40,155 nucleotides of DNA from IMG/VR virus record IMGVR_UViG_3300044940_000071, positions 1 to 40,155 of that record; one strand, written 5' to 3'. A program made the position numbers and the translations under genes. The stretch's first letter is position 1. The number at the start of each line of letters is the position of its first letter. Source of the stretch: a virus. Shown here piece by piece: positions 1 through 40,155 of the stretch. The notes under the pieces are model-generated. The model made no database searches. It was not told where the DNA came from and was given only the letters and a program-made list of their open reading frames with translations.

Positions 1-115
1 TTCTGTTAACTCTGAAATAAGATGTGTTCGGAGTTGCATCTTTAAATTTCAATTTCTTTTCTGGAATCAAATTTTGAATCAACTGCTCATTTTGCTTTGC
101 TATTATGATTATCAT
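1..115 (-). CDS. N-terminal part of a conserved phage protein that crosses the circle junction
   Basis: The ATG is at 115-113 and the frame is open to position 1. It encodes 38 codons plus one base, and joined to 40155-39839 it continues in frame with no stop (codon 39 is AAA, Lys). The whole protein would be 143 residues. I do not recognise a function for the N-terminal part, which is charged and Ile-rich (starts MIIIIAKQNEQ). It begins 13 nt after the stop of the 129-344 gene, so it belongs to the same leftward early operon. The alternative is that this is an unrelated short frame cut by the window edge. The exact frame match at the junction makes that unlikely. Confidence 0.75.
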   Translation of the reverse strand, partial: MIIIIAKQNEQLIQNLIPEKKLKFKDATPNTSYFRVNR

Positions 116-128
116 GTTCTTTGTTTAT

Positions 129-344
129 TTACGGTTCAATTATTGTTACCGGAGTAATTCCGAAGTATGGATTAAATTCTGTATCAAAAGGCTTCCAGAT
201 AATTTTGTTCAAATGCCATTCTCTACTGGCATAAGCCAATATCTTATCACAATTCGGACAGCATATCATATCATCTATGTGTCCCGGCTCTCTGTCAATG
301 TTAACAGTAGGGCTTTCAATACAAACGTTGCATTTTAGTTTCAT
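129..344 (-). CDS. Small zinc-ribbon-like protein, 71 aa, unknown function
   Basis: Two CxxC pairs, C5-C8 and C29-C32 (with an extra C28), separated by about 20 residues, suggest a small zinc-binding ribbon. The rest has no motif I recognise. The ATG at 344 is preceded by an A-rich leader with the TTAAACTTAAAAAC sequence that recurs before several genes of this operon. It lies between the 375-578 gene and the junction-crossing gene in the leftward early block. A DNA- or RNA-binding or host-takeover role is possible, but nothing in the sequence decides it. Confidence 0.7.
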   Translation of the reverse strand: MKLKCNVCIESPTVNIDREPGHIDDMICCPNCDKILAYASREWHLNKIIWKPFDTEFNPYFGITPVTIIEP

Positions 345-374
345 ATTGATTTTGTTTTTAAGTTTAGCATTACT

Positions 375-578
375 CTATTCTAACTCAATAACTTGCGCTC
401 CTGCTATTGGGAACATTCTTAAGATTTGAGAGAATTGATAATGATTAACTCTTTCAATGTTATCTCCAACCTGCAATCTTAACCTCGATAACTGCCTTAG
501 TGCCGGTGTATTGTCAATTTTGTTTAAAATAACCTCGTTAGGTATAATTATCTTTATTATCTTTATGTTTCTTTTCAT
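375..578 (-). CDS. Hypothetical protein, 67 aa
   Basis: A short basic, Ile-rich protein starting MKRNIKIIKIIIPNEV. I recognise no domain. The start is the ATG at 578, preceded by the recurring leader TTAAACTTAAAAAC and then CAAAGCAAT directly before the ATG, which supports it as a real gene. It sits in the early leftward operon downstream of the duplicated-domain protein at 663-1166. A compact GC-rich foldable segment (601-660) separates the two. Confidence 0.6.
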   Translation of the reverse strand: MKRNIKIIKIIIPNEVILNKIDNTPALRQLSRLRLQVGDNIERVNHYQFSQILRMFPIAGAQVIELE

Positions 579-600
579 ATTGCTTTGGTTTTTAAGTTTA

Positions 601-660
601 ACTTAGCCAGCAGGGCTGCCTTCGAGGCTACGGCCAGACCCGACCCTGCCGGGAGTGACT
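601..660 (-). other. GC-rich foldable intercistronic element
   Basis: On the minus strand, GGCAGGG (650-644) can pair with CCCTGCT (615-609) as a 7-bp stem ending in a G-U pair. It encloses two small hairpins: CGG-N6-CCG, and GCCT-CGA-AGGC at 628-618. The segment is much richer in GC than its surroundings and lies between the stop of the 663-1166 gene and the start of the 375-578 gene. It could be an RNA processing or stability element, or part of a small structured RNA. No T run follows it, so it is not a classical terminator. Confidence 0.4.
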
Positions 661-662
661 AC

Positions 663-1166
663 CTAATCAACCAGGTCTATCTTGTACCCATGACTATTAT
701 AGTAATGTAAACTTCCGTCCCATAACTCATATACAGCCTTGATGCGGTCAAGGTCGTAATCATCCTCATGTGCGCTATCACCGCCATATACGCAGTTGCT
801 GCCATGTGTACCCTTCTCAGTTATGCCGTAATATCCGGATGAGTAGTCGTATATCTCGAAGTCTTCCTTGTTTACGCAAGCATATTCCGGAAAGGCTTTT
901 GATTTGTTAAAGTTATTAAAGTGGGACTCCGGCTGTATCTCATAACCTGTTCTAAAGATATCATCATAAAGTAGTGTGCCGTCCCATTCATCATAGATTG
1001 ATGTAATCAATTGTAAGTCGTAATCCTCGTCATTGGAATCATCGCCTCCATAGACGCAGGTGCTGCCCTGTGTACCTCTTTGGCATATCCCGTAGCAGCC
1101 AGATGGGAATTGCCAGATTTCGAAATCATTCTTGTTGACTCTGATTGTTGATGGATGTGTTTTCAT
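663..1166 (-). CDS. Protein with two copies of an about 65-residue domain, 167 aa, unknown function
   Basis: The protein is an internal duplication. Residues about 10-75 and 98-162 align closely with an 88-residue offset. Shared landmarks are VNKxDFEI, SGxYGI, GT(Q/H)GSxCVYGGD, a D/E-rich stretch ending DYDL, and Y(D/E)xWDG(T/S)L. I do not recognise the domain. The conserved Cys, Gly and Asp residues could bind a metal or a ligand, but that is inference. The ATG at 1166 follows an A-rich leader ending CAAAGCAAT. It is part of the early leftward operon between two unknown genes. Confidence 0.75.
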   Translation of the reverse strand: MKTHPSTIRVNKNDFEIWQFPSGCYGICQRGTQGSTCVYGGDDSNDEDYDLQLITSIYDEWDGTLLYDDIFRTGYEIQPESHFNNFNKSKAFPEYACVNKEDFEIYDYSSGYYGITEKGTHGSNCVYGGDSAHEDDYDLDRIKAVYELWDGSLHYYNSHGYKIDLVD

Positions 1167-1198
1167 ATTGCTTTGTTTTTTTAATTGTTTAACATGAT

Positions 1199-1618
1199 TT
1201 AAATAGTTGCCAAGAATGCATTAACCGCTTCAGCAGTGTACTTCTTTGAAAAGTGCTGACTTCTGTAAGGATTGCCATAGGTGTTTAACCACTTGCCGAA
1301 AGCTGTCATCTTGCGTAGCCTGATAATAGGCTCTAATACCTCTGCCGATGCTGTTAGGTTGGCCTGTTTCTTAGCTTCGCTCTCCTCTCTCTTCTGGTCT
1401 TTCTTTACCTCGTCATTAAGGAAGAAGAGCTTCCATTGACGTTCCAGTTCCTTATCACCGGCAAGGATTGCACGTACAATTGCATTATGATGTTCGCTGC
1501 GCCTTATAGCTTCCTGCATTCCTATTGCCTCAATATCATAGTCATGCTCAGTCTTATAGCGCATGAACTTATTAAATCTTTCCTTTGCGTTTTTAATTTG
1601 ATTTTCTGTGTATTTCAT
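1199..1618 (-). CDS. Hypothetical charged, helical protein, 139 aa
   Basis: A Lys/Glu-rich, probably helical protein starting MKYTENQIKNAKERFNKFMR. I recognise no family. It is the first gene after a strong promoter: TATATTTG at 1652-1645 with TTTG 21 nt further upstream. The ATG at 1618 is preceded by the recurring leader GTTAAACTTAAAAAAC. It may head a transcription unit that covers the small genes at 1166-129 and the junction-crossing gene. Confidence 0.7.
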   Translation of the reverse strand: MKYTENQIKNAKERFNKFMRYKTEHDYDIEAIGMQEAIRRSEHHNAIVRAILAGDKELERQWKLFFLNDEVKKDQKREESEAKKQANLTASAEVLEPIIRLRKMTAFGKWLNTYGNPYRSQHFSKKYTAEAVNAFLATI

Positions 1619-1644
1619 AACTTCGTTTTTTAAGTTTAACGATG

Positions 1645-1704
1645 CAAATATAAAATGCCTCTTAAATAAGCTCCAAATTTAAAATGTTAAAATTTTGTTA
1701 AAAT
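1645..1704 (-). promoter_or_regulatory. Bacteroidota-type promoter with 11-bp-spaced operator pair
   Basis: On the minus strand the -7 element TATATTTG (1652-1645) matches TAnnTTTG exactly, and TTTG (1677-1674) lies 21 nt upstream of it. Just further upstream, on the plus strand, TGTTAAAA occurs twice (1685-1692 and 1696-1703), 11 bp apart, so both copies face the same side of the helix. Identically spaced pairs occur at 6236/6247 and 6314/6325. The promoter drives the 1199-1618 gene and probably those after it. Confidence 0.65.
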
Positions 1705-1725
1705 TTGTAATCATTTGTTTTTCAA

Positions 1726-2001
1726 TTAGTTAGACAGCCGTAAATAGTCCAAAAAATCCATTTTTCCGGCCGAAATTTCCGAAAGTACACGCTTATCAAC
1801 CTTCAATGATTCGGCAAGCGCATTCTGTTTAGTCTCGGAAAGCTCGCTGAAGTTCAATATCGAACTCTGAACAATTGCACGGCTGATGCCATACTTGCGT
1901 GCAATTTGTTGAAGCGTTGTTCCGTTGTGCTTTGCAATCAGCATTGTTGTCTTTAAGATTTGTGATTTGCTCATCTTTTTTTTGGTCATAAGTTTATTCA
2001 T
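1726..2001 (-). CDS. Small helix-turn-helix protein, possible phage regulator, 91 aa
   Basis: Residues about 30-52 (LQQIARKYGISRAIVQS) look like a helix-turn-helix, and a basic N-terminus (KKKMSKSQ) precedes it. No enzymatic motif is seen. The ATG at 2001 overlaps the end of the 1994-2671 gene by 8 nt, so translation is probably coupled. The gene ends just upstream of the promoter at 1645-1704 and its repeat pair, so it may act on that site. It could instead be a replication accessory protein. Family unassigned. Confidence 0.65.
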   Translation of the reverse strand: MNKLMTKKKMSKSQILKTTMLIAKHNGTTLQQIARKYGISRAIVQSSILNFSELSETKQNALAESLKVDKRVLSEISAGKMDFLDYLRLSN

Positions 2002-2671
2002 TTATTTTTGGCTTAAAGTGTTCTGTGATTATTGCTTTTGCAGCGTGCATTCTGATATAATTGCCGCTATTAATCTTCTGAATGATTTCTAACTTTTCTT
2101 CACGACTGGCAGCAATCTGCGAAATATGTTCCAATCTGGTAACTTCTTCTTCCTGTCTTTGAATATAATGCTCACTATCAATAATTCCTACCTCAATCAT
2201 ATATTCAATACAGGCAATCCAATTGTATCCAACAGGAAGCTGCTTATTCTTTTCAATCATCTCAATCAAGGCTTCATACCATTGCCTGCTGCTCTGTTTA
2301 GGCTGTTCGGTCAGCTTTTCTTTCATTACTGCATTTTGCTGCTGCGCAATCTGAAGACTTTGTCTTTTGCGGTCGTATTTATTAACCACATGAGCAACCA
2401 GGCGAAGGTTAAATGTTAAGTTCTTTGGCGTAAATACTGTTATTATTCCTGCCGTAAAAAGTTCAAATGCAAAGCGGATTTCATTGAGCGACATCTTAGG
2501 AGCAATGAAGGTTAGATACTTTATGATTTGCTTCATGGCTTCTTCCGATGGCAGTTCTTCAATACCATTGTTTTCAATTATTCCGGCAACAATCTCACGG
2601 AACTCCCTGCCTGTAAACGTGCCTCTAAGTTCGTTTGCGTATTGAAGTATCATTTCATTAACTTTCTGCAT
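1994..2671 (-). CDS. Probable replication accessory protein, 225 aa
   Basis: The N-terminal half is helical, with a region I associate with accessory proteins in Bacteroidota phage replication modules (SLNEIRFAFELFTAGII, about residues 60-76). The C-terminal half is a Glu/Gln-rich probable coiled coil. There is no Walker motif, so it is not a complete helicase or a typical AAA+ loader. The start overlaps the end of the 2658-3380 replication gene by 14 nt. That tight coupling is the main reason for suggesting a role as helicase loader or partner. Function is inferred, not shown. Confidence 0.6.
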   Translation of the reverse strand: MQKVNEMILQYANELRGTFTGREFREIVAGIIENNGIEELPSEEAMKQIIKYLTFIAPKMSLNEIRFAFELFTAGIITVFTPKNLTFNLRLVAHVVNKYDRKRQSLQIAQQQNAVMKEKLTEQPKQSSRQWYEALIEMIEKNKQLPVGYNWIACIEYMIEVGIIDSEHYIQRQEEEVTRLEHISQIAASREEKLEIIQKINSGNYIRMHAAKAIITEHFKPKINE

Positions 2672-3380
2672 TGATGAATGATTTAAGTCTGTCTGTGTTC
2701 TTTTGCTTTAACTCTATCTGCTTGTTCAGCGGAAAGAAGTCAAGCCAGCGGCTTTTTACGGAGCGTTCAATAATCAGTAGTGCCTTCTGCGGGTCGCCTG
2801 CCGAAAGGCGGTTCAGTGTCTTAATTAGTAGTTCAATGGCATATTCCGTTGCAGGCTTCTTCCAGATGATTCTTTCGGACAGGAATTTTTTAAATGCCAT
2901 ATCCACCTCCTCGTTTTCAAAGTATTTACCGGAAACTATCTGCATAGTATCAGGAATCTTTTTCTCTCTTTTTTGCCGTTTCTGTTTCGGTTTTGGTGCT
3001 TCAGGCAATTCAAACTGCTCGTCTTTTACATCTTCAAAATTTATATTTATGTTTCCTTCCTTCAATAAGCCTTCAATTTTCAGCTTCCTGATGATTGGCT
3101 GGTGTGGTTTGCAGCTTTCTGAAAGATTGCCGTAGCGGAGTTCTATGTAGCCTTTTACATAGAAAGTATTTTTCTTAAATTCGTAAAGTTGTTCGTCAAG
3201 CATAGTTAGTATTTTTTTATTAATAGTTCCTTTGCAATGAAGTGAAGCAAGGCGGTAGTTGGCTTTCCAGATTCCGCACTTGTCGCAATTTGTCAGGATA
3301 TAAAACCAAAGCAACTTTACCCTTGCCGGGAGTTTCATAAACCACTGCTGCTGCCATAGGTCGGAAAGTTTGTTTAACAT
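2658..3380 (-). CDS. Phage replication protein with DnaD/O-like N-terminal domain, 240 aa
   Basis: The N-terminus (WFMKLPARVKLLWFYILTN, about residues 13-31, with CDKCGIWKANYRLAS after it) resembles the winged-helix domain of phage replisome organisers, which bind the origin and recruit the host helicase. A Lys-rich linker (KPKQKRQKREKKIPD) joins it to a helical C-terminal domain. It lies downstream of the recombination genes and directly before its probable accessory gene, as in many phage replication modules. No polymerase or primase is seen in the genome, so replication probably depends on host enzymes. Confidence 0.65.
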   Translation of the reverse strand: MLNKLSDLWQQQWFMKLPARVKLLWFYILTNCDKCGIWKANYRLASLHCKGTINKKILTMLDEQLYEFKKNTFYVKGYIELRYGNLSESCKPHQPIIRKLKIEGLLKEGNININFEDVKDEQFELPEAPKPKQKRQKREKKIPDTMQIVSGKYFENEEVDMAFKKFLSERIIWKKPATEYAIELLIKTLNRLSAGDPQKALLIIERSVKSRWLDFFPLNKQIELKQKNTDRLKSFINAES

Positions 3381-3383
3381 TTA

Positions 3384-3755
3384 TCATCTTTCTGTTTGCT
3401 TTTCAAAATACTCTTTTGCTTTTGGACAGTTATTTATTAACCATATTATATCCATTTGGTCGGGATTCAAAGACATGTAATACTCAAACCATTCATCCGT
3501 CTGCGCTTTCTTGCAGTTTGCAATAAACCAGGAGACATTCTCATAGCTCGGATTTAATGACTTGTAGTACTCAAACCATTCTTCAGTTTGAGCTTTTTCA
3601 CATTTTCTAATCAGCCATGAAACATGCCAGTAATGATTTCCATACTTTTCGATTTTTTCACCGGCATCAAATTCTCCTTCTGGAATTTTGTAATAATCAG
3701 AACACGGTTTTTCCAATAGGTCTTGTTTTGTGATGATTAATTTAGGAGGTTTCAT
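3384..3755 (-). CDS. 29-residue-repeat protein, short paralogue, 123 aa
   Basis: The N-terminal segment (PKLIITKQDLL, then GEFDAGEKI) is shared with the neighbouring 3763-4308 protein. Two full 29-residue repeats follow, each starting C(E/K)KAQT and containing EWFEYYxSLNP and a WLIxN-like end. A degenerate last unit begins CPKAKEYF. The repeat pattern suggests a solenoid of two helices per unit. I know no function for it. It is one of two tandem paralogues with different repeat numbers, placed between the replication protein and the exonuclease. The start is fixed by alignment to its paralogue (MKPPKLIITK). Confidence 0.75.
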   Translation of the reverse strand: MKPPKLIITKQDLLEKPCSDYYKIPEGEFDAGEKIEKYGNHYWHVSWLIRKCEKAQTEEWFEYYKSLNPSYENVSWFIANCKKAQTDEWFEYYMSLNPDQMDIIWLINNCPKAKEYFEKQTER

Positions 3756-3762
3756 ATTAATT

Positions 3763-4308
3763 CTATTTTTTAAATAAGTTTAGAAAGTATTTTTCTGCTT
3801 TTGGACAAACAGCCATTAGGTATCCGATATACCAATCATTAGGCTTTAATGACCTGTAATACTCAAACCATTTCTTAGTTTGTGCTTTTTTACAGACTGA
3901 AATTAACCGTGCGACATCCTTATAATCCGGCTTTAATGATTTGTAGTAATTAAACCACTCCTCTGTCTGTGCTTTTTTGCAGCATGCAATCAACCATCCG
4001 ACATTTAAATAATTAGGTTTTAATGACTTGTAATATTCGAACCACTCCTCTGTCTGTGTTTTTTCACAGTTTACAATCAATCTGGAGACAAATTCATAGT
4101 CTGGATTTAGTGATTTAAAACAATCGAACCACTCCTTTGTCTGTGCTTTTTTGCAGTTTATAATTAACCATAAAACATCGTCAATATCACCTTTGTGTCT
4201 TTTAATTTCCTCTCCAGCATCAAATTCTCCATCTGGTAGGTCGTTGTAATCATCGCAAGGTTCTGTAAGAAGGTCTTTTTTAGTAATGATAAGTTTAGGT
4301 AGCTTCAT
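3763..4308 (-). CDS. 29-residue-repeat protein, long paralogue, 181 aa
   Basis: After a 51-residue N-terminal segment (MKLPKLIITKKDLL, GEFDAGEEI) there are four full repeats at residues about 52-80, 81-109, 110-138 and 139-167. A degenerate unit starting CPKAEKYF ends the protein. The consensus unit is CxKAQTxxWFxYYKSLxPxYxxVxxLIxx. I choose the ATG at 4308 rather than an upstream in-frame TTG at 4332. It aligns with the start of the short paralogue and is preceded by an A-rich leader (AAATAAAGAAGAT). Function unknown. The repeat number differs from the paralogue (four against two), which suggests expansion by recombination. Confidence 0.75.
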   Translation of the reverse strand: MKLPKLIITKKDLLTEPCDDYNDLPDGEFDAGEEIKRHKGDIDDVLWLIINCKKAQTKEWFDCFKSLNPDYEFVSRLIVNCEKTQTEEWFEYYKSLKPNYLNVGWLIACCKKAQTEEWFNYYKSLKPDYKDVARLISVCKKAQTKKWFEYYRSLKPNDWYIGYLMAVCPKAEKYFLNLFKK

Positions 4309-4315
4309 ATCTTCT

Positions 4316-5122
4316 TTATTTAAAAAGTTCAATTCCTTTATCTAATAACTCTCCGGCTTTAATCACCTTTTCTTTAAGCAATTCTTTATCTTCCTGCGGA
4401 ACAGTAAATTCAATAAGAATTACATTATTCAGCTTTGATTCATCGGGCAAGTGAGGAAGTTTTTCGGCTTCCGACATCCAGAAGCGATAATACCGGCTTT
4501 TATCTTCCTCGTCCATAGAATACAGCATTTCCTTTATCTTTTCAATTTCATTTCTAAAAGGCATGTAAACGATAAACTCAATTACATCTATTCCGGTTAT
4601 GCAGGCATTGCTTACCATCTGCCAATAATACTTCTCACCGTCTTTATGATTGTTTCTGATATGCCGGATGGCTTCAATTCCTGTTAAACCTAAGATTTCC
4701 GGAAGTGAAAACGTTGCAAATGATTTGCGTGTATAAGGACATTTCAATTCAACAAGTTTCTTTTTGTTTTCAGCTTCATGTTTAAAAGCGTCCGGGCTGC
4801 CTGACCAGATATGACCTAATTCAGGATGAAGGAAAGTAACATCGCCAAGCAATTCGTACTGCTCGGAAAGTATGTTTTCAAAGACGTGTTTTTCACATAG
4901 CGAACCCCAATTCGTTTCCTGGCTGTCAGTGTCGGTTACGAGAGTTGCTCCTATTAACTTCTCAAGGTACTTTTCCTGAATATACGGAATGCCTTCCGTT
5001 TTACTAAACTCACTATTCTTTTCTCTGCCTTGTTTCATCAGTCGGTATATCTGGCTCGAAGTAAACCTGCCAAACCTCAATTTTTCAAATGTTTGCTGAA
5101 TTGTTTCCATTTGTTTGTTCAT
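4316..5122 (-). CDS. YqaJ-type phage exonuclease, 268 aa
   Basis: This is a PD-(D/E)xK nuclease of the YqaJ viral recombinase group, which chews one strand of double-stranded ends for the RecT partner. The active site shows as GSPDAF (about residues 107-112) followed by LVELKCPYT (about 122-130), giving the D...ExK triad. YYWQMVSNACITG near residue 165 fits the helical Gln motif of the family. The gene overlaps the end of recT by 38 nt, the usual pairing of a single-strand annealing protein with its exonuclease. Length is typical. Confidence 0.85.
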   Translation of the reverse strand: MNKQMETIQQTFEKLRFGRFTSSQIYRLMKQGREKNSEFSKTEGIPYIQEKYLEKLIGATLVTDTDSQETNWGSLCEKHVFENILSEQYELLGDVTFLHPELGHIWSGSPDAFKHEAENKKKLVELKCPYTRKSFATFSLPEILGLTGIEAIRHIRNNHKDGEKYYWQMVSNACITGIDVIEFIVYMPFRNEIEKIKEMLYSMDEEDKSRYYRFWMSEAEKLPHLPDESKLNNVILIEFTVPQEDKELLKEKVIKAGELLDKGIELFK

Positions 5123-6008
5123 TTAAGATTCTTAATGCTTTTGTGTATGATTTTACTTCTTTGTTGTCTATGATTCTTTTTACCGCCTGCTTCTTGCTTT
5201 CTGTAAGGTTTTCTTTCTTTTCTTCAAATTCCTTCTGAAGCATCTCATGGCTGACTTCCTGAACTTCGTAGTTGTCAATGTAAAACATATCCTCGTTATC
5301 ATGGTCAAAAACCACTGCCTGGTCGTACATAATAGCTTTTTGTAATTCAAGTGAAAGTGGCGACCATTTGGCAAGTAAAAGTTTAAGTACGGTTTTCATA
5401 GACATTGCGTGTTTGTCGTCATTCCATTTTCCAAAGCCTTTTGCGTAGGATTTACTGTATTTAGTTGCATGCTTTTCAAGTTCAGCAACGGTCATGTAAA
5501 ACTGTTTTTCAAAACCGTTTTTGAGTTTGAAATACGAAACATATCCAATAACAAGCAACGGTTCTCTCTCCTCACGGCTCTTCCATTGAAACTTTATCTC
5601 TCCTGTTAACCGGTTTTCTTCAATCAATTCACCTTGCCTTACGTCAGTAGCATTGATATTAAGAAACATTCCGCTTCTGTGAGCAAGCTGAATAAAACCT
5701 TTATATCCTAATTGAAACTGCGCATACGTCTGTCCTGTCTTGTAGTCATCATAACCTATGATGTAAGCATGACCGAGATTAGGATTGACGTTAAGATTGA
5801 AGACCGCTGCCGTGAGTGCTGCTCCGTAGAGTGATTGCTGATTACATTTTTGCAGCTTTGTATCATTGGCAACAATCTGCATGACCGTACTGAGAAACGC
5901 CCGGTAATTGTTTCCGATTACTTCCTGAAATTTCTTCTGCACGTCTTCACGCTCGAAGAACTTAACTGCGCTGGTTTCCGCTTTGATTATTTGAACTGTT
6001 TTTTCCAT
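5085..6008 (-). CDS. recT: RecT-family single-strand annealing protein, 307 aa
   Basis: This is a RecT-type annealing protein that coats single-stranded DNA and anneals homologous strands. Clear family signatures are SLYGAALTAAVFNLNVNPNL (about residues 60-79), AYIIGY, AQFQLGYKGFIQLAHRSG (about 95-112) and MSMKTVLKLLLAKW near residue 203. The C-terminal third is charged and less conserved, as usual. The gene is the first of the leftward early block and starts at the edge of the 735-bp non-coding region. It is followed by its exonuclease partner. The ATG at 6008 needs no adjustment. Confidence 0.92.
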   Translation of the reverse strand: MEKTVQIIKAETSAVKFFEREDVQKKFQEVIGNNYRAFLSTVMQIVANDTKLQKCNQQSLYGAALTAAVFNLNVNPNLGHAYIIGYDDYKTGQTYAQFQLGYKGFIQLAHRSGMFLNINATDVRQGELIEENRLTGEIKFQWKSREEREPLLVIGYVSYFKLKNGFEKQFYMTVAELEKHATKYSKSYAKGFGKWNDDKHAMSMKTVLKLLLAKWSPLSLELQKAIMYDQAVVFDHDNEDMFYIDNYEVQEVSHEMLQKEFEEKKENLTESKKQAVKRIIDNKEVKSYTKALRILNEQTNGNNSANI

Positions 6009-6235
6009 GAGTTGATGGTTTTAAATTTTCGCCAAATTAAATTACTAAATGAATAAGTTTAACGCAAGTCAAAAGATATTTTCTTAAATTAGAAATTGGC
6101 ATTTGATTTCCAAACGTTTTAAATTTTTACGGCACTTCCGATAACATTTTAAAACTCCGCATTAAGGTCTGAAGCCTTAAATAAGAAAATTTTTTACCCT
6201 AAAATCATAACCATTTCATTTTCAAAATTTTAATG

Positions 6236-6332
6236 TGTTAAAATTGTGTTAAAATTTTTTGAGTGTTTTTAATAGGCAAAACTTGTAATTAGTTCGGAAT
6301 CAAACTTTTAAAATGTTAAAAATGTGTTAAAA
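6236..6332 (+). repeat. Two pairs of TGTTAAAA, each pair spaced 11 bp
   Basis: TGTTAAAA occurs at 6236-6243 and 6247-6254, and again at 6314-6321 and 6325-6332. Within each pair the starts are exactly 11 bp apart. A third pair with the same spacing is upstream of the 1618 gene (1685 and 1696). In such AT-rich DNA a single 8-mer is not striking, but three pairs with identical spacing in control regions suggest operators for a dimeric regulator. Confidence 0.55.
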
Positions 6333-6406
6333 TGAGGCTTCCGGAGCAAAATTTTTCCTATATATATTATATTATTTTTAAAAAAAATAGAAGATAGATT
6401 ATTATC

Positions 6407-6466
6407 AGTAATACTAAATAACATTAGTAAGACTAAGTAATTCTTCTTATACGATAGTAATTCTAA
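6407..6466 (+). repeat. Iteron-like array AGTAAnnCTAA
   Basis: Three 11-mers, AGTAATACTAA (6407-6417), AGTAAGACTAA (6426-6436) and AGTAATTCTAA (6456-6466), plus a partial copy AGTAATTCT at 6436-6444. The starts are 19, 10 and 20 bp apart, close to whole helical turns. Such phased short repeats beside AT-rich DNA are typical of initiator-binding iterons. The candidate binder is the 2658-3380 protein, by inference only. Confidence 0.55.
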
Positions 6467-6743
6467 TTAAAGAGTTGAAGTTTATTTTTTTTAATTAAGA
6501 ATAAAATTAAAAAAGCAAAATTTTTTTAAAAACTGCACAGCGAAAACAAAAATAAAAAGCCGGAATCCGTTTAAAATCTTAAGCAGGTTGCGTTATTTTA
6601 TGCCGAGTAATGTTATTCCTTGTTCGAGAAAAAATCGTTCGTTATATCAAATTTAAAACAGTCTTTTAAAATTCTTTCTTAATTAAGAGTTCCGTAATTT
6701 TATCTGTAAGAATTTTTCTTTCTTTGCGTAAAGTAACTTAACC

Positions 6744-7169
6744 ATGCCAAAAACTTTAATCGGTATTGACCCGGATACAGAGAAAAATGGTGTGGCTTGT
6801 CTTACGTCCGGCAAGCCTGAATCTTTAGAACTGTTCTCTTTCGATTTTTTTGAAACGTTGGACTTTATTAAAGCAAAAGACCCGGATGTGGTCTATATCA
6901 GCGCAGGCTGGCTGCATAAAGCTAACTTCAATGCCAAATCAAAAAACCTTAGAGTACAGGCACGGATTGGTCAATATATCGGAGCTAACCATCAGGTCGG
7001 TAAACTTATTCAGCAATTCTGCGAAAAGCAAGGCATCCACTACCTGCTTATCATTCCAACGCAGTCAAAGGTTGTAGAGCATGATTACTTCTGCGCTATT
7101 GCAGGAAAGAAATTCATCCGTACGAACCAAGACCAACGAGATGCTGCAATGCTTATTATAGGTCGCTAA
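6744..7169 (+). CDS. RuvC-like Holliday junction resolvase, 141 aa
   Basis: This has an RNase H-fold endonuclease pattern. LIGIDPDTEKNGVA at residues 5-18 carries the first catalytic Asp (D9). An internal VYISAGW strand follows, and the C-terminal NQDQRDAAMLII carries the late acidic residue expected of RuvC-type resolvases. It is shorter than bacterial RuvC (about 170 aa), as in some phage versions. It probably resolves branched replication or recombination intermediates before packaging, complementing RecT and the exonuclease. It is one of only three protein genes on the plus strand and starts at the divergent control region. Confidence 0.75.
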   Translation: MPKTLIGIDPDTEKNGVACLTSGKPESLELFSFDFFETLDFIKAKDPDVVYISAGWLHKANFNAKSKNLRVQARIGQYIGANHQVGKLIQQFCEKQGIHYLLIIPTQSKVVEHDYFCAIAGKKFIRTNQDQRDAAMLIIGR

Positions 7170-7201
7170 GTCGTTGTTAACAGAATTAAAACGGAATTGA
7201 T

Positions 7202-7209
7202 TATATTTG
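7202..7209 (+). promoter_or_regulatory. Promoter -7 element before the structured RNA
   Basis: TATATTTG matches TAnnTTTG exactly and lies about 5 nt before the first paired base of the RNA at 7215. No TTTG is found at the usual 21-nt spacing upstream (the nearest TTG is at 7174-7176), so it may need an activator or be weak. Confidence 0.6.
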
Positions 7210-7213
7210 CAAT

Positions 7214-7371
7214 GGCAACGCACCCGTAAAAGGGGTTTGGAACAGCCTCCCAAAACATTATCGGGGGAAGACCACTTGGTCTTCCGTAGGGGCTGCAAAA
7301 ATTCAAACATACTCTCCGAGTCCAAAGAGCTGTGACAAGGCCAGCTACGGAGGTCAATGGCGTTGCTTTTT
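7214..7371 (+). ncRNA. Structured non-coding RNA of about 158 nt, family unknown
   Basis: No reading frame in this stretch looks real, but it folds well. P1 pairs GCAACGC 7215-7221 with GCGTTGC 7360-7366 and encloses everything. P2 is the hairpin ACCC/GGGT (7222-7225 with 7233-7236). P3 pairs CAGCCTC 7243-7249 with GGGGCTG 7289-7295. P4 inside it is a perfect 8-bp hairpin GGAAGACC-ACTT-GGTCTTCC (7266-7285). P5 pairs CTCCG 7314-7318 with CGGAG 7348-7352. P6 pairs AGCTG 7328-7332 with CAGCT 7342-7346. TTTTT (7367-7371) follows P1 directly, as in an intrinsic terminator, and a TATATTTG element lies just upstream. I cannot assign a known RNA class. Confidence 0.7.
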
Positions 7372-7379
7372 ATTTATGA

Positions 7380-7442
7380 TAACAAATAAGCATCCAAAAC
7401 CAGACACCAAAAGCCTCAATTTCATATCTTTGTCCGAAACTT
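7380..7442 (+). promoter_or_regulatory. Phage-specific promoter repeat, copy 1
   Basis: The segment contains AACAAATAAGCATCCAAAAC, then CATATCTTTGTCCGAAACTT with a perfect -7 element TATCTTTG at 7425-7432. A close copy lies at 7712-7776 and a partial one on the minus strand at 39608-39579. No TTTG sits 21 nt upstream of the -7 element, so the shared upstream CATCCAAAACC box may replace the usual -33 contact. It should drive the 7494-7700 gene with an about 55-nt leader. Confidence 0.6.
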
Positions 7443-7493
7443 GATAATGCTACTACGCAAAACCATTTTTATTCAGAACAAAACTTAATTAAA

Positions 7494-7700
7494 ATGACAA
7501 CAAGAACAGTAATTAGCAAAAGTGCTAAAAGAAAAATGACATCAATGGTAGAATTTCCGATTGAAGTGAATGGTAAGGAACAAATGAAAAGAGTTATCCG
7601 ATACAGGGCGAATGACTTTACGGAACAAGTGGTTTACAGAACGAAACTTCCAAACGGAAAATATACCTCCATTACGAAGCACGAACTGGCACGGAAATAA
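7494..7700 (+). CDS. Small basic protein, 68 aa, unknown function
   Basis: A basic protein (starts MTTRTVISKSAKRKMTSM, ends KHELARK) with a probable central beta region (FPIEVNGKEQMKRVIRYRA). I recognise no family. It stands alone on the plus strand, has its own promoter (copy 1 of the repeat at 7380-7442) and is followed by a second copy at 7712-7776. It therefore looks like a small independently expressed cassette between direct repeats, as in phage morons. An anti-defence or host-control role is possible but not shown. Confidence 0.7.
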   Translation: MTTRTVISKSAKRKMTSMVEFPIEVNGKEQMKRVIRYRANDFTEQVVYRTKLPNGKYTSITKHELARK

Positions 7701-7711
7701 TGAATTTCGTC

Positions 7712-7776
7712 TAACAAATAAACATCCAAAACCATGACATTAAAATCCTTGCTTTTCATATCTTTGCCCGAAACTT
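7712..7776 (+). promoter_or_regulatory. Phage-specific promoter repeat, copy 2
   Basis: This is a near copy of 7380-7442, with the AACAAATAAACATCCAAAAC box and a perfect -7 TATCTTTG at 7759-7766. Positions 7747-7776 are identical over 30 nt to the minus strand at 39608-39579. No plus-strand gene follows. Transcription from here would run antisense into the 7783-8340 gene, the last of the lysis block. Confidence 0.6.
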
Positions 7777-7782
7777 TTTGTA

Positions 7783-8340
7783 TTAAAGTTCGCTGATAAA
7801 GGTTACGGTATTTACCGGAGCAACAATTTTTCCACCATAGTACGGAAACAAAAACAAACCTGCCATTGGCTTTGTTTTCACGTCAACATCAACAGTGAAG
7901 TTATTAACGCTGAAAATAAACTTGCCGGAAACATATCGTATTGAAGTGCGCAGGTCTTTAATATCTCCATCAAAGTCCTTCCAATGCAGCGTACAGATGA
8001 GTTTATCTTTCAGTTTCGTTCCGCCATCATACACATAACTCATCAGTTTCACTCCATCGGTCATTTTCTTTAGTCCTATCCGTGCTGAAGTATGATGAGG
8101 GTCTATGCCATAGGTGAAGCCCCAGATTTTATGCACGCAAGGATATTCATCCGTTCCGGCAACAAACTTCCATGAGGTCGTGATGGTAACCAATCGGCTC
8201 TCAAGCGTTGTTCCGTTGTGTGTAAGGATAGGATGGTTGCAATAATGACTGCCTTTTTTGATGGTGTACTTCATTTGCTTTTTCGTGAAGAGGTTTTTAA
8301 AAAACTGAATCACAGCTTTGAAGATTTCAGCTATATCCAT
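7783..8340 (-). CDS. Hypothetical protein ending the lysis/tail block, 185 aa
   Basis: The N-terminus is amphipathic (DIAEIFKAVIQFFKNLFTKK). The remainder is rich in beta strands and aromatic residues (HKIWGFTYGIDPHH, KLICTLHWKDFDGDIKDL) and suggests a beta-sandwich. I see no catalytic motif of known endolysins. The start overlaps the end of the DUF5675-like gene by 14 nt, so the two are translationally coupled. It is the last gene of the leftward late block. Its place after the probable holin genes makes it a candidate for an unrecognised lysis or host-surface-binding protein. That is inference. Confidence 0.65.
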   Translation of the reverse strand: MDIAEIFKAVIQFFKNLFTKKQMKYTIKKGSHYCNHPILTHNGTTLESRLVTITTSWKFVAGTDEYPCVHKIWGFTYGIDPHHTSARIGLKKMTDGVKLMSYVYDGGTKLKDKLICTLHWKDFDGDIKDLRTSIRYVSGKFIFSVNNFTVDVDVKTKPMAGLFLFPYYGGKIVAPVNTVTFISEL

Positions 8341-8797
8341 TTTTAACTATTAGTCTGAATGCCTTACATTCCATAAACAAGTTAAACCGCTGCACTGTAT
8401 CGCCTGAATGTATGATGTCAAGACTGCCGTCTAAATTCAGGTCTTTAAGCGCAGAACCAAGAGCAATACAGCCTTTTAACTGAAAAAAGTAATTAGCCGA
8501 ATGAATCCTGATGCCTGTACGACCCGGAACATTCAATACCTCATACGTAAATATATCTCTTCCTTTTAATTCAGAAAGCCTGCGGCTTCGTGTATAAACG
8601 CAAGGATATTCACCTTCCGGTATGCAACTTATATCAGGTTTGTTTCCTTTCCATGCAAGTTCTAAGGTCTTGCAGACAAAAATGTTTTCATTCTTTACGG
8701 CTGTCAGCGTTCCGAGCGTCTGTCTGTCATCAGAGAAAAAGCGAACAAGCGTAGCCGTTGGAAATGTTAAACCATAGCTTTCAATAGGCTCGCTCAT
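8327..8797 (-). CDS. DUF5675-family protein, 156 aa
   Basis: Family signatures are CKTLELAWKGN (about residues 42-52), SCIPEGEYPC (about 57-66), NVPGRTGIRIHSANY (about 89-103) and the GCIALG turn (about 109-114). DUF5675 proteins are common in Bacteroidota phages and mobile elements, often near lysis genes, but their reaction is not established. His and Cys residues in IRIHSANY and KGCIALG could form an active site resembling L,D-transpeptidase-like folds, but I cannot show it. The ATG at 8797 overlaps the stop of the YegP-like gene (ATGA). Confidence 0.75.
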   Translation of the reverse strand: MSEPIESYGLTFPTATLVRFFSDDRQTLGTLTAVKNENIFVCKTLELAWKGNKPDISCIPEGEYPCVYTRSRRLSELKGRDIFTYEVLNVPGRTGIRIHSANYFFQLKGCIALGSALKDLNLDGSLDIIHSGDTVQRFNLFMECKAFRLIVKNGYS

Positions 8798-8970
8798 TCA
8801 AAAACAATCTTGCCCGATTGAATGACTTTCAGCAGTGCATGAAAGCCTTTAACACACATGGCCTTCGATTTGTAGCCTTCCGCTCCGCCTGCAACCTTCC
8901 TTCCGTTGCGGGCAACGGCACGCCAATACCATTGACCATTCTTTTTTGACTTGTAAAACTGTATTCTCAT
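8794..8970 (-). CDS. YegP-like DUF1508 protein, 58 aa
   Basis: A short protein with the DUF1508 pattern: RIQFYKSKKNGQWYWRAVAR, NGRKVAGGAEGYKSK and then a C-terminal helix with HALLKVIQSG. The family is small and widespread, and its function is not clear. Both ends overlap neighbours by ATGA (the stop of the holin-like gene at 8967, the start of DUF5675 at 8797). This is strong evidence that the gene is translated even though it is short. It lies inside the probable lysis cassette. Confidence 0.8.
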   Translation of the reverse strand: MRIQFYKSKKNGQWYWRAVARNGRKVAGGAEGYKSKAMCVKGFHALLKVIQSGKIVFE

Positions 8971-9281
8971 AGCCTTAGTTTTTGTTTTAAAATCTTTACA
9001 GCGCCTTCATAAATAAGATGCGACCAAAGAACGCCATTAATGATTCCAAGTTTATCAGCTTCTGTAAGTTTGTAATAAGTGAATCCAACAATGACAGACA
9101 CGGTCATGGCTCTCCAGAAGCGTGGTATAAAACCAATCAACGTCTGATATTTAAGATTCCTGATACTGTCAGAACCTTTTGCAAAGAGGTAATTAACAGC
9201 AACCGATGTAAAAGCCACAGCCCAATTGACCGTATCAAGGTATTCAACGGCTTTCTGTATTAAGTAGTTTAATATATCCAT
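8967..9281 (-). CDS. Holin-like small membrane protein, 104 aa
   Basis: Hydrophobic segments lie at about residues 18-35 (NWAVAFTSVAVNYLFAKG), 57-70 (AMTVSVIVGFTYYK) and 79-95. The C-terminus is basic (KILKQKLRL). This size and layout fit a phage holin, which permeabilises the inner membrane at lysis. It is the largest of three consecutive small membrane proteins (9637-8967) at the end of the tail genes. Holins cannot be identified by motif, so the call depends on context. Confidence 0.55.
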   Translation of the reverse strand: MDILNYLIQKAVEYLDTVNWAVAFTSVAVNYLFAKGSDSIRNLKYQTLIGFIPRFWRAMTVSVIVGFTYYKLTEADKLGIINGVLWSHLIYEGAVKILKQKLRL

Positions 9282-9284
9282 AAC

Positions 9285-9374
9285 TTAAATAATAAGCAAA
9301 ATTAAAAGAAACAAAATTCCGGCAATACCAAGCAATGTAAGCGCATCCTCTAACCTTTCTTCTTTACTGTTCAT
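9285..9374 (-). CDS. Small single-pass membrane peptide, 29 aa
   Basis: The peptide has a charged start (MNSKEERLEDA) and a continuous hydrophobic helix (LTLLGIAGILFLLILLII) that reaches the C-terminus. Its ATG overlaps the stop of the preceding gene as TGATG, which supports coupled translation. It sits between two other small membrane genes in the probable lysis cassette, so a role in lysis or its timing is plausible. At this length the evidence is only the overlap and the composition. Confidence 0.55.
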   Translation of the reverse strand: MNSKEERLEDALTLLGIAGILFLLILLII

Positions 9375-9637
9375 CAGTTTTTGAATGTAAAGTTATATTC
9401 TTTCATCAACATCTCATACTTTTCATTAAAGTGCCTAATCCATTCATCGGTGTATTCCTTGTAAATGCCGTTTACTTTTTGATTGGCATAAACCATCGAA
9501 TCTATCTTTATCCGCATCAGGTCTATCTTCCTTGCTATGGAGCGTGAAACGTAGCGGAGATAACTGAAAGTTAAAGTAAGAAGAATGGCTACAAGGACAG
9601 ATTGGTATTCGTTTAAAAAAGCAAAGATATGATTCAT
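9374..9637 (-). CDS. Single-pass membrane protein with cytoplasmic coil, 87 aa
   Basis: One transmembrane segment lies at about residues 13-29 (SVLVAILLTLTFSYLRY). A charged helical part of about 55 residues follows (KIDLMRIKIDSM ... HFNEKYEMLMKEYNF). This resembles i-spanin or small accessory holin proteins, but no motif proves it. It overlaps the end of the 9634-11112 tail gene by ATGA and the start of the 29-residue peptide by one base. Confidence 0.6.
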   Translation of the reverse strand: MNHIFAFLNEYQSVLVAILLTLTFSYLRYVSRSIARKIDLMRIKIDSMVYANQKVNGIYKEYTDEWIRHFNEKYEMLMKEYNFTFKN

Positions 9638-11112
9638 ACAAAAGTCGTGGCAATTGCAAAAGTAGTATTATTTATCTTTCTTAAAAGCAAATTTAAAATC
9701 TGCCGGTCGCTTAAGAAAGCATTGTTGCAGTCTATAAAAGGCTGACTTGTTACGTTCGTTACTTCAACAATGTTTACGCTATAACCTTTGCCGACAGGAC
9801 TATTTTCAACTTCATTCTTATTAAAGACGTAAGGCAAGGCATCGTAAACATCACAGTCTGAATTGTATTGACCTATATCAGTACCTCTCTGTCTTACGGC
9901 AATGTAAGTGCATTGCACGTCATTCATCAGCAGGTTTATGTATTCGTTAATCTCAAAAGCCGAATTGCAGTCAATCGGTGAATTATTTACATTATGGTCA
10001 TTCACTCTTATTCCATCGGCTTCTGCCGTTAAACGAATAAAATCTTCAATACTCCAAAGGCCGGCCAAGCCTGATTGGCATTGAATGAATGAATACGTCA
10101 TCTGCTGGCTATTGAATTTAACTTTCAGTACCGGATAGCCGTTCGTGTCTTTTACAAGTAATTTACGAAAAAGTGAAGACGCAGAAACATCCTTGTTATC
10201 ACAATTCATCGCAGAACAATTAGCTGTCTGCGTCTGAACAAAAAGCTGTGTGAAAAGCTGATAACTGCAAAATCCTTCAATGCTTATATTACAGCCTACA
10301 CGGGCGTAATTGCCTGTGATGGTTACATTGGTATCTTCTGCATCTTCTTTTGAAATAGTTCCGCTGCCGGTATCAAAAAACCATTGGTAGGTTATGTCTT
10401 CTCCCGGATAACCATCAACCGTTACAGATACATTAAATACATTAGCTCCGGACGGATTAGTCTGGTCTTCTGTTATTTCAACACTAAAAACATTGATGCA
10501 GTATGAATCGCAGATTCTTGCACTAAAAAAGTATTCTGTTGAATTACTTACTACTTTATTAAAGTCTCTATAACCACTCCAATTCCTGACGCAAATCCTG
10601 TAAGTACCATCGCCATAATCAGTCAACACTGCTGCAACAGGAATGTTTAATGCAAGCATAATTGCCGTTGAAAATGAATTAAAATTTGTTGAAATGTTAA
10701 TAGACTGACCACCACCGTATAATAATACATCTCCGTATATTTCATTAATAATCACTGTATCCAGATAAACACACTGCTGGCAGGCTTCATATTCGGCATT
10801 GTCAATAATCGTACTTGTAAACGAACCTGTTGCATGATAAAGCGTAACAGGCTGGTCGCAGGTTAGCCATAAATAGATGGTTGTATTACCACCTGTAACC
10901 TGTCCTTGCTCAATATCTACAATATAATGTCCGCCCGGAGCTGCGTTGTTGACAACAGCAAAAAAAGCAAATGGTGCTGCACTGCTAACATCACTATAAC
11001 TACTATTCGCAGATGTCGTATCAACAAAGTTCCCGCAGATGTCAATGCCGGTAACAACATTACTACCGGCTATCGCATTAGGAACAACAAACCGATGTTT
11101 ATAGCCTGTCAT
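9634..11112 (-). CDS. Probable tail or baseplate protein with Ig/PKD-like segment, 492 aa
   Basis: A Cys-rich, mostly beta protein. Around residues 225-285 (VDGYPGEDITYQWFFDTGSG ... VTITG) it looks like an Ig/PKD-type domain. Near the C-terminus a motif repeats: SPIDCNSAFEINEYINLLM and QPFIDCNNAFLSDRQILNLLL. The same kind of motif appears in the next protein (11124-11462, TPVDMNSDFIQILHGLL). I do not know its role. Position after the main tail genes and before lysis suggests a distal tail, fibre or receptor-binding component. Translation is coupled to the 9374-9637 gene. Confidence 0.6.
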   Translation of the reverse strand: MTGYKHRFVVPNAIAGSNVVTGIDICGNFVDTTSANSSYSDVSSAAPFAFFAVVNNAAPGGHYIVDIEQGQVTGGNTTIYLWLTCDQPVTLYHATGSFTSTIIDNAEYEACQQCVYLDTVIINEIYGDVLLYGGGQSINISTNFNSFSTAIMLALNIPVAAVLTDYGDGTYRICVRNWSGYRDFNKVVSNSTEYFFSARICDSYCINVFSVEITEDQTNPSGANVFNVSVTVDGYPGEDITYQWFFDTGSGTISKEDAEDTNVTITGNYARVGCNISIEGFCSYQLFTQLFVQTQTANCSAMNCDNKDVSASSLFRKLLVKDTNGYPVLKVKFNSQQMTYSFIQCQSGLAGLWSIEDFIRLTAEADGIRVNDHNVNNSPIDCNSAFEINEYINLLMNDVQCTYIAVRQRGTDIGQYNSDCDVYDALPYVFNKNEVENSPVGKGYSVNIVEVTNVTSQPFIDCNNAFLSDRQILNLLLRKINNTTFAIATTFV

Positions 11113-11123
11113 TGGAACAGCAA

Positions 11124-11462
11124 TCAGTTATCTTCTACAAGCGCAATGCAAAGCTGACCGTTTGTATCATAGTAAATACACTTACGCAAGGCTTCAAGCC
11201 ATGTAAGATTATGATTTTCTATCGGTGTATTTCCTGCCGATGTAATTCGCTTGTAATTCAGAACCATCTTACCGTTTGCGCCATGACTTAGCAAACCGTG
11301 TAATATCTGAATAAAATCGCTGTTCATATCAACAGGCGTATTGCTAAGGTTTGTCGCCAGAGCTTTTGCACGAAGTCCGAACCTGCCTGTTGCCGTGTCT
11401 TTAACAAGGATTGAATTTATTATTTCCGCTAATTGAGCGTTTGAAATATCTATTGCTGCCAT
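11124..11462 (-). CDS. Hypothetical tail-region protein, 112 aa
   Basis: The protein contains SILVKDTATGRFGLRAK and TPVDMNSDFIQILHGLL, related to stretches of the larger downstream protein (LLVKDTNGYPVLKVKF and SPIDCNSAFEINEYINLL). It therefore looks like a shorter relative, or a piece generated by duplication. No enzymatic motif is seen. It lies between the 11474-12046 and 9634-11112 genes with gaps of 11 nt on each side, in the second late block. A minor virion component is the likely role. Confidence 0.55.
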   Translation of the reverse strand: MAAIDISNAQLAEIINSILVKDTATGRFGLRAKALATNLSNTPVDMNSDFIQILHGLLSHGANGKMVLNYKRITSAGNTPIENHNLTWLEALRKCIYYDTNGQLCIALVEDN

Positions 11463-11473
11463 AGTTCACGGTT

Positions 11474-12046
11474 TTATACAGGGTCAATGTCTTCAAGCGT
11501 AAACGGTGCATTGATACGAGGCGGTGAAATCCTACCGTCCCATTTAATCGTACCTTGCAGCAAAGTGTTTTCTTCTGTTGCTTCAGGAATAACTTCGCTA
11601 AGGTCAATCGAAGCTTTTATACCGGAATTTCCTCCGTACAGCTTGCCTGCATTGGTAAGATACCAGATGAGGAAAGAACCACCGCACTCCAACACGCGCA
11701 TTGCCTGATAGTTGATGTCCGTATTGTCATCAATCTTAATGTTAATAGTGCGCTTCTTTGTAATGGTAATAGTCCTCTTGTGCGAAAAAACCTTTTGCTG
11801 AGTTTCAGGTAAAGGCTGGTCGCCTATCACGGTTAAATGCCTGATAGCCGATGCTGACGGGTCAGTGTTTGAAACACGTGCAGCCCATTCTGCTACATCA
11901 GTCCAATCATTCAGAGGATTGCCGATGTTAGCTATGAAGATGTCTGTAATCTGTCCTTCAAGGACGGTAGGATTACATTCGGAGAAACTCCAGACAGGTA
12001 CGGCAAACGTACAGTCGGTAGGACAATTAATAATCTGTTGGCTCAT
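11474..12046 (-). CDS. Probable minor tail protein, 190 aa
   Basis: It starts MSQQIINCPTDCTFAVPVW and is mostly beta, with a basic central run (HKRTITITKKRTINIKI, about residues 89-105) and a Cys at ECGGSFLIWYLTN. I recognise no family. It is the first gene of the second late block, 28 nt downstream of a candidate -7 element (TTGCTTTG, 12081-12074). Two GTAAC-N5-GTTAC palindromes lie upstream. The TnpB gene lies behind it in the opposite direction, so this block is transcribed separately from the main tail operon. Confidence 0.6.
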   Translation of the reverse strand: MSQQIINCPTDCTFAVPVWSFSECNPTVLEGQITDIFIANIGNPLNDWTDVAEWAARVSNTDPSASAIRHLTVIGDQPLPETQQKVFSHKRTITITKKRTINIKIDDNTDINYQAMRVLECGGSFLIWYLTNAGKLYGGNSGIKASIDLSEVIPEATEENTLLQGTIKWDGRISPPRINAPFTLEDIDPV

Positions 12047-12073
12047 GTTTTTATGTTTTTTAAGTTAATACCG

Positions 12074-12157
12074 CAAAGCAACAATCATAAAAAACGGTTT
12101 CAACAAGTTTTCTTATTTTGTAACCAAAAGTTACATGAGTTTGTAACCGATGGTTAC
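12074..12157 (-). promoter_or_regulatory. Candidate late promoter with two GTAAC-N5-GTTAC palindromes
   Basis: On the minus strand a -7-like TTGCTTTG lies at 12081-12074. Upstream are two 15-bp palindromes, GTAACCAAAAGTTAC (12120-12134) and GTAACCGATGGTTAC (12143-12157). The gap between the -7 element and the first palindrome is 38 bp, exactly as at 27244-27304. This points to a shared activator or repressor site for the late genes. Confidence 0.6.
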
Positions 12158-12205
12158 GTAAGACGCAATTCATCCCGCTCATAAATGAGGTAGGCTTTCT
12201 TACGT
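12156..12205. repeat. Nested inverted repeat, possible left end of the TnpB element
   Basis: ACGTAAGA (12156-12163) pairs with TCTTACGT (12198-12205). It encloses a perfect small hairpin CTCAT-AA-ATGAG (12178-12189). IS200/IS605-group elements carry subterminal hairpins, so this could mark the left end, about 60 bp before the TnpB start. There is no T run, so a terminator is unlikely. The element boundaries are not proven. Confidence 0.35.
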
Positions 12206-12254
12206 CTGTTGATAAATTCTTAAATAAAATATGCTTTTGTATAAAATTATTTTA

Positions 12255-12262
12255 TATCTTTG
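12255..12262 (+). promoter_or_regulatory. Promoter -7 element of tnpB
   Basis: TATCTTTG matches TAnnTTTG exactly and ends 4 nt before the GTG at 12267, so the tnpB message may be leaderless or nearly so. This also shows that the upstream in-frame ATG at 12231 is unlikely to be the start. Confidence 0.55.
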
Positions 12263-12266
12263 CATT

Positions 12267-13409
12267 GTGTTAAAAGCATATAAATATGAACTTTTGCCAA
12301 CAGCAGAGCAAAGCAATCGCATAAATCAGATTGTTGGCAGTTGCAGATTTGTGTATAATCTTGCTTTGGAGACAAAGATTTATGCCTATCAATCTCAAAA
12401 GAAGAGCATTTCCTGTTTTGAATTGATGAAGCAACTAACCGAACTCAAAGAGGATGAAAAAACAAAATGGCTCAATGATGCTCCTGCTCAAAGTTTGCAA
12501 CAGGCAATATCAAATTTAGATACTGCTTTTTCAAATTTTTTCAGAGGCAAAGCAAGTTTTCCAAAGTTCAAGAAGAAAAGAAACAAGCAATCATTCCGTA
12601 TTCCACAAGGCATTAAAGTTGATTTTGAAAATTGGAAAGTGTTTATTCCAAAATTAAAATGGGTTGAATTTTGCAGGGACAGAAAGTTCAGTGGTGAAAT
12701 AAGACAAGCAACGGTAACAAAAACTCCAACTAACAGATATTTCATTTCCATTCTTGTTGATAACAAAAAAGAGTTGCCGAAGAAAAAACCTATAAAAGAA
12801 AAAACCGCAATAGGAATAGATGTCGGATTGAAACACTTAGTAACCTTATCAAATGGAACTAAAATAGAAAATCCAAAGTATCTTTTCCATTCGTTGAAAC
12901 GATTAAGAATAGAGCAGAGAAGTTTGCAAAGAAAATATAAGAAAGGAAAAAAGTTCGAAGAACAAAGCAACTCATATAAAAAACAAAAATTAATAGTCGC
13001 AAGGTTATATGAAAAAATAAGTAATCAACGAAAGGATTTTCTACATAAACTATCTTCTGCGATAGTCAAGCAGTATGATACGATTTGTGTTGAAAATCTA
13101 AATATACAAGGAATGGTTCAAAACAGAAATTTAAGCCGTTCCATTTCAGATGTAGGTTGGGGTATGTTTATATCTCAACTTAAATATAAGACGGAATGGT
13201 ATGGTAAAAATTTTATACAGATAGGTAGATTTGAACCATCAAGCCGTTTATGTTCCTGTGGATATTGTAATTCAGAATTAAAATTGTCAGACAGGAAATG
13301 GGCTTGCCCTGAATGTAAAAAAACACACGACAGGGACATTTTGGCTGCGAATAATATAAAAAACTTTGGGCTTCGGACTAAGCCCTTGCTCGCTAATGTA
13401 GTTCATTAG
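12267..13409 (+). CDS. tnpB: TnpB RNA-guided nuclease of the IS200/IS605 group, 380 aa
   Basis: TnpB is a small guide-RNA-directed DNA nuclease. The N-terminus LKAYKYELLPTAEQ is the usual family start, and it favours the GTG at 12267 over the ATG at 12231. The RuvC-type active site is intact: D185 in IGIDVGLKH, E276 in CVENLN and D357 in HDRDILAANN. The zinc ribbon is complete, with Cys pairs CSCGYC and CPEC in front of the last Asp. No TnpA transposase is nearby, so the element cannot move by itself. It is plus-stranded between two leftward tail blocks and interrupts no gene I can see. It could be a passenger or a domesticated nuclease. Confidence 0.9.
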   Translation: MLKAYKYELLPTAEQSNRINQIVGSCRFVYNLALETKIYAYQSQKKSISCFELMKQLTELKEDEKTKWLNDAPAQSLQQAISNLDTAFSNFFRGKASFPKFKKKRNKQSFRIPQGIKVDFENWKVFIPKLKWVEFCRDRKFSGEIRQATVTKTPTNRYFISILVDNKKELPKKKPIKEKTAIGIDVGLKHLVTLSNGTKIENPKYLFHSLKRLRIEQRSLQRKYKKGKKFEEQSNSYKKQKLIVARLYEKISNQRKDFLHKLSSAIVKQYDTICVENLNIQGMVQNRNLSRSISDVGWGMFISQLKYKTEWYGKNFIQIGRFEPSSRLCSCGYCNSELKLSDRKWACPECKKTHDRDILAANNIKNFGLRTKPLLANVVH

Positions 13410-13547
13410 AACAAGCATTGAGCAAGAACTCAACCTGCTTTAGTGTTGGGAGAAGTCAGAGATTAAGACAATTAAAACAAAAGTTAACAAGCTATGAGGA
13501 CAAATAAAAAGGTATCCGAGCAATCAAAAAGCCTTACCAGAGGGGTG
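13410..13547 (+). other. Region after tnpB: likely omega RNA scaffold and right end
   Basis: No gene is present here. TnpB elements make their guide RNA from the 3' end of the gene and the right end. Foldable pieces are TTGAG-CAAGAA-CTCAA (13418-13433). An alternative pairing is CTTGCTC (13385-13391), inside the last codons, with GAGCAAG (13420-13426). The segment GTTGGGAGAAGTCAGAG (13446-13462) looks like right-end sequence of such elements. The exact right end, and so the guide, cannot be placed from one sequence. Confidence 0.45.
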
Positions 13548-15122
13548 TTACTGAATCAGACAAACGGTTATCACATCAAAACAAACATTAGCTTCCGCTC
13601 CTGAATGGCTAACTATCACGTCACCGCTTGTTGCCGTGTTCTCAAATGTATATGTTCCTGATTGAGTAAAGGTGTGAATGTTACCTCCGAAATTCAGAGT
13701 AAGCGAACCGTTTGTTATCTGTACTGTAATTGTATATCTGTACCGCTTGCCTACCTGAACTGAACCAATAATTTCAAGGTTTGAAGTCTGTCCTGATATG
13801 TTGCAGAATCCTGTGCCGTTAAACGTCCATCCGCCTGCGGTGTTATAGCCTTGCAAGGCGTTGTAAAGCGTAAAGCCTACGCAGCCATTGAAAGCATTTG
13901 GCGTTATTTTTAAAGTTTTTGAACCTGATAAGCCACCAATGTAGTAATCATACGTTCCGTTAGCATTTATGATTCCAAGCTGAACATTGTTGAAAAACAC
14001 GGTTACATCGCCTGAAACATAATTGGCAACGGTTATTCTTATCACATAATGCCGTGAAGGAAAAAAGCAATTCTGATAGACGACCTCAATATCGCTGTTA
14101 TTCGTACCGTCATTACAAAATAAACCACTGGAAGGTGTCCATGAAGCCTGCTGCAAAGTTGCACAACCTGATTGTGTCATTGTAAGCTGCGGAACAATAT
14201 CGCTGTCAAGGCAAGGATTTTCATCAATACCGGCATCCGTGCAGCATTTGTCAACAACCGTAATGTCGTCCATCTCAAACGTCAAACTTGCAAGTGCATA
14301 ACAGCCGTTACCGTTAGGCTCATGCTCAACCTTCATGCTTACGTTGTTAAGCGTTGCACTGCCTTGTCCGAAAGGAAGATGAATCTTAATAACATCATGC
14401 AAAAGCATTTCGCCTAATGCCTCAATCATATAAGGCGGCAGCAGGTCAATATCTAACTTATACTGTGTAACACGCTTCTTCCACGTAGCCGTAAACTCTT
14501 TGTTTCCATCTTCAAATCCTTCCTGCACAATCTTAGGTTCTATCTCTGTAATCACGGCATCCGAATCAAGATAAAGAAGATTAGAAAAGCCTGTACTTCC
14601 GTAATAAATCTCGCCTACCATGCCGCATTCATTGTACCACTGCAAGACAGGCAGGCATTGAATCTGTCCTTCAAGTTCAGGTGTTTCGTAAAAAAGATTT
14701 GCTTTAAGGTCAACGTAAAAGATTTCCGAATACCATGTTACAGTCTGCGCTGCTGAATCCGTAATGGTTATCTGTGAGTAATAATAACCACATTGTAACT
14801 CGCCTCGTCCTTCCATGTAAGAACCATTGTAAATGAAGTAGTAATAGTTTCCAACCTTTATTATCTTTAAATACTGCGGGTCAAGATTCATAACCCAATC
14901 CTCATTCACGGTATAAATTGACCATGTAATGGTAAAAGGCGGAACGGCATTTTTAAAATAGACCTGAAAAGGCAGAAGCGTATTATTTGGCGTTATCAGT
15001 TTATACATGCACTCATTCAGACAAAGCTTGCGCAAGTGATTCCACTTCTGCTTTGAGTTATACCAGCGGAAAGGCAATTTAACGCCTTCGTTTATGTTAG
15101 GAAATTCTATATTAACGCTCAT
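13548..15122 (-). CDS. Large tail protein, 524 aa
   Basis: A beta-rich protein with many Tyr, Trp and Cys residues. The N-terminal part (about 1-280) has FPNINEGVKLPFRWYNSKQ and a middle ATWKKRVTQYKLDIDLLPPYM. The C-terminal part (about 310-524) looks like two or more carbohydrate-binding or Ig-like sandwich repeats (YVSGDVTVFFNNVQLG, ITNGSLTLNFGGN). I do not recognise a named family. It overlaps the hub-like gene by ATGA and ends the main tail operon before the TnpB insertion, so a distal tail or adsorption role is likely. Confidence 0.6.
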   Translation of the reverse strand: MSVNIEFPNINEGVKLPFRWYNSKQKWNHLRKLCLNECMYKLITPNNTLLPFQVYFKNAVPPFTITWSIYTVNEDWVMNLDPQYLKIIKVGNYYYFIYNGSYMEGRGELQCGYYYSQITITDSAAQTVTWYSEIFYVDLKANLFYETPELEGQIQCLPVLQWYNECGMVGEIYYGSTGFSNLLYLDSDAVITEIEPKIVQEGFEDGNKEFTATWKKRVTQYKLDIDLLPPYMIEALGEMLLHDVIKIHLPFGQGSATLNNVSMKVEHEPNGNGCYALASLTFEMDDITVVDKCCTDAGIDENPCLDSDIVPQLTMTQSGCATLQQASWTPSSGLFCNDGTNNSDIEVVYQNCFFPSRHYVIRITVANYVSGDVTVFFNNVQLGIINANGTYDYYIGGLSGSKTLKITPNAFNGCVGFTLYNALQGYNTAGGWTFNGTGFCNISGQTSNLEIIGSVQVGKRYRYTITVQITNGSLTLNFGGNIHTFTQSGTYTFENTATSGDVIVSHSGAEANVCFDVITVCLIQ

Positions 15123-17854
15123 TTCTGATATTGAATTACAAAGGTAACTGTTTTCTTTATCAGGTTATACTTTGCAGACTCCATAAATCCTGCATTGCCA
15201 AGCCTGTCGCCAAGCACTGTACGTACTCTGAACTTCGCATCTAACGTAATAAAATCACAACACATCGGAACTTCAAACTCCTTTCCTCTTAACATAGGTT
15301 GAGGCTGCGGAAAACTTGTAAGCTGATTATTCATGTAGCCTTGCGGCAGGAAACGCCAGAAGCGGTGAAATGCCTTGTGAAGGTTAGCCCACGCAAGAGG
15401 AACATTAGGAAACGCTGCTCCCGTTAATTCGCCAAGCCCGAAAATAACCTCATAGCCTGCGCCTGTAAAATAGTTGGCAAGAATTACGAAACCGTCTTTT
15501 GAGATGTCATTCGGGTTGGTAAATATGTAGTCAATATCAGTCGTTATCCGCTGCGCATTGTGTTCAAGCACGTTCTCACCGTCTTTATTGTTTGCACAAA
15601 GCGAATCATACCAGATTTCAGTTCCGATAAAGTCTGTATTCAAGGCTTCCATGAACCTGAAACGCTCATATTTCGGTATTTCGCTTCTCAAATACTTATA
15701 GCTATTCAGACCCTGTACGTACTTGCTGTAAACAGTAAGGTCGGTATTGACAGGATAAATGAAGTATGAAATATGTTCAATGCGCAGGTTGCCGTCATCA
15801 TCAATAAACCAATAACATTGAAACATCTCACGCAGTACGCTGAATGCTTCCTTTAAAGTCCATAAAGCCTTTGTTGCCGGATTGCTTGCCGTTGGAAGAA
15901 TAATATCAGACTTTGCAGCAATTGTTAGAAAGTTGACCTGATTAACCTGGCCTGTAAAGTAGTTTATTCCTGGCGCATAGCCTGGCGTATCGCCTGGCGG
16001 ATTCCATTCAAAGAAATCAGAAACCACGTCTTTATCAATGTCGCACTCAATGTTCTGATACATGTATTCAATCACGCCAAGCAGCCATCGGTTGCGTGAA
16101 TAAGTAATAATCTGTGCTGCACCGCACCAGAAGTAAGGTGGCTCGCCATTAGCTCCGCATGGTGTAATCTGAACCCATTGACAGCAGTTATTCTGCATGG
16201 TTTCTTTGACGAAAACAATGCCATCCGTGCCGTTGCCCCATTCAATAACTACTTCATTCGTTCCTTGTCCTGAAATAATATCACCGCCAATCACTCGCCA
16301 ATAATAGGTTGAATTTGGTCTTTGATGAACTTTATAGATACATTGCGTATTTCCTTCTGCACCATCAGCACCGATGATACCTCTATATGGAAACAAAGGC
16401 GTTGCTTCGTTGCCTGTATAAGGATATTTTGAAACATCAATCTCAAGAGTTGCAAAGGCTTGTCGTGAAAGTCCCGGCTGGGTCATGGTTAGGTTGCATT
16501 GAACCGTTGCCGTTCCTTCAAAATTTAATGGTAAGTCAAACTCAACAAAGTTATCATTCGCTCCACCACCTGATGTTATGGTTCCGCCTGTCGGTACAAT
16601 CCAAAAGGCAGTAACTGTACTTCCAAATGCACTCAAAGAAGGAAGTTCTGGAGCTTCATAACGGCAGTTTTTTTGACCAACACAAAGATATTTTGGTCCA
16701 ATTAATTCAATGAATTTAGAAGCGGTCTGTTGCTGTGTTTGACCAATATAGAAAAAAGCATATTGAGAAATGGTAAGGTCGGTAAAAACAATATGCGCAC
16801 GAACATAGCCTGCATAACTGCCTGTGAATTGAACGGTTATTTCATCTGTTCCTTGTCCTGATAAAATACTTGCTCCTGTAATTGGTATTGACCATTGAAC
16901 CGAATTATAAGCAGGAAAGCCGATGAGTTTAAATTTAAAAATACCTGGCAAACCATACGTCCAGCCAAAAATTTTCGGTGTGTACTGAGTTTTGTTTTGA
17001 ATCTTCACATCTAACCTTAATTCAGGCGGTGGCGTTTCTTCAATAGTTCCAAATGTACCTGTACAAGCTCCGGGCTGTACGGCTCTGTTTTGATACTGTG
17101 AAAATCCAACAGGCAAATCAGGATAACGAACCCAAACGGCAGTCTGTGAATTGGCGCAGTCGTCAATGAGAAGCTTCCAATCACTTCCGGATGCCGGTGG
17201 CACAGGCTGACCGGCAACACAACTTGTAACCGCACGTTGACGGAAGTAAATAACGACCCATTCAAGCGTTGCGTTGCTTAGTTCCGGTAAGGTAGATGAA
17301 CGCTGAAAGATACGCCATGTTTCAGGCGGTGCAGGTCGGTTAGCATAGCATGAGTTTAATTCAAATTGATTCTGCGTTGCTGAACGACAGATAAGAAATT
17401 CGTAATCAGCAATTACAAAAGACTGTGTTTCAACAACATCTTCAACATCTAATATATTTATCTTCCTCTCAAGCTCCGAAAGTATGCAAGTATATCTGTC
17501 TAAGGGTTCGGGCTGTACTTTAAAAACACAACGGTCAAGGTCAAATTCGCCCATGCCTGTAGTAAACTCGCCTCGCCAGAGTTCCTGATAACCATCATCG
17601 CATAGCACCTCAATGATGAACTGAAACTTGTCGCAATTCTTACCGCCTTTTTCAAATGAAAGAAAGTAATCAAAATCAAAAATGCCTTTTGTTTTGTCAT
17701 TGATAAATACAAGGTCGCCAGAAAGCCTGTCACGGTAAAATATCTGACCAGCCTTCAAATCACGCTTCCGTTCAATCTCAAGTTTATTTCCTTCAAACGG
17801 AAAGCACTGTCTTTGAAAATTATTTGAATCTATCGTAAAAAAGCGGTAACTCAT
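15119..17854 (-). CDS. Tail hub-like protein with PKD-like repeats, 911 aa
   Basis: The N-terminal about 130 residues (RFFTIDSNNFQRQCFPFEG ... LWRGEFTTGMGEFDLDR) look like a distal-tail or hub structural domain. The middle (about 290-560) contains PKD-like repeats of the type SIPITGASILSGQGTDEITV and VIGGDIISGQGTNEVVIEW. The C-terminal third (LKEAFSVLREMFQCYWFID) resembles hub segments that close the tail. It follows the tape measure gene with an ATGA overlap, the usual place for distal tail and tail-tip proteins of long-tailed phages. A tail-tip structural role is inferred from this order. Confidence 0.65.
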   Translation of the reverse strand: MSYRFFTIDSNNFQRQCFPFEGNKLEIERKRDLKAGQIFYRDRLSGDLVFINDKTKGIFDFDYFLSFEKGGKNCDKFQFIIEVLCDDGYQELWRGEFTTGMGEFDLDRCVFKVQPEPLDRYTCILSELERKINILDVEDVVETQSFVIADYEFLICRSATQNQFELNSCYANRPAPPETWRIFQRSSTLPELSNATLEWVVIYFRQRAVTSCVAGQPVPPASGSDWKLLIDDCANSQTAVWVRYPDLPVGFSQYQNRAVQPGACTGTFGTIEETPPPELRLDVKIQNKTQYTPKIFGWTYGLPGIFKFKLIGFPAYNSVQWSIPITGASILSGQGTDEITVQFTGSYAGYVRAHIVFTDLTISQYAFFYIGQTQQQTASKFIELIGPKYLCVGQKNCRYEAPELPSLSAFGSTVTAFWIVPTGGTITSGGGANDNFVEFDLPLNFEGTATVQCNLTMTQPGLSRQAFATLEIDVSKYPYTGNEATPLFPYRGIIGADGAEGNTQCIYKVHQRPNSTYYWRVIGGDIISGQGTNEVVIEWGNGTDGIVFVKETMQNNCCQWVQITPCGANGEPPYFWCGAAQIITYSRNRWLLGVIEYMYQNIECDIDKDVVSDFFEWNPPGDTPGYAPGINYFTGQVNQVNFLTIAAKSDIILPTASNPATKALWTLKEAFSVLREMFQCYWFIDDDGNLRIEHISYFIYPVNTDLTVYSKYVQGLNSYKYLRSEIPKYERFRFMEALNTDFIGTEIWYDSLCANNKDGENVLEHNAQRITTDIDYIFTNPNDISKDGFVILANYFTGAGYEVIFGLGELTGAAFPNVPLAWANLHKAFHRFWRFLPQGYMNNQLTSFPQPQPMLRGKEFEVPMCCDFITLDAKFRVRTVLGDRLGNAGFMESAKYNLIKKTVTFVIQYQK

Positions 17855-20800
17855 TTCTTGCGGATGATTGTTGTTTTATTTCCTTTCGTAATAACTTTAG
17901 TTCCGTCATTAAGATAAACCACATTTTCTTTTTCAAATGCTTTTTCGGCAACATTGAGTAATGTAGTATTCAGATTCTGAATGTCGCCACGCAACAAGTC
18001 AGCTTTAAAAGCCTGCACCATAACCTGCGCCTGCGCATTCTGTTTGTCTTTTTGAATCTGAATAAGCGTTTCACGTGAAACAGTCATCACAGGCATATTA
18101 AACTTAGGCAACTTTGTAATCGTCTGCCAACTTATATTTGAAAAATCATTCTTATTTATGGCTTCAATTAACTTGTAATGCTTTTCGGTTGAGTATTTAT
18201 TGACAATATATTCTTTGCCTTCAACATATATTCCTGTATTTCCAACCGGCACACCGCCTTCTGAATGACTTTTGCCTTTTATCAATCCGCCCGGCAAGCG
18301 ACCACCTTTGCCAAAAGTCTTTGGTTGTGTGGCAGCCTGAAGTTTTGCTTTTGTTGACAGGAATAACGAAATCATTGACGCAATTGCTCCTGCCGCTATG
18401 GCTATACCCACGAAAGGTATGTTGCTGTATTGTTTCAACAGGTTAGCCGTTGCAACAGCCAATGAGCTTGCCTGTGTTGCGGCATCGGCAATAATCTGAA
18501 GTCTTTCAAGCCTTGCACGCTCTGCCTGAAGTTTCTTTTCTTCCTGTAAGGCCTGCTGCTTTTGTTGTTTTAATAACTCAAGTTCCGTCTGTCGTTCTCT
18601 TAAATTATTGGCAATGCCTGCTTTATTAAGTTCATTCTCTCTTTCAATAGCGTCTTCTGTTGCTTTTATCCTTTCGTCAAGTGAACTAATGTATCTTTTA
18701 TTAGCCTGAATCTGCGCATCAATACCTTGCTTTGCCGAAGCAATAATCTGACCCGTTATATTTACAACATTTTGAGCTACAACGTTCATTTGCTGATTGA
18801 AAGCCTGAATGGCTTCTTCACTACCCTGTACGTTAAAGATGTCAGACCATTGTAGCGGTTTGCTTTTTATCTTTGTTTGCAGCGCATCAATATCCTTCTC
18901 AAGTCCTGCAATCAAGGCTTTTAGCTGCGCTCTTGTAAGTTCGGCTTCCTTTGAATTGTCGCCTTCCAATAATTGTAGCCTCGCCTGTGCAAACTTTATT
19001 CGTATATTCAGAAGCGCAAGCTGCTTATCTTCTTCCGTCTTCAATACCTCATCCTTACCCACCTTCATAGCCTCAATCTCGGCAAGTGCAATCTGCTCTT
19101 CAATGTTTACTGATTCTGTAAGCTGTTTTTGTTTAAACTCTTTGCGTTTATTTTCTGCGAATTTCAGTATTTTCTCCTCTGAAATACCTTTATCCTTTAA
19201 AGCTTCCATCTCTTTTTGCAGGTTTAATTCAAACGCTGCAAGTTCACGCTCGCTTGCATCCTCAATCGTCTTTATCCTTGCCTCCGCCTGTTCACGGAAT
19301 AAATTCTGCATACTTTCATTAAACTCTTTTTCAATGGCTTTCAATATAAATCCCAAAGCTGCCACATCTTCTGTCTTTAGCTTCACTTCTGAAATCAATC
19401 TGTCTATCTCCTTTATCTGCTCCTCTGTCCGCAATCCTTCCGGTATGTTCAGAAGCTGTGTAAGTTTCCGGTCTGCAAGTTTCTTATTGGCTTCTTCCTG
19501 TAAAAGCTGCTTTTTTTTAAGTGTCTTTTCAAATTCAGATACTTCCTGTAAAGCAATCTGCCTTTCGGCAACAATACGTGCTTCACCTGTTAAGCCTTCA
19601 AGCTGCGCCTGCTGTGCTTTCTTTTGTAATTCCTTCCTTGTCTTGTTTAAGTCTTCTGTGGTTTCAATAATTGCTTTCTTACGTTCCTCACTCCTTCTTT
19701 TTTCTTCTGCAACTAAATCTTTTGAAAGCTGCGCTTCTTCTGCCTTTAGTCTTAAATTAACTTTCCGCCTTTCCTGTGCAATTTTTTCAAGACCCTGCCT
19801 TACAGCTTCCAGCTCCTTGTCATTGGCTTTAATTGCTTCTTCAACGTCTTTCTTTTCATCACCTCTTGCATTCTTTCTCTTTTGAGCAAGAACAAGATAA
19901 GCGTTGTTTAACTCTTTCAGTGATTCATTAAAAGCTGCTTCCTGCTTTTTTAAAAACTCAATTTCATCGGCATAAGCCTGTTTAATCAGTTCGCCTCTTT
20001 TCTTTAAATCATCGCCCGCAATAATCTCCTGTATTCTGCGCTGTAAGTCGGCAATATCCTTTTCAAACTGCGCACCTGTGAGTTTCTGATTTCTTACTTT
20101 TTCAACCGAATCTAAAAATGCTTCAACTTTCTCTTTTGTCTTTTCAGCTTCCTTTCCAAATAATACCAATGCACCTACAACAGCACCAATGGCAACGGCT
20201 AAGGCTGTAAGCGGATTGGCAAGAAGCGAAGCGGTAAATGTCCTCACCGCTGTTGCAGAGGCAAGGAAAGCTGACCTTAATACACCTTGCGCTGTTGCAT
20301 TCGCTCCTGCTGCTGCTGTGTTAGCCGTAACGGCTGCTGTATTTGCTGCCGTTGCTGCTGTTGTAAGACCAAGCACGGAGCGGATGTTTTTTAAAGCATC
20401 AGCGAAATTCAGAAACTGACTAAGACCTTGTGATATAGCCAATGCACTTTGAATCTTAACAAGCGCACGCTGCGCATTATCGCCTTCAACTCCTATGAAT
20501 CCTAAAACACCTTGCAAGGCTGTAAAGCCACCAAGCAAGGCTGTAAGACCTTGCGTTGCTGCTGCAAACTTTTTATCAGGATTAAAAGCATCAATACCGG
20601 CACGTGCATCGTTTATCTGGTCTCTGAACTGCGCTACACGCTTCCTTGCCTCAATAGCCTGCTCCGATGTATAGCCGAACTTCTGCGCAAGTGCAAAAGC
20701 CTCTGCCTCTGCTTCACGTAATAAGCCTTTTAAACTCGAAACATTTTTAACCGTACCATCAGGAAGTATAACATCAAACTTCTTAGGTGATGAAAGCTCT

Positions 20801-21297
20801 TTTGTAAGCTCTCTTACTTTCTGCGTCTGTAATTCAATGACCCGTGTAAATTCAGCAACGGATTCCTTATTATTAGCTGCTTTTGAAAGCTGAATCAGAC
20901 GTTGCAGCTCTGCAACTTCTTTCCTTAAAGCTGCCTGCTTCTGCTCGCTTCCGCCTCTAAACTTAGAGGCTTCCTGAATAGCCACATTGCCGGCTTCTTT
21001 TACTTTGTTTAAGGCATCTATCAATGAACTATCAAAAGCAACAACACTCTGCTCTGCACGCTTAAATCCTGAAACAATGTTAGATGATGAACTGCCGGCT
21101 GAAGCAAGCACATTAGCAGTTTCTTTTATACGTGAATTGATTGTTGACAGATTAACTGCTGTTGTTTTAAAAGCATTAACCATTTCCTGACTGCTTCTAC
21201 TCGACTGCTGCTTCACCTCTACAAGGTTATCCTTTAGCTTCTGCAAGCCGGAAAGCGCACCGGAAAAATCGGCATTCAATTCAAGGTTATATGCCAT
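17851..21297 (-). CDS. Tape measure protein, 1148 aa
   Basis: The longest gene of the window. It starts with a helical region (FSGALSGLQKLKDNLVEVKQ). A membrane-like segment sits near residue 370 (LTALAVAIGAVVGALVLFG), then several hundred residues of Lys/Glu/Gln-rich coiled coil. A second hydrophobic segment (FVGIAIAAGAIASMISLFL) lies near residue 980. The end is a Gly-rich tail domain (GKGGRLPGGLIKGKSHSEGG). This is the layout of tape measure proteins that set tail length and help DNA entry. At about 0.15 nm per residue it predicts a tail of about 170 nm. It overlaps both neighbours. Confidence 0.9.
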   Translation of the reverse strand: MAYNLELNADFSGALSGLQKLKDNLVEVKQQSSRSSQEMVNAFKTTAVNLSTINSRIKETANVLASAGSSSSNIVSGFKRAEQSVVAFDSSLIDALNKVKEAGNVAIQEASKFRGGSEQKQAALRKEVAELQRLIQLSKAANNKESVAEFTRVIELQTQKVRELTKELSSPKKFDVILPDGTVKNVSSLKGLLREAEAEAFALAQKFGYTSEQAIEARKRVAQFRDQINDARAGIDAFNPDKKFAAATQGLTALLGGFTALQGVLGFIGVEGDNAQRALVKIQSALAISQGLSQFLNFADALKNIRSVLGLTTAATAANTAAVTANTAAAGANATAQGVLRSAFLASATAVRTFTASLLANPLTALAVAIGAVVGALVLFGKEAEKTKEKVEAFLDSVEKVRNQKLTGAQFEKDIADLQRRIQEIIAGDDLKKRGELIKQAYADEIEFLKKQEAAFNESLKELNNAYLVLAQKRKNARGDEKKDVEEAIKANDKELEAVRQGLEKIAQERRKVNLRLKAEEAQLSKDLVAEEKRRSEERKKAIIETTEDLNKTRKELQKKAQQAQLEGLTGEARIVAERQIALQEVSEFEKTLKKKQLLQEEANKKLADRKLTQLLNIPEGLRTEEQIKEIDRLISEVKLKTEDVAALGFILKAIEKEFNESMQNLFREQAEARIKTIEDASERELAAFELNLQKEMEALKDKGISEEKILKFAENKRKEFKQKQLTESVNIEEQIALAEIEAMKVGKDEVLKTEEDKQLALLNIRIKFAQARLQLLEGDNSKEAELTRAQLKALIAGLEKDIDALQTKIKSKPLQWSDIFNVQGSEEAIQAFNQQMNVVAQNVVNITGQIIASAKQGIDAQIQANKRYISSLDERIKATEDAIERENELNKAGIANNLRERQTELELLKQQKQQALQEEKKLQAERARLERLQIIADAATQASSLAVATANLLKQYSNIPFVGIAIAAGAIASMISLFLSTKAKLQAATQPKTFGKGGRLPGGLIKGKSHSEGGVPVGNTGIYVEGKEYIVNKYSTEKHYKLIEAINKNDFSNISWQTITKLPKFNMPVMTVSRETLIQIQKDKQNAQAQVMVQAFKADLLRGDIQNLNTTLLNVAEKAFEKENVVYLNDGTKVITKGNKTTIIRKK

Positions 21298-21478
21298 TGC
21301 TTATTTTATTTAAGTTTTTAATCCTCTTTGCATTCATCTTCATAAAAGTAAAAAACTCATACACATCAGTTCCACTCCATGCATCAATATCGGTCTTACT
21401 TCCATCAGTAATAGTAAGTAATAATTCAGCATGGTCTTCTTCAATCTCTTTTTTTAACATAAACATCGGTTTGCTCAT
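21287..21478 (-). CDS. Small protein in the tail chaperone position, 63 aa
   Basis: An acidic small protein (MSKPMFMLKKEIEEDHAELL; later DAWSGTDVYEFFTFMK) directly before the tape measure gene. Tail assembly chaperones of long-tailed phages usually come as two products here, often joined by ribosomal frameshifting. In this genome the 21475-21966 and 21287-21478 genes overlap by ATGA instead, and I see no slippery heptamer at the overlap. Coupled translation of two separate proteins is therefore more likely. The chaperone role is inferred from position. Confidence 0.6.
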   Translation of the reverse strand: MSKPMFMLKKEIEEDHAELLLTITDGSKTDIDAWSGTDVYEFFTFMKMNAKRIKNLNKISNGI

Positions 21479-21966
21479 ATCTCGCTTTGCTGGTTTGAAG
21501 TATTCAGGGAAATCTCTTTGTAAACGTGCATAAAGCCCGGAATAGAATTTATCGCAAACAAAAAAAAACTGTTCATGTCAATACCTTCCTCAAACCAGTC
21601 CTGTCTTTTCTTTTCAATCATCTCCTTTGTAATGATACGCCTGTCTTCATCTGCTGTATTGATAAACAGCGCGCACATGGCAATGATTGGCGGAATATCC
21701 TGCTCGGCTACCTTTTTAATGCTTTCCATCAGGTTGTAAATCCTTACGGCTGCATCGGCAAACTTCTGTTTATTCAGAAGGTCGTAGGCCTCACGAAGCA
21801 TTTTAAACATCTCCTCAAACGTAAGGCTAAAGGCAAGCTCAATCTGAATCTGCTGATAGTAAATCCACCGCCTTTCGGAAATACTGCTTTCAATGAAGTA
21901 CTCAACGCCATTGGCGGTGAATTGCTTCATATCAGGAGTGAGTACTAATAGCCTATCCTTTGCCAT
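21475..21966 (-). CDS. Probable tail assembly chaperone, 163 aa
   Basis: A helical, acidic protein (SFTFEEMF-type region LAFSLTFEEMFKMLREAYD, about residues 45-63; VAEQDIPPIIAMCALFIN near 87-104). Its size and position two genes before the tape measure fit tail chaperones, which bind the tape measure before assembly. No signature motif proves it. It is followed with ATGA overlap by the 63-residue partner and overlaps the membrane-protein gene at 21945-22352 by 22 nt. Confidence 0.6.
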   Translation of the reverse strand: MAKDRLLVLTPDMKQFTANGVEYFIESSISERRWIYYQQIQIELAFSLTFEEMFKMLREAYDLLNKQKFADAAVRIYNLMESIKKVAEQDIPPIIAMCALFINTADEDRRIITKEMIEKKRQDWFEEGIDMNSFFLFAINSIPGFMHVYKEISLNTSNQQSEI

Positions 21967-22352
21967 AATGCCTTAATCAGTGCGGTTAGAAAAATTGTTG
22001 TTGTAATAAATATCAGATGAGAAATGATTCCTTCACCAATAAAGAAAAACAACCACAAGGCAATTTGACCTGCAACGCATCGCTCGCAGTCAATAAGCGG
22101 TTTGTATAGGAAATTTAAATCAAAAACAGGAATACGAATACCAAAAACATTCTTATTTAAAGTTTGATTGTAATTCTCCTGCCAATGATTTCCGTATTGC
22201 TTTTTAAGTTCAGTCGTTTTTAAGTGAGTAATCCTGTACAAAAAAGCTTTCCATCCTGCAAGCACCTGTCCTTGCTCGGTAAGGAGTGCGCTGTAAACAA
22301 AACTGAATACAGCTATCTCAAGGCTATATTGTATTAACTGTACATTCAACAT
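21945..22352 (-). CDS. Membrane protein with DCERC motif inside the tail operon, 135 aa
   Basis: An N-terminal hydrophobic helix (LEIAVFSFVYSALLTEQG, about residues 11-28) is followed by a soluble loop and then PLIDCERCVAGQIALWLFFF. A last membrane segment (LIFITTTIFLTALI) follows. The CxxC directly before a membrane helix resembles the DUF1360-type arrangement, though I cannot confirm the family. A membrane protein among tail assembly genes is unexpected. It may help tail assembly at the membrane or act in superinfection exclusion. Both are guesses. Confidence 0.6.
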   Translation of the reverse strand: MLNVQLIQYSLEIAVFSFVYSALLTEQGQVLAGWKAFLYRITHLKTTELKKQYGNHWQENYNQTLNKNVFGIRIPVFDLNFLYKPLIDCERCVAGQIALWLFFFIGEGIISHLIFITTTIFLTALIKALWQRIGY

Positions 22353-22932
22353 CTTTTCTTGTAATTGGTAGTTTACAGTTTGAATTGATTGAAAACATGG
22401 TTGTAATGGTAGCCGAAAGGAAATCGTAAGGATACATGGTATAAAGATTCACGTTCTCAAAGCTGTATTGAGCGAATACGCTCACGTCTTTAGGTTTAAA
22501 GCTTATTCCTGTAACTTTTATGCCCTGATAGTTAGCCGTGTTTTCAAAGTTGAAACTAAGCCTTTTTACAATGTCCATCTCAACAGCCGGTGTTATCGTA
22601 CAGTCATGTTCAAAGAAGTTAAGATTAAGCCAGACAATAAGACGCAGCTCCGATATGAAGTTAAAATACCTGCCTTGCTGCTCCTGCATAATAACACCGC
22701 CATCTTCAAACCATACAATACTCGAAAGCCTGCTGTCAGGAATGAGCATTTTATTCGGTGGGCAGGTTTCAGGATTTGTTACATCGCAGCCCATCGGCAC
22801 ACGTCTTACCTGATACGAACCAGATGTATCACGAACCTTAACCTCAACAGGACGTGTTAAGCCTGCAATCCGTTCGGCATACTCGGCAGTCAGCAGCTTG
22901 CTTTTTAATACCTCTGCAATGTCTTTGTTCAT
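22324..22932 (-). CDS. Probable head-tail connector or tail completion protein, 202 aa
   Basis: A mixed alpha/beta protein (VKVRDTSGSYQVRRVPMG, FISELRLIVWLNLNFF, YPYDFLSATITTMFSIN) with two Cys near CDVTNPETCPP. I recognise no named family. It lies between the gp10-like neck gene and the tail chaperones, where tail terminator or tube proteins are normally encoded. It overlaps the membrane-protein gene by 29 nt and the neck gene by ATGA. Role inferred from position. Confidence 0.55.
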   Translation of the reverse strand: MNKDIAEVLKSKLLTAEYAERIAGLTRPVEVKVRDTSGSYQVRRVPMGCDVTNPETCPPNKMLIPDSRLSSIVWFEDGGVIMQEQQGRYFNFISELRLIVWLNLNFFEHDCTITPAVEMDIVKRLSFNFENTANYQGIKVTGISFKPKDVSVFAQYSFENVNLYTMYPYDFLSATITTMFSINSNCKLPITRKDVECTVNTI

Positions 22933-23498
22933 GGCATGAATTGTTTAAGTTTTGTCTCTACACGCTTGTAAAATGAATCACCAACGGCTTTAAACTCCTT
23001 TTCCGAAAGCCTTAATATCTCACCTCGCAATTCAATGTTCCTTATCAGCTTTACTTTTTCCTGCTCACTTCTCGGTGCAATATCAACCTTTACTTTTGTC
23101 TTATTTACGTCCTTTTCAATGATGCCAATGTTGTTAAGCATCCGGTTTGTAAGCGAAAAGTCAACGTAGCCTTTGTATTTGCCTCTGATGCCAATGACGG
23201 TATCGGCAAGCTTAACATCGGATTTCTTCTGTCCTAAAGTACCTTCCGATACTTTCTTATTAAACTGCTTCTCGGCTCTTTTGATTCTTTTTACCGTTAG
23301 TCCGGCTTTGAATCTTTTGTATTGAGGCGTATAATCAGGCTGAAACTTCTTGCCTTTATCGTCCGTTCCTGTTTCACGGATGCGGTTTATGATTAGCGAA
23401 GTAGCGTCATTTCCGGCAACAACAATGCTATCCGATACAATACCTGCTAACTGTTGTATCGCTGTATCTAACTTGCGGATAGCTGCATCGAGGCTCAT
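22929..23498 (-). CDS. HK97 gp10-like neck protein, 189 aa
   Basis: The N-terminal helix (IRKLDTAIQQLAGIVSDSI) is followed by NRIRETGTDDKGKKFQPDYTP and YKGYVDFSLTNRMLNNIGI. The latter resembles the region in gp10-like and Mu gpG-like neck proteins where a cut or modified residue joins the tail. The rest is very basic. It follows the tRNA-like element and precedes the connector gene. A head-to-tail neck role is likely from motif pattern and order, at moderate certainty. Confidence 0.6.
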   Translation of the reverse strand: MSLDAAIRKLDTAIQQLAGIVSDSIVVAGNDATSLIINRIRETGTDDKGKKFQPDYTPQYKRFKAGLTVKRIKRAEKQFNKKVSEGTLGQKKSDVKLADTVIGIRGKYKGYVDFSLTNRMLNNIGIIEKDVNKTKVKVDIAPRSEQEKVKLIRNIELRGEILRLSEKEFKAVGDSFYKRVETKLKQFMP

Positions 23499-23502
23499 TT
23501 AG

Positions 23503-23572
23503 TTGCGGAGGCAGGAATCGAACCTACTACGTTCAGCGTATGAAACTGAATGAGTTCCAAACTCTCTCCGCT
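23503..23572 (-). tRNA. tRNA-like element, anticodon CAU, with reduced D-arm
   Basis: On the minus strand the acceptor GCGGAG (23571-23566) pairs with CTCCGC (23510-23505). The T-arm is canonical: GTAGG, loop TTCGATT, then CCTGC. The anticodon stem TCAGT/GCTGA carries a 7-nt loop TTCATAC, giving CAU (Met, or Ile if modified). The variable loop is 5 nt. Odd points are that base pair 1-72 is A-A, U8 is missing, and the D-arm (GAG-TTTGGAA-CTC) is short. No CCA is encoded. It fits exactly between the stop of the 23578 gene and the start of the 22929 gene, so it is cut out of the structural message if functional. Confidence 0.65.
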
Positions 23573-23577
23573 TTTAT

Positions 23578-24708
23578 TTATTTCCAAATTCCTGAAAGTT
23601 GAAAGCCGTAGCTATCCTTACAAGTATAACAGTCTGAATACCTGTTCAAATTCTCGCTGCTCGTTAATTCAATACACAGGTAGTTGTACAGACGGTTTTC
23701 ATACTCGCTCCGATAGGCAGCCTTTAATTCATCAATCTTTTCAGGAATAACAAGCGTGTAATAATTAGGATTGGCTTTTGAACCAATGTTCTGCATGAGC
23801 AGCTCTCCGGCTTTGAACCTCACGGCATGAGCAATGGTAATGGCATACGGGTCGGATTGAAAGTTAAATTCATCCTTGCAAATCGTTTGTTCTGCACGGC
23901 ATCCAATCTCAACGTCAAAAACAAGTCCGTAGGTTTCTTTTACATACTGCCATGATTCACGGTCGGCAATACTCGCACCTTTAGCTCCGCCAAGCATTGC
24001 ATAGGAAGCCCATCCGTAGTCCTTATTATTTATGACATTGTAACAAGGATTCAAGGTATTCCATACAGGCTTATTAGCACCACAGCCACAGCTTGCTGCC
24101 GTATTGTAAGGCTTAAAGGTTGTTTGATAAATAAAATAAAGCCGCTGATTTGCTCCGTCAATCTTCTTCAGCTCGTCAATTAAAAACTCAAAGTCATTCC
24201 ACTTTAACTTTCCGGCTTCTGTGTTTAAGACAACCGAAGCGATGGCAACGGAATCAAACCTGTCGTAAACATCAACCGTAATTGTGCCTGTTGTATCGAA
24301 TTTAGTTCCTATCCTCTTTATCTTAAAGTAGCCTCCTGCAATGGCAGCAAACTGAATAACGGCTGCATTGAACACTCCTGAAGTCATAAGGTTTCTGGCT
24401 TCAAGGTATTCACCCATGATGCCATGATAAGGCTGTCGTTTTATCCTTGCGCCTGCTGTTATGCAGGCAAGCAGGTCAGCTCTCGTCTGCCGTATGGCTT
24501 CCTCACGTGCTGCTTCCATCATCTGCCACAAGCCTTCACAATCGGCTGCCGATGATACCATGTTTAAATTCAATCCTTCAAGCTCGTCAAGATAAATTCC
24601 TGACTTGCTTTCAGAAGCATCAGAAGGCATTCCGGCTGTGAAGCAATCACAATCCGTCCTGCTTAAACCGATGATATTATTGAAGCATGTATCAATAGCT
24701 GCCGACAT
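23578..24708 (-). CDS. Structural protein after the capsid gene, 376 aa
   Basis: The protein has several Cys clusters (RTDCDCFTAG, AASCGCGANKP, YSDCYTCKDSYG) and beta-rich stretches (TGTITVDVYDRFDSVAIASV). The N-terminal third is helical. I do not know the family by name. The position directly after the major capsid gene and before neck genes suggests a head-completion or capsid-associated virion protein. A terminator separates it from the capsid gene, so it is expressed by read-through or at a lower level. Confidence 0.6.
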   Translation of the reverse strand: MSAAIDTCFNNIIGLSRTDCDCFTAGMPSDASESKSGIYLDELEGLNLNMVSSAADCEGLWQMMEAAREEAIRQTRADLLACITAGARIKRQPYHGIMGEYLEARNLMTSGVFNAAVIQFAAIAGGYFKIKRIGTKFDTTGTITVDVYDRFDSVAIASVVLNTEAGKLKWNDFEFLIDELKKIDGANQRLYFIYQTTFKPYNTAASCGCGANKPVWNTLNPCYNVINNKDYGWASYAMLGGAKGASIADRESWQYVKETYGLVFDVEIGCRAEQTICKDEFNFQSDPYAITIAHAVRFKAGELLMQNIGSKANPNYYTLVIPEKIDELKAAYRSEYENRLYNYLCIELTSSENLNRYSDCYTCKDSYGFQLSGIWK

Positions 24709-24719
24709 AATTCTTTTTT

Positions 24720-24749
24720 AAAAAGCTCCGGCACAAGTTGCACCGGAGC
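24720..24749 (-). terminator. Intrinsic terminator after the major capsid gene
   Basis: On the minus strand GCTCCGG (24749-24743) pairs with CCGGAGC (24731-24725), with TGCA/TGTG bases in the loop region. TTTTT (24724-24720) follows. It lies 30 nt after the capsid stop and 12 nt before the next start. A partial terminator here would keep capsid transcripts more abundant than those downstream. Confidence 0.8.
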
Positions 24750-24778
24750 GCATTAAGAAAAGAACTCACGAGAAAGGA

Positions 24779-25783
24779 CTAAACGCAATTGAACTGCAAT
24801 ATGCCTGTACGACCTGTATCACAACCAAGCGGATTTAAGAATATACCGCCTTTTGTGCGCACTTCCCAGATGTGATAAATTTCATCATTGGAACATTCGG
24901 TTGTATAGTGTACATCATACATTACTCCGGGAAGCGAAGGTGAAGCAACGCTTGAGCGCATCTGCCAATTGTTCCTCATCTTATACTCCTGCGGTACGGC
25001 TGAATAATAAGCCTTAGTTACAAGAGCAACTGCATTAGGATTGATAAGGAACGTAGCTTTTGCAGCAGCAATGGAATCAACATTGAACAGGTCAAAGTAT
25101 TTCTTAAAGGTCTGCATTTTTGCTGCATTGCCTTTTCCATCAGCATTAGCCATTTCCTTCATGGCATTGAACTCACTGATGTAAAGATTCTGACCTGAAA
25201 GCATGTACATGTTGCTCATCTTATTGACAGCCATTGCCAGAGCAAAGTATCCCATCAGATTGGCAGTCCAGTTAGCAGCAGGAATGTTGGTAACTGTTCC
25301 GGAAACGGTATAAGGCGAAGTCAGTGCATTTGTTCCGGCATTAGCAACAAGGAAAGCAACAACCTGTTTAGCCCAGAACTCATCCATTGTCTTAAGAGCT
25401 TCTGCCATCTGTCTTGCAGCCACTTCTTCTTTTGAAAGGACATTGGTTCTGAACTCAAATTCTTTCACCTTTACGCCAACGGATTTACAGGTGGTAAGTT
25501 CAATCTCTTTACATACCGAACCCGCCTCTGAACCTGTAATATCGCATTGGTCGGAACAGTCACTAACCGTAAGGTCGCAGTTCTGATGCCAGATAAGACT
25601 TAACTTTCGGTCTTTCGTAGGGTCTTGAACAGGCGAAAGCCTTGCGGTTTGATTCTCCAATACTGCCTGTGCAGCAACAGAGAATGGTGTGATATCAGCC
25701 TGACGGACATCGTCAGAGAAATGATTTTGAGCGAGTGCCTGTACTTTGACAAGCTCGCTGCATGTAAATACTCCAGCGGACAT
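24779..25783 (-). CDS. Major capsid protein, 334 aa
   Basis: Position directly after a scaffold-like gene, size, high Ala content and a strong terminator after it mark this as the major capsid protein. It starts MSAGVFTCSELVKVQALAQN and has a mixed alpha/beta body (KEFEFRTNVLSKEEVAARQ). The SLPGVMYDVHYTTECSNDE end resembles the C-terminal domains of HK97-type capsid proteins of Bacteroidota phages. Cys residues are unusually many (TVSDCSDQCDITGSEAGSVC), so disulfide stabilisation is possible. The fold assignment is inference. Confidence 0.8.
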   Translation of the reverse strand: MSAGVFTCSELVKVQALAQNHFSDDVRQADITPFSVAAQAVLENQTARLSPVQDPTKDRKLSLIWHQNCDLTVSDCSDQCDITGSEAGSVCKEIELTTCKSVGVKVKEFEFRTNVLSKEEVAARQMAEALKTMDEFWAKQVVAFLVANAGTNALTSPYTVSGTVTNIPAANWTANLMGYFALAMAVNKMSNMYMLSGQNLYISEFNAMKEMANADGKGNAAKMQTFKKYFDLFNVDSIAAAKATFLINPNAVALVTKAYYSAVPQEYKMRNNWQMRSSVASPSLPGVMYDVHYTTECSNDEIYHIWEVRTKGGIFLNPLGCDTGRTGILQFNCV

Positions 25784-25820
25784 TAGATTTTAAAGTGTTT
25801 TTAGAAGGTTAAACAAAGAT

Positions 25821-26759
25821 TTAATTAATCGTGCCATTCATCAGGTCAGCAAGAGCTATTTGTGCTTCGGCTTTTTCAGACTTGCTTAACTCTGCGTTGT
25901 TCTGAATTTCCTGAAGCATCTTTTCTGCTTCCTGCCTGTTGGCTGGCTTACGTAATTGAATCTTGCTTTGCCATGTCTTTTCAACCTTCTCACTACCTTT
26001 TTGTTCAGGTAAGTGTGCTGAACGTTTTTGCGTTTTATTAAACATCCAATACTTACCTGCAATTTCCGATACGAACTCTTTGAAATCCTTCGGAGAGCCA
26101 TGCTGATTCTCCAGACGGTTATTGTCTTTATCAAGAATAAAGATTGTTGGCTGACCGCCAGGATTTTCACGTACCTCGTAATTCATGCTTTCAAGCTCTT
26201 TATTGAACCACGAAAGCTGATTGTTACGAAGTTTAGGCTCATCCGGCAGCACAGGATTAAGTTCTTCAAGTAGTGTAGAAGCCTCTTTCATAACATGAGA
26301 AAGCACCTCTTTCCGTTTTTGCTCCGCAATCAGGTTGTTGTACTTCTGTTGCCACTCGTCATTAATACGTTTTTCAACGTTTTTAATTGACTTCTCTAAG
26401 GCAACGTATGCAGGGTGGGACTTAACCTGCTCATCAGTAATTTGCTTTGAGCCTTCGATGGACTTAATGTAGTCCTCAATAAGCTCAAGACCTGTCTTGC
26501 TGGATTCAAATTGGAACTTTTCTTTGAATTTTGTCTCAAAGCCGGACATGATTTCAGCATTTGCCTTTTTGTATGCTCTTTCAAAGGCATCAGCTTCTCT
26601 TTTCTTAAAGCCTTCAACACGCTGACTGTCCCATACAAGCAGCGTATCAATAGCTTCACCGATTTTCTCCTCTGTTAAAAGAGGCAATACCTCATCAGCT
26701 TTTTTACCTAATGCTTTTTGAGCAAAGGTGCTAATCAGGTCTTTGAGTTTTTCTTCCAT
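25821..26759 (-). CDS. Capsid scaffolding protein, 312 aa
   Basis: A highly charged, mostly helical protein. A helical N-terminus (MEEKLKDLISTFAQKALGKK) is followed by long Lys/Glu-rich coiled-coil stretches (about residues 55-165) and a basic C-terminus. The gene lies directly before the major capsid gene, where tailed phages encode the scaffold that shapes the prohead and then leaves. No protease motif is seen. The start overlaps the end of the 26731-26943 gene by 29 nt. Confidence 0.75.
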   Translation of the reverse strand: MEEKLKDLISTFAQKALGKKADEVLPLLTEEKIGEAIDTLLVWDSQRVEGFKKREADAFERAYKKANAEIMSGFETKFKEKFQFESSKTGLELIEDYIKSIEGSKQITDEQVKSHPAYVALEKSIKNVEKRINDEWQQKYNNLIAEQKRKEVLSHVMKEASTLLEELNPVLPDEPKLRNNQLSWFNKELESMNYEVRENPGGQPTIFILDKDNNRLENQHGSPKDFKEFVSEIAGKYWMFNKTQKRSAHLPEQKGSEKVEKTWQSKIQLRKPANRQEAEKMLQEIQNNAELSKSEKAEAQIALADLMNGTIN

Positions 26760-26943
26760 GATTGGACGTTTTATTTTCTTTTAAATTGATTTCAGGTGGT
26801 AAAAATGTACTTGTCTTTCTGATTGTTATTTCCTCAATATCATATTGACGAAGCCAGCCTTTCTTTGCAAGTAAATTATATCCTTCCTCGTCAATAATCT
26901 GCTCGTGTCCTGTCTTTCTGTGTACAATCTTATAGTTTTTCAT
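26731..26943 (-). CDS. Small head-region protein, 70 aa
   Basis: A basic protein starting MKNYKIVHRKTGHEQIIDEE, with GYNLLAKKGWLRQYDIEEI in the middle. I recognise no family. It overlaps the 26940-27224 gene by ATGA and the scaffold gene by 29 nt, so it is part of the head operon. Small genes in this place often encode head decoration or accessory proteins, but I see no motif for it. Confidence 0.6.
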   Translation of the reverse strand: MKNYKIVHRKTGHEQIIDEEGYNLLAKKGWLRQYDIEEITIRKTSTFLPPEINLKENKTSNHGRKTQRPD

Positions 26944-27224
26944 GCCCAGATTTTTGCTTTTCTGCCTCGCTTTTTAGCTTCTGTCTGTTCAGCAGGTTTT
27001 GATTCAGTGTTTCCGTTTCCGTTGTGATTTACAATTCCAGCTATTTCAGGTGGAACGAAAGCTGCTTTTTCTTTTCCATTTTCATAGACCATAGCTTCGC
27101 CTTCGGGCAATACTACCTCCCAATCGGTCTTTATTGGCCAAGATTTATCGGCAAGCTCCCATGCTTTCAATGGAAATGGTCGTGTGATTTCAGGATTCTT
27201 TTTGTTCCTTAAAGTAATAATCAT
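26940..27224 (-). CDS. Small head-region protein with basic tail, 94 aa
   Basis: A protein of LRNKKNPEITRPFPLKAWEL type with a likely compact beta domain (EVVLPEGEAMVYENGKEK). It ends in a flexible Asn/Gly/Glu-rich stretch and a basic KKRGRKAK end. No family recognised. It is the first gene of the head operon after the candidate late promoter at 27244-27304. The ATG at 27224 is 20 nt downstream of the -7-like TTACTTTG. An AT-hook-like KRGRKAK suggests DNA contact, as speculation. Confidence 0.6.
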   Translation of the reverse strand: MIITLRNKKNPEITRPFPLKAWELADKSWPIKTDWEVVLPEGEAMVYENGKEKAAFVPPEIAGIVNHNGNGNTESKPAEQTEAKKRGRKAKIWA

Positions 27225-27243
27225 AGTGCATGAATTTGTTATG

Positions 27244-27304
27244 CAAAGTAAAACTGTATTTAGGCTTTAAAGCGGATTTTTTGAAAATTGTAACTGTTGG
27301 TTAC
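27244..27304 (-). promoter_or_regulatory. Candidate late promoter with GTAAC-N5-GTTAC palindrome
   Basis: The minus-strand -7-like element TTACTTTG lies at 27251-27244 and the palindrome GTAACCAACAGTTAC at 27304-27290, with 38 bp between them. The palindrome differs at only one base from the one at 12120-12134 when both are read in suitable orientation, and the spacing to the -7 element is identical. It should drive the head genes starting at 27224. Confidence 0.6.
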
Positions 27305-27322
27305 ATATTTAATAGTCAAAGC

Positions 27323-27433
27323 CTAAAACGGACATCCGCAGTGTATGCACGTTTTATTGCCTGACCAATTAGCTTTTCCGCATATACTGCACTCCTTTTC
27401 AGACTGATAGTCATTTATAGCAGCATCAATCAT
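27323..27433 (-). CDS. 36-residue zinc-ribbon peptide
   Basis: The peptide reads MIDAAINDYQSEKECSIC, then GKANWSGNKTCIHCGCPF. C15/C18 and C29/C32 (with C34) form a complete two-CxxC zinc-binding unit, which random sequence rarely gives. The ATG at 27433 overlaps the end of the 27426-27641 gene by 8 nt, so translation is coupled. Function unknown. It may be a small nucleic-acid-binding or virion accessory protein at the head operon boundary. Confidence 0.65.
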   Translation of the reverse strand: MIDAAINDYQSEKECSICGKANWSGNKTCIHCGCPF

Positions 27434-27641
27434 TCTCTTTATCTCGTCTAAAACCTAAAACTTTACTTACATTGCATTCTTTTAAGAAGTTTAAAATCTG
27501 AATAATAGCATCAATCCTTTGTTCAGAACTAAGATTTTTAAGAGTTTCAGGTAGCTGATTAACTTCGTTTTGCAGGATGTCCAAAAGCAGATTTACAATG
27601 TCATTTAGATTGGCGTTTCGGCGATTGTTTTTTATTTTCAT
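27426..27641 (-). CDS. Hypothetical helical protein, 71 aa
   Basis: A mostly helical protein (NDIVNLLLDILQNEVNQL, then RIDAIIQILNFLKECN). It has a leucine-rich amphipathic pattern and a basic start (MKIKNNRRNAN). I recognise no family. It lies between the head morphogenesis gene and the zinc-ribbon peptide in the leftward structural operon, with 20 nt to the former. A small head-assembly or regulatory role is possible. Confidence 0.6.
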   Translation of the reverse strand: MKIKNNRRNANLNDIVNLLLDILQNEVNQLPETLKNLSSEQRIDAIIQILNFLKECNVSKVLGFRRDKEND

Positions 27642-27661
27642 AACTTTATTTATTTTATTAT

Positions 27662-28594
27662 TTAAGCTGCAAGTTTGTTTTTCAGGTCAGGACGAAGCAT
27701 GATGGCTATTTCATTGCTTACAAATCTTACCATGTGCCTACAATTAAACCGACCCATATCTATGAGCGGATTGTAAACAACAATGCCGGTTTCTTTTTCT
27801 TCTTTTGTCTTTGGCAGGTCTTTGTCATTAATCCACTCCTGCGCCTCATCAACTGTAAACACCTTGCCGTTTCGTTCAATGCAGAATTTCCGGCTGGTTT
27901 CAATAAGTCCACCTTCGTAAATGAAAGCCGAAAGCTCTAATGCCTTTGCGTATTCACTATTATTGGCACGGTCAAACTGCTGATAGGTGTCAAATGCAAA
28001 ACCTTTGTAATATCGTGTAAGCAAACCATCGAGGTCGCCTTGCCCTGTAATGGTTTTTCTCAATATCTGAATGTAATCCTTTATCGGTATCTGTGCTGCT
28101 ACGCTCTTATATGTCAACTGCTTTATCTTTTCTCTTACTGTCGTATCTCTAAAAAGGCTGTCAAGATAACCGCCTCGTTTTAACTTGCCGGAGCTGCTTA
28201 TTCCAAGCCTCTCAAGCATGATTTCCTTTACGGCTTCACGTGCTTTCTTAAAGCGGTTTTTATCGGTTTCAATCAGTGAATAATAGTGTGAATTGGCATT
28301 TAAAAGCTGAATAAAATCAGAGGCAATCCGGTCAACAATCTTTACGTTTTCATTTTTAATAAACTCATCGTAAATCTTATCCAATGCTTTCGAGAAGTTT
28401 ACAGGGTCTCCGTCAAAGTCAATCTTTCCGTCATTATTGACAACAACCTCAAGTATATCGTCAATAATCATATTCAGAAGCCTGTCCTCTGTGTAGGCAA
28501 TAAGACGAAGCAGTTTTTCCTGCTGTTTTCCCATCAGGTCAAGCCTTGTTTTATAGATTGACTTCAGCTTTCGGTTTAACTCCTGGCTGTTCAT
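27662..28594 (-). CDS. Phage head morphogenesis (Mu gpF/SPP1 gp7-like) protein, 310 aa
   Basis: The C-terminal motif is the key. SRKFCIERNGKVFTVDEAQE (about residues 233-252) and YNPLIDMGRFNCRHMVRFV (about 274-292) match the RxxCxxRNGKVF...NPLID.GR.NCRH pattern of minor head proteins. The N-terminal part is helical. These proteins associate with the portal and take part in prohead assembly and DNA ejection. It overlaps the portal gene by ATGA, in the expected order terminase-portal-head morphogenesis. Confidence 0.8.
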   Translation of the reverse strand: MNSQELNRKLKSIYKTRLDLMGKQQEKLLRLIAYTEDRLLNMIIDDILEVVVNNDGKIDFDGDPVNFSKALDKIYDEFIKNENVKIVDRIASDFIQLLNANSHYYSLIETDKNRFKKAREAVKEIMLERLGISSSGKLKRGGYLDSLFRDTTVREKIKQLTYKSVAAQIPIKDYIQILRKTITGQGDLDGLLTRYYKGFAFDTYQQFDRANNSEYAKALELSAFIYEGGLIETSRKFCIERNGKVFTVDEAQEWINDKDLPKTKEEKETGIVVYNPLIDMGRFNCRHMVRFVSNEIAIMLRPDLKNKLAA

Positions 28595-30444
28595 TGACTT
28601 ATCATTTCAGCAAACGGCAATTTAACTTCCTGCGCCTTCTCAATCTGCTCTTTTATCTGTCTTACTTTTTCTTTAACAAGCTCTCGCTGCTTTTCATAGA
28701 CAAGTTTGTAAAAATCTTCGTTCTCAACTTCAAGTTCTTCAAATATCCTCTTAAAATTAGAATAGAGAATTACATCTTCTTTATCAACAAGTCCCTGACT
28801 AACAAGCATGTTTATTGTTGATGGGTCTTTGCCTTCAAAAGGAAAAAACCTCTGCTTCGTCTCAATCTTCATAATTAAATCCGGATAGTCAGAATAAATC
28901 AGATTGATAAGGTCATTGTTTAGCTGCTCAATCACGTACGATGAAACACCGGCTTGCTTTGCCAATTGAATCTTTGTAATCAAATCTGTTTCACTTTCAA
29001 GTCCGATTCTGTGTCCGAACTTATGCCTTACAACAAGTTCATTATTCAGGTCATTGTAGGCTGCATTAACACGTATAACAAACTGCCATGCAGATGAGTA
29101 CTGCTGCATTAACCTTTTCAAAGCATCGTAAATACTCTGGTAGTCAATCTGGCTTTCTGTTGCTGTTTTTATTGTTGAGCTGACTACAAAGCGGTTTGAA
29201 TTGTAAACAGCTTCAATGGCTTTCCTTTCGTGCCTTTCCATCTGCTCTGTAAGGCGGTCGAGTATGTCAATAGGAGCGGATATGTAGGCTTTCAGCTGAC
29301 GTAAATCAAAGATGTCTTTCGGGTCTCGTGGCAGGCTAAGCGTAATTTTATCCTGTCCGCTTTTATTGGTCTGGTAGCCTGTCCCATTGCAAGCTCCGCA
29401 CATCTTGCCATCAGGCGTCTGACCATTATTGCAAGGAATATAATTTCCTTCAATGCTTTGTCCATTGCAGCGTGGCAGGTATTCGAAAGTCTGCGCAAAG
29501 ACGTGAAGGCTTTCGGTTATATCAAGCTCACTGCACGTCTTAACGGCTTTCCTAAGATACGGCAAAGCATTATGCCAATTATTAATCATCGTCCTGCCAT
29601 TTGTTCTTAGGTCAGGAATGTTTCCGATACGAAATGCCGGTGTGAAACCAGCTTTTGGCTCTGTAAATACAACCGAAAAGTAATTATTTCCTAATTTAAG
29701 AAAGTATTGCTGTGTTGGAATCACATCTTCAATATCTACCGCTCCGTCTTCTGAATACAGAACTTCGTTTTGCATTGACACAATGCCGGCTTCTTCCTTT
29801 GCAATCTGCGTCATTGCAACCTGCTCATTCTGCGCTATGATTGAATAATAAAATCCTTCCTTATCCTTTTCTTTTTCTTTATACCTTATAGCTTTTCTGA
29901 ATATAAGCCAATCTAATTCATTGTTCACATACTCAAAGTTCAAGACTTCGTCTGAATAGATAGGAATGCCATAAACAACAGGACGTTCAATACGGTTGTC
30001 ATAGTCATTAAAAAGAAACAACATGAAAGCATTCGGGTCAACACTGTAAAGGTCAAAAAGCGTATCCTCGAGATATTTATCAACGCCTCTGTTATTGTAA
30101 AATGAATCAATGATTTCCTTCAAACGGTTGTATTTGTCCTTGCCTTCGTCATTCAGATAAAAAAACTCTTTAATAATAGGCTGCGCTGAAGCTACCTTCC
30201 TTTCAGGCATCATTATTTTATTCGTGATTGACTGAACAACAATGATAGTTAGCTTTTTACGCTGCTTAAACTGCTCATCATCCTCTCTGCTGTTAAACTG
30301 CTGAATCATGCTTTCAATACCTTCGCCTGTTACCATCATCCGGTACTCTTTGGCAAGGTTGACCGTATGGTCAAAGTCGGCATGACGTTTGTTTTTTGTT
30401 ACATGCTCGACTAAAATTTCAAATAAGTTATTAAATCCTTCCAT
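28591..30444 (-). CDS. Portal protein, 617 aa
   Basis: The size, the position between terminase and minor head protein, and the sequence layout fit a phage portal, the ring through which DNA is packaged. It starts MEGFNNLFEILVEHVTKNKR. Around residues 340-380 it carries a Cys-rich insert ending KMCGACNGTGYQ, a DnaJ-like zinc loop seen in some Bacteroidota phage portals. The C-terminal helical part (KLVYEKQRELVKEKVRQIKE) fits the portal wing or barrel. It overlaps the 30431-30634 gene by 14 nt. Confidence 0.8.
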   Translation of the reverse strand: MEGFNNLFEILVEHVTKNKRHADFDHTVNLAKEYRMMVTGEGIESMIQQFNSREDDEQFKQRKKLTIIVVQSITNKIMMPERKVASAQPIIKEFFYLNDEGKDKYNRLKEIIDSFYNNRGVDKYLEDTLFDLYSVDPNAFMLFLFNDYDNRIERPVVYGIPIYSDEVLNFEYVNNELDWLIFRKAIRYKEKEKDKEGFYYSIIAQNEQVAMTQIAKEEAGIVSMQNEVLYSEDGAVDIEDVIPTQQYFLKLGNNYFSVVFTEPKAGFTPAFRIGNIPDLRTNGRTMINNWHNALPYLRKAVKTCSELDITESLHVFAQTFEYLPRCNGQSIEGNYIPCNNGQTPDGKMCGACNGTGYQTNKSGQDKITLSLPRDPKDIFDLRQLKAYISAPIDILDRLTEQMERHERKAIEAVYNSNRFVVSSTIKTATESQIDYQSIYDALKRLMQQYSSAWQFVIRVNAAYNDLNNELVVRHKFGHRIGLESETDLITKIQLAKQAGVSSYVIEQLNNDLINLIYSDYPDLIMKIETKQRFFPFEGKDPSTINMLVSQGLVDKEDVILYSNFKRIFEELEVENEDFYKLVYEKQRELVKEKVRQIKEQIEKAQEVKLPFAEMISQ

Positions 30445-30634
30445 TATTTAAACGTTTAAAGAAGTAGGTTCGCAATTTAAGATACAAGCCAAGACAAATG
30501 CCACCATTGAATAATAACTTCCTAACATCTTCATCCGAATAATTCTCAAGCAGCTCATACGCTTCCTGAACAGTAACACGCAATCCGCAGAGGTCGTATT
30601 TATCTTCATCATGTCTATCGGTATTGGTTCTCAT
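30431..30634 (-). CDS. Small packaging-region protein, 67 aa
   Basis: I choose the ATG at 30634 (MRTNTDRHDEDKYDL) rather than the longer frame from 30724. The longer N-terminus would lie entirely inside the terminase coding sequence. The rest (VTVQEAYELLENYSDEDVRK) is helical, ending in a basic C-terminus. No family recognised. It overlaps terminase by 20 nt and portal by 14 nt, so it is translationally coupled in the packaging operon. Confidence 0.65.
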   Translation of the reverse strand: MRTNTDRHDEDKYDLCGLRVTVQEAYELLENYSDEDVRKLLFNGGICLGLYLKLRTYFFKRLNNGRI

Positions 30635-32009
30635 AGTATTCTCGAAAACATGAAGTAAGAAAGTACTCAAGCGCATCGGTCGTATGACCGTACATTTCAA
30701 AATTCTTTTTAGTAGCCTCATCACGTGTCATTTCAACATGCTTTGTCCCATCAGGCAGTTCTTTCATGTATGTCATTTCTTTTATCAAATTCCTGCAATT
30801 AGGATGCAAAAGTAATCGAATCGGAAGCCTTTCCTGAAGAATGTCAAGAACAAATTCTTTTCTTCTCAACACAGGCCGGTTAGGAATTACACGGTTTGAA
30901 TTATTGTTTCGCTTTGCTGCAAGCAGATGTTCAACTACATCATAGTTATGCCTAATGTCGGAAATCGCTGATGTTGATTGATTCTTTCCTGTGTAGTCGC
31001 CATAATAATAGAATGTTATTATGTCATTGAAACGCTTCTTTTTAAAAGCATTGACAACGTGATAAGTCGTGTTCTCAGGATGGGCAAGGCAATACTCATC
31101 CAATACTTTAACATACCAAATGCCGTGTATAAGCTCAATCTGAATCTCAAGCATGGTCATGTATGGCTGTGAATTAAAATCAAACGTAAGGTGAACTGCC
31201 TGATTTTTATTAAATTCAATCTTATCAGATACATGCTTATCATAGTTAAAAGCATAATAATACTCCTGTCCTGTTTTAGGATGAGCGTCCCAATCGCCTT
31301 CTATTAATCTGGCTCTATCATAGTCGCTGTTTAAGCCAAGCAGCTGTTTATGATACATTTCCGCAAAGCGTTTATCAGGATTGTCGGTAAGCCTTGCCTG
31401 AATGTACTTCATGTTTTCCGGCAGGCTAACAGGATTTCCGTTTTTGTCTTTTACAAACCGGTATTTAAGCCATCCGTCATGCGGATTGCTGCACATGAGC
31501 AGTTTCGGTATTGTGCCGAAGTCATCTATCTTATACCTTATTCGTGAGCGCATTATTGAAGCACCACGTTCGGGCAATTCGCCTGCTTCATCCATAAACA
31601 TATCCGTGTATTCGGTCGAACCTAAATAAGTATAGTCGGGGTCTGAAGGTTTGTAATTGAGTGCAATTAATGAAATGGTTGAGTTATTAATAAACTTAAT
31701 TAAGGAAAGTTTTTCATTAAGTTTAAAATGCACTCCCGGTTGAAGCCCCATCTGCCTTGCCACATCATAAAATGTTACCATTGTTGATTCACGAAGCTGT
31801 TTTAATTCATGCCTTACAATACAGCCTCGCGATTCCGGCATGTTTAGCCTTCGCTGAATCTGCCATATACAGCCGAGCATGGTCTTGCCACCGCCTGCTG
31901 CTCCGCCATAAAGCACATCGGTGGTTAAATCATCTTCTAAAAAGTATAAAGCATCGGATTGCTTCTTTGACAGCTTAAGATTGGCTATCTCATTTTCTAT
32001 GTTGCTCAC
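30615..32009 (-). CDS. Terminase large subunit, 464 aa
   Basis: The packaging ATPase/nuclease. Walker A is GGAAGGGKT (residues 35-43) and Walker B is MFMDEA (137-142). The C-terminal nuclease domain shows HLTFDFNSQPYMT near residue 275 and an acidic YYGDYTGK further on. Length is typical. The start is a GTG (MSNIENEIANL) 5 nt after the stop of the 32015-32239 gene. A nearby ATG is out of frame. The enzyme cuts concatemers and pumps DNA into the prohead together with the 35978-36517 small subunit. Confidence 0.93.
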   Translation of the reverse strand: MSNIENEIANLKLSKKQSDALYFLEDDLTTDVLYGGAAGGGKTMLGCIWQIQRRLNMPESRGCIVRHELKQLRESTMVTFYDVARQMGLQPGVHFKLNEKLSLIKFINNSTISLIALNYKPSDPDYTYLGSTEYTDMFMDEAGELPERGASIMRSRIRYKIDDFGTIPKLLMCSNPHDGWLKYRFVKDKNGNPVSLPENMKYIQARLTDNPDKRFAEMYHKQLLGLNSDYDRARLIEGDWDAHPKTGQEYYYAFNYDKHVSDKIEFNKNQAVHLTFDFNSQPYMTMLEIQIELIHGIWYVKVLDEYCLAHPENTTYHVVNAFKKKRFNDIITFYYYGDYTGKNQSTSAISDIRHNYDVVEHLLAAKRNNNSNRVIPNRPVLRRKEFVLDILQERLPIRLLLHPNCRNLIKEMTYMKELPDGTKHVEMTRDEATKKNFEMYGHTTDALEYFLTSCFREYYENQYR

Positions 32010-32014
32010 ATTTT

Positions 32015-32239
32015 TCAGATTTCCTTGCCGGAAGTATAGATACGCTTTGCAACTTTATTAAGCATTACACGTGCTGATTCTTTTTTAAGAAAAACGTCTT
32101 CCGTTAGGTCAAACTGTGAATAAAACCTGTCAATGGCCTCCTGTGTCGTTACTTCAGGCTTACCATGCTTCATGCCCATAACAAAGGCATACATCATAAG
32201 CGTGACGGTTTCATTCTTTAAAGCGTTTATCAGGCTCAT
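32015..32239 (-). CDS. Small hypothetical protein before terminase, 74 aa
   Basis: The start is the ATG at 32239, which overlaps the stop of the membrane-peptide gene as ATGA. A longer frame would need a TTG four codons upstream. The protein (MSLINALKNETVTLMMYAF ... EAIDRFYSQFDLTEDV) is helical, with a basic end (VAKRIYTSGKEI). I recognise no family. Its place directly before terLS genes suggests a packaging accessory or terminase-binding role, unproven. Confidence 0.6.
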   Translation of the reverse strand: MSLINALKNETVTLMMYAFVMGMKHGKPEVTTQEAIDRFYSQFDLTEDVFLKKESARVMLNKVAKRIYTSGKEI

Positions 32240-32400
32240 ATCAGCTGCCAAAAGTAAATGAAGTACTTAACTATGAGCTTTACCACGACAGCTGCTGCCG
32301 GTATTGTAGGCAAAGCCAGGAGTAATGTAATAAGCAGGATTTTAAAAATACTGATGGTAAATTCCTTTACCGAAGCAAGTATTGCAGTAATTGTTTTCAT
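32236..32400 (-). CDS. Small membrane protein, 54 aa
   Basis: Its sequence starts MKTITAILASVKEFTISIFK. A strong hydrophobic core follows (ILLITLLLALPTIPAAAVVV), then a short end, VKYFIYFWQLI. The ATGA overlap with the next gene and 6 nt of spacing after the glycosyltransferase gene support its translation. It is too small for a safe family call. Possible roles are anchoring or assisting the glycosyltransferases at the membrane, or superinfection exclusion. Both are inference. Confidence 0.6.
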   Translation of the reverse strand: MKTITAILASVKEFTISIFKILLITLLLALPTIPAAAVVVKLIVKYFIYFWQLI

Positions 32401-32406
32401 GGCTTT

Positions 32407-33270
32407 TCATATTTTTATTCTGCGAAGGTTATATCCGGTTTTATTGTTCAGTTCTTGCGGTTCACTGTCAATGTAAAAGTATTCGTTCAGTGCAAATTTA
32501 CGCATTTCAGCACGCGAGAAGATAATACTGCCAATAAATTCTATCCTTTTTTTAAAATCCGATACGTACGTCCTCTGCTTCCTGCCTTTACCATAAAAAC
32601 CTGCATGATAGCTTTTAGGAATGAATGGATATGCCGTTGGTAGTCCTGAAACCGATTGAATGCGCCTTATCAATCCGTCCTGTTCGGCAAACTCTGTTGA
32701 AAGGAAACTGTCAGGAAAAGCTGCTTTGATATAGCCAATGCAGTCTGAATAGTAATGGCTGTTGGCGTGAGGAGAAATAAGCTCCTTAATTACGTAGCTT
32801 CTGAATGAAGTGCCGATACCGCAGTAGTCTCTTGTTGAAAGGTAGTATTGATGAGGTTTCGCATTCTTATAGTCAATCGTCCGGTTAACATTCTTTGAGG
32901 CAATGGCGCAGAATAAAGTTTCTTTTTTGTGCATCGCTTTATGCCAATAAAAAAAATCGGTTGCTATCATTACATCATCCTCGATGAGGTAAATAAGGCT
33001 GCTGTCATTGCCTGAAAGCTCCGCAGCGTGCTTCAAACCTTCAAGTACATTCCGGCTCTGCTTCGTCATCGAATTATGCCATCTGTCCCGGACAATAATC
33101 TTATGGTCAAAAGGAAAATCTCTGATAACATCATAGTTAAGGCGGTCAAATCCGTAGTCAAAGCAAAAAAGATAGAAGTTTTCCTCTGCTCCTTCAGCAA
33201 GCTTTATTCTCTCCAGTGTCCAATAGAGGAACTCCGGGCGGTTGAAGCAAGGAGTAACAACAACGTTCAT
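32407..33270 (-). CDS. Glycosyltransferase, GT-A type, 287 aa
   Basis: The N-terminus NVVVTPCFNRPEFLYWTLER matches GT-A (GT2-like) glycosyltransferases. The acidic motif YLIEDDVMIA (about residues 94-103) is the metal and nucleotide-sugar site. A later DFKKRIEFIG region is less conserved. It should move a sugar from a nucleotide donor to an unknown acceptor. It is one of three glycosyltransferases between the terminase genes and overlaps the GT-B gene (33267-34121) by ATGA. Acceptor candidates are phage DNA bases, virion proteins or host surface sugars. Confidence 0.8.
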   Translation of the reverse strand: MNVVVTPCFNRPEFLYWTLERIKLAEGAEENFYLFCFDYGFDRLNYDVIRDFPFDHKIIVRDRWHNSMTKQSRNVLEGLKHAAELSGNDSSLIYLIEDDVMIATDFFYWHKAMHKKETLFCAIASKNVNRTIDYKNAKPHQYYLSTRDYCGIGTSFRSYVIKELISPHANSHYYSDCIGYIKAAFPDSFLSTEFAEQDGLIRRIQSVSGLPTAYPFIPKSYHAGFYGKGRKQRTYVSDFKKRIEFIGSIIFSRAEMRKFALNEYFYIDSEPQELNNKTGYNLRRIKI

Positions 33271-34121
33271 TCGGTTATTTTTTGCAAAAATATCTTTTTA
33301 AACTCTGCATCATTCTTTAAGTAATCCTGCCTTGCTTTCTTACCAAGCTGTATCAATACTTCTTTATCGGATTTGTTAATTGTCCTCATTACAGCAGCAA
33401 GCGAATAAACATCAGCACGACAACAGAGTGCCTGCTTTGCTCTGAAAACACTTCCAATACCGGCTGCTGCTGCAAAGCTGCTATTCACCAATTCATTCAT
33501 AGGCGGATGGTTGACTGTAATAACAAAAGCCCCGCAGCTTTTTGCCTCGTTAATGTAATGACCAAAGCCTTCGTAATTTGACGGACAGACGTGAATCAAG
33601 GCTTTGTTCTGTAATATCTGAAAATCATAGTCTGAAATCTTTGAATCGAACGTATGAACGTAGAGTTTAACGCCTGCAATCTCTGCTGCCCGCACGGCTT
33701 CGTGAGTACCTTTCAATGGGCTTTTGCCTTTAAAGTGATACATTACAAACTGCTTTTCAACATCCTCAATATAGCGGTCGAATGAAGTAAATCCGGTATA
33801 AGTTACATCAGGATGAAGTGCTTTAAATACTTTTTCAGTTTCTCTTGTCTTTGCAAAGACTGTATCAAAGTTTTTTAGCAACGGAAGCCAGGCATTTTCA
33901 AACCATTCAGGATTCGGAATAAGAATGTTTTTATCGGCATATTTAAAAGCATGATGGCTTACAAGTTCAAGGTGAATGTTTATATCGGCTTTCAGGAATC
34001 TGCCGTGTATCCAATCGCTAAACCAGACTTCATGTCCTGCAGATTGAAGCAGTTCGGTAAGGATTCTTGCATCTCTCGACAAGCCTACTCCGTTGTCTGC
34101 GCTAATTAATGCTACTTTCAC
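33267..34121 (-). CDS. Glycosyltransferase, GT-B (GT4-like), 284 aa
   Basis: A GT-B enzyme. The N-terminal Rossmann half starts KVALISADNGVGLSRDARI. The C-terminal half carries VCPSNYEGFGHYINEAKSCG (about residues 195-215), the E-x7-E-like donor site of GT4 enzymes, with VITVNHPPMNEL after it. It is shorter than most GT4 proteins (about 350-400 aa). Translation starts at a GTG at 34121. No in-frame ATG lies upstream. It heads the unit after the terminator/promoter at 34154-34189, followed by the GT-A gene. Confidence 0.78.
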   Translation of the reverse strand: MKVALISADNGVGLSRDARILTELLQSAGHEVWFSDWIHGRFLKADINIHLELVSHHAFKYADKNILIPNPEWFENAWLPLLKNFDTVFAKTRETEKVFKALHPDVTYTGFTSFDRYIEDVEKQFVMYHFKGKSPLKGTHEAVRAAEIAGVKLYVHTFDSKISDYDFQILQNKALIHVCPSNYEGFGHYINEAKSCGAFVITVNHPPMNELVNSSFAAAAGIGSVFRAKQALCCRADVYSLAAVMRTINKSDKEVLIQLGKKARQDYLKNDAEFKKIFLQKITE

Positions 34122-34153
34122 TTTAATAGTACTTCACTATTGACTTCGGCGCA

Positions 34154-34161
34154 CAAAAATA
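34154..34161 (-). promoter_or_regulatory. Promoter -7 element before the glycosyltransferase-terminase unit
   Basis: The minus-strand sequence TATTTTTG (34161-34154) matches TAnnTTTG exactly and lies 32 nt before the GTG of the 33267-34121 gene. It directly follows the T run of a terminator hairpin, so one unit ends and the next begins within about 35 bp. Confidence 0.6.
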
Positions 34162-34189
34162 AAAAAGCCTGAACATTACTTCAGGCTTT
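34161..34189 (-). terminator. Intrinsic terminator with 10-bp stem
   Basis: AAAGCCTGAA (34164-34173) and TTCAGGCTTT (34180-34189) form a 10-bp stem with a 6-nt loop. On the minus strand a T-rich run follows (TTTTTTATTTTTG), so it ends transcripts of the 34213-34764 gene. On the plus strand only a short T run follows, so it is less efficient there. Confidence 0.8.
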
Positions 34190-34212
34190 ATCTTAAATTT
34201 ATATTCAAAAAG

Positions 34213-34764
34213 CTAATTACTTACCACCATCCATTTACCTATGCCTAAGCATTCAAAGCATACACCATCTGCATAGTGCATAAATTCAGGAATAATTCCG
34301 CTTCCGCCGCATTTGCTGCAATGAGAAACTTCAACTAATTGGCTTTTTAATAGCTTTCCAATGCACTTTGCAAGCTCAATCCAATCGGTATTCTCGGTTC
34401 GTTCGTAAGAAGCGCGGTATGTATTTTTTGGCATCTCATTGCCTATCTTTAAAGTTCCAGTTGGCTCGGTTGCTATTTTTACGAATATGTCCTTATTGCT
34501 CTCATAGAAGTCCATTGTAACGCTTCCTTCAACAATCGAGGTCTTCTTAATATAAGTGCATTTATCTTGATAGCATATCCTTGCCTTGTATTGCTTGCCG
34601 CTCTTGGAGGTAAAGCACTTCTTATTTCCGGCAATTTCAACTTCAAAAACATAGCCCATGTTAAAGACTTCATCTAGCTTTCTCTTAAAAGCGTCATTCT
34701 TAGGCAGTTCAGGAAACAATGCCTTTAAATCCTCTGTACTTCTTATTGTGTAGGTGTTTGCCAT
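34213..34764 (-). CDS. Protein with a DnaJ-like zinc finger at the C-terminus, 183 aa
   Basis: Residues about 143-175 read SHCSKCGGSGIIPEF followed by GVCFECLGIGKW. This is a CxxCxGxG...CxxCxGxG zinc loop as in the DnaJ Cys-rich domain, without a J-domain. The N-terminal 140 residues (TYTIRSTEDLKALFPELP) are unknown. Such loops in phages often hold small protein or nucleic-acid binding domains. It stands alone between a strong promoter (34784-34791) and terminator (34161-34189), so it is a separate transcription unit. Confidence 0.7.
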   Translation of the reverse strand: MANTYTIRSTEDLKALFPELPKNDAFKRKLDEVFNMGYVFEVEIAGNKKCFTSKSGKQYKARICYQDKCTYIKKTSIVEGSVTMDFYESNKDIFVKIATEPTGTLKIGNEMPKNTYRASYERTENTDWIELAKCIGKLLKSQLVEVSHCSKCGGSGIIPEFMHYADGVCFECLGIGKWMVVSN

Positions 34765-34783
34765 ATTGTTTGTATTTACGGTA

Positions 34784-34816
34784 CAAATTTAATAACATCC
34801 TTAATTAAAAAACAAA
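34784..34816 (-). promoter_or_regulatory. Promoter of the 34213-34764 gene
   Basis: The minus-strand -7 element TAAATTTG (34791-34784) and -33 element TTTG (34816-34813) are 21 nt apart, the same spacing as at 1645-1677. The predicted leader to the ATG at 34764 is about 15 nt. Confidence 0.65.
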
Positions 34817-34838
34817 TAAAAAATGTTAAATTTTGTAA

Positions 34839-34910
34839 TTATTTGATTTTCAAAGGTTTATGATGGTTTCTTATAGATTCTACGCAAGGGTATAGCTTGT
34901 TTTTATCCAT
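34839..34910 (-). CDS. Possible 23-residue peptide
   Basis: The frame reads MDKNKLYPCVESIRNHHKPLKIK. Its ATG overlaps the stop of the 34903-35115 gene as ATGGATAA, which would allow coupled translation. Apart from this there is no support, and it may be chance. It lies upstream of the promoter at 34784-34816. Confidence 0.3.
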   Translation of the reverse strand: MDKNKLYPCVESIRNHHKPLKIK

Positions 34911-35115
34911 GTCGTGAAGTTTTTTTTGCCTTCATTACTTTTTTAGCTTCTTCAATCCATTCCAAAGCGTGATAAATGCAGCCAGTGCCATCTTCGGGAC
35001 ATGGCGGTATGGCATCTATAACCATCTGCATTCTTGCTAATATCTTTTCATAAATCTCAACTTGCTTTTTAAAATTCTCGATTTGTTCTTTAAGTTCCTT
35101 TTCCTGTGTTTTCAT
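34903..35115 (-). CDS. Small coiled-coil protein, 70 aa
   Basis: The N-terminal half is a charged heptad-like helix (EKELKEQIENFKKQVEIYEK), followed by PPCPEDGTGCIYHALEWI and a basic end (KVMKAKKTSRHG). I recognise no family. It lies between the glycosyltransferase gene at 35135-35743 and the 34213-34764 unit. The ATG is preceded by an A-rich leader with TTTTAAAACATAAAAACAA. A small regulatory or oligomerising protein is likely. Role unknown. Confidence 0.6.
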   Translation of the reverse strand: MKTQEKELKEQIENFKKQVEIYEKILARMQMVIDAIPPCPEDGTGCIYHALEWIEEAKKVMKAKKTSRHG

Positions 35116-35134
35116 TTGTTTTTATGTTTTAAAA

Positions 35135-35743
35135 TTAAACGTCATACCTGCCGGGAATATGGCAAACATAGTAACCGCCGGCGTCAATCTTTGAATAATT
35201 TAAAGATGTTTTTTTTAACTTTTGAACAAACTCAAAATCATGCTCATAACCGCCTGTCCATTGAGCATTGAGGCTTTTTTTATGACAGATATTTGAAGTG
35301 CCATGTTTAAAGCGGATATTGACGTTGCATTCTCGTCTGAACCAATTGTTTTTGGCATAAACGTAATCATCAAACCAAACCCAATCATAGCCGTTTAACT
35401 TCGCTGCAATGCTTTCAAGGTGATTCGGAGCAAGCCAGTCGTCTGTGTCAAGGTAAGCAATAAACTCACCTTGTGCGGCTTCAATTCCTTTGTTTCTCGG
35501 AATGCCGGAATAAACTGCCTGCTTATCAATCTTTATCAGCTTAATTCTGCCTGATTGTTTGATAAATGTTTCAGCCTGCTTTTCTGTTTCTTGACAACCA
35601 TCCGAAACAATAATCAGTTCGGAATCTTCAAACGTCTGCGCTATGTAGCTTTCAACCGCTCGATGAAACTTTGCTATCCTATTCTTAGCTGCATTGGCAT
35701 ACATACCAAGATAGGAAGGCATGACAACGGAAAACAAAGGCAT
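35135..35743 (-). CDS. Glycosyltransferase family 2, 202 aa
   Basis: A GT-A enzyme with FSVVMPSYLG at the start, DSELIIVSDGC (about residues 40-50) and the donor and metal site AYLDTDDWLAP (about 95-105). The C-terminal EHDFEFVQKL is the usual acidic catalytic-base region. It is short for GT2 enzymes. This is the third glycosyltransferase of the packaging region. It follows the membrane-protein gene (35745-35981) with one base between stop and start, so they are probably expressed together. Confidence 0.82.
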   Translation of the reverse strand: MPLFSVVMPSYLGMYANAAKNRIAKFHRAVESYIAQTFEDSELIIVSDGCQETEKQAETFIKQSGRIKLIKIDKQAVYSGIPRNKGIEAAQGEFIAYLDTDDWLAPNHLESIAAKLNGYDWVWFDDYVYAKNNWFRRECNVNIRFKHGTSNICHKKSLNAQWTGGYEHDFEFVQKLKKTSLNYSKIDAGGYYVCHIPGRYDV

Positions 35744-35744
35744 T

Positions 35745-35981
35745 TTATCTGTTTAGTATCTGGTCTAATTCCCTTTGTAGCTGCTCCATCCGTGCTGCCG
35801 CTTCCGCTGCCTGGTCTGCCTGCCATGAGGCTATTGCTAAGTAAATGAGAACCATAAAAACAAGGCTGCAAGTGCTGATTATTAGAGCCTGCTTAGCTTC
35901 TTCATCCTTGTAATTGCAGGCATAAAGAGTAAATCCGATAAACGGAAGGAGAAACCAGATGATTTTTTCAAAGTATTTCAT
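35745..35981 (-). CDS. Small two-pass membrane protein with coiled end, 78 aa
   Basis: Two hydrophobic segments lie at about residues 8-24 (IWFLLPFIGFTLYACNY) and 31-51 (ALIISTCSLVFMVLIYLAIA). A charged helical C-terminus follows (AEAAARMEQLQRELDQIL). No family recognised. It overlaps the small-terminase-like gene by ATGA and lies one base before the GT2 gene. It could anchor the glycosyltransferase at the membrane, or act on the host envelope. Inference only. Confidence 0.6.
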   Translation of the reverse strand: MKYFEKIIWFLLPFIGFTLYACNYKDEEAKQALIISTCSLVFMVLIYLAIASWQADQAAEAAARMEQLQRELDQILNR

Positions 35982-36517
35982 AGTTTATTCTGTTTTTGAT
36001 TTTTTATTATTTCAAGTACTTCTTCTGAAGGGTTAAGTTCAATCTTCACGACCGGCAGCTGAATTTTGCTTTCCGCTGTAAGCTCATGTCTGTTTGGTGC
36101 ATAACTACCGTCCATTTTGTTTAACTCTGCCAATGCCTTCAGCTTGTCGGCAAGCGTGATTACTTCCTTTCTGCCGTCTTCCAGCTCAAGAATCTGAAAG
36201 TAGTTATTGCCAACTTTTTTTAGGTCGGTCTTGCAGGTAACAATCTTTGTAAGGTACTCCTGCCTCTCAATAAAGCTCATTATCTTGTCTTTACGCTTCT
36301 CTGCTTCCTGCTCCATACTCTGTCTTAGCTTTGCATTAATTTCGTCTAATTCGGCTTGTAATTGCATTTTAGCCTTAGCCAATCGCCTGTCGAATGAACT
36401 TCTTGCAACCTTTTCCCAGTTGTTCTTAAATTTTCTCAATATATCCTTCCTCTGCTCACCTTTCCGCAGGCAATCTATGATAAAGTTTATCTGCGCTTGT
36501 TCGTTGGGTTTAGGCAT
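35978..36517 (-). CDS. Probable terminase small subunit, 179 aa
   Basis: The N-terminus (EQAQINFIIDCLRKGEQRKDI, then KVARSSFDRRLAKAK) looks like a DNA-binding helix-turn-helix of small terminases. A long helix follows. ADKLKALAELNKMDGSYAP (about residues 122-140) is a pattern I associate with the family. Small terminase recognises phage DNA for packaging. It is separated from the large subunit by about 4 kb of glycosyltransferase and small genes, an unusual arrangement. The call rests on motif and the packaging context. Confidence 0.7.
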   Translation of the reverse strand: MPKPNEQAQINFIIDCLRKGEQRKDILRKFKNNWEKVARSSFDRRLAKAKMQLQAELDEINAKLRQSMEQEAEKRKDKIMSFIERQEYLTKIVTCKTDLKKVGNNYFQILELEDGRKEVITLADKLKALAELNKMDGSYAPNRHELTAESKIQLPVVKIELNPSEEVLEIIKNQKQNKL

Positions 36518-36519
36518 AA

Positions 36520-37278
36520 TTATTTGAGCGAGGGGGTCGGTGTAACCGCCATTTCCTGGCTGGAAGCCAAGCGACTTTTATTTAGTCCACCCTCGCATAT
36601 ATTCTTTTTTCGTTCTGCTAATGTAATCTTTTTTCCTTTATACATCCCAGCCCCCATTTCATCAATTTTTGAAAATGGTAAAATAGGAACGGTTATTTTG
36701 CAGGTTTTGTCAATTAGGTAAATGTAGCGGAATTGGTATCCTTCTACTTTTTTACTTCCTTCTGGAACGCCCGCCCTGCCGTTTTGGGATAATATATGTT
36801 TGCCTTTAGTGAAAGTCATACTTGCAACTCGCTTACCATTAGGCAATTCTATTATTGAACTGTTAGGTTTAATGGATGTTAGATAAAAACCGCTTGCTCG
36901 GTAAATAGCACCATCACCGCTTTGCGTTCCATCACTAAAGGATAAAATCCATTTTATGTGTGGTGCGTTTCTTTTTATTAGTTTTATGGAAATAGCAAGG
37001 CATCTGCTTTCACTATTTCTTGGTAAATAATCATCAAATGCCATACGGTTAAGTTCCAACATTTCATTCCACAAAGAAGGCTGTACCATCCCTAACACCT
37101 TTCTTTTATCAAAAGGGCTGCCGTATGAAATCACCCCGTGAAGTTTGCCGTCAAGGAAACAACCAAAATGTAGAGTGCTATTATTTACAACTTTCCCACT
37201 ATAATGATGCCTCTTTACAAACTCATTAGCAATCTTAGCGGGTATTACTTTAACGATTATTTCCTTTGCTCTGCCCAT
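36520..37278 (-). CDS. Mom-like adenine-modification protein, 252 aa
   Basis: It resembles the Mom family of GNAT-fold DNA modification proteins. Characteristic stretches are FVKRHHYSGKVVNNSTLHFG (about residues 19-38), VISYGSPFDKRK and LELNRMAFDDYLPRNSESR (about 72-91). The HIKWILSFSDGTQSGDGAIY region is at about 112-131. Mu Mom adds a methylcarbamoyl group to adenine and protects DNA from restriction. A similar role is inferred here. The gene overlaps the ParB-like gene by 22 nt and precedes the small terminase gene. Its C-terminal about 70 residues extend past the conserved part. Confidence 0.78.
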   Translation of the reverse strand: MGRAKEIIVKVIPAKIANEFVKRHHYSGKVVNNSTLHFGCFLDGKLHGVISYGSPFDKRKVLGMVQPSLWNEMLELNRMAFDDYLPRNSESRCLAISIKLIKRNAPHIKWILSFSDGTQSGDGAIYRASGFYLTSIKPNSSIIELPNGKRVASMTFTKGKHILSQNGRAGVPEGSKKVEGYQFRYIYLIDKTCKITVPILPFSKIDEMGAGMYKGKKITLAERKKNICEGGLNKSRLASSQEMAVTPTPSLK

Positions 37279-37889
37279 TGCATTATGATTAAATAAAGCG
37301 CATTGCCATTGCTGTTTTCGTTGCCCATTGTTTCGACATATTTAAACTCTTCCGTTTTCTTAATTTCTGAAATTGCCTTTTTAATCTGCTCCGCTTGTTT
37401 ATCTGCAAGTGTAAAAGTCATTTGTTGGAAAGGTTCTTTGTCGCCATCTTTTAAACTAAATTCTGTTCCAAACCCATCGTCTGTTATTTGCTTTTCCAAC
37501 CCGAGCTCCACCGCCTCAATCTCAAACTCCTCACAAACGGCCTCCGCAACTTCAACATCTTCTATGTAGTTATGCTTCGATACGGTATTGTCCAGAATCT
37601 TCATTTTAGCTCCTTCAGGGCTGTTAATGTCAAGGTCAACACGCTGAACAACAACAAGCTCATTGCCGTCAGTTTCTACGACTTTGATTTTGTCCATGCC
37701 GATTTCGTGAAACTTTTCAACGGTCTTATTCCCGGCTATCAGCACGCCATTCTTATCGGCAAGCACGGAGCGACCTGCGCCAAGTTCTTTCAATGACTTT
37801 TCAAGCAAATACGTTCCGTATTCGCTACCTTTGTTGATGTTCTTTTTATCAAAGACTAAATCAGAAATCTTTTTAATCTTTTTAGCCAT
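37257..37889 (-). CDS. ParB-like domain protein, 210 aa
   Basis: The N-terminal about 100 residues match the ParB/Srx-type domain seen in phage proteins near DNA-modification genes. They carry GTYLLEKSLKELGAGRSVLA, then VLIAGNKTVEKFHEIGMDKI (about residues 49-68). The C-terminal half (TFTLADKQAEQIKKAISEIK) is unlike ParB. No methyltransferase domain is fused. The 22-nt overlap with the Mom-like gene suggests that it works in the same process, perhaps by binding or marking target sites. Actual activity is unknown. Confidence 0.75.
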   Translation of the reverse strand: MAKKIKKISDLVFDKKNINKGSEYGTYLLEKSLKELGAGRSVLADKNGVLIAGNKTVEKFHEIGMDKIKVVETDGNELVVVQRVDLDINSPEGAKMKILDNTVSKHNYIEDVEVAEAVCEEFEIEAVELGLEKQITDDGFGTEFSLKDGDKEPFQQMTFTLADKQAEQIKKAISEIKKTEEFKYVETMGNENSNGNALYLIIMQWAEQRK

Positions 37890-37904
37890 ATTTAAAAAGC
37901 AAAT

Positions 37905-39572
37905 TTAATAAAGGATTTTTACTCTGTTATATCCTTGCACTACATCGGAAGCCCCGATGATTGAAACAGCTTTGCCTTGAAACAGGTTACGGACGGAATT
38001 AGCCACATCAGAAGGATTGACTGTTCCAAACGGCAAGCCTGAAATAACCCATCCACAGTCAGTGTTATCGAACATCTTACCGTTTAAAAGTTTCCACCAT
38101 CCGATGTTTTGCACCTCAACAACAAGTACTCCTACTGACTTTGCTTTTACCATGATAGCCGGCTGTCCTGAATCAACAACACCTGAAATCCGAACATAGC
38201 CGCCATCCATATCAAGATTGATAACTGCGGGTGGCGCTGTCGTTGCGGATTCATAATGTACTCCTGAAATATCAATCAGCTTTGAGGTTGTCAATCCCGC
38301 CTGCTCAATGCTTATTAAATGCTTATATGTACTTCCTTCGCCAATAATCTGGTCTATCTTCAGTCCATTGGTAGCATAGCTTACAATTCCAACGGCATTA
38401 GGATTGGTTGAGTAGAATCTGAAGTTTCTTACCGTTGTGTTATTACATGCCGATGAGGCACGTGTTGCCCATGAATAGCGGTAATAATCGAGAACTATTC
38501 CATATAGGCTTCCTGTTGCATCGCAATGCTCAATGACATTATCCATTGAAAACGTAAGATGATATGCCGAATAACCACCAAAGACACGGCATGAACTGTA
38601 AACAGCCTGATAAGTTGAACCTACATCAAAGACCTTAGTAGTCTGATTATTGCAGTTAATAATTAGCCCGATGAAGTGAAATCGGGCATTGCACATAAAC
38701 TCTGCTTCTGCTATTGATGAAGGTTGTTCACGTGAGAACAATGAGGCCGGACTGCCGAGAACGTTGATAGTGTCATTGAAGCCCTGCACCCAGACGTTGA
38801 ATTGCGTTTTCTTAATAGGCGTGAGTTTATTGACGTAAAGCGTTTTTGTGATAAACACAGGCATTCCGGTGTTCATTGCCTTACTCAATGCTGCTGCATC
38901 AATCTGGTCGGAAGTCGTAAAGCCTAAGCCCGGATAGTTGGCGTCAATGTAAGCTTGACTTAATCCTGCCTGTGCGAAAGTACGATTGGCATTGACTGCT
39001 CCGTAGTTCTCGGGATAAGCAATGTACTGTACTGCTGCCTGACCGCCTGACGTGCCGTCTGCTCCTCTCGGAATGCCAAAGTTAAGGACGGCATTTGTTG
39101 ATGTCCCTGAATTAGTAACCGTTGCATTGCTGCCGGCAGGTAGCGTTGTTGTTGTGCCGATGGTTACCGTTGCTGCCTGACCTGGCATACCTGTGTCGCC
39201 TTTATCACCTTTGTCACCTTTATCTCCTTTGTCGCCCTTGAGGTCGTTTACTGCAATTAAGTTAATCCAGTCGCTGCCGTTGTTTGAGTATTGAATAAAG
39301 CCACTGCTCACTCTCATCATTACTGCATGTGAAGGTGGTTGTGTGCCTTTAAACATCATTGTTTCACTCCACTTTTTAGTTTGAGCATTGTATTCGTACC
39401 AATTGCCGGAAAGCGTATCGTAGGCAATGTAGCTTGTTTTCCAAGTTACTGTTGAAGGAGTGAATGCTGGCACTCCGCTTGTTTTTACTATCCTGTACCA
39501 TGTTGAATTGATTTGCGCCTCGCAGCCGATTGCCAGAAGAAAGTAAACGAGGATAAGTTTAAGTTTTTTCAT
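37905..39572 (-). CDS. Tail-spike-like protein with signal peptide and collagen-like segment, 555 aa
   Basis: Start ATG at 39572 rather than the longer frame at 39611. The promoter element TATCTTTG lies within the extra N-terminus, and the 39572 start gives a clear Sec signal peptide (MKKLKLILVYFLLAIGCEAQ). Residues about 113-132 are a collagen-like Gly-x-y run (GDKGDKGDKGDTG). The rest (PENYGAVNANRTFAQAGL ...) has the YGAVxx start of pectate-lyase-like beta-helix spikes. This fits a receptor-binding spike. A signal peptide on a virion protein is unusual, and a secreted or surface-acting phage protein is the alternative. Confidence 0.75.
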   Translation of the reverse strand: MKKLKLILVYFLLAIGCEAQINSTWYRIVKTSGVPAFTPSTVTWKTSYIAYDTLSGNWYEYNAQTKKWSETMMFKGTQPPSHAVMMRVSSGFIQYSNNGSDWINLIAVNDLKGDKGDKGDKGDKGDTGMPGQAATVTIGTTTTLPAGSNATVTNSGTSTNAVLNFGIPRGADGTSGGQAAVQYIAYPENYGAVNANRTFAQAGLSQAYIDANYPGLGFTTSDQIDAAALSKAMNTGMPVFITKTLYVNKLTPIKKTQFNVWVQGFNDTINVLGSPASLFSREQPSSIAEAEFMCNARFHFIGLIINCNNQTTKVFDVGSTYQAVYSSCRVFGGYSAYHLTFSMDNVIEHCDATGSLYGIVLDYYRYSWATRASSACNNTTVRNFRFYSTNPNAVGIVSYATNGLKIDQIIGEGSTYKHLISIEQAGLTTSKLIDISGVHYESATTAPPAVINLDMDGGYVRISGVVDSGQPAIMVKAKSVGVLVVEVQNIGWWKLLNGKMFDNTDCGWVISGLPFGTVNPSDVANSVRNLFQGKAVSIIGASDVVQGYNRVKILY

Positions 39573-39578
39573 ATCTTT

Positions 39579-39608
39579 AAGTTTCGGGCAAAGATATGAA
39601 AAGCAAGG
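39579..39608 (-). promoter_or_regulatory. Phage-specific promoter repeat, copy 3
   Basis: The minus-strand sequence is identical over 30 nt to the plus strand at 7747-7776 and includes the perfect -7 TATCTTTG at 39596-39589. It gives a short leader (AAACTTAAAGAT) to the spike-like gene. The CATCC box of the other copies is not at the same distance here. Confidence 0.7.
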
Positions 39609-39623
39609 CAACTCATTTTTTTC

Positions 39624-39788
39624 TTAACTTTTTCCACACTCTTTAATTACTAAATGAGAAATTTTGCTTGCTCCGATATTTGCTTTTTGTCGGAACAGTT
39701 TTACTGCTTCGGTTTTGTTTTTAGCTTCAACAATCCAGTTTTCTAAAATTCGCCTACTTGTTTCGGCTGATATGCTGTATGTTTTCAT
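39624..39788 (-). CDS. Hypothetical small protein, 54 aa
   Basis: The frame reads MKTYSISAETSRRILENWIV, then EAKNKTEAVKLFRQKA and a C-terminal HLVIKECGKS. It is a mixed helical, basic protein with an A-rich leader (AAAAGTGAAAG) at the ATG. I recognise no family. An AAATAAACATCC box resembling the promoter repeats lies about 35 nt upstream (39831-39820). It lies between the junction-crossing protein and the spike gene. Confidence 0.6.
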   Translation of the reverse strand: MKTYSISAETSRRILENWIVEAKNKTEAVKLFRQKANIGASKISHLVIKECGKS

Positions 39789-39838
39789 CTTTCACTTTTA
39801 TGATTTCTAATTCGGATGTTTATTTATTACAGGCCATT

Positions 39839-40155
39839 TTAAAGAACCTCCGTAAGGGCGCGCCACTCTTTTAAAGTATTCCCTTCAATAATTACTTCCA
39901 CAGGAATACCCTTCAATTTGTCAACACTATCAACCTTTGCTTGTTTCAATAATTTTGACAAATAGCGTAAAATTCCAGCGTATTGCTTATCTCTATCATC
40001 TTCTGTCCATTCGGGATTTTCTTCCAACTTGACACTTTCTACATCCCAATAGCAACGACTATCACTGACAATCCATTCTTTGCTGCCGAGTGTTACGTGC
40101 AATCCAATCATTACACCTTTATAGCCACCAAGACCGAAATTTACATCTATGATTT
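39839..40155 (-). CDS. C-terminal part of a conserved phage protein that crosses the circle junction
   Basis: The frame runs to the window edge and continues at 115-1 (total 143 residues). The C-terminal part matches a protein type I recall as common in phages of several bacterial phyla. Landmarks are FGLGGYKGVMIGLHVTLGSK, then NPEWTEDDRDKQYAGILR, AKVDSVDKLKGIPVEV and the end GNTLKEWRALTEVL. Its function is not known. In other phages similar proteins sit among early genes, as here. The last residues LTEVL are at 39853-39839, followed by 50 nt to the next start. Confidence 0.8.
   Translation of the reverse strand, partial: IIDVNFGLGGYKGVMIGLHVTLGSKEWIVSDSRCYWDVESVKLEENPEWTEDDRDKQYAGILRYLSKLLKQAKVDSVDKLKGIPVEVIIEGNTLKEWRALTEVL

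Follow-up and report, generated by a model that had tools for sequence, protein, structure and literature searches.

A candidate stand-alone structured RNA with a promoter box and a terminator-like end in a phage of Bacteroidota

Some of the ornate RNAs known as GOLLD and ROOL are borne by phages, and both constitute widespread families whose members are several hundred nucleotides long. To our knowledge, few descriptions exist of structured non-coding RNAs from Bacteroidota phages. On the side of the bacterial host, Bacteroides thetaiotaomicron produces intergenic sRNAs (GibS, BTnc201 and others) that have a start site and an intrinsic terminator (PMC7366714). The element described here is similar to these sRNAs in its intergenic location, in the TAnnTTTG-type promoter that is expected for them and in its terminator-like 3' end. 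It differs in being phage-borne and known from its sequence alone, while the host sRNAs have been validated by RNA-seq or Northern analysis, and its 3' end is formed by a long-range closing stem instead of a compact terminator hairpin.

The plus-strand island and its sequence signals

The element was found in a single virus record of 40,155 bp, the whole of which was analysed (the window). Judged from its gene content, the record represents a tailed phage of Bacteroidota: its gene set includes RecT, an exonuclease, tail genes and a portal-like protein, and relatives occur in phages or prophages of Flavobacterium, Sphingobacterium and Bacteroides. Nearly all of the phage genes are carried on the minus strand; the element forms a small plus-strand island together with a resolvase gene, whose stop codon lies 45 nt before its start on the same strand, and a 68-aa ORF. 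The features of the island are as follows:

6744-7169, plus strand: RuvC-like Holliday junction resolvase (phrog_1770), upstream neighbour, outside the RNA
7202-7209, plus strand: promoter -7 box TATATTTG, a perfect sequence match to the Bacteroidota TAnnTTTG
7214-7371, plus strand: predicted RNA transcript of 158 nt, its start placed by the promoter spacing and its end by U5
7215-7221 / 7360-7366, plus strand: P1, 7-bp closing stem GCAACGC / GCGTTGC (pair probability 0.98-0.99 for starts 7210-7215)
7223-7234, plus strand: P2, predicted small hairpin CCC-GUAAAA-GGG
7235-7308, plus strand: P3 arm, closing a three-way junction (P3 pair probability 0.90)
7235-7241 / 7302-7308, plus strand: predicted P3 helix GUUUGGA/UUCAAAC
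7243-7248 / 7290-7295, plus strand: predicted P3 arm helix CAGCCU/GGGCUG
7249-7265, plus strand: P3a, predicted hairpin CCC-AAAACAUUAUC-GGG
7266-7285, plus strand: P4, perfect 8-bp hairpin GGAAGACC-ACUU-GGUCUUCC (in DNA GGAAGACC-ACTT-GGTCTTCC; pair probability 0.99)
7314-7352, plus strand: P5 arm (P5 pair probability 0.83)
7314-7318 / 7348-7352 and 7328-7332 / 7342-7346, plus strand: predicted P5 helices CUCCG/CGGAG and AGCUG/CAGCU
7367-7371, plus strand: U5 tract abutting P1, which gives a terminator-like 3' end
7494-7700, plus strand: 68-aa ORF without assigned function, downstream neighbour, preceded by a separate TAnnTTTG box at 7425

The initial annotation had placed the element between a resolvase and a moron-like gene. 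The first of these neighbours was confirmed; the second description was not, as a search for relatives of the 68-aa ORF found none. Similar promoter-like stretches (ACAAATAARCATCCAAAACCA ... TTTCATATCTTTGYCCGAAACTT) lie on either side of this ORF, at 7387-7450 and 7715-7790, as though a small cassette of ORF and promoter had been duplicated, and the latter stretch is directed into a convergent minus-strand gene (7783-8340).

Other features of the window were also recorded. Two adjoining genes (3384-4332) are built of degenerate 29-residue repeats (WFEYYKSLNP...), equivalent to 87-nt direct repeats. An intact-looking TnpB of the IS200/IS605 type is located on the plus strand (12231-13409) within the minus-strand block of structural genes, and its best plasmid relatives are proteins of methanogenic archaea, about 50% identical. 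A Mom-like DNA modification protein (36520-37278; phrog_1384, E 7e-50), whose gene adjoins that of a ParB-like protein, is likely to perform an anti-restriction base modification.

In Flavobacterium psychrophilum the -7 box spans positions -12 to -5 (PMC9723704), and the box at 7202-7209 therefore predicts an RNA start at 7214, one base before P1. The initial annotation was correct in reporting a perfect TAnnTTTG just upstream of the structure, TTTTT directly after the closing stem, and a stretch of 158 nt, which the promoter spacing reproduces. Its claim that the element has a promoter of its own and ends in a terminator-like way is upheld in part: the promoter is a sequence match with a fitting +1, and the U5 tract is present, but a scan for consensus terminators found no compact local hairpin at the 3' end of the element. 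The terminator-like end is indeed unusual, in that P1 closes a 138-nt interior and is then followed by U5.

A TAnnTTTG box with a 7-bp closing stem 4-6 nt further on and T5 immediately behind the stem appeared in 4 of 600 simulated Markov windows, and the same architecture with looser spacing in 9 of 200; these chance figures are indicative, as the settings were picked with the element in view. The GC content of the element is 52-53% (52.6%), against 24-31% in the adjoining intergenic stretches; the mean for the phage genes is 39.7%.

The predicted fold and its stability

All the structural parts named in the initial annotation, i.e. the 7-bp closing stem, the perfect 8-bp hairpin and further stems, are present (P1 and P4; P2, P3, P3a and P5). 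How they are arranged depends on the first base of the RNA. Starts at 7210-7215 give a four-way junction (P1 0.98-0.99, P3 0.90, P4 0.99, P5 0.83), and starts at 7205-7209 favour a rod-like rival fold (rod 0.59, P1 0.43), the probability of which drops to 0.07 for starts at 7210-7215. As the promoter predicts a start at 7214, the four-way junction is the fold expected of the promoter-made RNA; published promoter spacing can thus decide between two rival predicted folds.

Folded from 7215, the element reaches -55.5 kcal/mol, compared with -42.4 +/- 3.8 for dinucleotide shuffles (z -3.44; 1 of 200 as good), and its MFE is the third lowest among 1,600 windows of the same phage. The GC-corrected stability residual is about -2.1, with other windows, many of them inside genes, scoring better, and the minus strand folds nearly equally well (-55.6 kcal/mol, z -2.78). 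Taken alone, the stability of the element is not exceptional. It is marked out by its combined signals; folding energy alone would not suffice.

Searches for relatives and known RNA families

Only short matches were returned by blastn, scattered and of 22-43 nt against phages (E 6) and of 24 nt against plasmids (E 2), and exact-pattern scans of IMG/VR with the P4 hairpin, CTACGGAGGTCAATGG and GTAAAAGGGGTTTGGA gave matches that were attributed to chance by their context and by a covariance model. This model was built from the single sequence; it finds the element itself at E 3e-54 but may miss distant relatives. It detected no homologue in RuvC-neighbourhood phage loci or in 50 + 22 whole phage records (about 70), no true homologue in 23 genomes, and no homologue in 395 + 400 + 378 + 336 + 321 Bacteroidota genomes (about 1,850), these draws being partly overlapping samples of which the large sets were searched with stricter filters; near-identical records are possibly absent from the searched sets. 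Two weak full-length matches (L165 and L166) were rejected, both having E-values expected by chance at this search size and the latter also having many pairs broken.

Phages related through the resolvase or the 617-aa portal-like protein are without a matching element, and none of the several structured intergenic stretches inspected beside RuvC in other phages resembled it. The promoter/stem/T architecture was also sought in the relatives, with only weakly folding, mostly AT-rich matches. The element occurs as a single copy in the record, and we call it an orphan in the sense that it has no homologue within the searched sets.

In one related phage (L091:2372-3333) tRNA genes flank the RuvC-like gene on both sides, i.e. 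stable RNA genes adjoin the resolvase in one relative. The stretch beside RuvC in this phage was rejected as a counterpart, as it consists of the tRNA genes and of stretches without excess folding.

A covariance search of Rfam 15, one of the checks proposed in the initial annotation, gave no match at gathering thresholds across the whole window and only sub-threshold chance matches in the element region at E <= 10, which places the element outside the known Rfam families. ARAGORN reported no tRNA or tmRNA in the element; its only call in the window was a tRNA-Met (cat) at 23502-23572, on the minus strand amid structural genes. A 6S RNA was also dismissed, as neither the Rfam 6S nor the Bacteroidales-1 model matched and the predicted start gives a multibranch fold, not a rod. 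The earlier statement that the element is not a tRNA, tmRNA or 6S RNA therefore agrees with these searches. A TnpB guide RNA is unlikely from the gene order, the TnpB gene (12231) being 5 kb away, and no reverse transcriptase, as would be expected for a retron RNA, was found among the subset of phage proteins scanned.

Rival readings and comparison with known systems

The element is best read as a stand-alone structured RNA of about 158 nt that has a promoter of its own and a terminator-like end. Our results support this reading in part, and we consider it probable that the element is a genuine stand-alone RNA gene. Its main rival is a cis-acting role, in which the element would be a 3' UTR/terminator or attenuator that ends or protects the mRNA of the resolvase (or of the resolvase and the 68-aa ORF), with no separate RNA gene. 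The position on the same strand as the resolvase and a short way beyond its stop codon, the final U5 and the outcome of a search for a terminator between the resolvase and the element, which found none, are what one would expect of such a role. It does not account for a -7 box placed exactly for the stem base, nor for the separate box of the downstream ORF; moreover, bases upstream of 7210 shift the predicted fold to the rod, and five arms are unnecessary for a plain terminator. We therefore regard a purely cis-acting element as unlikely, while noting that a stand-alone RNA could in addition act as the resolvase mRNA's 3' end.

A chance origin, i.e. a well-folding GC-rich patch in AT-rich intergenic DNA next to a -7 box and a T run that are not in use, would be consistent with the GC-corrected stability of only about -2.1 SD, with the roughly 5% of windows that satisfy the looser architecture test and with the lack of homologues in the searched sets. 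Nevertheless, the exact register of +1 and stem, the T5, the shuffle-corrected stability and the GC contrast all co-occur, and we think chance quite improbable. The sharp GC contrast to the flanks, and the near-equal folding of both strands, could also indicate a DNA-level element or a passively gained GC-rich insert (a protein or replication site, or a mobile-element remnant) in which the RNA fold is incidental. CAATGGC, present at 7210-7216 and 7355-7361, resembles a target-site duplication, although a 7-mer repeat at such a distance is near chance and the putative duplication is out of register with P1. As the element is a single copy, has no similar DNA in the searched phages, plasmids and Bacteroidota genomes, and carries a plus-strand promoter box and T tract, both in register with its fold, this origin seems very unlikely. 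Least credible of all is a protein-coding remnant, suggested by a plus-strand frame that is open for 84 codons (7190 to 7441) and has a weak phrog_8277 match (E 0.02). The frame contains no ATG, GTG or TTG start, neither Pfam nor tblastn gave a match for it, and at 53% GC long open frames are to be expected; the phrog_8277 match is at chance level, since a search with this family also gives matches in unrelated control genomes. The codon log-odds of the element reach -0.22 at best, compared with 0.163 +/- 0.078 for the phage genes, and all six frames score below coding fragments of the same phage; the element looks non-coding in all of them, in agreement with the initial annotation.

If the element is a stand-alone RNA gene, the host primary sigma factor would use the TATATTTG box to initiate at about 7214. 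The transcript, folding from its first base, would form a compact four-way junction (P1, P2, the branched P3/P4 arm and P5), and its synthesis would stop at the U5 tract that abuts P1. The stable folded RNA might then be recognised by a protein, as the decoy or scaffold of a factor from either host or phage. The regulation of host or phage genes proposed in the initial annotation gained no support, in that pairing of loops and junctions to phage translation starts was not above chance (63 of 100 shuffled loops were as good). Because base pairs take up most of the RNA and its loops match no phage gene start above chance, we infer that a protein-bound decoy or scaffold is likelier than a classical antisense RNA; given a stand-alone RNA, action as a protein-bound folded RNA is a tentative assignment. 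It is doubtful, but worth stating, that the element might represent a new family of phage RNAs, lineage-restricted and folded as compact four-way junctions, that would be expressed in infection as decoys of a host protein or RNA-processing factor, which could, for example, blunt a defence or redirect transcription.

Compared with other described systems, the element has a length similar to that of the Bacteroidetes 6S RNA (Bacteroidales-1), and its rival rod fold is superficially 6S-like; unlike that RNA, it has no such Rfam match at E <= 10 and its favoured fold is the four-way junction, not the rod. As a small non-coding RNA candidate in a phage genome, it resembles the phage-derived small regulatory RNAs (reviewed in PMC12197685), from which it differs in having no known target, pairing site or phenotype. 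It is probably best regarded as an orphan candidate of this known kind, a phage small RNA, whose transcription and 3' end we infer. With the GOLLD and ROOL ornate RNAs (PMC12286853) it shares a complex, multi-branched architecture; in contrast to them, it is an orphan of only about 158 nt and, if transcribed, would constitute a compact, testable phage RNA gene without an Rfam match.
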